In this document: one piece after another, positions 1 to 44,997 of the stretch
Layout of the letters: each line of letters begins with the position of its first letter
How positions within the stretch are numbered: the stretch's first letter is position 1
Assembly: GCA_947459825.1 (NCBI GenBank)
Contig: CANHFH010000008.1
Coordinates: 1-44,997 of the forward strand
Direction of reading: 5' to 3'
Length of the DNA: 44,997 bases
DNA from: Pseudomonadota bacterium
GTDB lineage: Bacteria > Pseudomonadota > Gammaproteobacteria > Steroidobacterales > Steroidobacteraceae
The notes under the pieces: generated by a model
Told to the model about the DNA's origin: nothing
Database searches by the model: none
What the model saw: the letters and a program-made list of their open reading frames with translations, nothing else
Made by a program: the position numbers and the translations under genes

Positions 1-866
1 CCGATGCGCACCACGGCGCCGTCGCTGTAGGTGAACTTGAGCGAGTGGCCGCGACCGAGCGCGGTCGACACCGTGGCCCCGAGCCGGAAGTTGTCCTGCC
101 GGTTGTCGTCCTCGGCGCCGTTCACCGCGGTCTTGCCGCCCGCGTACCAGGTGCCGCCGAGCGCGGCCCAGGTGCCGGGCTTCAGCGTGTAGCTGACGCC
201 TGCATGCATGTTCCAGATGGGGTCCTGGCTGCGGCGGTTGCCGCCCTGGAACTCGTCGTTGTCGCCGAACACCCAGACGCCGCCGTGCAGGTCGAACTGC
301 CAAGGCCCGCGCGGCCAGGCCAGCCCGACCTCGGGCTTGGCGGCCCAGCGGTTGCTGCCGATGTTGACGAGCCGCGCGGGGACATACTGCCCGGTCGGCG
401 CGACCACCACCATGCTCACGCCGACGCTCGGTCCACGCTTGCGTGCCGCGAACTCGCGCGGCGCGAGCGCCTCGCCGCCGACCAGCATCGTCGCGACACG
501 CAGCCGCAGGTCGCCCATGCCGGAACGCGCCACCGAACGACGGTCCTCACCGACGCTGCCGGAGGCCTCGCCCCACTGGTAGGGCGCCGCGACGCTGATG
601 CTCGTCTGCCGACCTCCGAGCGCGAACACGCGACCGAAGGCCGCGGAGACGGTGTCGACCTCGGCCTCCACATCCGTGAACGGCGCGGAGGAGTCGAACA
701 CCACATCGCCGCTGGTGTTGCCGTAACCGAGCACGGCGAAATTGGTGCCGACCGGGCTCGCCGAATACGCGCGCGGCTCGATCTCCTGCGCGGCGGCAGG
801 CGACAGGACGACGGCTGTCAGCAGCAGCGCAGCGGCGTGATGGATGGCGGCGCGGCGGCGCCTCAA
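1..866 (-). CDS. Outer-membrane transporter-like protein (phenol MetA-degradation family), partial
   Basis: The reading frame is open from a TTG at 866-864 to the left edge, so the C-terminus lies outside the window (about 288 residues visible). The N-terminus is Arg-rich (LRRRR), followed by a hydrophobic stretch ending in SPAAAQE, a plausible Sec signal peptide. The mature part has alternating Gly/aromatic strands such as TNFAVLGYGNTSGDVV, SISVAAPYQWG and SMVVVAPTGQY, the pattern of 'putative MetA-pathway of phenol degradation' beta-barrel proteins (PF13557 type). A role in outer-membrane passage of small molecules is inferred from the family; no substrate can be read. The TTG overlaps the TGA of mscS (TTGA), suggesting coupled translation. 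No ATG or GTG in this frame gives a signal peptide, which is why I chose TTG. Confidence 0.7.
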   Translation of the reverse strand, partial: MRRRRAAIHHAAALLLTAVVLSPAAAQEIEPRAYSASPVGTNFAVLGYGNTSGDVVFDSSAPFTDVEAEVDTVSAAFGRVFALGGRQTSISVAAPYQWGEASGSVGEDRRSVARSGMGDLRLRVATMLVGGEALAPREFAARKRGPSVGVSMVVVAPTGQYVPARLVNIGSNRWAAKPEVGLAWPRGPWQFDLHGGVWVFGDNDEFQGGNRRSQDPIWNMHAGVSYTLKPGTWAALGGTWYAGGKTAVNGAEDDNRQDNFRLGATVSTALGRGHSLKFTYSDGAVVRI

Positions 867-1675
867 CCCTGCACCTGGATCATCTTGGTGGCGGGCGTCG
901 GTGCGGGCCATCCGGCCTGCTGCGCGACCCGCACCATCGCCTCGTTGGTTTCGAAGTACACCTGCCAGTAGTGGTCGGTGTGGCAGTACGGGCGCACCGC
1001 GATGACATGGCCGACGAGGTTGGTCTCGAGCAGGTTCACCTCGGGCGCCGGGTCGGCGGCGACGTTCGGGATCGCCGCGATCGCCTTGCGCAGCCGCGCC
1101 ATCGCATCGAGCGGATCGACGGATCCCGCGATCTGCATGGTGCGCTCGACGCGGCGCGTCGGACGCGAGGAGTAGTTCATCACCGTGTCGGCGAAGATCT
1201 TGCCGTTGCCGACCAGGGTCATCACGTTGTCGGGCGTGATGAGGGTGGTGCCGAAGAGACCGAGCTCGTGCACCGTGCCGGTGATGCCGCCCACCTGCAC
1301 GAAGTCGCCCACCTTGAAGGGGCGCAGCACCAGCATGAACGCGCCGGCGGCGAAGTTGCCGAGCATGCCGCTCCAGGCCGCACCGATGGCGAGTCCGGCG
1401 CCCGCCAGCATCGCGGCGAACGAGGTGGTCTGGATGCCGAAGTAGCCGAGTATGCCGAGGACCAGCGCGATGTTGAGCGCGATGGCGACGATCGAGCCGA
1501 GATATTTGGTGAGGGTCGGATCGATGTCGTTGCGGTTCATCGCCGCCTGCATGAGGCCGACGACCTTGCCGATCAGCCAGCGGCCGATGATCCAGAACGC
1601 GAGCGCGGCCAGGATCTTGATGGCGAGCTCGCTCGCGGTCGTGCGCAGGAAGGTCTCGATCGATTCGCGGTCCAT
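863..1675 (-). CDS. mscS: Small-conductance mechanosensitive ion channel, MscS family
   Basis: This 270-residue inner-membrane protein would relieve turgor by opening under membrane tension. Hydrophobic helices lie at about 17-45 and 62-85. The pore-lining segment at about 90-125 is rich in Gly and Ala (AAMLAGAGLAIGAAWSG, then LGNFAAG), as in MscS TM3. It runs into RPFKVGDFVQVGGITGTV, the start of the beta domain and a family signature. An ATG with GGAGG about 8 bases upstream supports this start; a longer in-frame reading to 1744 adds only low-complexity residues without a ribosome-binding site. The length is close to E. coli MscS. It lies 96 bases after nadC, is co-oriented with the nad genes, and overlaps the next gene by TTGA. 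Confidence 0.9.
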   Translation of the reverse strand: MDRESIETFLRTTASELAIKILAALAFWIIGRWLIGKVVGLMQAAMNRNDIDPTLTKYLGSIVAIALNIALVLGILGYFGIQTTSFAAMLAGAGLAIGAAWSGMLGNFAAGAFMLVLRPFKVGDFVQVGGITGTVHELGLFGTTLITPDNVMTLVGNGKIFADTVMNYSSRPTRRVERTMQIAGSVDPLDAMARLRKAIAAIPNVAADPAPEVNLLETNLVGHVIAVRPYCHTDHYWQVYFETNEAMVRVAQQAGWPAPTPATKMIQVQG

Positions 1676-1771
1676 GGGAGCCTCCGGGGTAGAGCCGCCC
1701 ATTGGACGACGGGCGCGGCAGGGCGCGCCATCCGCTCGGCGCAAAACCGTCGGCGGGGCGGTTCTCCCCGG

Positions 1772-2626
1772 CTACCCGAGGGCGTCCAGACCGAGGTCGA
1801 GCCGACGCGATGAATGGGTGATGGCACCGACCGAGATGTAGCCGACGCCCGTCTCGGCGATCGCGCGCACGCTGTCGAGCCGGACATTGCCGGACGCCTC
1901 GAGCACGACCGCACCGCCGGCCATCGCGACCGCGGCCCTCAGGTCCTCGAGCGACATGTTGTCGAGCAGCACGCAGCCGGGGCGCAGCGGCAGCACCTCA
2001 CGGAGCTGCTCGAGGGTGTCCACCTCGATCTCGATCACCCGCATGTGCCCGGCGACGGCTTGCGCCCGGGCGAGAGCGGCCGACGCACCGCCCGCGGCGG
2101 CGATGTGGTTGTCCTTGATGAGCACGGCATCGGCGAGCGAGTGGCGATGGTTCGACCCTCCGCCGAGGCGCACCGCACGCTTCTCCAACGCCCGCAGGCC
2201 CGGCGTCGTCTTGCGGGTGCAGGTCACGCGTGCACCTGTCCCGGCCACCGCATCGACGAAGCGGCGGGTGGCGGTCGCGATCCCGGAGAGATGCCCAAGG
2301 AAATTGAGCATCGTGCGCTCGGCCATCAGCACGGAACGCGCAGCGCCGGACAGTTCGGCCAGCGTCTCACCGGCCGCCACGGCGGAACCGTCGCCGCGCA
2401 GCACCTGCAGCGTGACCGCAGGGTCGACCAAGCGCAGCGCGAGCGCGGCGGCGTCGAACCCGGCCACGACACCGGCCTCGCGGGCCCGCAGCGCGGCACG
2501 CAGCGTCAGCTGCGGCGGCAATGCGGTGTCGCTCGTGATGTCGCCTGAGGGCGAGAGGTCCTCGAGCAGCGCTAGGCGCACGATGGGGTCGAGGATGACT
2601 TCGGGCAGCGGCGGATGTCCTTCCAT
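1772..2626 (-). CDS. nadC: Nicotinate-nucleotide pyrophosphorylase (carboxylating)
   Basis: NadC (284 residues) converts quinolinate and PRPP to nicotinate mononucleotide, CO2 and PPi, the third step of de novo NAD synthesis in the cytosol. Family motifs are present in order: [11 protein letters not shown] near the N-terminus, [25 protein letters not shown] with the phosphate-binding basic residues, GGGSNHR, LIKDNH, LLDNM and LEASGN, then the C-terminal [12 protein letters not shown]. The ATG at 2626 is preceded by AAGGAG 8 bases upstream; the reading frame extends further upstream, but into the C-terminal part of nadB. It follows nadB by 47 bases, giving the order nadA-nadB-nadC. A weak inverted repeat (AACCG/CGGTT at 1745-1763, followed by TTTT on the minus strand) just after the TAG could terminate transcription. 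Confidence 0.95.
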
Positions 2627-2673
2627 GGAGTGCTCCTTCGGTGTGCTCTTCAGCGTACGCGGCCGATCGCCGG

Positions 2674-4197
2674 TCAGGCCGCCGACCGCTCGATCTGCCG
2701 GAGGCCATCGCCCGAGTCCCGCACGAACAGACTCCGGCGCGCGACCGGATCGCTGCCGGGATGGTCGCTGCGCTGGTGGCTGCCGCGGCTCTCGCGCCGC
2801 GCCGACGCAGCGGCGACGACCAGGCGCGCGGCGACCAGCGCCGTGGGCCAGCCGGCCGCCCGGCCGGCCTCCTCGATCCAGTCCAAGGTCCGCTGCAACC
2901 CCGCACCATCGCGTACCACGCCGCATTCCGCGCTCATGCGGGTGCGCAGCGCATCCAGCGTGGCCACCTCCAACCGCGGCGGCAGCGGCGCGCTGCCGTG
3001 ACGGCGCGGTGGCGATGGGCCGTCGCGCAGACGGTCGGCGATGCGCGCGGCGAACACCACGGACTCGAGCAGGGAGTTCGAGGCGAGACGGTTCGCGCCG
3101 TGGGCACCGGTCGAGGCGCACTCGCCCACCGCCGACAGACCGGGCAGCGAAGTCGCGCCGTCACGGTCGGTGGCGATGCCGCCCATGTGGTAATGGGCCG
3201 CCGGTGCGACCGGGATCGGCTGCACGCGCGGGTCGATGCCCATCGACATGCAGGCGCTGAACACGGTCGGGAAGCGCTGCGGGAACTCGGCACCGACCGC
3301 AGCGCGGCAATCGAGCCGCACGCGGCGCCCTGCGGCGTTCTCCGCGTGGATGGCGCGCGCCACGACATCGCGCGGCGCGAGATCGGCATCCGCGTGGTGA
3401 CGGACCATCAACGGCTCGCCGTCGGCATCGATGAGCCGCGCGCCGGCGCCGCGCAGGGCCTCGGTGGCGAGCGGGGCCGGATCGGCACCGATGTCGATGG
3501 CTGTGGGATGGAACTGCACGAACTCCGGATCGGCGATCGCCGCGCCTGCGGAGAACGCCATCGCCAAAGCAGCGCCGCGCGTCTCGCGCGGATTGGTGGT
3601 GACGCGGTACAGGCCGCCGATGCCGCCTGCCGCCAGCACCGTATGGCGCGCCGCGATGACGCCATCGCCCGCCGGACCGCGCGTCAGCGCACCGGTCACG
3701 ACACCCGAGGCCTCGGCGAGCGCCACCGCGCGGACGCCCTCCAACACCGTCACCGAGGGGGCATCGCGCACCGCGACGGCGAGGGCACGCATGATGGCCC
3801 GACCGGAGAGATCGCCGGCGACATGTGCCACCCGCGGCCGCGAATGCGCCGCCTCCAACGAGACCTCCAGACGACCATCCGCATCGCGGTCGAACGGGAC
3901 GCCGAGGGCGCAGAGATCGTCGATGCGCGCGGCAGCGGAGTCGGCGATGAGCCGTGCGACCGCAGGGTCGACCAACCCGGCGCCCACCGCCACCGTGTCC
4001 GCCGCGTGCAACGCCGCGCTGTCGTCGGCGCGCAGCGCCGCCGCGATACCGCCCTGGGCCCAAGCGCTCGCCGCGGCCTGACCGAGCGGCGCCGGCGAGA
4101 GCACGACGCAGCGGCGGGGCGCCAACCGGAGCGCGAGGAAGAGCCCCGCGAGACCTGCGCCGACGATCAGGACATCGGCATCTTCCGCGGCGCTCAC
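2674..4197 (-). CDS. nadB: L-aspartate oxidase
   Basis: NadB (507 residues) oxidises L-aspartate to iminoaspartate using FAD and passes it to NadA. The N-terminus carries the FAD-binding Rossmann motif [13 protein letters not shown], then [12 protein letters not shown], typical of the succinate dehydrogenase/aspartate oxidase flavoprotein family. Catalytic regions include the substrate-binding FVQFHPTAI, the HYHMGGI segment, and [19 protein letters not shown] near the second FAD-binding region. A C-terminal helical domain follows. The start is a GTG whose last bases overlap the nadA TGA (GTGA at 4197-4194); frames further upstream are the shadow of nadA. Confidence 0.95.
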
Positions 4198-5354
4198 GCC
4201 CGCGACATCACGGCCACTTCGACCGGGGCCACGCCGGTCGCGAACCCCGACGGCCGGTCCGCGCGCGGCAGCGCGAGCATGCGCTCGATGGCGGTGCGCG
4301 CCCGGGCCGCGACATCCGCGGGGACGCGCACCTCGTGGCGCATCTCGCGCAGCGAGTCGTAGATGTTCTCGAGGGTGATGCGCTTCATGTGCGGACAAAG
4401 ATTGCAGGGCCGCACGAAGTCGGTGGCGGGGCTCGCCAGCGCCACGTTGTCGGACATCGAGCACTCGGTCAGCAGCACGACCTTGGCCGGGGCGTGGGTG
4501 CCGACCCAATCCGCCAATGCGGAGGTCGAACCGGCGAAATCCGCCGCGGCGAGGACCTCCGGCGGGCACTCCGGATGGGCGAGCACCACCGCGCCCGGGA
4601 ACGATCGGCGCAGGTCCGCGATGTCGGCGGCGGTGAAGCGCTCGTGGACTTCGCAGCGCCCCTGCCATGTCACGATGCGCAGACGGGTCTGCCCGGCGAT
4701 GTTGCGCGCGAGGTACTCGTCCGGGATCACGATGACGGTGTCGCTGCCCCATTCGGCGGCGGCCCACTCCGCGACCTGCACCGCGTTCGAGGAGGTGCAG
4801 CACACATCGCTCTCCGCCTTGACCTCGGCCGACGAGTTCACATAGGTGACCACCGGGACCCCGGGATGGGCGGCCCGCATCAGGCGCACATCACGACCGG
4901 TGATGGAGGCGGCGAGCGAGCAGCCGGCGCGCTGGTCGGGGATCAGCACCGTCTTGTCCGGGCAGAGTATCTTCGAGGTCTCTGCCATGAAGTGCACGCC
5001 CGCCTGGACGATCACCCGGGCCTCGGTGCGCGCCGCCTCGCGTGCGAGCTGCAGGGAGTCGCCGCGGATATCACCCACGCAGGCGAAGATGTCGGGTGTC
5101 ATGTAGTTGTGGGCGAGCACCACCGCGCCGCGCTCGGCCTTCAGGCGTTCGATCGCGTGGATGAAGGGCGCGAGCAACGGCCACTCCCAGGACGGCACCA
5201 CCTCGCGCACCCGGTCGTAGAGGTGCGCGGTGGCGGCCTCGACCTCCGGCGTGAACGGCAGCCCGCGGGCGGCGGGCGAGGCGGCATCGGCCCCATGCCC
5301 GGGGATCTCGCACTTCTCGGCGTCGCCGGTCAGGGCATCGATGATCTTGCTCAT
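4194..5354 (-). CDS. nadA: Quinolinate synthase, [4Fe-4S] enzyme
   Basis: NadA (386 residues) condenses iminoaspartate with dihydroxyacetone phosphate to quinolinate. The sequence has VVLAHNYMTPDI near residue 80, HFMAETSKIL, and the cluster ligands expected for the family: Cys145 (DQRAGCSL), Cys234 (WQGRC) and a Cys in CNLC (317/320). HPECP and TYVNSSAEVKAESD are also family motifs. This is the first gene of nadA-nadB-nadC and overlaps nadB by GTGA. The N-terminal 40 residues carry an extra Cys15 that is not one of the expected ligands. I see no NadR or NrtR operator with confidence in the 70 bases upstream. Confidence 0.95.
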   Translation of the reverse strand: MSKIIDALTGDAEKCEIPGHGADAASPAARGLPFTPEVEAATAHLYDRVREVVPSWEWPLLAPFIHAIERLKAERGAVVLAHNYMTPDIFACVGDIRGDSLQLAREAARTEARVIVQAGVHFMAETSKILCPDKTVLIPDQRAGCSLAASITGRDVRLMRAAHPGVPVVTYVNSSAEVKAESDVCCTSSNAVQVAEWAAAEWGSDTVIVIPDEYLARNIAGQTRLRIVTWQGRCEVHERFTAADIADLRRSFPGAVVLAHPECPPEVLAAADFAGSTSALADWVGTHAPAKVVLLTECSMSDNVALASPATDFVRPCNLCPHMKRITLENIYDSLREMRHEVRVPADVAARARTAIERMLALPRADRPSGFATGVAPVEVAVMSRA

Positions 5355-5424
5355 GATGGGGCGATGGTAGCGGAACCGGAAGCCCGGGAGCGCCGACTGT
5401 CACACGGCGCGCCGCCGTCCGATG

Positions 5425-6084
5425 TCAGGACATCAGGTGGCGGATACGCCCGTGCAGGGGGCTGCTGCGCGGGAAGTGCGCGAGCAGGTACTCCATCTGG
5501 TCGGCGAGCACACGCCGTCCCTTCAGGAAGATGTATTCGGCGTAGGTGGGCGTGAACGGCACGGCGAGCAACTGCATCTTGGCCTGTTCCGGGGTGCGCC
5601 AGGCCTTGAAGTTGTTGCAGCGGCGGCAGGCGGTGACGACATTGGTCCAGACATCGCGGCCGCCCTGGCTGAACGGCCGCACATGGTCGCGCGACAGATC
5701 GCGGTGCGCGAAGCGGTCACCGCAGTACAGGCAAAGATGGGCGTCGCGGCGGAACAGCGTCTCGTTGTTGAGCGGCGGCACATAGTCGGCGCGCAGGTGG
5801 CCGGGGTTGCCGCTCTGGCCGACCGTCGCGATGATCGAGTTGACCTCGAGCACGGTGCGCCGGCCGGTGAGGGCGTTGGTGCCGCCGTAGAGCCGGAAGA
5901 TGGGGGTGCCGCAGGCGTAGGCGACCTGGTCCTGGTGGTAGAGCCGCGCCGCCTCGCGGTAGTCGATCCATTCGAGCGGCATGCCGGCGACATCGGTGCG
6001 CAGCACCGGCTGCTGCAGGGTCACGCCCTCGACGGGGTGCGCGAGGGCCGGGAACTCGTCACGGCTTTCTTGGGTCATCAGCAT
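5425..6084 (-). CDS. HNH endonuclease-domain protein
   Basis: The protein has about 219 residues. The C-terminal half holds a complete HNH zinc-type fold: a first pair CLYC, then DLSRDHVRPFSQGG (the catalytic His region), WTNVVTACRRCN (Asn and second Cys pair) and KAWRTPEQAKM. The family (COG1403-like) is a widespread, mostly stand-alone protein of unclear cellular role; some members have nuclease activity. The N-terminal 100 residues (IDYREAARLYHQDQVAY and onward) are the usual companion region. ATG at 6084 or at 6078 are both possible and neither has a clear ribosome-binding site. It is transcribed divergently from the TraB-like gene with an 18-base gap. It may be read together with nadA, 70 bases downstream. 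Confidence 0.85.
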   Translation of the reverse strand: MLMTQESRDEFPALAHPVEGVTLQQPVLRTDVAGMPLEWIDYREAARLYHQDQVAYACGTPIFRLYGGTNALTGRRTVLEVNSIIATVGQSGNPGHLRADYVPPLNNETLFRRDAHLCLYCGDRFAHRDLSRDHVRPFSQGGRDVWTNVVTACRRCNNFKAWRTPEQAKMQLLAVPFTPTYAEYIFLKGRRVLADQMEYLLAHFPRSSPLHGRIRHLMS

Positions 6085-6102
6085 CGTAAGATAAGGCCGG
6101 AC

Positions 6103-7143
6103 ATGACCACATTCAACGCCATCCGCATGACCTTCCACGCCGCCCTGGTCGCCGCCCTCGCCACGACCCTCGTCGGCATCGCGGGGGCGCAGCCCGTGGC
6201 GCCGTCCATGACCGACCCGCCGCCGGACGCGCCCTCGGATGACGCTCCGGTGGAGGAGACCGTCGAGGAGGTGTTGGTCGCGGGCGAACGCGCCGGCCCG
6301 GGCCTCTGGAAGGTCCGCAAGGGCGACAACACGCTGTTCCTGCTCGCCACCATCACACCCGCACCCAAGAAGATCGAATGGCGTTCGCGCGAGGTGGAGT
6401 CGGTGCTGGCGCGAGCGCAGGCCTTCGTGCCGGCACGGCCGGAGGTGAACACGGACATCGGCCCCATCAAGGCGGTCCAGCTCTACATGCAGTACCGCAA
6501 GCTGCGCGGCAACGCCGAGGGCGAACGCCTCGAGGCCGTGCTGCCGCCGCCGCTGTTCGAGCGCTTCGAGAAGCTGCGCACCAAGTACGCGCCGCGCGAC
6601 CGCAGCATGCTCGAACGGCGCCCGATGCTCGCGGTGCTCGAGCTGCAGAGCGCCGCGGTCGAGCGCAGCGGGTTGACCTTCCGCAACGATGTGGCGCGCA
6701 AGGTCGAGAAGTTGGCCCGCGAGCGCAAGGTCCCGGTGCAGCGCGCGGCGGTCAAGGTCGAGGACGCGCGCGGCACGCTGGCCGAAGTCGGGCAGATCCC
6801 GCTGCCGGCGGAGATCGCCTGCATGGACGTGGTGCTGGGGCGCATCGAGGCCGACCTCGCCAACTCGCGGCAGCGCGCCGAGGCCTGGGCGGTGGGTGAT
6901 GTGCGCGGGCTGCGCTCGAGCGCGTCCTCCCAGGCGGCCGAGACCTGCCTCGATTCGTTGCGCAACAGCGCGCGCATGACCAAGCTGCTGCGCGACTTCG
7001 AGGACGCATGGCTCGGCGTCGTCACGCGCTCGCTGGAGCGCCACCCGGTGACGCTCGCGATCACGGACATCGACGGGCTGCTGCGGCCGGGCGGCATCCT
7101 CGCGCAGCTGCGCGCGCGCGGCTATGAGATCGACGAACCCTGA
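6103..7143 (+). CDS. Secreted TraB/GumN-like protein
   Basis: The protein has 346 residues. A signal peptide is clear (hydrophobic core FHAALVAALATTLVGIAGA before QPVAP), so it is periplasmic or secreted. A Pro/Asp/Glu-rich linker follows, then LWKVRKGDNTLFLLATITPAPKKIEW and a long helical region. This layout matches the TraB/PrgY/GumN family (PF01963), whose function in bacteria is unsettled. In most members the first motif reads G-T-x-H; here it is ATIT, so both the Gly and the His are gone. The ATG has AAGG 6 bases upstream, and TAAGAT at 6087-6092 lies 10 bases before it. The reading frame stays open upstream but only as a shadow of the HNH gene. Confidence 0.75.
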   Translation: MTTFNAIRMTFHAALVAALATTLVGIAGAQPVAPSMTDPPPDAPSDDAPVEETVEEVLVAGERAGPGLWKVRKGDNTLFLLATITPAPKKIEWRSREVESVLARAQAFVPARPEVNTDIGPIKAVQLYMQYRKLRGNAEGERLEAVLPPPLFERFEKLRTKYAPRDRSMLERRPMLAVLELQSAAVERSGLTFRNDVARKVEKLARERKVPVQRAAVKVEDARGTLAEVGQIPLPAEIACMDVVLGRIEADLANSRQRAEAWAVGDVRGLRSSASSQAAETCLDSLRNSARMTKLLRDFEDAWLGVVTRSLERHPVTLAITDIDGLLRPGGILAQLRARGYEIDEP

Positions 7144-7170
7144 GACGGGCGCACGGCAGGGTCGCCCATG

Positions 7171-7201
7171 AAAAAGGGCGCGACGGTGTCCCGACGCGCC
7201 C
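7171..7201 (-). terminator. Rho-independent terminator of the small Gly-rich gene
   Basis: On the minus strand the 7-bp stem GGGCGCG/CGCGCCC (arms 7195-7201 and 7176-7182) is followed directly by TTTTT (7175-7171). It starts 42 bases after the stop of the 56-residue gene. On the plus strand there is no T-tract, so it acts mainly for the minus-strand transcript, though the hairpin also lies just downstream of the TraB-like gene. Confidence 0.75.
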
Positions 7202-7242
7202 CTCACATGGCTCCGGCCGAAGCCGGAACGACGTCGATCGGC

Positions 7243-7413
7243 TTACTTGGCCATCGCCTTTTTGATGAAGCCGACGCCGCCGCTGCCCACGCTGGCCAGC
7301 GCACCGCCACCGCCCATGCCCAGCTGGCTGAGCAGCGCCGCGCCGAGCGGACCGCCGATGTTGCCGCCGACCGCGCCCGAGACGAGCTGGATGAGCAGAC
7401 TGGTGATGTCCAT
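7243..7413 (-). CDS. Small Gly-rich protein, 56 residues, unknown function
   Basis: The product begins MDITSLLIQLVSGAVGGN and continues with Gly-rich hydrophobic sequence (IGGPLGAALLSQLGMGGGG) to a short basic end KKAMAK. Small proteins of this form (an ISLLIQLVSGAVGGNI-like start) recur in many proteobacteria as hypothetical proteins; I know of no function. The amphipathic or hydrophobic helix and the Gly runs would suit membrane association or self-assembly. The ATG is preceded by a G-rich ribosome-binding site (AAGGGGGG about 6 bases away). An upstream in-frame ATG at 7512 would add 33 low-complexity residues and lacks a site. A convincing terminator immediately downstream supports a real, monocistronic, possibly highly expressed gene. 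Confidence 0.7.
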   Translation of the reverse strand: MDITSLLIQLVSGAVGGNIGGPLGAALLSQLGMGGGGALASVGSGGVGFIKKAMAK

Positions 7414-7513
7414 GTGATCCCCCCTTCGTTGTGGTTGTTCCGCATGCCGCCCGACCGGCCGGAGAGCCCCAGGACGGCCGATCCAGCAATGCGGCTGCCG
7501 CGGGTCGGTCAAG

Positions 7514-7525
7514 TGACTAAAGTCA
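7514..7525. promoter_or_regulatory. Short inverted repeat between divergent genes
   Basis: TGACT-AA-AGTCA is a perfect inverted repeat in the 173-base divergent region between the Gly-rich gene and the first EamA transporter. It lies about 60 bases upstream of the transporter start. It could be an operator; there is no second copy and no regulator gene nearby, so this is only a candidate. Confidence 0.25.
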
Positions 7526-7586
7526 TGCGGGCCCCGCGCGGCGCGCGTCGGCTCCTGGGGGGTGCGCTCGCGTATAGTGCCTACCG

Positions 7587-8459
7587 ATGCAATCCGGCAG
7601 CGCCAAAGGCGTGCTGGCGATGTTCATCGCCGTCGCCGCCTTCTCCTTCATGGATGCGCTGCTGAAGCTCTTCGCGGCGCATTACCCGCCCATGCAGGTC
7701 ATCTTCCTGCGGGCCACCGCCTCGCTGCCGTTCCTGCTGCTGCCCCTGTGGTGGCGCGGCGGTCTCGCCGAACTGCGCCCGACGCGGCCGTGGCTGCACC
7801 TCTCGCGCGCGCTGCTCGGCATCCTGATGCTCATCACCTTCGTCATCGCGCTGCGCGATGCGCCGCTCGCCTCGGTGTATTCGGTCTACATGTTCGCGCC
7901 CCTGCTGATCGCGGCGTTCGCCGCCTGGTTCCTGCGCGAGCGCGTCGACGCCGGCTGCTGGATCGCGATCGTGGTGGGCTTCCTCGGCGTGCTGGTGATC
8001 CTGCAGCCGCGGCCCGACGGGCTGCCGGCGGCGGCCGGCCTCGCCGCGCTCGTGTCCGCGCTCTGCTATGCGGCGGCGGTGCTGGTCGCGCGGGTGCTGA
8101 CGCGCACCGAACACACAGCGGCGGTGGTGTTCTCGTTCCTCGGGCTGATGGCCGTCATCTCGGGCGCCTTCGCGCTGCCCGGCTGGGTCGGCGTGGAACC
8201 CACGCACTGGATCCTGGTCGCGGCCGCGGGCGCCACAGGCGCCATCGGCCAGCAGTACATCACCATCGCCTTCAAGAACGCGCCGGCGGCGGTGGTGGCC
8301 CCGGTGGAGTACACCGCGCTGCTGTGGGGGCTCGGCATCGACTGGGTGTTCTGGTCGGTGGCCCCGAACGCCACCGTGCTCATGGGCGCGGCGTTGGTGA
8401 TCGCCGCAGGCGTGTACGTCGCGTGGCGGGAACGGCATCCGGCGGTGCCGGCGGCATGA
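7587..8459 (+). CDS. DMT-superfamily (EamA) inner-membrane transporter
   Basis: The protein has 290 residues and about ten hydrophobic helices in two EamA repeats. The first repeat begins KGVLAMFIAVAAFSFMDALLKLFA, with the typical PPMQVIFLRA segment after helix 1. The second begins near GLAALVSALCYAAAVLVARVL. QQYITIAFKNAPAAVVAPVEYTALLWG near the end is the usual helix 8-9 signature of drug/metabolite exporters. The substrate cannot be inferred. TATAGT at 7573-7578 lies 8 bases before the ATG and no ribosome-binding site is visible, so the mRNA may be leaderless. The stop overlaps the start of a second EamA gene (ATGA). The two proteins share fold but not close sequence, so this is not a recent duplication. 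Confidence 0.88.
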   Translation: MQSGSAKGVLAMFIAVAAFSFMDALLKLFAAHYPPMQVIFLRATASLPFLLLPLWWRGGLAELRPTRPWLHLSRALLGILMLITFVIALRDAPLASVYSVYMFAPLLIAAFAAWFLRERVDAGCWIAIVVGFLGVLVILQPRPDGLPAAAGLAALVSALCYAAAVLVARVLTRTEHTAAVVFSFLGLMAVISGAFALPGWVGVEPTHWILVAAAGATGAIGQQYITIAFKNAPAAVVAPVEYTALLWGLGIDWVFWSVAPNATVLMGAALVIAAGVYVAWRERHPAVPAA

Positions 8460-9403
8460 ACGCGATGACGGGCGGCGGGACGGCGCTGCTGACCGTCTAT
8501 GCGCGGCTGGTCGGTGTCGCCGCGCTGTGGGGCGGCACGTTCATCGCCGGCCGCATCGCCGCGCCGCAGGTGCCACATTTCACGCTCGCGGCGCTGCGCT
8601 TCTGGGCGGCGGTCGCGGTGCTGCTGCCCTTGCTGCTGATCGCCGAACGCGGCTGGCCGAAGCTGCGCGCGCGCGACTGGGGCTACGCGCTGCTGCTCGC
8701 GCTCATCGGCCTCGTCACCTACAACCTGCTGTTCCTCGGCGCGCTGGAACGCATCGACGCCAGCCGCACCGCGTTGGTGGTGGCGCTGAACCCGATCCTC
8801 ACCGCGGTGGCGATGGCGCTGGTGTTCGGTGAACGGCTCGCACGCCACCGGTGGCTCGGCATCCTTCTCGCGCTCACCGGGGTCTCGGTGGTGCTCGCGC
8901 GCGGCGACCTCACGCTGATTCTGCAGCGCGTCGGCATCGGCGAGACGATGATGCTGGGCGGCGCGGTCTGCTGGGCGGCGTACACCGTGATCAGCCGTTT
9001 CGCGTTCGCAGGCGATGGCGCGCCCTCGGCGCTCGCGATGACCACCGTCACCGCGCTCTGCGGTGCCTGCTTGCTGTCGCTCGGCATGCCGTTCGAGTGG
9101 GCATCATGGCGGGCGGCATCGGTGAGCTGGGACGGCTGGGTCTCGATCGCCTACCTCGGCATCGGCGGCACGGCGCTCGCTTTCGTCTGGTACGCGCAGG
9201 GCCTGCAACGGTTGGGTCCCGCCCGAGCCGCGGTCTTCAACAACCTGGTGCCGGTGTTCGGCGCGACCTTCGGCGCCTTGCTGCTCGGTGAGGCGATCCT
9301 GCCCTCGATGGTGGTCGGTGGACTGATCGCCTTGGCGGGGGTGTCGCTGACCAATTGGTCCGGCCCTGCGCGGGCGCCGACTGCAGGGATACGGCCACCC
9401 TGA
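8456..9403 (+). CDS. DMT-superfamily (EamA) inner-membrane transporter, second copy
   Basis: The protein has 315 residues and ten predicted helices. The first repeat begins VYARLVGVAALWGGTFIAGRIAA and includes the RFWAAVAVLLPLLL region. LFLGALERIDASRTALVVALNPILTAVAMALVFGERL is the classic EamA 'helix 3-5 plus GERL' segment; the second repeat ends FNNLVPVFGATFGALLLGEAI. It is most like YdcZ/RhaT-type exporters of amino acids or metabolites; the substrate is unknown. The start ATGAACGCG overlaps the upstream stop, so the pair is probably co-translated. The pairing could allow two related substrates or, less likely, a heteromer. No terminator is obvious after the stop. Confidence 0.88.
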   Translation: MNAMTGGGTALLTVYARLVGVAALWGGTFIAGRIAAPQVPHFTLAALRFWAAVAVLLPLLLIAERGWPKLRARDWGYALLLALIGLVTYNLLFLGALERIDASRTALVVALNPILTAVAMALVFGERLARHRWLGILLALTGVSVVLARGDLTLILQRVGIGETMMLGGAVCWAAYTVISRFAFAGDGAPSALAMTTVTALCGACLLSLGMPFEWASWRAASVSWDGWVSIAYLGIGGTALAFVWYAQGLQRLGPARAAVFNNLVPVFGATFGALLLGEAILPSMVVGGLIALAGVSLTNWSGPARAPTAGIRPP

Positions 9404-9605
9404 TGTCGGCTCCCTACCGAAAATCAGGCACTTGCACACAGAGGCGAAGAAACCGTGTCACCTTCCGGTCATAAACTCGCCCTTTTGGGCGTTCGCGGAC
9501 GCGCAAGGCTTTGTTTTTAAAAGAAACTTGATGGTACTGGCTATTATTTGACCAAGCCAACGAGAATCTGCTGAAAATGCCGCGTTTTTCCTCTTGTCAT
9601 CGGCA

Positions 9606-9640
9606 CTGTCCACAGCGTTATCCACATCCTCTGTGGACAA
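9606..9640. promoter_or_regulatory. Cluster of three DnaA-box-like 9-mers upstream of priA
   Basis: The 247-base region 9404-9650 is clearly AT-richer than its surroundings (for example the TTTGTTTTTAAAAG and CTATTATTTG stretches). At its priA end it holds CTGTCCACA (9606-9614), TTATCCACA (9618-9626, a perfect match to TTATNCACA) and TGTGGACAA (9632-9640, reverse of TTGTCCACA). The last ends 10 bases before the priA ATG. They may be DnaA-controlled promoter sites or part of an origin-like region. Confidence 0.6.
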
Positions 9641-9650
9641 GATCCGGACC

Positions 9651-11915
<2,265 letters not shown>

Positions 11916-11925
11916 AATCGCGCCC

Positions 11926-13704
11926 GTGAAAGAAGAACTCCAGGACCTGCTGCTCGCCGCGGTACGCAGCCTCGAAGGCAGCGTGCTGCCCACCCCCGTC
12001 GACCCCGCGGTCGTGACCGTGGAGCGCGCGCGCGATGCGCAGCATGGCGACTTCGCCTCCAATGTGGCGATGCGCCTCGCCAAGGGCGCGGGCACCAACC
12101 CGCGTGCGCTCGCCGAACGCATCATCGCGGCGCTGCCGACGAACGCGCTCATCACCCGCACCGAGGTCGCCGGCGCCGGGTTCATCAACTTCACCCTCGC
12201 GCGCGACCTCTACGCGCGCGAGATCGTGCGCGTGCACGATCTGGGCGACGCCTACGGCCGTCATGTCCCCGCGATGCCGCGCAAGGTGTTGCTCGAGTTC
12301 GTGTCGGCCAACCCGACCGGCCCGATGCATGTCGGCCATGGCCGCCAAGCCGCCTTCGGCGATGCGCTCGGTCGTCTGCTCGCCGCGGCGGGCGATGCCG
12401 TCACGCGCGAGTACTACATCAACGACGCCGGCCGCCAGACCGAGATCCTCGCGGTGTCGGTGTGGCTGCGGTATCTGGAGCGCTGCGGCGAACAGCTCCC
12501 CTTCCCGTCCAACGGCTACCGCGGCGATTACCTGCGGCCGCTCGGTGATGCGCTGCATGCGCGCGCGGGCGACACGCTGCGCCATCCGGCCGCCACGGTG
12601 ATGGCCGCCCTGCCGGCCGACGCGGGCGTCGCCGGCGGCGACAAGGAAGCGCACATCGACGCGCTCATCGCCCGCTGCCGTACGCTCATCGGCGAGGCCG
12701 CCTGGCAGGACCTGCTGCGCGACAGCATCGCCGCGATGATGGACGGCATCCGCGACGACCTCGAGGGCTTCGGCGTGCGCTTCGACCACTGGGTCTCCGA
12801 GCGCGCCTTCGCCGAGAGCGGCGCCATCGACCGCGCGCTCGGCCGGCTGCGCGAGCGCGATCTCCTCTACATGAAGGACGGCGCCGAGTGGTTCCGTGCC
12901 ACGCAGTTCGGCGACGACGAGGACCGCGTCGTGGTGCGCGACAACGGCGTGAAGACCTACTTCGCCTCCGACATCGCCTACCACCTCGACAAGCGCGAGC
13001 GCGGCTACGACCAGCTCATCGATGTGCTGGGCGCCGACCACCACGGCTATGTGACGCGCGTCCGCGGCGGCCTGCAGGCGTTCGGCCACCCCGGGGACTG
13101 CCTCGAGGCGCCGCTGATCCAGCTGGTCGCGCTCTACCGCAACGGCGAGAAGGTCTCGATGGGCAAGCGCGAGGCGAACTTCGTCACGCTGCGCCAGCTG
13201 CGCGAAGAGGTCGGCAACGACGCCTGCCGCATCTTCTTCCTGATGCGCAGCAACGACCAGTCGCTCGATTTCGACCTCGAGCTCGCCAAGTCCAAGAGCA
13301 ACGAGAACCCGGTGTTCTACGTGCAGTACGCGCACGCGCGCGTGGCGAGCGTCATGAAGGAGCTCGCGGCCCGCGGCTTCGGCTGGGACGCGGCGCGGGC
13401 GCGCGCCACGGTGCTGGCGCGCGGCGCGGAGCTGCTGTCCGGTCCGCACGCCGAGGCGATGCTCGCCGCGCTGTCGCGCTACCCGGAGGTGGTACGGCAG
13501 GCCGCGGCGCAGCGCGCGCCGCACGCCATGGTGCATTACCTGCGCGAGCTCGCCACCACGCTGCACGCCTTCTACAACGCCGAGCGCGTGCTGGTGCCCG
13601 ACGAGGCGCTGCGCGAGGCGCGCATCTACGCGCTGCTCGCGGTGCAGCAGGCGCTGCGCAACGGGCTCGACATCCTCGGCGCCTCGGCGCCCGAGTCGAT
13701 GTGA
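11926..13704 (+). CDS. argS: Arginyl-tRNA synthetase
   Basis: ArgS (592 residues) charges tRNA-Arg in the cytosol. The class I signatures are FVSANPTGPMHVGHGR (HIGH motif HVGH at about 135-138) and EKVSMGKREANFVTLRQL (the KMSKS-equivalent loop at about 407). The N-terminal additional domain (ERARDAQHGDFASNVAMRLAK) and the C-terminal anticodon-binding helices (AHARVASVMKELA onward) are complete. The start is GTG at 11926; frames further upstream are priA shadow. TAGAAT at 11913-11918 ends 7 bases before the GTG and there is no ribosome-binding site, suggesting a leaderless transcript besides read-through from priA. The gene order priA-argS-SPOR is common in gammaproteobacteria. Confidence 0.96.
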   Translation: MKEELQDLLLAAVRSLEGSVLPTPVDPAVVTVERARDAQHGDFASNVAMRLAKGAGTNPRALAERIIAALPTNALITRTEVAGAGFINFTLARDLYAREIVRVHDLGDAYGRHVPAMPRKVLLEFVSANPTGPMHVGHGRQAAFGDALGRLLAAAGDAVTREYYINDAGRQTEILAVSVWLRYLERCGEQLPFPSNGYRGDYLRPLGDALHARAGDTLRHPAATVMAALPADAGVAGGDKEAHIDALIARCRTLIGEAAWQDLLRDSIAAMMDGIRDDLEGFGVRFDHWVSERAFAESGAIDRALGRLRERDLLYMKDGAEWFRATQFGDDEDRVVVRDNGVKTYFASDIAYHLDKRERGYDQLIDVLGADHHGYVTRVRGGLQAFGHPGDCLEAPLIQLVALYRNGEKVSMGKREANFVTLRQLREEVGNDACRIFFLMRSNDQSLDFDLELAKSKSNENPVFYVQYAHARVASVMKELAARGFGWDAARARATVLARGAELLSGPHAEAMLAALSRYPEVVRQAAAQRAPHAMVHYLRELATTLHAFYNAERVLVPDEALREARIYALLAVQQALRNGLDILGASAPESM

Positions 13705-13711
13705 GGTCGCC

Positions 13712-14311
13712 GTGAAGTCGCCTATCGGTCGCGACTTCAAGCACGGCGCGTCGGGCGGCGGCGCGGGCTGGCGCGGCTCGCGCGATGTGCGCAACGCCTT
13801 CTCGGCCGGGCTCGCGATCGGTCTTGTCGTCGCGGGTGGCGTGTTCGTCTGGGCGCAGTCGGAGCTGCGGCGCATGGCGGCCGCCGAGCCGGTCCGACCG
13901 GTCGCGAGAGCGCAGGCGGCGCCGGGTGCGGGCAGTCCGGGCGCTTCCGCGGCGGAGTCCGCCGAGGCGGACGCGCAGTTCGATTTCTATGACCGCCTCA
14001 AGAACCAGCAGGTGGTGATCCCGGAACAGGAGAAGGACGCCCGCCCCGATCTGCCGACCTCGCTCATCGACCGGCCCGGCATCTATGTGCTGCAGCCCGG
14101 CGCGTATCGCGACGCGGCGGAGGCGGAGAAGCTGCGCGCGCGGCTGTCGCGGCTCGGCGTCGAGGCGACCATCCAACGCGTGGCGATCGACGCCGATGTG
14201 TTCCACCGCGTGCGCATCGGTCCCTACGAGGATCTCGGCCAGCTGAACGCCGTGCGCGCCAAGCTGCGCGCCGCAGACATCGACCCGCAGGTGATGCGCA
14301 TCGGCGACTGA
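13712..14311 (+). CDS. SPOR-domain cell-division-associated membrane protein
   Basis: The protein has 199 residues, with a GTG start 7 bases after argS. It has a short cytoplasmic Gly-rich N-terminus, one transmembrane helix (about 29-48, AFSAGLAIGLVVAGGVFVWA), an Ala/Pro-rich periplasmic linker, and a C-terminal SPOR domain (about 122-197). The domain reads PGIYVLQPGAYRDAAEAEKLRARL...FHRVRIGPYEDLGQLNAVRAKL, which binds denuded septal peptidoglycan glycans. The topology matches FtsN-like proteins, including the one usually found after argS in pseudomonads and xanthomonads. FDFYDRLKNQQVVIP in the linker matches the FYxxL element common in these proteins. In relatives hslVU follows; here the next genes are on the other strand. 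Confidence 0.88.
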   Translation: MKSPIGRDFKHGASGGGAGWRGSRDVRNAFSAGLAIGLVVAGGVFVWAQSELRRMAAAEPVRPVARAQAAPGAGSPGASAAESAEADAQFDFYDRLKNQQVVIPEQEKDARPDLPTSLIDRPGIYVLQPGAYRDAAEAEKLRARLSRLGVEATIQRVAIDADVFHRVRIGPYEDLGQLNAVRAKLRAADIDPQVMRIGD

Positions 14312-14349
14312 GCGCGGCGATGCTGGGCGCTCCGAGGGGCGCGCCGCGC
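14312..14349. terminator. GC-rich nested hairpin between convergent genes
   Basis: An outer 8-bp stem GCGCGGCG/CGCCGCGC (14312-14319 with 14342-14349) encloses an inner arm pair GCGCTCC/GGGGCGC with one G-U pair. It starts directly at the SPOR stop and ends 6 bases before the stop of the opposing ntrX-like gene. There is no T-tract on either strand, so termination is plausible but not certain. Confidence 0.4.
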
Positions 14350-14354
14350 GGACC

Positions 14355-15728
14355 TCAGCCCTCGGCGTCGTCCGGGATGGCGCGGAAGTCGATCCCCAGC
14401 GAGCGCAGCTTGCGGTAGAGGTGCGTACGCTCCATGCCGACCCGCTTGGCGAGCTGCCCCACCTTGCCTTGGCAGAGCAGCAGCTGCTGCTGCAGATAGG
14501 CGCGCTCGAAGTGCTCGCGCGCCTCGCGCAGACCGAGCGACAGCAGGTCCTGCTTGACCAAGGTCTCGCTCGGCGGCACGGCCGCGGCGAGTTCGCGCTC
14601 GATCTCCTCCAGCGAGATCTCCTCCGCGCCGCCGCGCTCCAAGAGGCGGCGCACCATGGCGCGCAGCTCCTGCACGTTGCCCGGCCAGGGGTAGTTGCGC
14701 AGGCGGTTCTGCGCCGGCACGCCGAAGCGGCGGAACGGCAGCCGCTCGCCGTCGACGAAGCGGTCGACCGAGTGCCGCAGCAGATCGGGGACATCCTCGG
14801 CGTAGTCGCGCAGCGGCGGCACCCGCAGCACGGTGGCGGACAGGCGGGCGAGCAGATCGCGGCGCACCGTCGGCGTCGCGCCGGCCGCTGGGGGCTGCTC
14901 CACCGCGGGCTGCGCCGCGGCCACCAGACGCGCGCGCATCGGCCGCGGCTGCGTCCCGCCGATGGGCATCCAGCCCCCGCTCTCGAGAACGCCGAGCAGC
15001 AACCGCTGCGCCGCCGGAGGCAGATCGCCGAGCTCGCTGATGAACAGCGTGCCGTCACCGGCCTGCTCGAGCAGGCCCGGCGCACCGCCCGGCGCGCCGA
15101 ACAGCATGGACTCGGCGTCGGCCTCGCGCAGCGCGCTCGCCACCACATGCATGAACGGACGCCCGGCGCGCGGCCCCTGCTCGTGCAGGAACCTCGCGAA
15201 CGCTTCGCGTCCGGTCCCGTGTTCGCCGACGAGCAGCACCGGCGCATCGCCGCCCGCCGCCCGCGCGAGGTCGGCGCGCAGCTGCTGCATGGCGCGGCTC
15301 TTGCCGACCGGCGCCGACACGGCGACGGAGAGCTGCCGCGTCGCCGCCTGCCGCTTGCGTCCGCCGTCGAGCGCGCGCTCGACGGTGCGCAGCAGCTTGG
15401 CGATGGACAACGGCTTCTCGACGAAATCGACGGCGCCGAGCCGCGTCGCCTCGACCGCGGTCTCGACCGTGCCGTGGCCCGACATCATCACCACCGGACA
15501 GCCGTCGGCGACGCTCGCCTGCCACTCGCGCAGCAGCGTGATGCCATCGGTGCCCGGCATCCATATGTCGAGCAGCACGAGGTCGGGCTGGTGCCGGTCA
15601 CGCGACGTGCGCGCTTGCGCGGCGTCGCCGGCGACCTCCACCTCGTAGCCTTCCTCGCTCAAGATATCTTTCACGAGGCCGCGGATGTCGGCCTCGTCGT
15701 CGACCACCAGAATGCGTGCCGAAGTCAT
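14355..15728 (-). CDS. NtrX-like response regulator with degenerate AAA+ domain
   Basis: The protein has 457 residues in three parts. The receiver domain (1-122) is intact: acidic pair near 10-11, phospho-acceptor Asp54 (LLDIWMPGTDG) and Lys105. The central domain has the sigma-54-activator fold but key elements are changed: Walker A GEHGTGRE (Arg174 where Lys is expected), GAPGGAPG (211-218) where the GHEKGAFTGA loop should be, and Walker B LFISELGD (Ser231 replacing Asp). The C-terminal Fis-type helix-turn-helix VGQLAKRVGMERTHLYRKLRSLGI is intact. It is therefore expected to bind DNA under phosphorylation control but not to drive sigma-54 by ATP hydrolysis. ATG overlaps the stop of the kinase gene (ATGA), so the two form a pair. 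Confidence 0.88.
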   Translation of the reverse strand: MTSARILVVDDEADIRGLVKDILSEEGYEVEVAGDAAQARTSRDRHQPDLVLLDIWMPGTDGITLLREWQASVADGCPVVMMSGHGTVETAVEATRLGAVDFVEKPLSIAKLLRTVERALDGGRKRQAATRQLSVAVSAPVGKSRAMQQLRADLARAAGGDAPVLLVGEHGTGREAFARFLHEQGPRAGRPFMHVVASALREADAESMLFGAPGGAPGLLEQAGDGTLFISELGDLPPAAQRLLLGVLESGGWMPIGGTQPRPMRARLVAAAQPAVEQPPAAGATPTVRRDLLARLSATVLRVPPLRDYAEDVPDLLRHSVDRFVDGERLPFRRFGVPAQNRLRNYPWPGNVQELRAMVRRLLERGGAEEISLEEIERELAAAVPPSETLVKQDLLSLGLREAREHFERAYLQQQLLLCQGKVGQLAKRVGMERTHLYRKLRSLGIDFRAIPDDAEG

Positions 15729-17938
15729 GCCCGCTCCCTCCGCAACTCGGACCGCCGCTCGCGCAAGGCCTGCTCCCTCGCCCCCTCACGCAGCGGCAAC
15801 ATAACACGGACCCGTGCGCCGCCCTCGGGGCGGTTCTCCGCCTCGATACGCCCACCGTGGTCCTCGACTATCTTTTTGACAATAGCCAACCCCAGACCGG
15901 TGCCCCGCGGCTTGCTGGTGACATACGGGTCGAACACCCGTCCCAGCATCTCCGGCTGGAAGCCCGGGCCGTTGTCCGTGACCGTCACCACCACGACGGG
16001 TGCGCCGCGCTCCTCGACCAAGCGCGTCTGCAACCGGATGCTGGCGGGGCGTACCCCCTCCAGCGCCTCGAGGGCGTTCGTCAGGAGATTGTTGAGCACC
16101 TGACGGACCCGGCCGCGGTCGGCCTCGATGCGCTCGATCGCCGGGTCCAGCTCGACGACGATCGGGATCGCCGCCTCCTGCGCCCGGTACAGGTCGGCCA
16201 CCTCCGTCACGAGCCCGTTGAGGTCGAACGGCGCGACGCGCACCGCCGGCGCGCGGGCGTACTCGCTGAAGTCGTTGACCATCTGCTTCATCGACTCGAC
16301 CTGCTGCACGATGGTGTGCGTCGAGCGCTCCACCATCTCCGCGTCCTGCCCGGTGAGCCCGGGCAGCAGCCGCAGCCGCATTCGTTCGGCGGACAGCTGG
16401 ATCGGCGTGAGCGGGTTGCGGATCTCGTGGGCGAGGCGGCGCGCGACCTCGCCCCAGGCGGCGTCGCGCTGCGCCTGCAGCAGATGCGTGACATCCTCGA
16501 GCACCACCACGAAGCCGGGCTCGCCGCCCTGCGGCAGCGGCACGCAGGCGCAGGCGAGCACGCGCGCCGGCGCGGTGCCGTCGGCCGCGAGCTCCAGCTG
16601 CTCGCGCCATTCCTCGCGCCCCGCATCCAGCCGCTCGCGCAGCGCGGCCACGAACTGCCGAAGGCGCGGATCCGCGCTCTCGATGGCGTCGAGCGGCTGG
16701 CCCTCGCGACCGGCGAAATCGACGCCGAGGATGTGTCCGGCGGCCGCGTTCGCGAGCCGCAGCAAGAGCGCACGGTCGACCGCCAGCACGCCCGAGGACA
16801 GCCGCGCGAGGATCAGCGCGAGGCGCTCGCGCTCGCGCTCCACGGCGAGACGGCTCGCCGCGTTCTCCTCGCGCGCGCGCCGCAGCCCGAAGGTCATGTC
16901 GTTGAAGGATTCGACGAGCGAACCCATCTCGTCGTCGGAGCTCGGCGGCACCCGCGTCTCGAGGTCGCCGCGCGCCACCGCGCGGGTGCCCGCCATCAGG
17001 TCCTGCACCGGCTTGAACAGCACCTCCGCCGAGAAGATCGCACCGTAGATGGCGCCGAGCAGCGTCACCAGCAGTACGAGCGTGAGCGTGACGCTGAAGC
17101 TGTACTTGAGCGGCTCGCGCAGGGCCTCCACATCGGCGTAGGTCGAGCGCGAGCGGTCGACGGCCTCGGTCAACTCCGCGAACCGGCTAGGCGGATCGTA
17201 GGTGGCGACCACGAAGCGCGCATCCTGCGGCCCGAGCATCCCGCCGGGCACCGGTGCAGCCGCGCGGATGAGGTAGTTGGAACCGGCGAGCGGCTCGAAG
17301 CTCACATAGGTGGCGCCGTCGGCGATCCGGCGCACGAGCTCGGCTGGCGGACGGGGCGGCAAAGCATCGGATACGGAGCGGCTCGCGACACCGAGGATGC
17401 GCGCGTGCTCGCCGTAGATGACGATCTCGTTGGCGCCGCTGGCCGCCAACTCGCGGTCGAGCTCGACCAGCATCTGGCTCGAGGGCAGCCCGGCGAGGCG
17501 CTCGGCGAAGCGCTCGGCGATCTCACCGTGCTCGCGCAGCAGCAGGTCGCGCACCGAACGCGACAGCGACGCCGAGTCGTTGAGACCCTGCTTCACCTCG
17601 TCGCGGAACCAGCTGTCGATGCCGCGGTTGAGGAAGCCGAGCGAGAACAGGTACACGGTGACGAGCGGCAGCGCCACCAGCGCGCCGAACACGGCAGCGG
17701 TGCGCGCCGTGAGGCGGGATCCCGGGTCGCCGCGCCGCCGCGCCGCGACCAACTGCACCACCTTGCGCGCGATCAGCACGGAGAGCACCAGCACCGCGAC
17801 CGCGCTCGCCAGCAGCACGACGGGCTGCAGGCGTTGGAACTGCGCGGAGTTCTCCACCGACAACGACAACGCCACCAATGCGCCGACCGCCACCAGCGCC
17901 GCGAGCGCCAGCAGCGCGATCGTGCGCGCGCGTTTCAC
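15725..17938 (-). CDS. NtrY-like membrane sensor histidine kinase
   Basis: The kinase has 737 residues. The N-terminal membrane part has hydrophobic helices at about 5-25, 36-55 and 73-95, a periplasmic segment of about 170 residues, and another helix (SVTLTLVLLVTLLGAIYGAIF). These are followed by a HAMP domain (PVQDLMAGTRAVARGDLETRV), a PAS-like region, and the kinase core. The H-box RRLAHEIRNPLTPIQLSAERM places the phosphorylated His at 504. N box NNLLTNALEAL, G1 TDNGPGF and G2 RGTGLGLAIVKKI are all intact. The start is GTG, overlapping the DUF4390 stop (GTGA); the upstream reading frame is a shadow of DUF4390. This gene set (rsmB, DUF4390, ntrY-like, ntrX-like) is familiar from xanthomonads, where the signal is not well defined. 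Confidence 0.92.
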   Translation of the reverse strand: MKRARTIALLALAALVAVGALVALSLSVENSAQFQRLQPVVLLASAVAVLVLSVLIARKVVQLVAARRRGDPGSRLTARTAAVFGALVALPLVTVYLFSLGFLNRGIDSWFRDEVKQGLNDSASLSRSVRDLLLREHGEIAERFAERLAGLPSSQMLVELDRELAASGANEIVIYGEHARILGVASRSVSDALPPRPPAELVRRIADGATYVSFEPLAGSNYLIRAAAPVPGGMLGPQDARFVVATYDPPSRFAELTEAVDRSRSTYADVEALREPLKYSFSVTLTLVLLVTLLGAIYGAIFSAEVLFKPVQDLMAGTRAVARGDLETRVPPSSDDEMGSLVESFNDMTFGLRRAREENAASRLAVERERERLALILARLSSGVLAVDRALLLRLANAAAGHILGVDFAGREGQPLDAIESADPRLRQFVAALRERLDAGREEWREQLELAADGTAPARVLACACVPLPQGGEPGFVVVLEDVTHLLQAQRDAAWGEVARRLAHEIRNPLTPIQLSAERMRLRLLPGLTGQDAEMVERSTHTIVQQVESMKQMVNDFSEYARAPAVRVAPFDLNGLVTEVADLYRAQEAAIPIVVELDPAIERIEADRGRVRQVLNNLLTNALEALEGVRPASIRLQTRLVEERGAPVVVVTVTDNGPGFQPEMLGRVFDPYVTSKPRGTGLGLAIVKKIVEDHGGRIEAENRPEGGARVRVMLPLREGAREQALRERRSELRRERA

Positions 17939-18543
17939 CGCGGCAGGGACCACGAGTACCACTCCCCTTCGAGCTGCCAGTCGTCGGACCAGAACATCAG
18001 CACGCGCAGGGCGTCGGTGAGACGGCCGCGGCGCACGGTGGCGCGCAGGTTGACGAAGCACTCGCCGGGAGGCACCTGCGCCGCCACCAGCACCGGCCAG
18101 GCCTGCACCTTGCCGAGATCCGCCAGCGCCTCGTCCAGGGTCGCGAACGAACGCTCGGCCTCGGGTCGCAGGTCACGCACCACATAGCGCTCGCTCACCG
18201 AGTGGTAGCTGAGCTCGCGCCGCAGCCCGACAGCGATGATCTGCGCGTCGACCCACCATCGACGCTCGCGCGTGACGGCGAGCTCCAGATCGTAGGTGAG
18301 CGTCACGCCGTCGCGCAGCGCAGCGGCGGTCCCCTCGGTGGTCGGGTAGAGGATGTCGGCGTTGAGCTGGTAGACGCCGCCGACCAGCGACACGAAAGCG
18401 GAGCGCACCTCCGGCACCCCGGCCAAGGCTTCGGCACGGGCGGGCGGAGCGAGCGTGACGACGAGGACCGCGGCGCACCACGCCGCGACCGCCGTGCGCA
18501 GTCCGGCGAGCCACCGGTGTCCACGCTTGTCCAAAGATCTCAT
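17935..18543 (-). CDS. DUF4390 periplasmic protein
   Basis: The protein has 202 residues. An N-terminal signal sequence (AAWCAAVLVVTLAPPARAEA) precedes a soluble region with the DUF4390 pattern: VYQLNADILYPTTEGTAAALRDGVTLTYDLELAV, followed by RRWWVDAQI, RELSYHSVSERYVVRDL and a Trp-rich end. The function is unknown. Its fixed position between rsmB and the sensor kinase suggests that it works with the kinase, perhaps as a periplasmic partner; that is inference. The ATG at 18543 overlaps the rsmB TGA and has GGAG close upstream; the alternative ATG at 18567 lies inside rsmB. The stop overlaps the kinase GTG. Confidence 0.85.
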   Translation of the reverse strand: MRSLDKRGHRWLAGLRTAVAAWCAAVLVVTLAPPARAEALAGVPEVRSAFVSLVGGVYQLNADILYPTTEGTAAALRDGVTLTYDLELAVTRERRWWVDAQIIAVGLRRELSYHSVSERYVVRDLRPEAERSFATLDEALADLGKVQAWPVLVAAQVPPGECFVNLRATVRRGRLTDALRVLMFWSDDWQLEGEWYSWSLPR

Positions 18544-19934
18544 GCTCCATCCCCCCGTACGAGACAAGCATAATAGAAGCCATCGGTGCCCGCTTCCGCA
18601 CCCGGCAGCAACTGCACCCCGATCGGCAGCCGCAGCGCCCCGGGCGGCAGCTCCACGCCCTCCGGCCAGGGCGACGCACGAGCCGCCGGCTCACGCGCCA
18701 GGAAAGCCGCCACCACCTCCTCGTTCTCCTGCGGCAGCAACGAACAGGTCGCGTAGACCAGCCGGCCGCCGGGCGCGAGCCGCGCGAAACAGGCGTCCAA
18801 AAGCCGCGCCTGGGTGCGCGCGAAGGCGTCGATGTCCTCCGCCCGGCGCAGCAGCTTGATGTCGGGGTGGCGGCGGATGACGCCCGTGGAGGAGCACGGC
18901 GCATCGACGAGGATGCGGTCGAAGGGCGCCTCATCGCCGAGCGCGCCCGGTACCGTGAGGTCGGTGACGCGCAGCCGCGCACCGACGCCGATGCGCTCGA
19001 GCGTGGATGCGACCATCGACAACCGCGAGCCGTCGACATCCACCGCGAGCAGGTCGGCGGGCGGCACGGGCCGCTGCAGCAGATGCGCGGTCTTGCCGCC
19101 GGGCGCCGCGCAGGCGTCGAGCACGCGCTGCCCCGGTCGCACATCGAGCAGCCGCGCGGCGAGCTGCGCGCCTGCGTCCTGCACCGAGACGCGGCCCTCG
19201 CGGAAGCCCGGCAACGCGGTGACCGGCACCGACACCGCGAGCACCACCGCCTCGGGCGCCCAAGGCACGGCACGCGCATCGTGGCCCGCGGCCGCCAGTC
19301 CGGCCAGATACGCATCACGGTCGCCCGCCACCCGCAGCACGAACGGCGGATGCGCGTTGGACGCCTCGAGCACGGCGGCGGCACGGTCGGGCCATGCCGC
19401 CTGCACCGCTGCGGCGAGCCATGCCGGCTGCGCGCTGCGGACGGCGAGGTCCTGATCGAGCGCCGCGAACACCGTCGCGCGCTCGCGCACGAAGCGGCGC
19501 AGCACGGCGTTGATGAGCCCGGTGGCGCGCTCGAAGCCGAGCGCACGCGCCGCGTCGACGGCGAGGTGCACGCTCACCTCCGGCGCGCCGCGCGAGCGCT
19601 CTATCTGATGGGCCGCCGTGACGAGCAGCGCGCGCAGCGGCGGGGCGAGCTCATCGGCCGGCCGCGCGACCAGCCCGGCGACCGCAGGTGCGAGCCGCAG
19701 ATACCAGCGCAAGGTGCCGAGCGCGATGGCGCGGACGGCGGCGCGGTCGGGACGCGTCTCGGCCTCGGCGAGCGCGACATCCGCGGAACGCCCCTCGTGC
19801 GCGACCAAAGAAACAGCACGCGCCGCGGCGGCCAGCGTCGATGCGCCGGGCGCGAACATACCCGCTTCGCGCCGTCCGGCGGGCGCGGCGGCGGCATCGG
19901 TGACCGCGGCGGCGGTGTCGACCGCGTCGTTCAT
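18540..19934 (-). CDS. rsmB: 16S rRNA (cytosine(967)-C5)-methyltransferase
   Basis: RsmB (464 residues, formerly Sun/Fmu) methylates C967 of 16S rRNA using S-adenosylmethionine. An NusB-like RNA-binding N-terminal domain (about 30-175, including PPLRALLVTAAHQIERS and TGLINAVLRRFVRER) precedes the Rossmann methyltransferase domain. The SAM-binding motif is VLDACAAPGGKTAHLL. The two catalytic Cys lie in DAPCSSTGVIRRHPDIK and YATCSLLPQENEEVV. The N-terminus is about 30 residues longer than usual and Ala-rich. ATG 19934 overlaps the fmt stop (ATGA); the stop overlaps DUF4390. Confidence 0.95.
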   Translation of the reverse strand: MNDAVDTAAAVTDAAAAPAGRREAGMFAPGASTLAAAARAVSLVAHEGRSADVALAEAETRPDRAAVRAIALGTLRWYLRLAPAVAGLVARPADELAPPLRALLVTAAHQIERSRGAPEVSVHLAVDAARALGFERATGLINAVLRRFVRERATVFAALDQDLAVRSAQPAWLAAAVQAAWPDRAAAVLEASNAHPPFVLRVAGDRDAYLAGLAAAGHDARAVPWAPEAVVLAVSVPVTALPGFREGRVSVQDAGAQLAARLLDVRPGQRVLDACAAPGGKTAHLLQRPVPPADLLAVDVDGSRLSMVASTLERIGVGARLRVTDLTVPGALGDEAPFDRILVDAPCSSTGVIRRHPDIKLLRRAEDIDAFARTQARLLDACFARLAPGGRLVYATCSLLPQENEEVVAAFLAREPAARASPWPEGVELPPGALRLPIGVQLLPGAEAGTDGFYYACLVRGDGA

Positions 19935-20872
19935 GTGAAGGTCTCCTCGCCTGCGCGCAGGCCGTTCGCGAACTCTTTGGCCGTCATGCTGCGCCGACCG
20001 GCGCGTTGCAGCTCGAGGATGCCGAGACGGCCGCGGCCGCAGGCCACCACGAGCATGTCGTCCTCGAGGCCGAGCACGGCGCCGGGCGCCGCACCGGGCG
20101 CCGCACCGGACGCCGCGTCGGGCAGCGCACGGGCGCGATGCACGCGCACCTGCTCGCCCTGCAGCGCGGTCTCCGCCACCGGCCACGGCCGCAGCGCGCG
20201 CACGCGGCGCGCGATGGCGGCGGCGTCCTCGCGCCAATCGATCCGCGCCTCGGACTTTTCGAGCTTGGCGGCGTAGGTGACGCCCAGCGCGGCCTGTGCG
20301 CGCGGCGTCAGCGTCCCCGCTTCGAGGCCGTCCAAGGCCTCGAGCAACGCGGCGGCACCGAGCGCCGCGAGCCGCGCGTGCAGCGCGGGCGAATCCTCGT
20401 CGGGACCGATCGTGACACGGCGCTCGAGCAGCACCGGTCCGGTGTCGAGGCCCGCGTCCATCTGCATGATGGCGACGCCGGTCTCGGCGTCACCGGCGAG
20501 CAGCGCGCGCTGGATCGGCGCCGCACCGCGCCAGCGCGGCAGCAACGAGGCGTGGATGTTGAGGCAGCCGGACCGCGGCAACGCGAGCGCCTCGGGGGGC
20601 AGGATCAGCCCGTAGGCGACCACCACCATCACATCAGGGGCCCAGCCGACCAAGGCCTCGCGGCCCTCGGCGGTGCGCAGCGTGGCGGGCTGCGCCAAAG
20701 GCAAGCCGTGCGCGAGCGCGAATTCTTTGACCGCGCCATGCTCGACGCGCCGCCCGCGCCCGGCGGGCCGGTCGGGCTGGGTGAGCACGCCCACCACCTG
20801 GTGGCGGGAGGCGACCAACGCCGCGAGCGGCGGCACGGCGAACTCCGGGGTCCCGGCGAAGACGATGCGCAT
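19931..20872 (-). CDS. fmt: Methionyl-tRNA formyltransferase
   Basis: Fmt (313 residues) formylates initiator Met-tRNA using 10-formyl-tetrahydrofolate, the counterpart of Def upstream. The N-terminal motif MRIVFAGTPEFAVPPL is intact. The catalytic triad is present: Asn105 and His107 in LNIHASLLPRWRGAAPIQ and Asp143 in MDAGLDTGPVL. The C-terminal OB-like domain contains LRPWPVAET and a locally repeated GAAPGAAPGA stretch (nucleotides about 20075-20110) that probably arose by replication slippage. It is 64 bases after def and overlaps rsmB by ATGA. Confidence 0.95.
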   Translation of the reverse strand: MRIVFAGTPEFAVPPLAALVASRHQVVGVLTQPDRPAGRGRRVEHGAVKEFALAHGLPLAQPATLRTAEGREALVGWAPDVMVVVAYGLILPPEALALPRSGCLNIHASLLPRWRGAAPIQRALLAGDAETGVAIMQMDAGLDTGPVLLERRVTIGPDEDSPALHARLAALGAAALLEALDGLEAGTLTPRAQAALGVTYAAKLEKSEARIDWREDAAAIARRVRALRPWPVAETALQGEQVRVHRARALPDAASGAAPGAAPGAVLGLEDDMLVVACGRGRLGILELQRAGRRSMTAKEFANGLRAGEETFT

Positions 20873-20936
20873 GGGTGGGGACGGCGCGGTTGTGGCGACG
20901 GACGGCGATGGCGCGGCGCCGTGGCGGCGCCACGGC

Positions 20937-21479
20937 TCAACGCGACTGCGCGGCTCCGGCCGGTGCGCGGCCCGCGGGCGCGCGGTCGCGCCGCTCCTTC
21001 TCGAGCTTGCGACGGATGCGGTCGCGCTTGAGCGAGGAGAGGTAGTCGACGAACAGCTTGCCCTCGAGGTGGTCCATCTCGTGCTGCAGGCACACCGCGC
21101 GGATGCCTTCGAGATCGCGCTCGAAGACGACGCCGTGCCGGTCCTGGGCGCGCACGCGGATGCGCTGCGCGCGCTCCACCTCGTCGTAGATGCCGGGCAC
21201 CGAGAGGCAGCCCTCCTCCATCACGCCGACCTCTTCGCGGGCGAGGATCTCGGGGTTGCAGAACACCAGCGGCTCGCTGTGGTCCTCGGTGACATCCATG
21301 ATCAGCAGGCGTTGGTGGACGTTCACCTGCGAGGCGGCGAGCCCGATGCCGGGCGCGGCGTACATCGTCTCGAACATGTCGTCGACCAGCCGCAGGAGGG
21401 CAGCGTCGAACACGGTGACCGGCACGGCGCGGTTGCGCAGCCGGGGGTCGGGGAATTCCAGGATCTCGAGCAGGGCCAT
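20937..21479 (-). CDS. def: Peptide deformylase
   Basis: Def (180 residues) removes the N-formyl group from nascent proteins. All three metal-site motifs are intact: GIGLAASQV (44-52), EGCLSVPG with Cys91, and [16 protein letters not shown] with His133, Glu134 and His137. The N-terminus [16 protein letters not shown] is typical of the type I enzyme. The C-terminal tail after residue 165 is a charged, Pro/Ala-rich extension ([14 protein letters not shown]). ATG 21479 has GAGG about 10 bases upstream. TATACT on the minus strand at 21518-21513 is a candidate -10. This is the first gene of the minus-strand block running through ntrX. Confidence 0.96.
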
Positions 21480-21608
21480 CGGCGACACCTCGCAAGGTAC
21501 TTCGTGGCCAAAAGTATACCAACGACCCCCGTCCACCCTGCGCAAATCGGCACGAACACGCCAGATTTGCGGCATGGCAGGCGGGACCGCCCGGCCTATG
21601 CTGCCCGC

Positions 21609-22805
21609 ATGAGCACATCGCCCCTGCCACCCCCGGCCGATGACCTGCCGGTGCTCTGCGCCCTCACCTGCGCCCACGGGCTCAGCGCACCGCTGCTCGC
21701 CGCCGCGGTGCAGGCCGCGGGCGCCCTGTCCGATGTGCCCACGCTCGGCGCATCGGCGCTCGCCGCGCTCGGCTGGCGTCAGGCAGCGGTGCGCGGTCTG
21801 CTGCGTTGCGACCCCGCGCAGGTGGAAGCGATGGTCGTCGCGGTGCAGCGGCTCGGCCTCACGCTGCTCGGCGCGCACCATCCCGCCTACCCGGCGCAGC
21901 TGCGCCCCTTGGCCGATGCACCGGCGGTGCTGTTCGTACGCGGCAGCGTGGATGCGCTCGCCGCCCCGCAGCTCGCCATGGTGGGCAGCCGTCATCCCAC
22001 CGCCCTCGGCCGCGCCACGGCGCGCGAGTTCGCCTACCACTTCGCGGCGCAGGGCCTCGCCATCACCAGCGGGCTTGCGGTCGGCATCGACGGCGCGAGC
22101 CACGAGGGTGCGCTCGCGGCACAGGGCATGACCATCGCCGTCTGCGCCACCGGCCTCGACCAGTGCTACCCGGCGGCCCACGCCGCGCTCGCCGAACGGA
22201 TCGTCGCGAACGGTGGCGCCTTGGTGAGCGAGCTGCCGCCCGGAGCCCCGCCCCTGCCCGGTCATTTTCCGCAACGGAATCGCATCATCAGCGGCCTCGC
22301 CCGCGGTGTGTTGGTGGTCGAGGCCGCCCTGCGCAGCGGATCGCTGAGCACCGCAAGGTTCGCCGGCGAGCAGGGACGCAGCATCATGGCCATCCCCGGC
22401 TCTATCCATTCCGCGCAGTCCCGTGGTTGTCATAAGCTGTTGCGGGAAGGCGCCGCGCTCGTGGAGACCGCCGAAGACGTCCTGACCGAAATAGGTTTTA
22501 CCCCATCAAATCAATGGGTTACGAACCTGCTTCTCGGGTCGCAGACCCCCGCTCCGGGCGGGGACCGGTTGGACAACCCTGCGGAAATGCTGTTAGATGC
22601 CCTCGGCTTCGAGCCCACGAGCGCGGATGCGCTCATCGCGAGCACCGGCCTCTCCAGCACTTCTGTAGCGTCCTTGCTCCTGGCCCTCGAACTCGAGGGG
22701 CGCATCGCGTCGGACGCTTCCGGTCGGTACTTCCGGCCCATGGCACCCGCCGCCGCGCCCCGCCCGCCGACCGATCAAGGACCGACATCGACCGCCCGAA
22801 CATGA
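21609..22805 (+). CDS. dprA: DNA-processing protein A (DprA/Smf)
   Basis: DprA (398 residues) binds incoming single-stranded DNA in natural transformation and loads RecA. The Rossmann-like core is complete: [57 protein letters not shown] and [23 protein letters not shown]-terminal winged-helix (DML1-like) region (about 325-380) precedes a Pro-rich tail. ATG 21609 is chosen because the reading frame upstream is a shadow of the fmt-def region. TATGCT at 21597-21602 sits 6 bases before the ATG without a ribosome-binding site, suggesting a leaderless transcript. The LysM gene that often precedes dprA in relatives is missing. The stop overlaps smg (ATGA). Confidence 0.95.
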
Positions 22806-23284
22806 CCGACCAAGGCAACGTCCTCGACATCCTCATCTATGTGTTCGACCGCTACATGCTGGTCGACACCCCCGACGTGCCCGAGCGCGACGAACTCGCC
22901 CGGAAGCTGCAACGCGCCGGCTTCTCCGACGAGAACGTCGAACGAGCGCTCGACTGGCTCGCCGACCTCGCGAGCGAGCGCCACCGTCCCCAGCTCGCGG
23001 AAAGCGGCGCCACCGCGATGCGCGTGTTCACCGAACAGGAGCGCCAGCATCTGCCCGCCGACTGCCGCGGCTACCTCCTTGCGCTGGAGCGCACCGGCAT
23101 CCTGTCGGCGCAGCAGCGCGAGATCGTCATCGACCGCCTGCTCGCGCTCGACGCGGACGAGCTGGATGTCGACCGCCTCAAGTGGGTCACGCTGATGGTG
23201 CTGTCGAGCCAGCCCGGCGAAGAGGACGCCTGCTCGCGCATGGAAGATCTCCTGTTCGACCTGCCGCCCGAGCGGCCGCACTGA
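22802..23284 (+). CDS. smg: Smg family protein (DUF494)
   Basis: The protein has 160 residues and is all-helical, beginning NVLDILIYVFDRYMLVD, the typical start of Smg. QERQHLPADCRGYLLALERTGIL and the DVDRLKWVTLMVLSSQPGEE region match the family. Smg proteins occur between dprA and topA in many gamma- and betaproteobacteria; the molecular function is not established. The start overlaps the dprA stop (ATGA) and topA follows after 33 bases, so the three are likely co-transcribed. Confidence 0.93.
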   Translation: MTDQGNVLDILIYVFDRYMLVDTPDVPERDELARKLQRAGFSDENVERALDWLADLASERHRPQLAESGATAMRVFTEQERQHLPADCRGYLLALERTGILSAQQREIVIDRLLALDADELDVDRLKWVTLMVLSSQPGEEDACSRMEDLLFDLPPERPH

Positions 23285-23317
23285 GCGGCGCGCGCAGCGC
23301 CCCGCTCCACGCCCCAC

Positions 23318-25978
23318 ATGGCCGACAACCTCGTCATCGTCGAGTCCCCGGCGAAAGCCAAGACCATCAAGAAGTACCTGGGCAAGGACTTCGAGGTGCT
23401 CGCCTCGTACGGCCATGTGCGCGACCTCGTGCCCAAAGAGGGCGCCGTCGATCCATCGCGCCGCTTCGCGATGAAGTACGACATCATCGAACGCAACGAG
23501 AAGCATGTGGAGGCGATCTCCCGCGCGCTGCGCAAGGCCAAGTCGCTCTACCTCGCCACCGACCCTGACCGCGAGGGCGAGGCCATCTCTTGGCACCTGA
23601 GAGAACTGCTCGAGGCGCGCGGCGACCTCGCGGGCAAGGATGTGTACCGGGTGGAGTTCTTCGAGATCACCCGCAACGCCGTACGCGACGCGGTGGCGCA
23701 CCCGCGGGAGCTCTCGCTCGATCTCGTCAACGCGCAGCAGGCGCGGCGCGCGCTCGACTACCTCGTCGGCTTCAACCTCTCGCCGCTGCTCTGGAAGAAG
23801 GTGCGTCGCGGGCTCTCCGCAGGACGCGTGCAGAGCCCGGCGCTGCGCATGATCTGCGAGCGAGAAGCCGAGATCCAGGCCTTCGTTCCGCGCGAATACT
23901 GGACGCTGGATGCCGAAGGCGAAGCGAAGGGCACGCAAGGCCCGCAGGCCTTCCCGCTGCGCCTCGTCGAGTTCGAGGGCCGCAAGGTCGAACAGTTCAG
24001 CTTCACCGATGCCGACCGCGCGCACGCCGTCGAGCAAGCCCTCTGCGCCGCGAGCGGCGCGGGGCTGCCCGCGCCCGTCGCCGCGCCCGCCGCCGACCCG
24101 ACGAGCGCATCTACCGAAGGGCAAGCGCCCGCGAAGCCCGCTGCGCCGCGCCTCGCGCCGCCGGGCACGCTGCGCGTGCTCTCCGTCGACCGCAAGCAGC
24201 GCAACCGCAACCCTTCGCCGCCTTTCACCACCTCCACGCTGCAGCAGGAGGCCGCGCGCAAGCTCAACTTCGGCGCGCAGCGCACCATGCGCCTCGCGCA
24301 GCAGCTCTACGAAGGCGTCGACTACGGCGAAGGCGCGGTCGGCCTCATCACCTACATGCGCACCGACGCCGTGAACCTCGCCAACGAGGCGATCGGCGAG
24401 ATCCGCCAGGTCATCGCGCGCCTCTACGGCGCCGAGTCCGTGCCGGAGAGCGCCCGCTTCTACAAGAACAAGTCGCGCAACGCGCAGGAAGCCCACGAGG
24501 CGATCCGCCCGACCTCGGCCGCCGTGCTGCCACAGATGCTGGAAGGCCGCATCGACAACGACCTGCTTCGTCTTTACACGCTCATCTGGAAGCGTGCGGT
24601 CGCCTGCCAGATGACCCACGCCGTGTTCGACACCGTCGCCATCGACCTGCTCGCCGGCGCCGACGGTCCGCGCCGCCACCTGCTGCGCGCGAACGGCTCC
24701 ACGCTGGTGTCGCCGGGCTTCATCGCCGTCTACCTCGAGGGCGTCGACGACGCCGCCGAGGACGACGACGACCGCATCCTGCCGCCGCTCGCCGAGGGCG
24801 ACACCGTGCAGCTCGTGCGGCTGCGCGGCTCGCAGCATTTCACCGAACCGCCGCCGCGCTTCTCGGAAGCCTCGCTGGTCAAGGCCCTCGAGGAGCACGG
24901 CATCGGCCGCCCCTCCACCTACGCCTCCATCATCACGACGCTCAAGGACCGCGAGTATGTCGACATGGACGGCCGGCGTTTCATCCCGACCGACGTCGGC
25001 AAGATCGTCAACAACTTCTTGAGCGCCCACTTCGGCCGTTACTTCGACTACGGCTTCACCGCCGCCATGGAGGACGAGCTCGACGCCGTCTCGCGCGGCG
25101 AGGAGGCCTGGACCGATCCGCTGCAGAAGTTCTGGCAGCCGTTCAAGGAACAGGTCGAGCATGTCGAGAAGAACGTCTCGCGCGACGAGGCGGCGCAGTC
25201 GCGCGAGCTCGGCATCGACCCTCTCTCGGGCAAGCCGGTGTCGGTGCGCATCGGCCGCTTCGGACCCTTCGTGCAGATCGGCACCCGCGACGACGAAGAG
25301 AAACCGCGCTTCGCCGGGCTGCGCCCCGGCCAGAAGATGGACACCATCACGCTCGAGCAGGCGCTGCAGCTGTTCCAGCTGCCGCGCAAGCTCGGCGCCA
25401 CGCCCGAAGGCGAGCCGATGGAAGCCAACATCGGCCGCTTCGGCCCCTACATCAAGTACGGCCCCAAGTACGCCTCGCTCAAGGTCGAGGACGACCCGTA
25501 CACCATCACGCCCGAGCGCGCCGCCGAGGTGGTCGCCGCCAAGAAGCTGGCCGACGCCAACCGCATCATCCAGGACTTCGGCATCGACGACATCCAGGTG
25601 CTGAACGGCCGCTATGGGCCGTACATCACCGACAAGGCGCGCAACGCCCGCATCCCGAAGGACCGCGACCCCAAGACGCTCACGCTCGAGGAATGCCGCG
25701 CGCTGCTGGCGGCCGCGCCGCAGCGTCCGGGCCGTGGCCGCTTCGGCCGCGGTGCCAAGGCGGGTGCGAAGACCGCGGCCAAGGGCAAGGGCGGCGCCAA
25801 GGCCGCCGCGAAGACGGCGGCTGCCGCTGACGGCGCCGCTGACGGCGCAGCGCCGCCCGCAGCCAAGCCCAAGGCGAAGACCAAGGCCGCTGCGCCCAAG
25901 AAGACCGCCGCCAAGAAGGCCAAGAAGAAGACGCCTGCCCGCAAGAAGGCCGCCGCCCCCGACCCGTCCGCCGACTGA
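23318..25978 (+). CDS. topA: DNA topoisomerase I with basic C-terminal tail
   Basis: TopA (886 residues) relaxes negative supercoils. The TOPRIM domain has LVIVESPAKAKTIKKYLG at the start and LATDPDREGEAISWHL for Mg binding. The active-site Tyr lies in GLITYMRTDAVNLANEAI (about residue 346). The C-terminal part has no zinc-finger Cys; instead three TopA C-terminal repeats are seen (GRFGPFVQ, GRFGPYIK, GRYGPYIT). They are followed by about 75 residues almost only of Lys, Ala, Gly and Pro. A Pro/Ala-rich insert (about residues 245-285) interrupts the gate domain. There is no clear ribosome-binding site before the ATG. Confidence 0.96.
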   Translation: MADNLVIVESPAKAKTIKKYLGKDFEVLASYGHVRDLVPKEGAVDPSRRFAMKYDIIERNEKHVEAISRALRKAKSLYLATDPDREGEAISWHLRELLEARGDLAGKDVYRVEFFEITRNAVRDAVAHPRELSLDLVNAQQARRALDYLVGFNLSPLLWKKVRRGLSAGRVQSPALRMICEREAEIQAFVPREYWTLDAEGEAKGTQGPQAFPLRLVEFEGRKVEQFSFTDADRAHAVEQALCAASGAGLPAPVAAPAADPTSASTEGQAPAKPAAPRLAPPGTLRVLSVDRKQRNRNPSPPFTTSTLQQEAARKLNFGAQRTMRLAQQLYEGVDYGEGAVGLITYMRTDAVNLANEAIGEIRQVIARLYGAESVPESARFYKNKSRNAQEAHEAIRPTSAAVLPQMLEGRIDNDLLRLYTLIWKRAVACQMTHAVFDTVAIDLLAGADGPRRHLLRANGSTLVSPGFIAVYLEGVDDAAEDDDDRILPPLAEGDTVQLVRLRGSQHFTEPPPRFSEASLVKALEEHGIGRPSTYASIITTLKDREYVDMDGRRFIPTDVGKIVNNFLSAHFGRYFDYGFTAAMEDELDAVSRGEEAWTDPLQKFWQPFKEQVEHVEKNVSRDEAAQSRELGIDPLSGKPVSVRIGRFGPFVQIGTRDDEEKPRFAGLRPGQKMDTITLEQALQLFQLPRKLGATPEGEPMEANIGRFGPYIKYGPKYASLKVEDDPYTITPERAAEVVAAKKLADANRIIQDFGIDDIQVLNGRYGPYITDKARNARIPKDRDPKTLTLEECRALLAAAPQRPGRGRFGRGAKAGAKTAAKGKGGAKAAAKTAAAADGAADGAAPPAAKPKAKTKAAAPKKTAAKKAKKKTPARKKAAAPDPSAD

Positions 25979-26023
25979 CGCACTCCGGCCGACCGACACC
26001 CCGATAGGCACTAGAATCGGGGC

Positions 26024-26974
26024 GTGAAGTACCGCCACGCCTTCCACGCCGGCAATTTCGCCGATGCGCACAAGCACGCGACGCTGCTCGCGCTGCTGCG
26101 CGCGCTCGCGCGCAAGGACAAGGGCTTCCTGCTGCTCGATACGCACGCCGGCCGCGGCGGCTACGACCTCTCGAGCAGCGAAGCGCATCGCAGCCATGAA
26201 GCCGACGAGGGCATCGAGCGGCTGCTCGATGTGACGCCGCCCGCGGCGCCATCGGGTGACGGCAGCGCCGGCGCGGCGTGGCCCGCCGAGATCGCCGACT
26301 ACCTCGCCGTCGTGCAGTCATTCCGTCGCGAGCGCCATGACCGCGCCGCCTACCCGGGCTCGCCGCTGATCTCGCTGCTCGCGCTGCGGCCGCAGGACCG
26401 TGCGGTGTTCATCGAGACCCAGCCCGCCGAGCACGCTGCGCTGCGCGAAGCCGTGTCGCAGCTCGCCCGTTACGCGCCTACGGGGATCGCCGCCGCACGC
26501 CGCAGCGTGGTGGAGCGCGCGACGATGGAATGCGCGGACGGCTACGCGCGCCTGTCCACCTGGTTGCCGCCCCTCGAGCGCCGCGCGCTGGTGCTCATCG
26601 ACCCGCCCTACGAGGACGCCGCCGGCGACCAACGCGCGCTCGAACGGGCCGTGCTCGAGATCCTCACGCGGCTGCCCTCGGCGGTCGTCGCGCTCTGGTA
26701 TCCCATCAAGGAGGCGCGCGAGACGACGGCGTGGATCGATCGCCTGACCTCGCGCCTGCCGAAGCCGCCCGATGCCGCGGTGATGCCGTGGCTGGTGTCG
26801 GAGGTCTGCGTCCACCCGCCCGACAGCCGCGTCGGGCTCAACGGCTCTGGGATGTTGGTGGTGAACCCGCCGTGGCAGCTCGCCGAGCGCATGCGTGTCT
26901 GGATGCCTGCGATGCACCACGCCTTCGATCCGCTCGGCCGCGGCCGGTGGACGGCGCGGGAGCGCGCGGGATGA
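26024..26974 (+). CDS. rlmJ: 23S rRNA (adenine(2030)-N6)-methyltransferase
   Basis: RlmJ (316 residues) methylates A2030 of 23S rRNA. The N-terminus MKYRHAFHAGNFADAHKHATLLALL is diagnostic of the family. The SAM-binding region includes LLLDTHAGRGGYDL, and the catalytic motif is LVLIDPPYED. It is somewhat longer than E. coli RlmJ, with an insert near residues 70-90. The start is GTG; TAGAAT at 26012-26017 lies 6 bases upstream with no ribosome-binding site, so the transcript may start at the GTG. The same arrangement is seen before argS. The stop overlaps aroE (ATGA). Confidence 0.95.
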   Translation: MKYRHAFHAGNFADAHKHATLLALLRALARKDKGFLLLDTHAGRGGYDLSSSEAHRSHEADEGIERLLDVTPPAAPSGDGSAGAAWPAEIADYLAVVQSFRRERHDRAAYPGSPLISLLALRPQDRAVFIETQPAEHAALREAVSQLARYAPTGIAAARRSVVERATMECADGYARLSTWLPPLERRALVLIDPPYEDAAGDQRALERAVLEILTRLPSAVVALWYPIKEARETTAWIDRLTSRLPKPPDAAVMPWLVSEVCVHPPDSRVGLNGSGMLVVNPPWQLAERMRVWMPAMHHAFDPLGRGRWTARERAG

Positions 26975-27819
26975 GCGCGCCGCCCGACCGCTACGCCGTG
27001 ATCGGCCACCCGATCGCGCACAGCCGCTCGCCGCGCATCCACGCCGCCTTCGCCGCCGCCGCCGGCCAGCACCTCGCGTACGACCGCATCGACGCCGCGC
27101 CCGAGGCCTTCGAGGGCATCGTCCGCGATTTCTTTGATAGCGGCGGCTGCGGGCTGAATGTCACCCTGCCGCACAAGGAGGCCGCCGCGCGGCTCGCCGA
27201 CCGGCTGACCGGGCGTGCCCGGCTCGCCGGCGCCGTGAACACGCTCGCGCGCCAGCCTGACGGCACGCTGCTCGGCGACAACACCGACGGCGCCGGTCTG
27301 ATGGCCGACCTCGCTCGGCTCGGCATCGCGGTGCGCGGCGCGCGCGTGCTGGTGCTCGGCGCGGGCGGCGCGACGCGCGGCATCCTCGGACCGCTGTTCG
27401 AGGCGCAGCCCGCCCAACTCGTGGTCGCCAACCGCACGGCCGCGCGGGCTCAGGCGCTCGCCGCGGACTTCGGTGCGACGGCGCCCGCTGTGGGCGGCAT
27501 CGTGCACGGCTGCGGCTACGACGCGCTCGCCTCTCTCGTCGCCGCCGGCCCCTTCGACCTCGTCATCCATGCGACCTCGCTCGGACTGCAGGGCGAGGTG
27601 CCGCCGCTGCCACAGGGCGTCATCGGGTCCGCAAGCGTGGCCTATGACCTCGGTTACGGCGCCGGCGACACGCCGTTCGTGCGCTGGGCGCGTGCGCGAG
27701 GTGTCATACGGGCTGAACAAGGCTTGGGCATGCTCATCGAACAGGCCGCCGAATCCTTCTTCCTCTGGCGCGGCGTCCGTCCGGACACCGCACCGCTGCA
27801 TCGCACGGAGCTTCCATGA
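26971..27819 (+). CDS. aroE: Shikimate dehydrogenase (NADP+)
   Basis: AroE (282 residues) reduces 3-dehydroshikimate in aromatic amino acid synthesis. The substrate site has GHPIAHSRSPRIHAAF, catalytic Lys69 (NVTLPHKEAA) and Asp106 (GDNTDGAGL). The NADP domain has VLVLGAGGATRGIL and VVANRTAARA, where the Arg favours NADP. A small deviation is HATSLGLQG where NATSxG is usual. The C-terminal helix EQGLGMLIEQAAESFFLWRG is typical. It overlaps both rlmJ and the following phosphatase by ATGA, so a housekeeping enzyme is coupled to an exported phosphatase. Confidence 0.95.
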   Translation: MSAPPDRYAVIGHPIAHSRSPRIHAAFAAAAGQHLAYDRIDAAPEAFEGIVRDFFDSGGCGLNVTLPHKEAAARLADRLTGRARLAGAVNTLARQPDGTLLGDNTDGAGLMADLARLGIAVRGARVLVLGAGGATRGILGPLFEAQPAQLVVANRTAARAQALAADFGATAPAVGGIVHGCGYDALASLVAAGPFDLVIHATSLGLQGEVPPLPQGVIGSASVAYDLGYGAGDTPFVRWARARGVIRAEQGLGMLIEQAAESFFLWRGVRPDTAPLHRTELP

Positions 27820-29450
27820 ACATCGACCGCCGCAGTCTCGTCAAAGCCGGTCTCTACGGCCTCGGCGCTCTCGCCCTGCCGGGCGTCGCCTCCATCCTCC
27901 ACGCCCGCGGCTTCACGCACGGCGTGGCGAGCGGCGAGCCGGGCGCGCGACGCATGCTGCTCTGGACGCGCTACGCCTCGGACTCGGGCGCGCGCCTGCG
28001 CGTCGAGGTGGCCGCCGACACGATGTTCACGCGCATCGTCGCGGGTGGCGAGGCCTATGCCGATCCGGACCGCGACCATACCGCGCGCGTCGTGGTGGAG
28101 GGCCTCGCGCCCGGGCGCTGGCACTTCTACCGCTTCATCGCGCCCGATGGCGCGATGAGTCCCGTCGGCCGCACGCGCACGCTCCCGGAGGGCGAGGTGT
28201 CGCGCTTCGGCATCGGCCTCTTCTCCTGCTCCAACCTAGGCTTCGGCTGGTTCAACGCCTACGCGCACGCCTGCGAGCGCAGCGACCTCGACCTGATGGT
28301 CCATGTGGGCGATTACTTCTACGAGTACCAGCCCGGCGTCTACCCCGACCCCAAGGACGCGCATCCCGCGCGCAAGCTCGACCCGCCGAACGAGACCGTG
28401 TCGCTCGCCGACTACCGGCTGCGCCACGCCTGCTACCGCCTCGATCCCGACCTGCAGCGCCTGCACCAGTCGTACCCGATGGTCGCCGGCTGGGACGACC
28501 ATGAGTTCACCAACGACGCTTGGGTCGACGGTGCGCAGAACCACCAGCCCGACAAAGAAGGCGACTGGGGCGTGCGCAAGACCGCCGCGATGCGCGCCTA
28601 CCGCGACTGGATGCCGGTATCGGACCCCGGTCTCGACGGCGTCGACTGGGGCACATACGAGATCGGATCCCTCGCCACGCTCTTCAAGCTCGAGACCCGC
28701 ATCACGGGCCGCAGCAAGCTGCTCGAGCTCGAAGATTTCATGAAGGGCCGCCGCGACATCGACCGCGCGCTCACCGAATTCCGCGACGGACCGCTGCAGG
28801 ATGCCGCGCGCAGCATGCTCGGCGGCACCCAGGAAGCCTGGCTCGCCGCGGAGATGGCCCGCTCACGCCGCGCCGGCAAGCGCTGGCAGGTGCTCGCGCA
28901 GCAGACCGTGATGGGCGATCGCATCATGCCGCAGCGCGCGCTGGAGTGGGTCGCCGCGGACGCGCCTGATTACCTCAAGCGTGGCGCACGCGTGGGCGTC
29001 GCCGCCGCGAAACTGGGCATGGGCTACGACTTCGATGCTTGGGCCGGCTTCCCGGCGGCCCGCGCACGGCTGCTCGCTGCGGCGCAGCGCGCGGACGCAG
29101 ACCTCGTCGTGCTCTCAGGCGACAGCCACAACGGCTGGGCCTTCGATCTCGCGCATGACGGCCGCGCCGCCGGCATCGAGATCGCGACGCAGTCGGTCAC
29201 CTCGCCGGGCATCGAGCAGCAGGCGAGCCGCGCCGTGCCCGCTGAGGTCGCTGCGGCGCTGCGCGCCACCAACCCGTCGCTCGCCTGGTGCGACACCAGC
29301 CACCGCGGCTACACCAGCGTGCAGCTCGGGCCAGAGGCCGTCACGACGGAGTGGCACTTCCTGCGCACGGTGAGCGAGCGCGACACCACGCTCGTCGGCA
29401 GCCACCGGATGCGCGCGGCGCGCGGCCGCAGGAGTTGGGACAAGGCCTGA
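27816..29450 (+). CDS. Tat-exported PhoD-family alkaline phosphatase
   Basis: The protein has 544 residues. The N-terminus NIDRRSLVKAGLYGLGALALPG carries a twin-arginine motif, so it is exported folded. A beta-sandwich N-terminal domain (FTHGVASGEPGARRMLLWTRY) is followed by the PhoD metallophosphatase domain. Metal-binding segments are MVHVGDYFYEY, AGWDDHEFTND and VVLSGDSHNGW. PhoD enzymes are usually Ca2+/Fe3+ phosphodi/monoesterases that release phosphate outside the cytoplasm. It is coupled to aroE (ATGA) and has no own promoter that I can see. The second PhoD-like gene at 29497-30627 faces it and belongs to a shorter subtype. Confidence 0.9.
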   Translation: MNIDRRSLVKAGLYGLGALALPGVASILHARGFTHGVASGEPGARRMLLWTRYASDSGARLRVEVAADTMFTRIVAGGEAYADPDRDHTARVVVEGLAPGRWHFYRFIAPDGAMSPVGRTRTLPEGEVSRFGIGLFSCSNLGFGWFNAYAHACERSDLDLMVHVGDYFYEYQPGVYPDPKDAHPARKLDPPNETVSLADYRLRHACYRLDPDLQRLHQSYPMVAGWDDHEFTNDAWVDGAQNHQPDKEGDWGVRKTAAMRAYRDWMPVSDPGLDGVDWGTYEIGSLATLFKLETRITGRSKLLELEDFMKGRRDIDRALTEFRDGPLQDAARSMLGGTQEAWLAAEMARSRRAGKRWQVLAQQTVMGDRIMPQRALEWVAADAPDYLKRGARVGVAAAKLGMGYDFDAWAGFPAARARLLAAAQRADADLVVLSGDSHNGWAFDLAHDGRAAGIEIATQSVTSPGIEQQASRAVPAEVAAALRATNPSLAWCDTSHRGYTSVQLGPEAVTTEWHFLRTVSERDTTLVGSHRMRAARGRRSWDKA

Positions 29451-29460
29451 CGCAGCGGAC

Positions 29461-29480
29461 GCGTGCCGGATACGGCACGC
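29461..29480. terminator. Perfect hairpin between two convergent phosphatase genes
   Basis: GCGTGCCG-GATA-CGGCACGC is a perfect 8-bp stem with a 4-base loop, in the 46 bases separating the two PhoD-like genes. It begins 11 bases after one stop and ends 17 bases before the other. No T-tract follows on either strand; a bidirectional transcription stop or mRNA 3' stabiliser is likely. Confidence 0.55.
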
Positions 29481-29496
29481 CGCGCGAGGCGGCGGA

Positions 29497-30627
29497 TCAG
29501 GTGACGCGCAGTTCCCGCGTATCGAGCCGTTGCTCGATGCGCACCGCGCCCGTCACATCGCGCACCTGCGCGGTGACGCGCACGGCCGCCGCGTCGCTCC
29601 AGTCGATCTGCAGCAGTCCGAAGTTCGGTTCCCGCCAGGCCTCGCCGACGCGGCGAGAATTGGGCGGCAGCACCGGCCAGGTCTCGGTGAGCCCGCTCGA
29701 GGTGAAGTCCCACAGCGGATAGGGCGCGTTGGTGCGCAGGCACGAGGCCTCGGCGTAATGCGTGTCGCCGCTGATGCAGAAGAGCCCATCCGCGCGCGTG
29801 CTGCGGATGGTCTGCAGCAGCCGCTGGTGGTCCTCGGCGTAGTTGATCCACGCCTCCCAGCCCGGGAAATCCGCCACCACCTGAAGACTGGACGCGAGGA
29901 TGCGCAGGTCGGCGGGACGCGCGAGCTGCGCCTCCAGCCACTGCCACTGGCGCGCACCGAGCATGGTCGCCTGCGGATCGGGGTTGCGCTCGTACGGGCC
30001 AGGCACGGTGCGACCGGCGCGCTCGAGCTCGGCCGCCCAGTCGTCGTAGGTCTTGCCGCCGAGATCGAGCATGCGGATCGGCGTGCGGTTGAACCGCAGG
30101 TCCGGCAGCAGCACCTGCAGCCGACGCCCGCCGGCGCTGAACTCCACCGAATCGTAGATGCCGTCGCGCGTGCGGCGCGGCGAATCGGCGGGCTCGCCCC
30201 AGAAGTCGCAGAAGATGCGCTGCGAGGTCACCTTCATCGGGTACTCGGCCCCCGCATCGTCCTCGCCGTAGTCGTGGTCGTCCCAGACCGCGAGCACCGG
30301 CACCCGGTCGCGCAAGCGTCGGAACCCGGGCTGCGCCGCGAACTGCGCGTACTTGGCCTCGAGCACGGCCGGGTCGCGCGTGTCGCCGTAGATGTTGTCA
30401 CCGAGGAAGATGAAGAGATCGGGGTCGGCGGCGAGCACCGCCTCCCAGATCGGCTGCGGCACCGCGCCCTCGGCGCAGGAACCGTAGGCGATGCGCTGCG
30501 GCAGCCGGTCGAGCGCCGGTCGGCGCACGCCCGAGACCACCGCGGGCGCCGCGCCCGCCATCCCGGCGGCACCGCCCATCAGGGGCAGCGCCGCCGAGGC
30601 GAGCAGGATGTCGCGGCGGGTGGTCAA
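29497..30627 (-). CDS. Tat-exported PhoD-like phosphatase, short subtype
   Basis: The protein has 376 residues. The start MTTRRDILLASAALPLMGGAAG is a twin-arginine signal. The metallophosphatase core has LFIFLGDNIYGD, AVWDDHDYGEDDAG (metal ligands) and CISGDTHYAEAS, matching the PhoD superfamily; the N-terminal beta-sandwich domain of the longer enzyme is absent. The start codon is TTG, overlapping the TonB-receptor TGA (TTGA at 30627-30624); no ATG or GTG preserves the Tat motif. Being coupled to an outer-membrane receptor suggests that it works on a phosphorylated compound taken up by that receptor (inference). Confidence 0.87.
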   Translation of the reverse strand: MTTRRDILLASAALPLMGGAAGMAGAAPAVVSGVRRPALDRLPQRIAYGSCAEGAVPQPIWEAVLAADPDLFIFLGDNIYGDTRDPAVLEAKYAQFAAQPGFRRLRDRVPVLAVWDDHDYGEDDAGAEYPMKVTSQRIFCDFWGEPADSPRRTRDGIYDSVEFSAGGRRLQVLLPDLRFNRTPIRMLDLGGKTYDDWAAELERAGRTVPGPYERNPDPQATMLGARQWQWLEAQLARPADLRILASSLQVVADFPGWEAWINYAEDHQRLLQTIRSTRADGLFCISGDTHYAEASCLRTNAPYPLWDFTSSGLTETWPVLPPNSRRVGEAWREPNFGLLQIDWSDAAAVRVTAQVRDVTGAVRIEQRLDTRELRVT

Positions 30628-32879
30628 AACTTCGCCTTCAGCGATACGAACACCTGCCGCGGCGCGCCGCGCAGCAACGTCTGCGCCGTACCGTTGGGGT
30701 CCGCGTTGACGAAGCCGTTCGACCCGACCGTCGAGATGTAGAACTTGTCGGTGATGTTGGTGACGGCGGCCTGCACGGTCAGCTCCTCGAACATCGCGAC
30801 GCCGGCGAAGCGGTAGCCCGCCGAAGCGTTGAGCAGCGTGTAGCTCGGCACGCTGCCCTGATTCAGGAAAGTATAGTACCGCCCGCCCACATGGTTGGCA
30901 TCGGCCCGCGCGAAGAACGCACCGTTGTCGTACGCGAGTTCGGTCTTGATCATGACCTCCGGCGCATCCGGCACGGTCTTGCCGCCCACCAACACCACAT
31001 TGCCATTGGTGGTGTAGTTCTCGTCGAAGGTCGAATCGTTCCAGGCGAACGAGGTGAACCAGTTCAGGTGCTGCACCGGCCGCCAGTTGACCGCCGCCTC
31101 GAAACCGTTGGTGCTCACGCCGCCGACATTGGCGAGCACCGACGGATTGCCGACGATGCCGGGGCCCTGCTGGATCGCGAGCAGGCGGTCCTTGAACTTG
31201 ATGCGGTAGGCGGCGAGCACGCCCTCGAAGGAATCACCGCGGAAGCGCCAGCCGAGCTCGAGGGTGTCCGAGGTCTCGGGCTTGAGCACATCGCGGATCG
31301 CCACGAAGCCGGCCGCCGTCGTGCTGAAGGGGCCCGCGGTGTTTGCGCTGACGAACGCGCGGGCGTTGCGCGCCGCGAGACCGAACAGCTCACCGCCCTC
31401 CCACGGCGCCCAGGTGAAGCCCAGCTGCGGCAGGAAGCCCTCCTTGGCCTCGATGGTGCCGGACTTGTTGGTGCCCGTGATCGTGGTCGCCGAGTTCTCG
31501 ACCTTCATGCCCTTGAAGCCGGCCACGAACTTCAGCGTGTCGCCCACCGCGAACTCGTCCTGCAGGTGGTACTGCAGCGTCTTGGTGTTGAAGGCGTACT
31601 CCCACTGCGTCAGCAGCGGATCGCTGCGGAACGAGGTGAACGACTGCGTCGGGCCGGCGAGGTTCGGCTCGGGATAGAACCGACGCGCCTGGTTGAAGTC
31701 GTTGTCCTCGACCCAGACGCCGGCCTCGAGCTGGTGACCACCGAACGCCCAGCCGACCGTGGCGAGCGCGCCCTTACGGTCGATGTCGTACTCGGTGGTG
31801 CGCACGGAGAGCGGCGCGCCGCCCGGCGTCGGCACATACGGCGTGCCCCACAGCCCCTGCCCCTCGTTCTGGTGCATGTAGACGCGGGCCGAGAACGACA
31901 GGCCGTCGTCCGACGGCAGGTCGAGGCCGAGGTACGCGAGCGAGTCCTCGCGGATGCCGGCGGCGTCCCAATACGCGTCATCGCAGGCGACGGCGTTGCT
32001 GAAGCCCGAGGCCGCGCAGCTGCGGGCCGCGGCGACGGCGGCGTTCCAGTCGGGCGCCCAGTTGTCCCAGTCCTCGCCGCGGCGCTTGATGATGTCGAAC
32101 GAGAGGTCCTGGTAGTCGCGCTCGGCACGGTCGGAGTAGTTGTAGTACGCGGTGACCGAACCCGCATCGCCGATCGGCTGTACGGCCTTCAACGAATACA
32201 TGCGCTGCTGCTGCTCACCGGACCCTTTCCACTTGTCGGTGGTGCCGTCGACCGCCGACAGCGCGATGCGCGGACCGTTGCCGCCGAGCGCCCCGGTGTC
32301 GAAGCGCCCGTAGATGCGGCGCGTCGAATCGCTGCCACCGGTGAGGTCCAGACGCGCGGCGAGGTCCGACGCCGGATCGAGGGTGAAGAACTCGAGCGTG
32401 CCGCCCAGGTTGCTGGTCGAGGCCGTACCGAGCGCACCCGCGCCCTGCGACAGCGACACGCGACCGACATCCTCGCTCGGCACCGCACGGCTGATGTGCA
32501 GACCGTTGTGGTTGCCGTAGGACATGTCGCCGAGCGGGACGCCGTCGAGCGTGAAGCCCATCTGGTTCTGGTTGAAACCGCGCACCACGATGCGCGTCGA
32601 CCACTCGTACGAACCGAAGGGATCGGCCGACTGGAAGTTCACGCCGGGCAGCTTCTCGATCGCCTTGAGCGGGCTGGTGCCGGCCGGCAGATAGTCGATC
32701 TGGTCGGCGGTGACCTGCTGCTGCTGGCGTGCGACGCCGCGCGCGAAGATGACGACCTCTTCGAGCTGCGAGGCGTCGGCGGCGGCGGACGCGCCGGTGG
32801 TCGCGGCCTGCTGCGCGACGGCGGGAAGGCTGGCGGCGAGGACGAGCGCCGAGCATGCGGCGGCTTTCAGCGATGACAT
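30624..32879 (-). CDS. TonB-dependent outer-membrane receptor
   Basis: The receptor has 751 residues. A signal peptide (AACSALVLAASLPAVA) is followed by the TonB box region LEEVVIFARG. The plug domain (about 60-190) has LKAIEKLPGVNFQSADPFG, IVVRGFNQNQMGFTLDGVPLGD and NLGGTLEF, and the barrel ends RQVFVSLKAKF with the usual terminal Phe. It imports a ligand too large for porins using TonB energy. Linked to a phosphatase and preceded by a PHO-box-like array, it may import an organic phosphate (inference). ATG 32879 is preferred because the signal peptide begins there; ATG 32918 adds 13 residues that break the signal. Confidence 0.93.
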   Translation of the reverse strand: MSSLKAAACSALVLAASLPAVAQQAATTGASAAADASQLEEVVIFARGVARQQQQVTADQIDYLPAGTSPLKAIEKLPGVNFQSADPFGSYEWSTRIVVRGFNQNQMGFTLDGVPLGDMSYGNHNGLHISRAVPSEDVGRVSLSQGAGALGTASTSNLGGTLEFFTLDPASDLAARLDLTGGSDSTRRIYGRFDTGALGGNGPRIALSAVDGTTDKWKGSGEQQQRMYSLKAVQPIGDAGSVTAYYNYSDRAERDYQDLSFDIIKRRGEDWDNWAPDWNAAVAAARSCAASGFSNAVACDDAYWDAAGIREDSLAYLGLDLPSDDGLSFSARVYMHQNEGQGLWGTPYVPTPGGAPLSVRTTEYDIDRKGALATVGWAFGGHQLEAGVWVEDNDFNQARRFYPEPNLAGPTQSFTSFRSDPLLTQWEYAFNTKTLQYHLQDEFAVGDTLKFVAGFKGMKVENSATTITGTNKSGTIEAKEGFLPQLGFTWAPWEGGELFGLAARNARAFVSANTAGPFSTTAAGFVAIRDVLKPETSDTLELGWRFRGDSFEGVLAAYRIKFKDRLLAIQQGPGIVGNPSVLANVGGVSTNGFEAAVNWRPVQHLNWFTSFAWNDSTFDENYTTNGNVVLVGGKTVPDAPEVMIKTELAYDNGAFFARADANHVGGRYYTFLNQGSVPSYTLLNASAGYRFAGVAMFEELTVQAAVTNITDKFYISTVGSNGFVNADPNGTAQTLLRGAPRQVFVSLKAKF

Positions 32880-32927
32880 CTGGAGGGCTCCGGTTGGGAC
32901 TTGCTTGGGAGCCCGCATCGTGGCGGC

Positions 32928-32971
32928 GAAGCGTGAAGCGCGCGTTAAGGCTGTGTTGCCGAACAGTGAAA
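32928..32971 (-). promoter_or_regulatory. Four 11-bp direct-repeat units resembling a PHO box
   Basis: Read on the minus strand, the 44 bases divide into TTTCACTGTTC, GGCAACACAGC, CTTAACGCGCG and CTTCACGCTTC. Positions 1-6 follow YTTMAC in three of four units (the second has GGCAAC), with an exact 11-base period. PhoB/PhoP-type regulators bind 11-bp-spaced direct repeats with a TCAC/TCAT-like core. The array ends 49 bases before the TonB-receptor start, which fits a promoter site. Confidence 0.5.
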
Positions 32972-33020
32972 CGCGCGCCGACGGCGCTCGAGGACGGTCG
33001 CCGCCCGGACAGCGCGGGTG

Positions 33021-33473
33021 TCATCGACCGTCCGTGACCTCCATCATCGGGTCGAACGGCGTCAGGAACGCGAACCGCCGGAACCCGGCATCGCGGGTGC
33101 AGATGCGGCTGATGCCGTGCTCGCGCATCAGCACCGCCGTGTGGAGGTCGTGAGCGTCGTTGCCCTGCAGCGCGGGCATCTCTGCGACGGTCTGCGCGAG
33201 CACCGCGGCGTGCCGATCGGTCGGCGTCAGCATCTGCACGCCGCGCGAGCGCTGCAGCGCGCCGACGAAACCGAGCGCGTCCGGCATCGACCACGGTCGC
33301 GGGAATACTTTGGGGTGTGTGGCCACGCGCAGGAACTCGTAGCAGATGCCCCAGGTGAGGAACATCGGCGCGGGTCCGGCGCGCCAACGCTCGAGGCGGC
33401 TGCGACAGACCTCATGGAACGGCGAACTGCGATCCGCGGCGTAGAGCAGGATGTCGGTGTCGACCACCCACAT
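33021..33473 (-). CDS. vapC: VapC-type PIN-domain toxin
   Basis: The protein has 150 residues with a PIN fold. Acidic metal ligands are visible at Asp5 (WVVDTDILLYAAD), Glu46 (ICYEFLRV), Asp109 (NDAHDLHTAVLM) and Asp128 (CTRDAGFRRF). Such toxins cut specific RNAs (tRNA or rRNA) when freed from their antitoxin. The ATG overlaps the antitoxin stop by one base (TGATG), the usual antitoxin-first order. The ligands look complete, so the toxin should be active. This pair lies between the phosphate-uptake genes and the arginine operon and is the only clearly mobile-type module in the window. Confidence 0.9.
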   Translation of the reverse strand: MWVVDTDILLYAADRSSPFHEVCRSRLERWRAGPAPMFLTWGICYEFLRVATHPKVFPRPWSMPDALGFVGALQRSRGVQMLTPTDRHAAVLAQTVAEMPALQGNDAHDLHTAVLMREHGISRICTRDAGFRRFAFLTPFDPMMEVTDGR

Positions 33474-33718
33474 CAGCCGCCCTCCTCGGCCATCGCGTCC
33501 TCAAGCGCCGCGCGGTCGGCCACATCGACGCGCGCCCCGCCGCTGTCCCAGGACGGTAGCTGCGGCCACGGCTGCGCCGCCTCGGCGACGCCGGTCGGCT
33601 GAGCGAGCACCTGCCGGAGTCCGGCCTCGACCAGTTCCGACATCGTGACCCGTCGCGCCGCGGCTTCCTGCTTGAGCTTCAGCATGACTTGATCGTCTAT
33701 GACCAAGGTGGTCTTCAT
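33473..33718 (-). CDS. vapB: VapB-type ribbon-helix-helix antitoxin
   Basis: The antitoxin has 81 residues. The N-terminal ribbon-helix-helix reads MKTTLVIDDQVMLKLKQEAA followed by RRVTMSELVEAGLRQVL, which binds operator DNA as a dimer. The C-terminal tail (LPSWDSGGARVDVADRAALEDAM) is the toxin-wrapping segment typical of this VapB group. ATG 33718 is chosen because the family start is there; the upstream frame runs antisense through argR. TATGGT at 33731-33726 lies 7 bases before the ATG with no ribosome-binding site, and the operator palindrome covers both, so transcription could start at the ATG. Confidence 0.88.
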   Translation of the reverse strand: MKTTLVIDDQVMLKLKQEAAARRVTMSELVEAGLRQVLAQPTGVAEAAQPWPQLPSWDSGGARVDVADRAALEDAMAEEGG

Positions 33719-33732
33719 ATGGAAAACCATAT
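33717..33732. promoter_or_regulatory. Probable VapB operator over the vapBC start
   Basis: ATATGG-AAAA-CCATAT is a perfect 6-bp inverted repeat with a 4-base spacer. One arm overlaps the vapB start codon and the other contains the -10-like hexamer TATGGT (minus strand). This is where an autoregulating antitoxin is expected to bind. Confidence 0.7.
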
Positions 33733-33744
33733 CACGAAAATCGC

Positions 33745-33772
33745 TTGACGCACCTGCATCAATATGCAGAAT
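33745..33772 (+). promoter_or_regulatory. argR promoter with overlapping ARG-box-like palindrome
   Basis: TTGACG (33745-33750) and CAGAAT (33767-33772) are spaced by 16 bases and form a reasonable sigma-70 promoter. The perfect palindrome CTGCAT-CAAT-ATGCAG (33754-33769) fills the spacer and enters the -10. A further half-site ATGCAG lies at 33785-33790, at the argR start. This is consistent with autorepression by the ArgR hexamer over the whole arginine operon. Confidence 0.6.
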
Positions 33773-33784
33773 ACGCGCACTTTT

Positions 33785-34234
33785 ATGCAGACCGACCTCC
33801 AACAATCGGGCCGCCGGGCCACCATCCTGCGCATCCTGCGCGGCGCCCATGTGCGCAAGCAGGAGGACATCGTGCGGCTGCTGCGCGAGGCCGGCCACGA
33901 TGTCACGCAGTCGTCGGTGAGCCGCGACCTGCGCGAACTCGGCGTTCTCAAGGCCGGCGGCCGCTACCTCGCGCCGCAGGAAGCGACGCGGCCGCTCGAG
34001 GATTTCGGCGCGCTGCGCCCCTTCGTGCTCGGCGTCGCCACCGCCGGGGCCTCGCTCACGGTGCTGCGCACCGCCACCGGCTCCGCGCAGACGGTCGCCG
34101 CGGCGATCGACAAGGCCGACTGGCCGGAGGTCGTCGGCACGATCTCCGGCGACGACACCATCTTCATCGCCACCGATACCGCCGCGGCGCAGTCCGCGGT
34201 CGTCGCGCGCCTGCGCAACCTGTTCCGGCTCTGA
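33785..34234 (+). CDS. argR: Arginine repressor ArgR
   Basis: ArgR (149 residues) is an arginine-sensing hexameric repressor. The N-terminal winged helix reads RRATILRILRG, then VRKQEDIVRLLREAG and VTQSSVSRDLRELGVLK (recognition helix). The C-terminal oligomer and arginine-binding domain contains GSAQTVAAAIDKADWPEVVGTISGDDTIFIATD, with the conserved GTISGDDT. An ATG at 33764 would add 7 residues but lies upstream of the predicted transcription start, so 33785 is preferred. The leader would then be very short. Only 14 bases separate it from argG; argR to the thioesterase gene at 42369 appears to be one transcription unit. Confidence 0.93.
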   Translation: MQTDLQQSGRRATILRILRGAHVRKQEDIVRLLREAGHDVTQSSVSRDLRELGVLKAGGRYLAPQEATRPLEDFGALRPFVLGVATAGASLTVLRTATGSAQTVAAAIDKADWPEVVGTISGDDTIFIATDTAAAQSAVVARLRNLFRL

Positions 34235-34248
34235 GCCGGGAGAACCCC

Positions 34249-35463
34249 ATGTCCCAGCCCATCGTCCTCGCCTATTCGGGCGGCCTCGACACCTCTTTCC
34301 TCGTGCCCTGGCTCAAGGAGCAGCACGGCCGCCCGATCATCACGGTCACCGTCGACACCGGCGGCATCGACGCCGCGGCCGCCGCCACGCTGCGCGAGCG
34401 TGCGATGGCGCTCGGCGCCAGCGCGCACCACCAGATCGACGCGCGTGCCGATTACTTCGCGCAGGTGCTGCGCTTCCTCATCATGGGCAATGTACGCCGC
34501 GGCCAGCTGTATCCGCTCTGCGTCGGCGCGGAACGCGTGATGCAGGCGCAGACCATCGCGCGCATGGCGCGCGAACTCGGCACCGGCAGCATCGCCCACG
34601 GCTGCACCGCCGCGGGCAACGATCAGGTGCGCTTCGAGGTCGCGCTGCGCACGCTCGCACCGGAGCTCGAGGTGATCGCGCCGGTGCGCGACCGCGCCTT
34701 CAAGCGCCAGGAAGAGCTCGACTTCCTCACGCAGCGCGGCCTGCCCGTGCCGCCGCACGGCGCCGCCTACTCCATCAACCGCGGCCTCTGGGGCGTGAGC
34801 ATCGGCGGCAAGGAGACGCTCACCTCGCAGGGCAGCCTGCCCGACGATGCCTGGGTGCTGTCGCGCGATGCGTTCACGAAGCCGCTGCCGCCGCGCCGCA
34901 TCGTGCTGCACTTCGAGCAGGGCGTGCCCTGCGGCCTCGACGGCCAGGCGATGACGCCGGTGGCGGTCATCGAGGCGCTGGAGGCGATCGCCGGCCCGTA
35001 CGGCATCGGCCGCGGCATCCATCTCGGCGACACCATCATCGGCACCAAGGGCCGCGTGGCCTTCGAGGCGCCCGCCGCCGAGGTGCTGCTCAACGCGCAC
35101 CGCGAGCTCGAAAAACTGGTGCTCACCGCGCGCCAGCAGCGCATCAAAGAATCCCTCGCCGGCCCGTACGGCGACTGGGTGCATGAGGGTCAGCTGCTGG
35201 ACCCGGCCTGCCGCGACATCGAGGCGCTGTTCCTCGCGTCGCAGGCGCGCGTCACCGGCACGGTGACGGTGCTGCTGCGTCCCGGCTCGGCCTTCGTCGA
35301 GGGCACGGATTCACCGTACTCGCTGATGGCAGCCTCGAAGGGCGTCTACGGCGAGGCCACCGGCGAATGGACGCCGGCCGACGCGCTCGGCTTCTCGCGC
35401 ATCGTCGGCCTGCCGGGCATGTTCCACCACCGCGCGGGAGCGCAAGGAGCCAAGGGCAAATGA
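34249..35463 (+). CDS. argG: Argininosuccinate synthase
   Basis: ArgG (404 residues) joins citrulline and aspartate using ATP. The ATP-binding P-loop is IVLAYSGGLDTSFLV (6-20). Other family segments are HGCTAAGNDQVRFEVALRTLAPELEVIAPVRD, SINRGLWG and IGRGIHLGDTIIGTKGRVAFEAPA. GCTAAGNDQ, in place of the more usual GATGKGNDQ, together with the FKRQEELDFL stretch, resembles the type that goes with acyl-ornithine carbamoyltransferases in Bacteroidetes and xanthomonads (from memory). GGGAG is 6-11 bases before the ATG. The stop overlaps the next gene by ATGA. Confidence 0.95.
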   Translation: MSQPIVLAYSGGLDTSFLVPWLKEQHGRPIITVTVDTGGIDAAAAATLRERAMALGASAHHQIDARADYFAQVLRFLIMGNVRRGQLYPLCVGAERVMQAQTIARMARELGTGSIAHGCTAAGNDQVRFEVALRTLAPELEVIAPVRDRAFKRQEELDFLTQRGLPVPPHGAAYSINRGLWGVSIGGKETLTSQGSLPDDAWVLSRDAFTKPLPPRRIVLHFEQGVPCGLDGQAMTPVAVIEALEAIAGPYGIGRGIHLGDTIIGTKGRVAFEAPAAEVLLNAHRELEKLVLTARQQRIKESLAGPYGDWVHEGQLLDPACRDIEALFLASQARVTGTVTVLLRPGSAFVEGTDSPYSLMAASKGVYGEATGEWTPADALGFSRIVGLPGMFHHRAGAQGAKGK

Positions 35464-36533
35464 GGACCATCGTCGTCGACAAGATCGCCTCGATCACGCA
35501 GGCCTGCGGCCTCGGCCACGAGGTCCGCATCGCCACCGACAACATCCCGTCCGAGGAAGGCGTGGTGGTGGTCGTCGAGATCCTCAGCTCGAAGGCCAAC
35601 TACAACACGCTCGAGCTCACCAGCGGCCGCATGGCCAAGGTGAACAAGGGCGACATCGTGGTCGGCGCGCTCGGCCACCGCAAGGCGCTGTTCGGCTACT
35701 CGGGCCATGTGCCGGAGAAGCTCGCCGCGGGCGACATCATCCAGATGCTCAACATCGGCGGCGTGCTCGGCATCTGCGATTCGGCCAACCCCGACAAGGG
35801 CAAGCCCTTCGACTGCCGCGTGCTCGGCGTGGTGCTCACCTTCCCGTACCTCGGCGAGCGCATCGGCGTGCCGGCGCGCGCCGGCTACCGCAAGCTCGAC
35901 TTCGCGGCGCCGCTCGACGCGCAGGGCGTGCCCGTGGTCGCGCTCGCCGGCACCTGCATGGAGGCCGGCAAGACCGCGGCCGCCTGCGCGATGGTGAGCC
36001 GCATGCGTCACCGCGGCCTCGTCGTCGACTGCTTCAAGGCGACCGGCGTCTCGCTGCGCCGCGACATCCTCGCGATGGAGGACGCCGGCGCGCGCAACTC
36101 CATGATCTTCACCGACCTCGGCGTGATCACCACGACGCGCGCGGTGGGCCCCGCGCTCACCCGCACCATGATCACCGAGCTCGCCGCCAAGAAGCCCGAC
36201 ATCATCGTGTTCGAGCTCGGCGATGGCATCCTCGGCACCTACGGCGTCGACTCCATCCTCGAGTGCGACGACATCCGCGGCGCGCTGACGGGCGTGGTGC
36301 TCTCGGCCAACGATCCGGTCGCCGCCTGGGGCGGCGTGAAGCTGCTGCGCGAACGCTTCAAGGTCGAGCCCTGCGCGGTGACGGGACCCGCCACCGACAA
36401 CGCGGTCGGCGTCGACATCATCGTCGAACAGATGGGCGTGCCGGCGTTCAACGCGCTCACCGACGGCGCGGCGCTCGGCGACCGCGTCATCGAGGCCGTC
36501 GGCCTCGCCGCGAAGTTCCCCACGGCGCATTGA
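35460..36533 (+). CDS. P-loop protein of unknown function in the arginine operon (DUF1611-like)
   Basis: The protein has 357 residues and I do not recognise a characterised function. Residues 1-125 form a compact beta-rich region (DKIASITQACGLGHEVRIATD; GVVVVVEILSSKANYNTLELTSGR). Residues 155-357 form a P-loop NTPase-like domain with Walker A GTCMEAGKTA (164-173), KATGVSLRRDI, and a possible Walker B IIVFELGDGILG (248-259). The second half resembles DUF1611/COG3367, but the N-terminal half differs from what I remember of that family. It is coupled to argG by ATGA and followed by argC after 21 bases. Constant co-translation with arginine enzymes points to a role in arginine synthesis or its control; that is inference. 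Confidence 0.6.
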   Translation: MRTIVVDKIASITQACGLGHEVRIATDNIPSEEGVVVVVEILSSKANYNTLELTSGRMAKVNKGDIVVGALGHRKALFGYSGHVPEKLAAGDIIQMLNIGGVLGICDSANPDKGKPFDCRVLGVVLTFPYLGERIGVPARAGYRKLDFAAPLDAQGVPVVALAGTCMEAGKTAAACAMVSRMRHRGLVVDCFKATGVSLRRDILAMEDAGARNSMIFTDLGVITTTRAVGPALTRTMITELAAKKPDIIVFELGDGILGTYGVDSILECDDIRGALTGVVLSANDPVAAWGGVKLLRERFKVEPCAVTGPATDNAVGVDIIVEQMGVPAFNALTDGAALGDRVIEAVGLAAKFPTAH

Positions 36534-36554
36534 GCGACAGGACCCCGGCCCAAC

Positions 36555-37613
36555 ATGTCACGCATCCCCATCCTGATCCTCGGCGGCACCGGCTACGTGG
36601 CCGGTGAAGCCCTGCGCCTCGTGCTCGGTCATCCACAGTTCGAGATCGCGGGCATCCTGTCGGATTCGCAGCCGGGCGAACCGGTCGCCAAGGCCTTCCC
36701 GCACCTCGCGCCCGTGCTCGGCGACCTGCGCTTCGTGTCCCAAGACGGGATCCTTGCGCTCGTCGCTGCGCTGCCGGTGAGCGGCGTGTTCTCCGCCGCA
36801 CCGCACGGTGTCAGCGCCGCGCTCATCGACAAGCTGCTCACCGCGGCGGCGGCGGCCGGCACGAAGCCGCGCGTGGTCGACATCTCGGCCGACTACCGCT
36901 ACGCGTCGCCCGAGGCCTACGCCGCGGTCTACAAGCATGCGCACGGCGCGCCGGCGCGCATCGCGGAGTTCACCTGTGCGGTTCCCGAGCACCTCGCCGC
37001 CGTGACCACGCCGCATGTCGCGCATCCGGGCTGCTTCGCCACCGCGACGCTGCTCGCCTCGGTGCCGCTGCTCGCGCTCGACCTCGTGACGCCGACCCTC
37101 TTCGTGAGCGGCGTGACGGGCAGCACCGGGTCGGGCCGCAAACCCGTCGACGGCACCCACCACCCGACCCGCCACAGCGACCTCTATTCGTACAACGCGC
37201 TGGTGCACCGCCACATCCCGGAGATCACCGCCTGCGCGGCGGCGGCCACCGGCGTCACCGCGGACTTCGCGTTCGTGCCGCACTCGGGCCCCTTCGCGCG
37301 CGGCATCCATGTCACGGTGCAATCGACGCTCAAGCGCGCCATCGACGCGCCCACGCTGCTCGCGCAGTTGCGCAGCTACTACGCGCACTCGCCCTTCGTG
37401 CGCGTCACCGACGCCGCGCCGCGCATCAAGGATGTCGCCGGCACCAACTACGCCCAGCTCTCGGCGGCGGCCAACGGCCGCACGGTCGCCGTGCTCTGCG
37501 CCATCGACAACCTCGACAAGGGCGCGGCCGGCGGCGCGGTGCAGTGGATGAACCGCCTGTTCGACCTGCCCGAGACCACGGGCCTCACCGCACCGGCAGC
37601 GGGGTGGACATGA
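36555..37613 (+). CDS. argC: N-acyl-gamma-glutamyl-phosphate reductase
   Basis: ArgC (352 residues) reduces N-acetyl (or other N-acyl) glutamyl phosphate to the semialdehyde. It starts with the NADP-binding ILILGGTGYVAGEALRLVLGHP. The catalytic Cys160 lies in AHPGCFATATLL, and the region SGVTGSTGSGRKPVDGTHHPTRHSDL is conserved around the substrate. FVPHSGPFARGIHVTVQS and KDVAGTNYAQLS near the C-terminus complete the family pattern. AGGA lies about 12 bases upstream of the ATG. The stop overlaps argD (ATGA). The acyl group used cannot be decided from this sequence. Confidence 0.94.
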   Translation: MSRIPILILGGTGYVAGEALRLVLGHPQFEIAGILSDSQPGEPVAKAFPHLAPVLGDLRFVSQDGILALVAALPVSGVFSAAPHGVSAALIDKLLTAAAAAGTKPRVVDISADYRYASPEAYAAVYKHAHGAPARIAEFTCAVPEHLAAVTTPHVAHPGCFATATLLASVPLLALDLVTPTLFVSGVTGSTGSGRKPVDGTHHPTRHSDLYSYNALVHRHIPEITACAAAATGVTADFAFVPHSGPFARGIHVTVQSTLKRAIDAPTLLAQLRSYYAHSPFVRVTDAAPRIKDVAGTNYAQLSAAANGRTVAVLCAIDNLDKGAAGGAVQWMNRLFDLPETTGLTAPAAGWT

Positions 37614-38746
37614 GCCCGACCGACCATCTCGCGCCCGTCTTCGCGCAGTACCCCATCGAGGTGGTGCATGCGGAAGGCGTATGGCTGCACACCCGCGACG
37701 GGCGGCGCATCCTCGACCTCTACGGCGGCCATGCGGTCGCCGCGCTCGGCTATGCCCACCCAGGTTGGACGCGCGCGATAGCCGACCAAGCCGCCGCCTG
37801 CAACTTCCAGAGCAACGCCGTGCCGATGGATGTGCGCGTGCGCGCCGCCACCAAGCTCGCGCGTTTCGCCGGCGGACATTTCGACAGCATCTTCTTCGTC
37901 AACTCGGGGGCCGAGGCCAACGAGAACGCGCTGCGCATGGCCTTCAAGATGACGCGCCGCACCCGCGTGGTGGCGGTCGAAGGCGCGTTCCACGGCCGCA
38001 CGGCGGCCGCCGGTGCCGTCACCTGGGGCGCCGACAAGAAATGGTACGAGTTCCCGCGCACGCCGTTCGAGGTGAGCTGGGTGCCGCGGCGCGACATCGC
38101 CGCGATCGCCGGCACCGTCGGCGAGGATGTCGCCGCGGTGATCGTCGAGCCCGTGCAGGGCGTCGGCGGCGCGTTCGACATGGGCGCCGAGTTTCTCGCG
38201 GCGCTGCGCGCGCGCTGCGACGCGGTCGGCGCCGTGCTGATCTTCGACGAGGTGCAGATCGGCGTCGGCCGCAGCGGTCACCCCTTCGGCGCCGACCTCT
38301 ACGGCGTGCGCCCAGACATGATCACCACCGCCAAGGCGCTCGGCAACGGCTTCCCTTGCGGCGCGCTGCTCATGACCCCCGCGGTCACCGCCGCGCTCAA
38401 GCTCGAGGGGCTCGGCACCACCTTCGGCGGCGGGCCGATGGCCTGCGCCGCCATCGAGGCCGTGATCGACGCCATCGAGGCCGAGGACCTGCTCGCCAAT
38501 GTCCGTCGCGTGTCGCAGTACATCCGCAGCACCTGCACGGTCGGCCCGGTCGTCGGCCATCAGGGCGCCGGCTTCCTGCACGGACTCATCTGCGACCGGC
38601 CCGCCAAGGAGGTCCAGACGGCGCTGCTGGCGCGGGACATACTCGCCGGCACCAGCGGCGACCCGCGTGTGGTCCGGCTGCTGCCGCCCTACACGCTGCG
38701 CGAGCCCGAAGTCGATCTGCTGCGCGCAGCCCTGGAGTCCCTGTGA
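37610..38746 (+). CDS. argD: N-acyl-ornithine aminotransferase
   Basis: ArgD (378 residues) is a fold-type I PLP transaminase giving acylornithine from the semialdehyde. Motifs are FVNSGAEANENALRMA, EGAFHGRT, VEPVQGVGG, IFDEVQIGVGRSG with Asp213, and the PLP Lys242 in ITTAKALGNGFPCGA. It is slightly shorter than E. coli ArgD. ATG overlaps the argC stop and the stop overlaps the following GTG, so argC-argD-argF' are continuously coupled. Confidence 0.94.
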   Translation: MSPTDHLAPVFAQYPIEVVHAEGVWLHTRDGRRILDLYGGHAVAALGYAHPGWTRAIADQAAACNFQSNAVPMDVRVRAATKLARFAGGHFDSIFFVNSGAEANENALRMAFKMTRRTRVVAVEGAFHGRTAAAGAVTWGADKKWYEFPRTPFEVSWVPRRDIAAIAGTVGEDVAAVIVEPVQGVGGAFDMGAEFLAALRARCDAVGAVLIFDEVQIGVGRSGHPFGADLYGVRPDMITTAKALGNGFPCGALLMTPAVTAALKLEGLGTTFGGGPMACAAIEAVIDAIEAEDLLANVRRVSQYIRSTCTVGPVVGHQGAGFLHGLICDRPAKEVQTALLARDILAGTSGDPRVVRLLPPYTLREPEVDLLRAALESL

Positions 38747-39741
38747 AGAACTTCCTCGACCTCGCCGACTTCAGCCGGGAGGAGGTGCTCGACCTGCTCG
38801 CGCTCGCGCGTCGCCTCGAGACGCACCCCGAGCCGCGCGCGCTCGCCGGCAAGATCCTCGGCCTCGTGTTCTTCAACCCCTCGCTGCGCACGCTCGCCTC
38901 GTTCCAGGTCGGTATGCAGCGGCTCGGCGGCTCCTCGTTCGTGATCACGCCAGGTCAAGGGACATGGCAGCTCGAGACGCGGACCGGCGCGGTGATGGAC
39001 GGCGCCTGCGCCGAGCACATCCGCGAGGGTCTGCCGGTGCTCGCGTCCTACGCCGACGCGCTCGGCATCCGCGCCTTCGCGGATGGCAAGGACCTCGCGC
39101 ACGATGTGGCCGAGACCAGCTTCAAGGCGATGGCGGGCGTCGTCGACAAGCCGCTCATCAACCTCGAGTCGGCGGTCAACCATCCCTGCCAGTCGCTCGC
39201 CGACTGGAAGACCTTGGACGAGGTCGGCGTGCCGCAGCGCGCCAAATTCGTGCTGACCTGGGCCAACCACCCGCGCGTCACACCGATCGCCGTGCCCTCC
39301 GCCACCGTGCACATGGCGGCGCACCGCGGCATGGAGGTGGTGGTGCTGCGTCCCGAGGGCTACGCGCTGCCGCCCGCCATCATGGACAAGGCCCGCGCCG
39401 CCGCGGCCGCCTCCGGCGGCTCGGTGCGCGAGACCGACGACCGCGCCGATGCGCTCGCCGGCGCGCAGGTGGTCTACGCCAAGGAATGGGGCTCGACCGC
39501 GCACTACGGCGACGCGGCGGCCGACGCCGCGCTGCGCGTCGGTCTCAAGGACTGGTGCGTGCGCGAGGACTGGTTCGCGACCGCCGCCGCCGCCTGCCGT
39601 TTCATGCACTGCCTGCCGGTGCGGCGCAACGTCGCCGTCGCCGACGAAGTGCTCGACGGCCCGCGCAGCATCGTGCAGCGCGAGGCCCACAACCGCTTGC
39701 CCGCACAGATGGCGGTGCTGCACCGCCTGCTGTCCGCCTGA
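38743..39741 (+). CDS. N-acyl-ornithine carbamoyltransferase (ArgF' type), unusual active site
   Basis: The enzyme has 332 residues and a GTG start overlapping the argD stop (GTGA). It is the acetyl/succinyl-ornithine branch of transcarbamylases, not classical OTCase: it has FFNPSLRT instead of the STRTR loop, PGQGTWQLE with Trp75, AVMDGACAEHIRE, NHPCQSLAD, LTWANHPR and FMHCLPVRRNV. By alignment from memory with the X. campestris acetylornithine enzyme, Ala90 falls where that enzyme has Glu92 (and the B. fragilis succinyl enzyme has Pro90). Ala298 falls where it has the carboxylated Lys302. The second Arg of the RTR loop is Leu51. It transfers carbamoyl from carbamoyl phosphate to an N-acylornithine; which acyl group is open. 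Confidence 0.85.
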   Translation: MKNFLDLADFSREEVLDLLALARRLETHPEPRALAGKILGLVFFNPSLRTLASFQVGMQRLGGSSFVITPGQGTWQLETRTGAVMDGACAEHIREGLPVLASYADALGIRAFADGKDLAHDVAETSFKAMAGVVDKPLINLESAVNHPCQSLADWKTLDEVGVPQRAKFVLTWANHPRVTPIAVPSATVHMAAHRGMEVVVLRPEGYALPPAIMDKARAAAAASGGSVRETDDRADALAGAQVVYAKEWGSTAHYGDAAADAALRVGLKDWCVREDWFATAAAACRFMHCLPVRRNVAVADEVLDGPRSIVQREAHNRLPAQMAVLHRLLSA

Positions 39742-39764
39742 ACGCCCACGAGGAGCCGAAGAAG

Positions 39765-40709
39765 ATGATCATGCACCGCACCGACCCCGCCGCCGTCATC
39801 CGCGCCCTGCGCAGCGCCGCGCCCTACATCCGCCTCTACAAGGGCAAGACCTTCGTCGTGAAGGCGGGCGGCGGCGTGTTCGGCGACCCCGCGGCGACGC
39901 GGGCGCTGGTCGAGCAGATCGCCGTGCTGCACTCGCTCGGCATCCGCGTCGTGTTCGTGCACGGCGGCGGTCCGCAGCTCACCGAGGTCACCGAGAAGCT
40001 CGGTGTGCCGACGCAGATGATCGAGGGCCGGCGCGTCACCGACGCGCAGTCGATCGATGCCACGGCGATGGTGCTGTCGGGCCTCATCAACACCCGCATC
40101 CTCGCCGCCTGCCGCGAACTCGGCGTGCCGGCGCTCGGCATCAGCGGCGTCGACGCCGGCCTCATCCAGGCGCACAAGCGCGCACCGGTGAAGCTGCAGG
40201 GGAGCGATGCCATCGTCGACTACGGCTTCGTCGGCGACATCGACTACATCGACACCGATGTCATCAAGAAGCTGCTCGACGCCGGTCTCATGCCGGTCAT
40301 CTCGCCGCTCTCGAGCGACGACGCGGGCACGCTGCTCAACATCAACGCCGACACGGTCGCGGCGGCGATCGGCGCCGCGCTCGGCGCCGAGAAGCTGGTG
40401 CTGTGCACCGGCGCACCCGGCATCCTCAGCGACATCACCGACCCGACCTCGGTGGTCTCCTACACCGACCTCGCCGGTCTCGCGAAGCTGCGTACCGAGG
40501 GCCGCATCAACGACGGCATGCTGCCGAAGGCGAAGGCCATCGAGAACGCCATCAACGGCGGCGTGCAGCGCGTGCATGTCATCTCCTACAAGGCGCCGGA
40601 TGCTATCCTCGCCGAGGTGTTCACCAACGAGGGGACGGGCACGCTCGTGGTCGCCGACATCCGTAAGCTCGCACCCGCGGAACTCGCGGCGGGCAACGCG
40701 CAGCCGTGA
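39765..40709 (+). CDS. argB: N-acetylglutamate kinase-type amino acid kinase
   Basis: ArgB (314 residues) phosphorylates the gamma-carboxyl of N-acylglutamate. The amino-acid-kinase fold is clear: KTFVVKAGGGVFGDPA, VFVHGGGPQLTEV, GRRVTDAQSI, LGISGVDAG, LLNINADTVAAAIGAALGAEKLVLCTGAPGIL and GRINDGMLPKAKAIENAINGGV. KAGGG replaces the usual KYGG(N/S). It is not fused to the acetyltransferase (NAGS) domain found on the corresponding xanthomonad protein. ATG 39765 has AGGAG 9 bases upstream; a second ATG at 39771 is possible. The stop overlaps argH (GTGA). Confidence 0.92.
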   Translation: MIMHRTDPAAVIRALRSAAPYIRLYKGKTFVVKAGGGVFGDPAATRALVEQIAVLHSLGIRVVFVHGGGPQLTEVTEKLGVPTQMIEGRRVTDAQSIDATAMVLSGLINTRILAACRELGVPALGISGVDAGLIQAHKRAPVKLQGSDAIVDYGFVGDIDYIDTDVIKKLLDAGLMPVISPLSSDDAGTLLNINADTVAAAIGAALGAEKLVLCTGAPGILSDITDPTSVVSYTDLAGLAKLRTEGRINDGMLPKAKAIENAINGGVQRVHVISYKAPDAILAEVFTNEGTGTLVVADIRKLAPAELAAGNAQP

Positions 40710-41926
40710 GCCGCCTCTGGGACAAGGGCGCGCCGCTCGATGAGCGCGTGCTCGCGTTCACGGCGGGCGAGGACCACGCGTTCGACGAGCGTCTGGTCGC
40801 CTACGACGCCCGCGCCTCGATCGCGCACGCGCAGATGTTGAACGCGCAGGGGCTGCTCTCCGACGCCGACTGCGAGGCCATCGAGCAGGGGCTCGAGTCG
40901 CTCGCCGCCGCCCACGCCCAAGGCGAGTGGCGGATCGCACTGGAGGACGAGGACGGCCAGACCGCGCTCGAGCGCAGGCTGACCGCGCTCATCGGGGCAG
41001 CGGGCGGGCGCGTGCATCTCGGCCGCTCGCGCAACGACCAGGTGCTCGCCGCGCTGCGCCTCTACCTGCGCGATGCCGCCGAGGAACTGGCGCAAGGCGC
41101 CGAGACCGTCGCCGCCGCGCTCGATGCGCTCGCCGACCGGCAGGGCGATGTCGAGCTGCCGGGCTACACCCACATGCAGCAGGCGATGCCGAGCAGCGTC
41201 GCGTTGTGGGCGGGCGGTTTCGCCGCCGAGCTGCGCGACGACGCCGCGGGCCTGCGCGCCGTGCGCCGCCGCATCGACAAGAACCCGCTCGGTTCAGCCG
41301 CGGGCTACGGCACGCCCGGCCTGCCGCTCGACCGCGAGGCGACCCGCCAGGCGCTCGACTTCGCCGAGGTGCACGCGCCGGTCACGGCCGTGCAGCTGTC
41401 GCGCGGCAAGGCCGAGTCGCAGCTGCTGTTCGAGATCACGCTGCTGATGCAGGACCTCGGCCGCTTCGCCGCCGATGTCTGCCTCTTCTACACGCAGGAG
41501 TTCGCGTTCGTGGAGCTGCCCGACGCGTTCACCACCGGCTCGTCGATCATGCCGCAGAAGCGCAACCCGGACGTGTTCGAGCTTCTGCGCGGCCGCAGCG
41601 CCACCGCGCAGGCCTGCCTCGTCGAGGCGCTCGGCATCGTCGCCAAGCTCCCCTCGGGCTACCAGCGCGACCTGCAGCTGCTGAAGGCGCCGCTGTTCCG
41701 CGGCATCGACCTCGCGCTCGCCAGCACCGCCATCCTCGCCCCCGCCATCGGCGCGATGGCCTTCGTATCGGAGCGCATCACGCTCGACCCCGCGATCCAC
41801 GCCGCCGAACGCGCCAACGCGATGGTCGTGCGCGAGGGCATCCCGTTCCGCGAGGCCTACCGCCGCGTCGGCGCCGAACTGCGGGGCGAAGCGCCGCACG
41901 ACGAAGATCCGGAGCGCGGCGCATGA
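40706..41926 (+). CDS. argH: Argininosuccinate lyase
   Basis: ArgH (406 residues) splits argininosuccinate to arginine and fumarate. Fumarase/aspartase-superfamily signatures are RVHLGRSRNDQVLAALRLYLR, PGYTHMQQAMPSSVALW, NPLGSAAGYGTPGLPLDR and the catalytic loop GSSIMPQKRNPDVFELLRGR. It is shorter than E. coli ArgH by about 50 residues, mainly at the C-terminus, but the core appears complete. The start is GTG overlapping argB; the stop overlaps the thioesterase gene by ATGA. Confidence 0.95.
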   Translation: MSRLWDKGAPLDERVLAFTAGEDHAFDERLVAYDARASIAHAQMLNAQGLLSDADCEAIEQGLESLAAAHAQGEWRIALEDEDGQTALERRLTALIGAAGGRVHLGRSRNDQVLAALRLYLRDAAEELAQGAETVAAALDALADRQGDVELPGYTHMQQAMPSSVALWAGGFAAELRDDAAGLRAVRRRIDKNPLGSAAGYGTPGLPLDREATRQALDFAEVHAPVTAVQLSRGKAESQLLFEITLLMQDLGRFAADVCLFYTQEFAFVELPDAFTTGSSIMPQKRNPDVFELLRGRSATAQACLVEALGIVAKLPSGYQRDLQLLKAPLFRGIDLALASTAILAPAIGAMAFVSERITLDPAIHAAERANAMVVREGIPFREAYRRVGAELRGEAPHDEDPERGA

Positions 41927-42369
41927 CCGCAGCTATCTGGCAGCCGGGCACCACGCTCGAGGGCTGCAACGCCAAGAGCGAGCGCACCATGGTCGAAGGG
42001 CTCGGCATCGTCTTCACCGAGCTCGGCCCGGATTTCATCCGTGGCACCATGCCGGTCGACGCGCGCAGCGTGCAGCCGATGCGCATCCTGCACGGCGGGG
42101 CGTCCGTCGCCTTCGCCGAGACGCTGGCGAGCGTCGGGGCGAACTGTCTCGTCGACCGCCGTACCCAGGCCGTCGTCGGTCAGGAGATCAACGCCAACCA
42201 CCTGCGACCCGCACCCGAAGGCGAGACCGTCGAAGGCACGGCCCGTCCGATCCACATCGGCTCGCGCAGCCAGGTCTGGGGCATCGAGATCGTCGACTCG
42301 CGCAAGCGCCTCGTCTGCGTGTCGCGCATCACGCTCGCGGTGATCGCACGGCCGCCCGCGACCGCTTGA
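41923..42369 (+). CDS. Hotdog-fold acyl-CoA thioesterase (PaaI/YbdB type)
   Basis: The protein has 148 residues. The hotdog core has GIVFTELGPDFIRGTMPVD, then ILHGGASVAFAETLASVGAN, in which the HGG loop and the helix Glu are the expected catalytic region. VVGQEINANHLRPAPEGETVEGTARPIHIGSRSQVWGIEI is typical of the YbdB/MenI/PaaI group. The substrate is probably an acyl-CoA, unknown here. It is coupled to argH by ATGA as the last gene of the operon. A link to acyl-group handling in an acylated-ornithine pathway is tempting but unsupported; these genes are often incidental neighbours. Confidence 0.88.
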   Translation: MTAAIWQPGTTLEGCNAKSERTMVEGLGIVFTELGPDFIRGTMPVDARSVQPMRILHGGASVAFAETLASVGANCLVDRRTQAVVGQEINANHLRPAPEGETVEGTARPIHIGSRSQVWGIEIVDSRKRLVCVSRITLAVIARPPATA

Positions 42370-42424
42370 ACGATTCGGCCGGAGACTGGTCTACACTCGC
42401 TCGACGAACCCGGAGGACCGCCTG

Positions 42425-42856
42425 ATGACCGACCCGCGTCCCGCTGACTCGCCGCTCATCGGCTACACGCACATCGTCTACGCGCTGCACGCGTTGTCGG
42501 TGCTCATCGGCATCACCGGCCCCGCGACCATCGTCGGCAGCTTCGTCTTCGGCCTGCCATCGATCATCGCCGTGGTGATGAACTACATCCGTCGGCGCGA
42601 TGTCGCCGGCACCTGGCTGGGCACGCACTTCACCTGGCAGATCCAGACCTTCTGGCGTGCGCTCATCGCCATCGTGATCGCCGGCGTCGTCTCGGCGCCG
42701 CTCGTGCTCGCGCTCGGGCTCGGCATCCTCACTTTCTACCTCGCGGTCGTCGTCGTCGGCATCTGGGTCATCTACCGCGTCGCGCGCGGGTGGCTCGCGC
42801 TGCGCGAGGGCCGCAGCATGCCGGTCGGCGACGGCGCGGCGCCGAACCGCGCATGA
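42425..42856 (+). CDS. DUF4870-like inner-membrane protein
   Basis: The protein has 143 residues and four hydrophobic segments (about 13-35, 38-56, 75-100, 101-122). IGYTHIVYALHALSVLIGITGPATIVGSFVFGLPSIIAVVMNYIRR and GTWLGTHFTWQIQTFWRALIA match a family often annotated as DUF4870 or plain 'membrane protein'. No function is known. GGAGG (42412-42416) is 8 bases upstream of the ATG, and TACACT (42392-42397) is a candidate -10, so this gene begins a new transcription unit after the arginine operon. The stop overlaps the lipoprotein gene (ATGA). Confidence 0.8.
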   Translation: MTDPRPADSPLIGYTHIVYALHALSVLIGITGPATIVGSFVFGLPSIIAVVMNYIRRRDVAGTWLGTHFTWQIQTFWRALIAIVIAGVVSAPLVLALGLGILTFYLAVVVVGIWVIYRVARGWLALREGRSMPVGDGAAPNRA

Positions 42857-43104
42857 CCTCGACCAGCCGGCCCGCCGGCGCGGCGCCCGTCGCGGGCGCG
42901 ATGCTCGTGATGGTCGCAGCGCTCGGCTTGGGCGGCTGCGGCCAGACCGGACCGCTCTACCTGCCCGACAGCGGCACCGTGGTGACTCGGCCCGCGCCGA
43001 GCGCACCGGCACCGAACACACCCACACCGAGCGCACCCGCACCGAGCGAGCCCACACCGACGCCCTTACCGCCGCCGTCACCGCCCCCGCCGCCCAAGGG
43101 TTGA
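42853..43104 (+). CDS. lptM: LptM-like lipoprotein with Pro-rich tail
   Basis: The protein has 83 residues. A hydrophobic signal (AGAMLVMVAALGLGGC) ends in a lipobox with lipidated Cys29, and the sequence after it, CGQTGPLYLPD, is the LptM (YifL) signature. LptM helps disulfide maturation of the LPS-transport protein LptD at the outer membrane. The rest is a low-complexity tail of Pro with Ala, Thr and Ser, including repeated PAPSAPAP-like units. In relatives lptM is usually beside lysA/dapF; here it is coupled to a DUF4870-like gene. Confidence 0.8.
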   Translation: MTSTSRPAGAAPVAGAMLVMVAALGLGGCGQTGPLYLPDSGTVVTRPAPSAPAPNTPTPSAPAPSEPTPTPLPPPSPPPPPKG

Positions 43105-43160
43105 GCGCACCGCTCACGATCGAGCATCTCGGTATTCCCCTACGGCGCTGCAACGCGCCG
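43102..43160. terminator. Two small hairpins after the lipoprotein gene
   Basis: TGAGCG-CAC-CGCTCA (43102-43116) begins at the lipoprotein stop codon, and CGGCGC-TGCAAC-GCGCCG (43143-43160) follows. Both stems are perfect, 6 bp each, but neither is followed by a T-tract. They may end or stabilise the transcript. Confidence 0.35.
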
Positions 43161-43180
43161 ATGCCTACCCTATCGGGACG

Positions 43181-43672
43181 ATGTCCGCCCTCGCCGCATG
43201 TTCCGCGCCGGTCTGTCGCGCGCGTCCGCCTAAAGCGGGCGGACGCCGTATACGGTTCCGGGCGCTGAGCGTCATCGGCATGATCCTGCTGCTCGCGTGG
43301 CAGTCGGCCGCCACCTGCCACACCGCGCATCTCGCAGCGCGGCAGGACGCCTCCATCGGCGCACTCATCGCCGCCAGCCTCTGCAGCACCGCCGCATCGC
43401 CCGCAACGGGGCCGCCCGGCTCGCCCCTGCGCACCGACTCCCCGATCACCGGCGACCGCACCTCCACCGACATCGGGTCCACCGGCCCCGGCTGTCTGCA
43501 CTGTGCCAGCGGCGGCTGTAGCGGTTCAGCAGGCGGGTTGGCCGGTGGTTGGCTGGTCGCGGCGCTGCTTGTCGCAGCGCTGACCGGACCGACCAGTTCA
43601 CGGGGCAAATCGGGTGCATCGACGTGGCGCAGCGGACACCCGGTGCGTGGACCGCCGCAGTCGGGCGTATAA
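43181..43672 (+). CDS. Possible small Cys-containing membrane or exported protein
   Basis: This is an open frame of 163 residues. A basic start precedes a hydrophobic segment (ALSVIGMILLLAWQSAATCHTAH). A low-complexity region follows, then PGCLHCASGGCSG and a second hydrophobic stretch (GGWLVAALLVAALTG). The HxxC-like CLHC after a membrane anchor resembles DUF2946-type proteins, which are linked to metal handling, but the match is loose. ATG at 43181 is the only reasonable start found by eye; ATG 43280 is possible. The TAA stop falls inside the TATAAT used for the HiPIP gene. It may not be a real gene. Confidence 0.4.
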   Translation: MSALAACSAPVCRARPPKAGGRRIRFRALSVIGMILLLAWQSAATCHTAHLAARQDASIGALIAASLCSTAASPATGPPGSPLRTDSPITGDRTSTDIGSTGPGCLHCASGGCSGSAGGLAGGWLVAALLVAALTGPTSSRGKSGASTWRSGHPVRGPPQSGV

Positions 43673-43673
43673 T
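43668..43673 (+). promoter_or_regulatory. TATAAT -10 of the HiPIP gene
   Basis: This is a perfect -10 hexamer 40 bases before the HiPIP start. No good -35 is seen at 16-18 bases upstream. The leader includes AAGGA at 43702-43706, making this a leadered transcript, unlike several others in the window. Confidence 0.55.
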
Positions 43674-43713
43674 CCTCCCCGTCGTCCGACCCACCCACGC
43701 AAAGGACCCTGCC

Positions 43714-44082
43714 ATGAAGAACGACAAGCTCACGCGCCGTCAGCTGCTCGGCGCCACCGTCCTCGGCCTGCCGGCGATTCCGGTCGTCGTCGAGACCGCC
43801 TTCGCCCAAGCCAAGCCCGCTGCTCCGGCCGCCGGTGCGGCGCTGCCCGTCCTCAGCCCCACCGAGCCCGCCGCCAAGGCGCTCGGCTACATCGAGGACG
43901 CCAAGAAGGTCGATGCCAAGGCCAACCCGAACTTCAAGGCCGGCCAGCATTGCGGCAACTGCCTGCAGTGGGCCGACAAGAACCGCAAGGCGCCGCTCGC
44001 CAAGTGCAACCTGTTCCCGGGCAAGCTCGTGAAGAACCCGGGCTGGTGCAAAGTGTGGGTGAAGGCCCCCGGCGTCGCCTGA
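43714..44082 (+). CDS. High-potential iron-sulfur protein (HiPIP)
   Basis: The protein has 122 residues. The Tat signal is KLTRRQLLGATVLGLPAIPVVV, ending before AQAKP, so the folded [4Fe-4S] protein goes to the periplasm. The four cluster ligands are Cys80, Cys83, Cys98 and Cys112, spaced C-x2-C-x14-C-x13-C as in the HiPIP family, with PGWCKVW at the end. HiPIPs carry electrons between cytochrome bc1 and a terminal oxidase or a photosynthetic reaction centre. A good ribosome-binding site (AAGGA, 7 bases), a TATAAT and a strong terminator make this a monocistronic and probably well-expressed gene. Confidence 0.93.
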   Translation: MKNDKLTRRQLLGATVLGLPAIPVVVETAFAQAKPAAPAAGAALPVLSPTEPAAKALGYIEDAKKVDAKANPNFKAGQHCGNCLQWADKNRKAPLAKCNLFPGKLVKNPGWCKVWVKAPGVA

Positions 44083-44101
44083 CCAGCGCCTGACCTCATG
44101 C

Positions 44102-44154
44102 ACGGGGCTCCGGGCAGCGGCGAGATGCACGCTGTCCGGCGCCCCGTTCTCTTT
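44102..44154 (+). terminator. Strong Rho-independent terminator of the HiPIP gene
   Basis: Arms 44102-44119 and 44130-44147 pair over 18 positions with one mismatch and one G-U, around a 10-base loop. TCTCTTT follows directly. It begins 20 bases after the HiPIP stop and insulates polA. Confidence 0.85.
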
Positions 44155-44184
44155 GGTGGCGTACTCCACCGTGACGACTGATCC

Positions 44185-44997
44185 ATGAACGCGCCCGACC
44201 TCGTCCTCGTCGACGGCTCGTCCTATCTCTACCGCGCGTTCCACGCGCTGCCGCCGCTCACCGGTCCGCACGGCGAACCGACCGGCGCCGTGCTCGGCGT
44301 GCTCAACATGCTGCTGAAGCTCGGGCGCGAGTTCCCGGACGCGCGCCTCGCGGTGGTGTTCGACGCGCCCGGCGGCAGCTTCCGCGACGAGCTCTTCAAA
44401 GAATACAAGGCGCACCGCCCGCCGATGCCCGACGACCTGCGCTCGCAGGTCGAACCGCTGCTGGCGGCGGTGCAGGCGCTCGGCCTGCCGCTGCTGCGCG
44501 TACCGCGCGTCGAGGCCGACGATGTGATCGGCACGCTGGCGCGCCGCGCCGCCGACGCCGGCGAGCGCGTGCTGATCTCGACCGGCGACAAGGACATGGC
44601 GCAGCTCGTCGGTCCGCACATCACGCTCGTCAACACCATGTCGGGCAGCGTCTACGACCGCGATGCCGTGAAGGCCAAGTTCGATGTCTGGCCGGAACAG
44701 ATCGTCGATTACCTCGCGCTCGCCGGCGACAGCTCCGACGGCATCCCGGGCATCGACAAGGTCGGCCCCAAAACCGCCGCCAAATGGCTCGGCACCTATC
44801 ACACGCTCGATGAGCTCGTGGCACGCGCCGCGGAGGTCCCCGGCAAGACCGGCGAGAACCTGCGCGCGGGGCTCGCGACGCTCGAGCTGTCGCGCAAGCT
44901 CGCCACCATCCACTGCGATCTCGACCTGCCCACCGAGGCCGCCGACCTCACGCGGCGCGCGGCCGACGAAGCCGCGCTGCGCCAGCTCTACACGCGG
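44185..44997 (+). CDS. polA: DNA polymerase I, N-terminal part (cut by window end)
   Basis: The 271 residues seen cover the 5'-3' exonuclease domain; the proofreading and polymerase domains lie beyond the right edge. It begins LVLVDGSSYLYRAFHALPP. Metal-binding acidic segments are AVVFDAPGGSFRDELFKEYKAHRPPMP, VEADDVIGTLA, LISTGDKDMAQLV and LALAGDSSDGIPGIDKVGPKTA (helix-hairpin-helix). PolA removes RNA primers and fills gaps. ATG 44185 is the first start after the HiPIP terminator; no clear ribosome-binding site is seen. Confidence 0.95.
   Translation, partial: MNAPDLVLVDGSSYLYRAFHALPPLTGPHGEPTGAVLGVLNMLLKLGREFPDARLAVVFDAPGGSFRDELFKEYKAHRPPMPDDLRSQVEPLLAAVQALGLPLLRVPRVEADDVIGTLARRAADAGERVLISTGDKDMAQLVGPHITLVNTMSGSVYDRDAVKAKFDVWPEQIVDYLALAGDSSDGIPGIDKVGPKTAAKWLGTYHTLDELVARAAEVPGKTGENLRAGLATLELSRKLATIHCDLDLPTEAADLTRRAADEAALRQLYTR

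Follow-up and report, generated by a model that had tools for sequence, protein, structure and literature searches.

An arginine operon of Steroidobacteraceae combining a SOTCase-like carbamoyltransferase pocket with a candidate N-acylglutamate synthase outside the GNAT family

Annotation of a 44,997-nucleotide contig stretch from a gammaproteobacterium of the family Steroidobacteraceae (hereafter the window) revealed an arginine operon that encodes an acyl-ornithine carbamoyltransferase with an altered acyl-binding pocket and a P-loop protein, here called X. From the genomic context we infer that X most likely represents a new kind of N-acylglutamate synthase outside the GNAT family. The genes, their conserved order, the pocket residues and the mutual exclusion of X and the known synthases in the genomes searched were all observed directly. 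The peculiarity of the carbamoyltransferase is real and is largely explained by a known residue rule.

The genes of the operon follow the order argR-argG-X-argC-argD-argF'-argB-argH (33764-41926, + strand; Table 1). Start and stop codons overlap at four junctions, i.e. argG/X, argC/argD, argD/argF' and argB/argH, the start codons of argG, argD and argB being those of our choice. Pfam and NCBIfam searches recognized no N-acylglutamate synthase, acetyltransferase gene or deacylase within the operon. A promoter scan gave one sigma-70-like match, located right before argR (33745-33772; 0.3 expected), and an ArgR-box pattern gave no matches. A hotdog thioesterase gene (EntH/MenI-like; 41923-42369) overlaps the 3' end of argH and could be a further member of the operon. 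On the minus strand, divergent from argR, lies a gene for a PIN-domain protein, preceded by a small partner (33021-33724), an arrangement resembling toxin-antitoxin loci; the partner shows a weak match to DUF6364, below the cut-off. Reading of the surroundings also pointed to a polA-like gene near the operon. The source genome (2.6 Mb in 200 contigs) is 97.3% complete, and the best 80 of 423 related loci come from MAGs titled mostly Gammaproteobacteria, Proteobacteria, Pseudomonadota or Steroidobacteraceae.

Table 1. Genes of the arginine operon identified in the window.
Gene	Predicted product	Position	Strand	Basis of assignment
argR	arginine repressor, first gene of the operon	33764..34234	+	Pfam Arg_repressor and Arg_repressor_C over cut-off
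argG	argininosuccinate synthase	34249..35463	+	Pfam and NCBIfam TIGR00032 over cut-off
X	357-aa P-loop protein, proposed N-acylglutamate synthase	35460..36533	+	no family over cut-off; neighbours and exclusion pattern
argC	N-acyl-gamma-glutamyl-phosphate reductase	36555..37613	+	NCBIfam TIGR01850 over cut-off
argD	acyl-ornithine aminotransferase	37610..38746	+	Pfam Aminotran_3; best NCBIfam matches are acetylornithine transaminases, below cut-off
argF'	acyl-ornithine carbamoyltransferase with Ala90, Pro181, Ala298	38743..39741	+	Pfam, NCBIfam, alignments, residue table
argB	N-acylglutamate kinase without acetyltransferase domain	39765..40709	+	TIGR00761 over cut-off; Pfam AA_kinase only, no NAT domain
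argH	argininosuccinate lyase	40706..41926	+	TIGR00838 over cut-off

The argF' frame is open, starts with GTG and encodes a protein of 332 aa. Both carbamoyltransferase domains were detected in this product (Pfam), and it scored 351.9 bits against the NCBIfam N-acetylornithine carbamoyltransferase equivalog NF003384 (cut-off 288), which supports the placement in the AOTCase/SOTCase branch proposed by an earlier, sequence-only reading. Motifs of the transcarbamylase superfamily (SxRT, HPxQ and HxLP) are present as S47-L-R-T50, H147-P-C-Q150 and H289-C-L-P292. Alignment with the solved X. campestris AOTCase and the residue table set Ala90 on Glu92, Ala298 on Lys302 and Leu51 on Arg53, as that reading had assigned them; the specificity position holds Ala90, neither Glu nor Pro. 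The Pro90 that it had named for the B. fragilis enzyme is borne out by the PDB title of 2g7m ("P90E mutant"). The alignment adds a third published discriminator, absent from the earlier reading: Pro181 of the window enzyme falls on Asn185 of the X. campestris protein. Leu51 does occupy the Arg53 position, just outside the SxRT motif, but is not peculiar to the window enzyme, being the common residue there (79/85 of the sequences described below).

Conservation was assessed in 85 window-type sequences (the window and 84 loci, at least 55% identity to the window protein), taken from two collections that may hold one genome twice. Five of the 89 loci with a carbamoyltransferase match were excluded, L094 by the range chosen and four by length or coverage. 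The Glu92 position is occupied by Ala in 85/85 window-type sequences and by Glu in 13/13 Xanthomonas-type ones, and the Asn185 position by Pro and Asn, respectively, in 85/85 and 13/13. At the Lys302 position there are 76 Ala and 9 Val among the 85, and 12 Lys and one Gln among the 13. Judging by this conservation, the Ala90/Pro181/Leu51 pattern is not a product of chance.

Substrate choice in this branch follows published residue rules. According to a review (PMC4581275), AOTCases carry Glu92, Asn185 and Lys302, SOTCases have A/S/P/V/Q, P and V/I/E at the same sites, and H176, R178 and R278 anchor the succinate in SOTCase. GapMind (PMC7311316) attributes a preference for the succinylated compound to S, P, A or V at position 90; the expected residues occur in 61 of 69 Bacteroidetes and are missing in 8, so the rule is not strict. 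The window enzyme bears none of the three AOTCase marks. It has the SOTCase marks Ala90 and Pro181, while its Ala298 lies outside the V/I/E list, inside which fall the Val residues of 9/85 window-type sequences. His176 and Arg178 align with SOTCase 1js1, and Arg294 (in HCLPVRR) was taken as the counterpart of anchor R278 by motif alone. Arg294 is present in 85/85 window-type sequences and Arg178 in 75/85, with K, N, S or L in the other 10. The Trp of the 80s loop (Trp75 in the window; position 77 of X. campestris AOTCase) is His in 9/85 and Tyr in 1/85, which indicates that the pocket varies within the window-type group; in the predicted structure, residues 71-91, including Trp75 and Ala90, have pLDDT under 50.

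Because two of the three residues are published marks of N-succinylornithine enzymes, N-succinylornithine appears to be the likeliest substrate of the window carbamoyltransferase. Most likely the enzyme works like a SOTCase, yet we do not file it as one, since Ala298 is outside the V/I/E list. The acyl group may also differ among window-type enzymes, because Arg178 and the loop Trp vary. The suggestion of the earlier reading that a different N-acyl-ornithine might be used thus holds up, Ala90 being a published N-succinylornithine residue, but its description of the residues as non-standard was not quite right.

The closest characterized enzyme overall is the X. campestris N-acetyl-L-ornithine transcarbamylase (3kzk; 39% identity), which has the same motifs, but with Glu92, Asn185 and Lys302 where the window protein has Ala, Pro and Ala. 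Structural alignment gave a TM of 0.92 to AOTCase versus 0.85 to SOTCase, and whole-length matching 219.7 bits for AOTCase (wild type 3kzc) versus 182.5 bits for SOTCase; in the stretch around the succinate anchor (138-210), SOTCase 1js1 scored 48.4 bits versus 35.3 for AOTCase. The B. fragilis N-succinyl-L-ornithine transcarbamylase (1js1, 2fg6) resembles the window enzyme in fold (35% identity in the structural alignment), in its small side chain at 90, in having Pro181, His176 and Arg178, and in its use for arginine synthesis. It differs in having Pro instead of Ala at 90 and, like SOTCases generally, V/I/E instead of Ala at the Lys302 position. Unlike it, the window enzyme occurs in Gammaproteobacteria, in an operon where X stands in the place of a synthase like BT3761. 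Xanthomonas-type AOTCases of relatives accompany a NAGS-kinase fusion, whereas the window enzyme accompanies X.

Carbamoyltransferase paralogs sharing 48-49% identity with the window enzyme (L250:5880-6932 and L249:7073-8062) were found in genomes that also have a Xanthomonas-type AOTCase. They contain SFHT in place of SLRT, without the substrate lysine, and the L250 paralog adjoins genes read as lysA-like and polA-like. These paralogs are perhaps relics of an older operon put to another use.

In the model proposed below, the product of the carbamoyltransferase would lose its acyl group to a deacylase encoded outside the operon. Of the M20 matches that received a name (4/6 in the source genome G000, 2/2 in G041, 3/4 in G050 and 4/5 in G278), DapE was the only one of ArgE/DapE type over the cut-off; in the other ten genomes the naming covered a minority of the M20 proteins. 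ArgE over the cut-off was found in one genome with X, G037 (L298). On these family matches, DapE is the best candidate for the deacylase, and it could remove a succinyl group, which fits the succinyl reading.

The pathway might instead be acetylated, the carbamoyltransferase using N-acetylornithine despite its Ala/Pro/Ala pocket and X making N-acetylglutamate. PALAO mimics acetylornithine. The crystallization of the AOTCase K302A mutant with PALAO (PDB title of 3m4n) is in line with such a pathway, as are the overall similarity to AOTCase, the ArgE of G037 and the label "N-acetyltransferase" of DgcN, at best a fold relative of X (see below). The X. campestris E92A mutant was crystallized with an N-succinyl ligand (PDB title of 3l02, which ends after "N-succinyl-"). 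Ala90 and Pro181, two of the three published SOTCase marks, are found in all 85 sequences, and the named M20 matches of G000, G041, G050 and G278 include no ArgE over the cut-off; both argue against acetylation, which we regard as an unlikely, though not negligible, alternative to the succinyl reading.

Protein X has no Pfam or NCBIfam match at E<=0.001. Its P-loop (GTCMEAGKT, residues 164-172) retains G164, G170, K171 and T172 in 22/22 sequences. The AlphaFold model of X (mean pLDDT 74.6) is mostly good from residue ~155 and poor in the N-terminal half. Foldseek searches with this model placed dethiobiotin synthetase first (1dae and 3of5 best; E 5.4e-6), with HypB and SRP GTPases, including FtsY, at lower ranks and the DUF1611 structure 2obn at rank 34 (TMq 0.42). 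A BioD-like P-loop domain is thus common to X, DUF1611/DgcN and the dethiobiotin synthetase BioD. Membership of X in DUF1611/DgcN was considered and rejected: the match to DUF1611 (PF07755) is weak (E=0.011; 15.5 bits versus a gathering score of 25), the NCBIfam DgcN model NF041892 gave none, and comparison with DgcN yielded a local P-loop profile match only (hhalign E 0.0023, probability 12.7). We keep it as a distant resemblance. The source genome has a separate DUF1611 protein over the cut-off (G000:C9), distinct from X.

DgcN acetylates D-glutamate. Four true DUF1611 proteins of relatives match "N-acetyltransferase DgcN" with 492, 470, 455 and 451 bits, the first alone passing the cut-off of 480, and three of the four adjoin a DgcA racemase-like protein (370-397 bits, all under the cut-off of 400). 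The fourth, a DgcN gene over the cut-off at L207:215-2109, has as its neighbour a beta-lactamase-like protein of class A (103 bits, cut-off 200) in place of DgcA. PMC12363236 describes dgcN as a key gene of the D-glutamate racemization pathway. True relatives of X, nearer than DgcN (E 3.6e-35), are paralogs of ~30% identity that stand in a row with an M20 peptidase (L048:5827-8661, L049:6197-9035, L050:8402-11246 and L087:8136-10341), and in 3/4 of these loci also with a flavin reductase, together making up a small gene system. Considered as a clue to function, the paralogs gave none. The portion of the open-licence literature searched contained no report of X or of this pathway in these bacteria.

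Known N-acetylglutamate synthases (PMC4490483) are ArgA, ArgJ, NAGS-kinase, S-NAGS, O-NAGS, H-NAGS and C-NAGS. The job proposed for X, protection of the glutamate amino group, would be like theirs; X differs from them in having no GNAT/NAT acetyltransferase or ArgJ domain match (Pfam, NCBIfam). The distribution of X was examined in 60 genomes, the source genome and 59 relatives. Forty-seven contain a strong X homologue (E below 1e-130), and the same 47 have a window-type carbamoyltransferase, assigned by score (E below 1e-160), with residues read in 17 besides the window; G039 and G043 have a 30% paralog of X only. Nine genomes carry a Xanthomonas-type AOTCase and a frame of the NAGS-kinase-fusion type (the G053 AOTCase and the G054 fusion are cut by the contig end), and four (G022, G045, G048 and G058) have neither X nor the NAGS-kinase type. 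In none of the 60 do X and the NAGS-kinase type occur together. Counted by genus, there are 22 with X, 7 with the NAGS-kinase type and 2 with neither (Fisher p 1.4e-5, with no correction for shared descent here or in the genome counts). The NAT domain was detected in 4/4 NAGS-kinase-type fusions scanned and is absent from the ArgB of the window; in the Xanthomonas-type operon scanned (L254), a NAT domain is accompanied by a gene for an M20 deacylase.

A hidden ArgJ, or a hidden ArgA over the cut-off, in the genomes with X was also considered and rejected. ArgA over the cut-off was found in 0/60 genomes, the cut-off being strict (passed in 1/14 controls), and ArgJ in 0/60, with detection in 10/14 controls. 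The ArgA model gave weak matches with its acetyltransferase end in 7/47 X genomes (9 matches, E 5e-8 to 4e-4); such matches also occur in genomes without X, and we take them for ordinary GNAT proteins.

These matches bear on a further possibility, that X is an accessory nucleotide-binding protein (a regulator or chaperone) and an unrecognised GNAT makes N-acylglutamate. The fold class of X does include metallochaperones and GTPases, such as the HypB and FtsY matches above, and candidate acetyltransferases exist: the GNAT search, which covered the ArgA model and one further model, PF00583, found 7 PF00583 proteins in G000, 4 in G014, 14 in G050 and 9 in G278. Against this, the small genome of G041 (1.6 Mb, 98% complete), which has X, gave a sole PF00583 match, a RimI-like protein (85.8 bits on a 104-aa stretch; cut-off 86.4). 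The replacement pattern with NAGS-kinase and ArgJ, and the association of X with argC and argB described below, also favour X as the synthase, and an accessory role appears improbable.

The neighbours of X were surveyed in 97 loci (at least 55% identity). They are argG and argC in 93/97 and argR and argC in 3/97 (L033, L098 and L143), while L123 ends after X. In L033 the operon is divided, with argB-argC-X opposite to, and adjoining, argR-argG-argF'-argH; L143 reads argR-X-argC-argB up to the contig end, L098 has no argG between argR and X, and in L086, where the operon has moved, X keeps argC and argB. X therefore stays in the company of argC and argB where the operon is divided, ends early or has moved. 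Two MAG records titled Klebsiella pneumoniae (L097 and L099) carry X with 93% and 89% identity to that of the window; they are most likely mislabelled.

A survey of 249 genomes from the phylum detected X in the source genome and gave a strong match in a single further genome, G278 (E 2.6e-187); matches were weaker in G262 and G158, and G280 showed a trace. G278 belongs to another class and contains argR-X-argC-argB without the rest of the operon in the 19 kb around it. Its best carbamoyltransferase match has an E of 1.9e-23, and its only match to the ArgA/ArgB model is the argB of this module. ArgJ was not found in G278, whereas it is present in 9/9 same-family relatives; six further relatives include four with ArgJ and two without it (G317 and G322). 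X had no match in the 12 other genomes of the G278 family in the phylum sample. The G278 module looks like a transferred one that took over the job of ArgJ.

ArgJ can do both the synthase and the deacylation jobs. If X were an ArgJ-like transacylase, transferring the acyl group of N-acylcitrulline (or N-acylornithine) onto glutamate, first step and deacylation would be combined in one protein; this would suit both its position in G278, where relatives have ArgJ, and the X operon, which has neither the NAT domain nor the M20 deacylase of the Xanthomonas-type operon. The Walker-A-like loop and BioD-like domain kept by X are needless for a transacylase, however, the donor would have to differ (N-acylornithine in G278, N-acylcitrulline in the window), and DapE is available for the second job, so that we consider this quite unlikely. 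That X is itself the N-acylcitrulline deacylase, with the synthase elsewhere, is very improbable: the M20 gene of L254 is indeed missing from the X operon, but X has no hydrolase family match (Pfam, NCBIfam), and divided or moved modules keep it with argC and argB, not with argG or the carbamoyltransferase.

We therefore return to X as the synthase of a succinylated pathway. In the proposed model, X would form N-acylglutamate, which ArgB, ArgC and ArgD would convert to N-acylornithine. The carbamoyltransferase, with a small Ala for Glu92, would accept the larger, charged succinyl group and carbamoylate the side chain of N-succinylornithine; a deacylase elsewhere in the genome, possibly DapE, would then free citrulline, and ArgG and ArgH would complete arginine. 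In this scheme we infer which acyl group is used, what X catalyses and with which donor, and which deacylase acts; we hold the whole to be probably, though not securely, correct. Counting against it are the NCBIfam label of the carbamoyltransferase and its overall similarity, nearer AOTCase, as well as Ala298, the ArgE of G037 and the weak ArgA-end matches in X genomes. More tentatively, and with somewhat less than even confidence, X may represent a BioD-like class of P-loop synthases unrelated to GNAT and ArgJ, which would succinylate glutamate (or attach another dicarboxylic acyl group) and be paired with an adapted carbamoyltransferase. As tentative is the view that such a synthase would use ATP or succinyl-CoA and that the pairing belongs to Steroidobacteraceae and their kin.

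Family models would annotate this carbamoyltransferase as an acetylornithine enzyme, leaving the first arginine step as a gap in environmental bacteria. In nature the enzyme carries the E92A and K302A changes that were engineered into X. campestris AOTCase, with Pro for Asn185 in addition, and offers a test case for the evolution of substrate choice. More interesting, and unexplained, is X, whose context is best read as that of an N-acylglutamate synthase. If X fills the gap, it would add a new family of enzymes to the committed step of a textbook pathway, one discovered through what it stands in for; if the more tentative reading of X as a succinylating P-loop synthase also holds, X and the carbamoyltransferase would form a second, independent succinylated arginine pathway, outside Bacteroidota.
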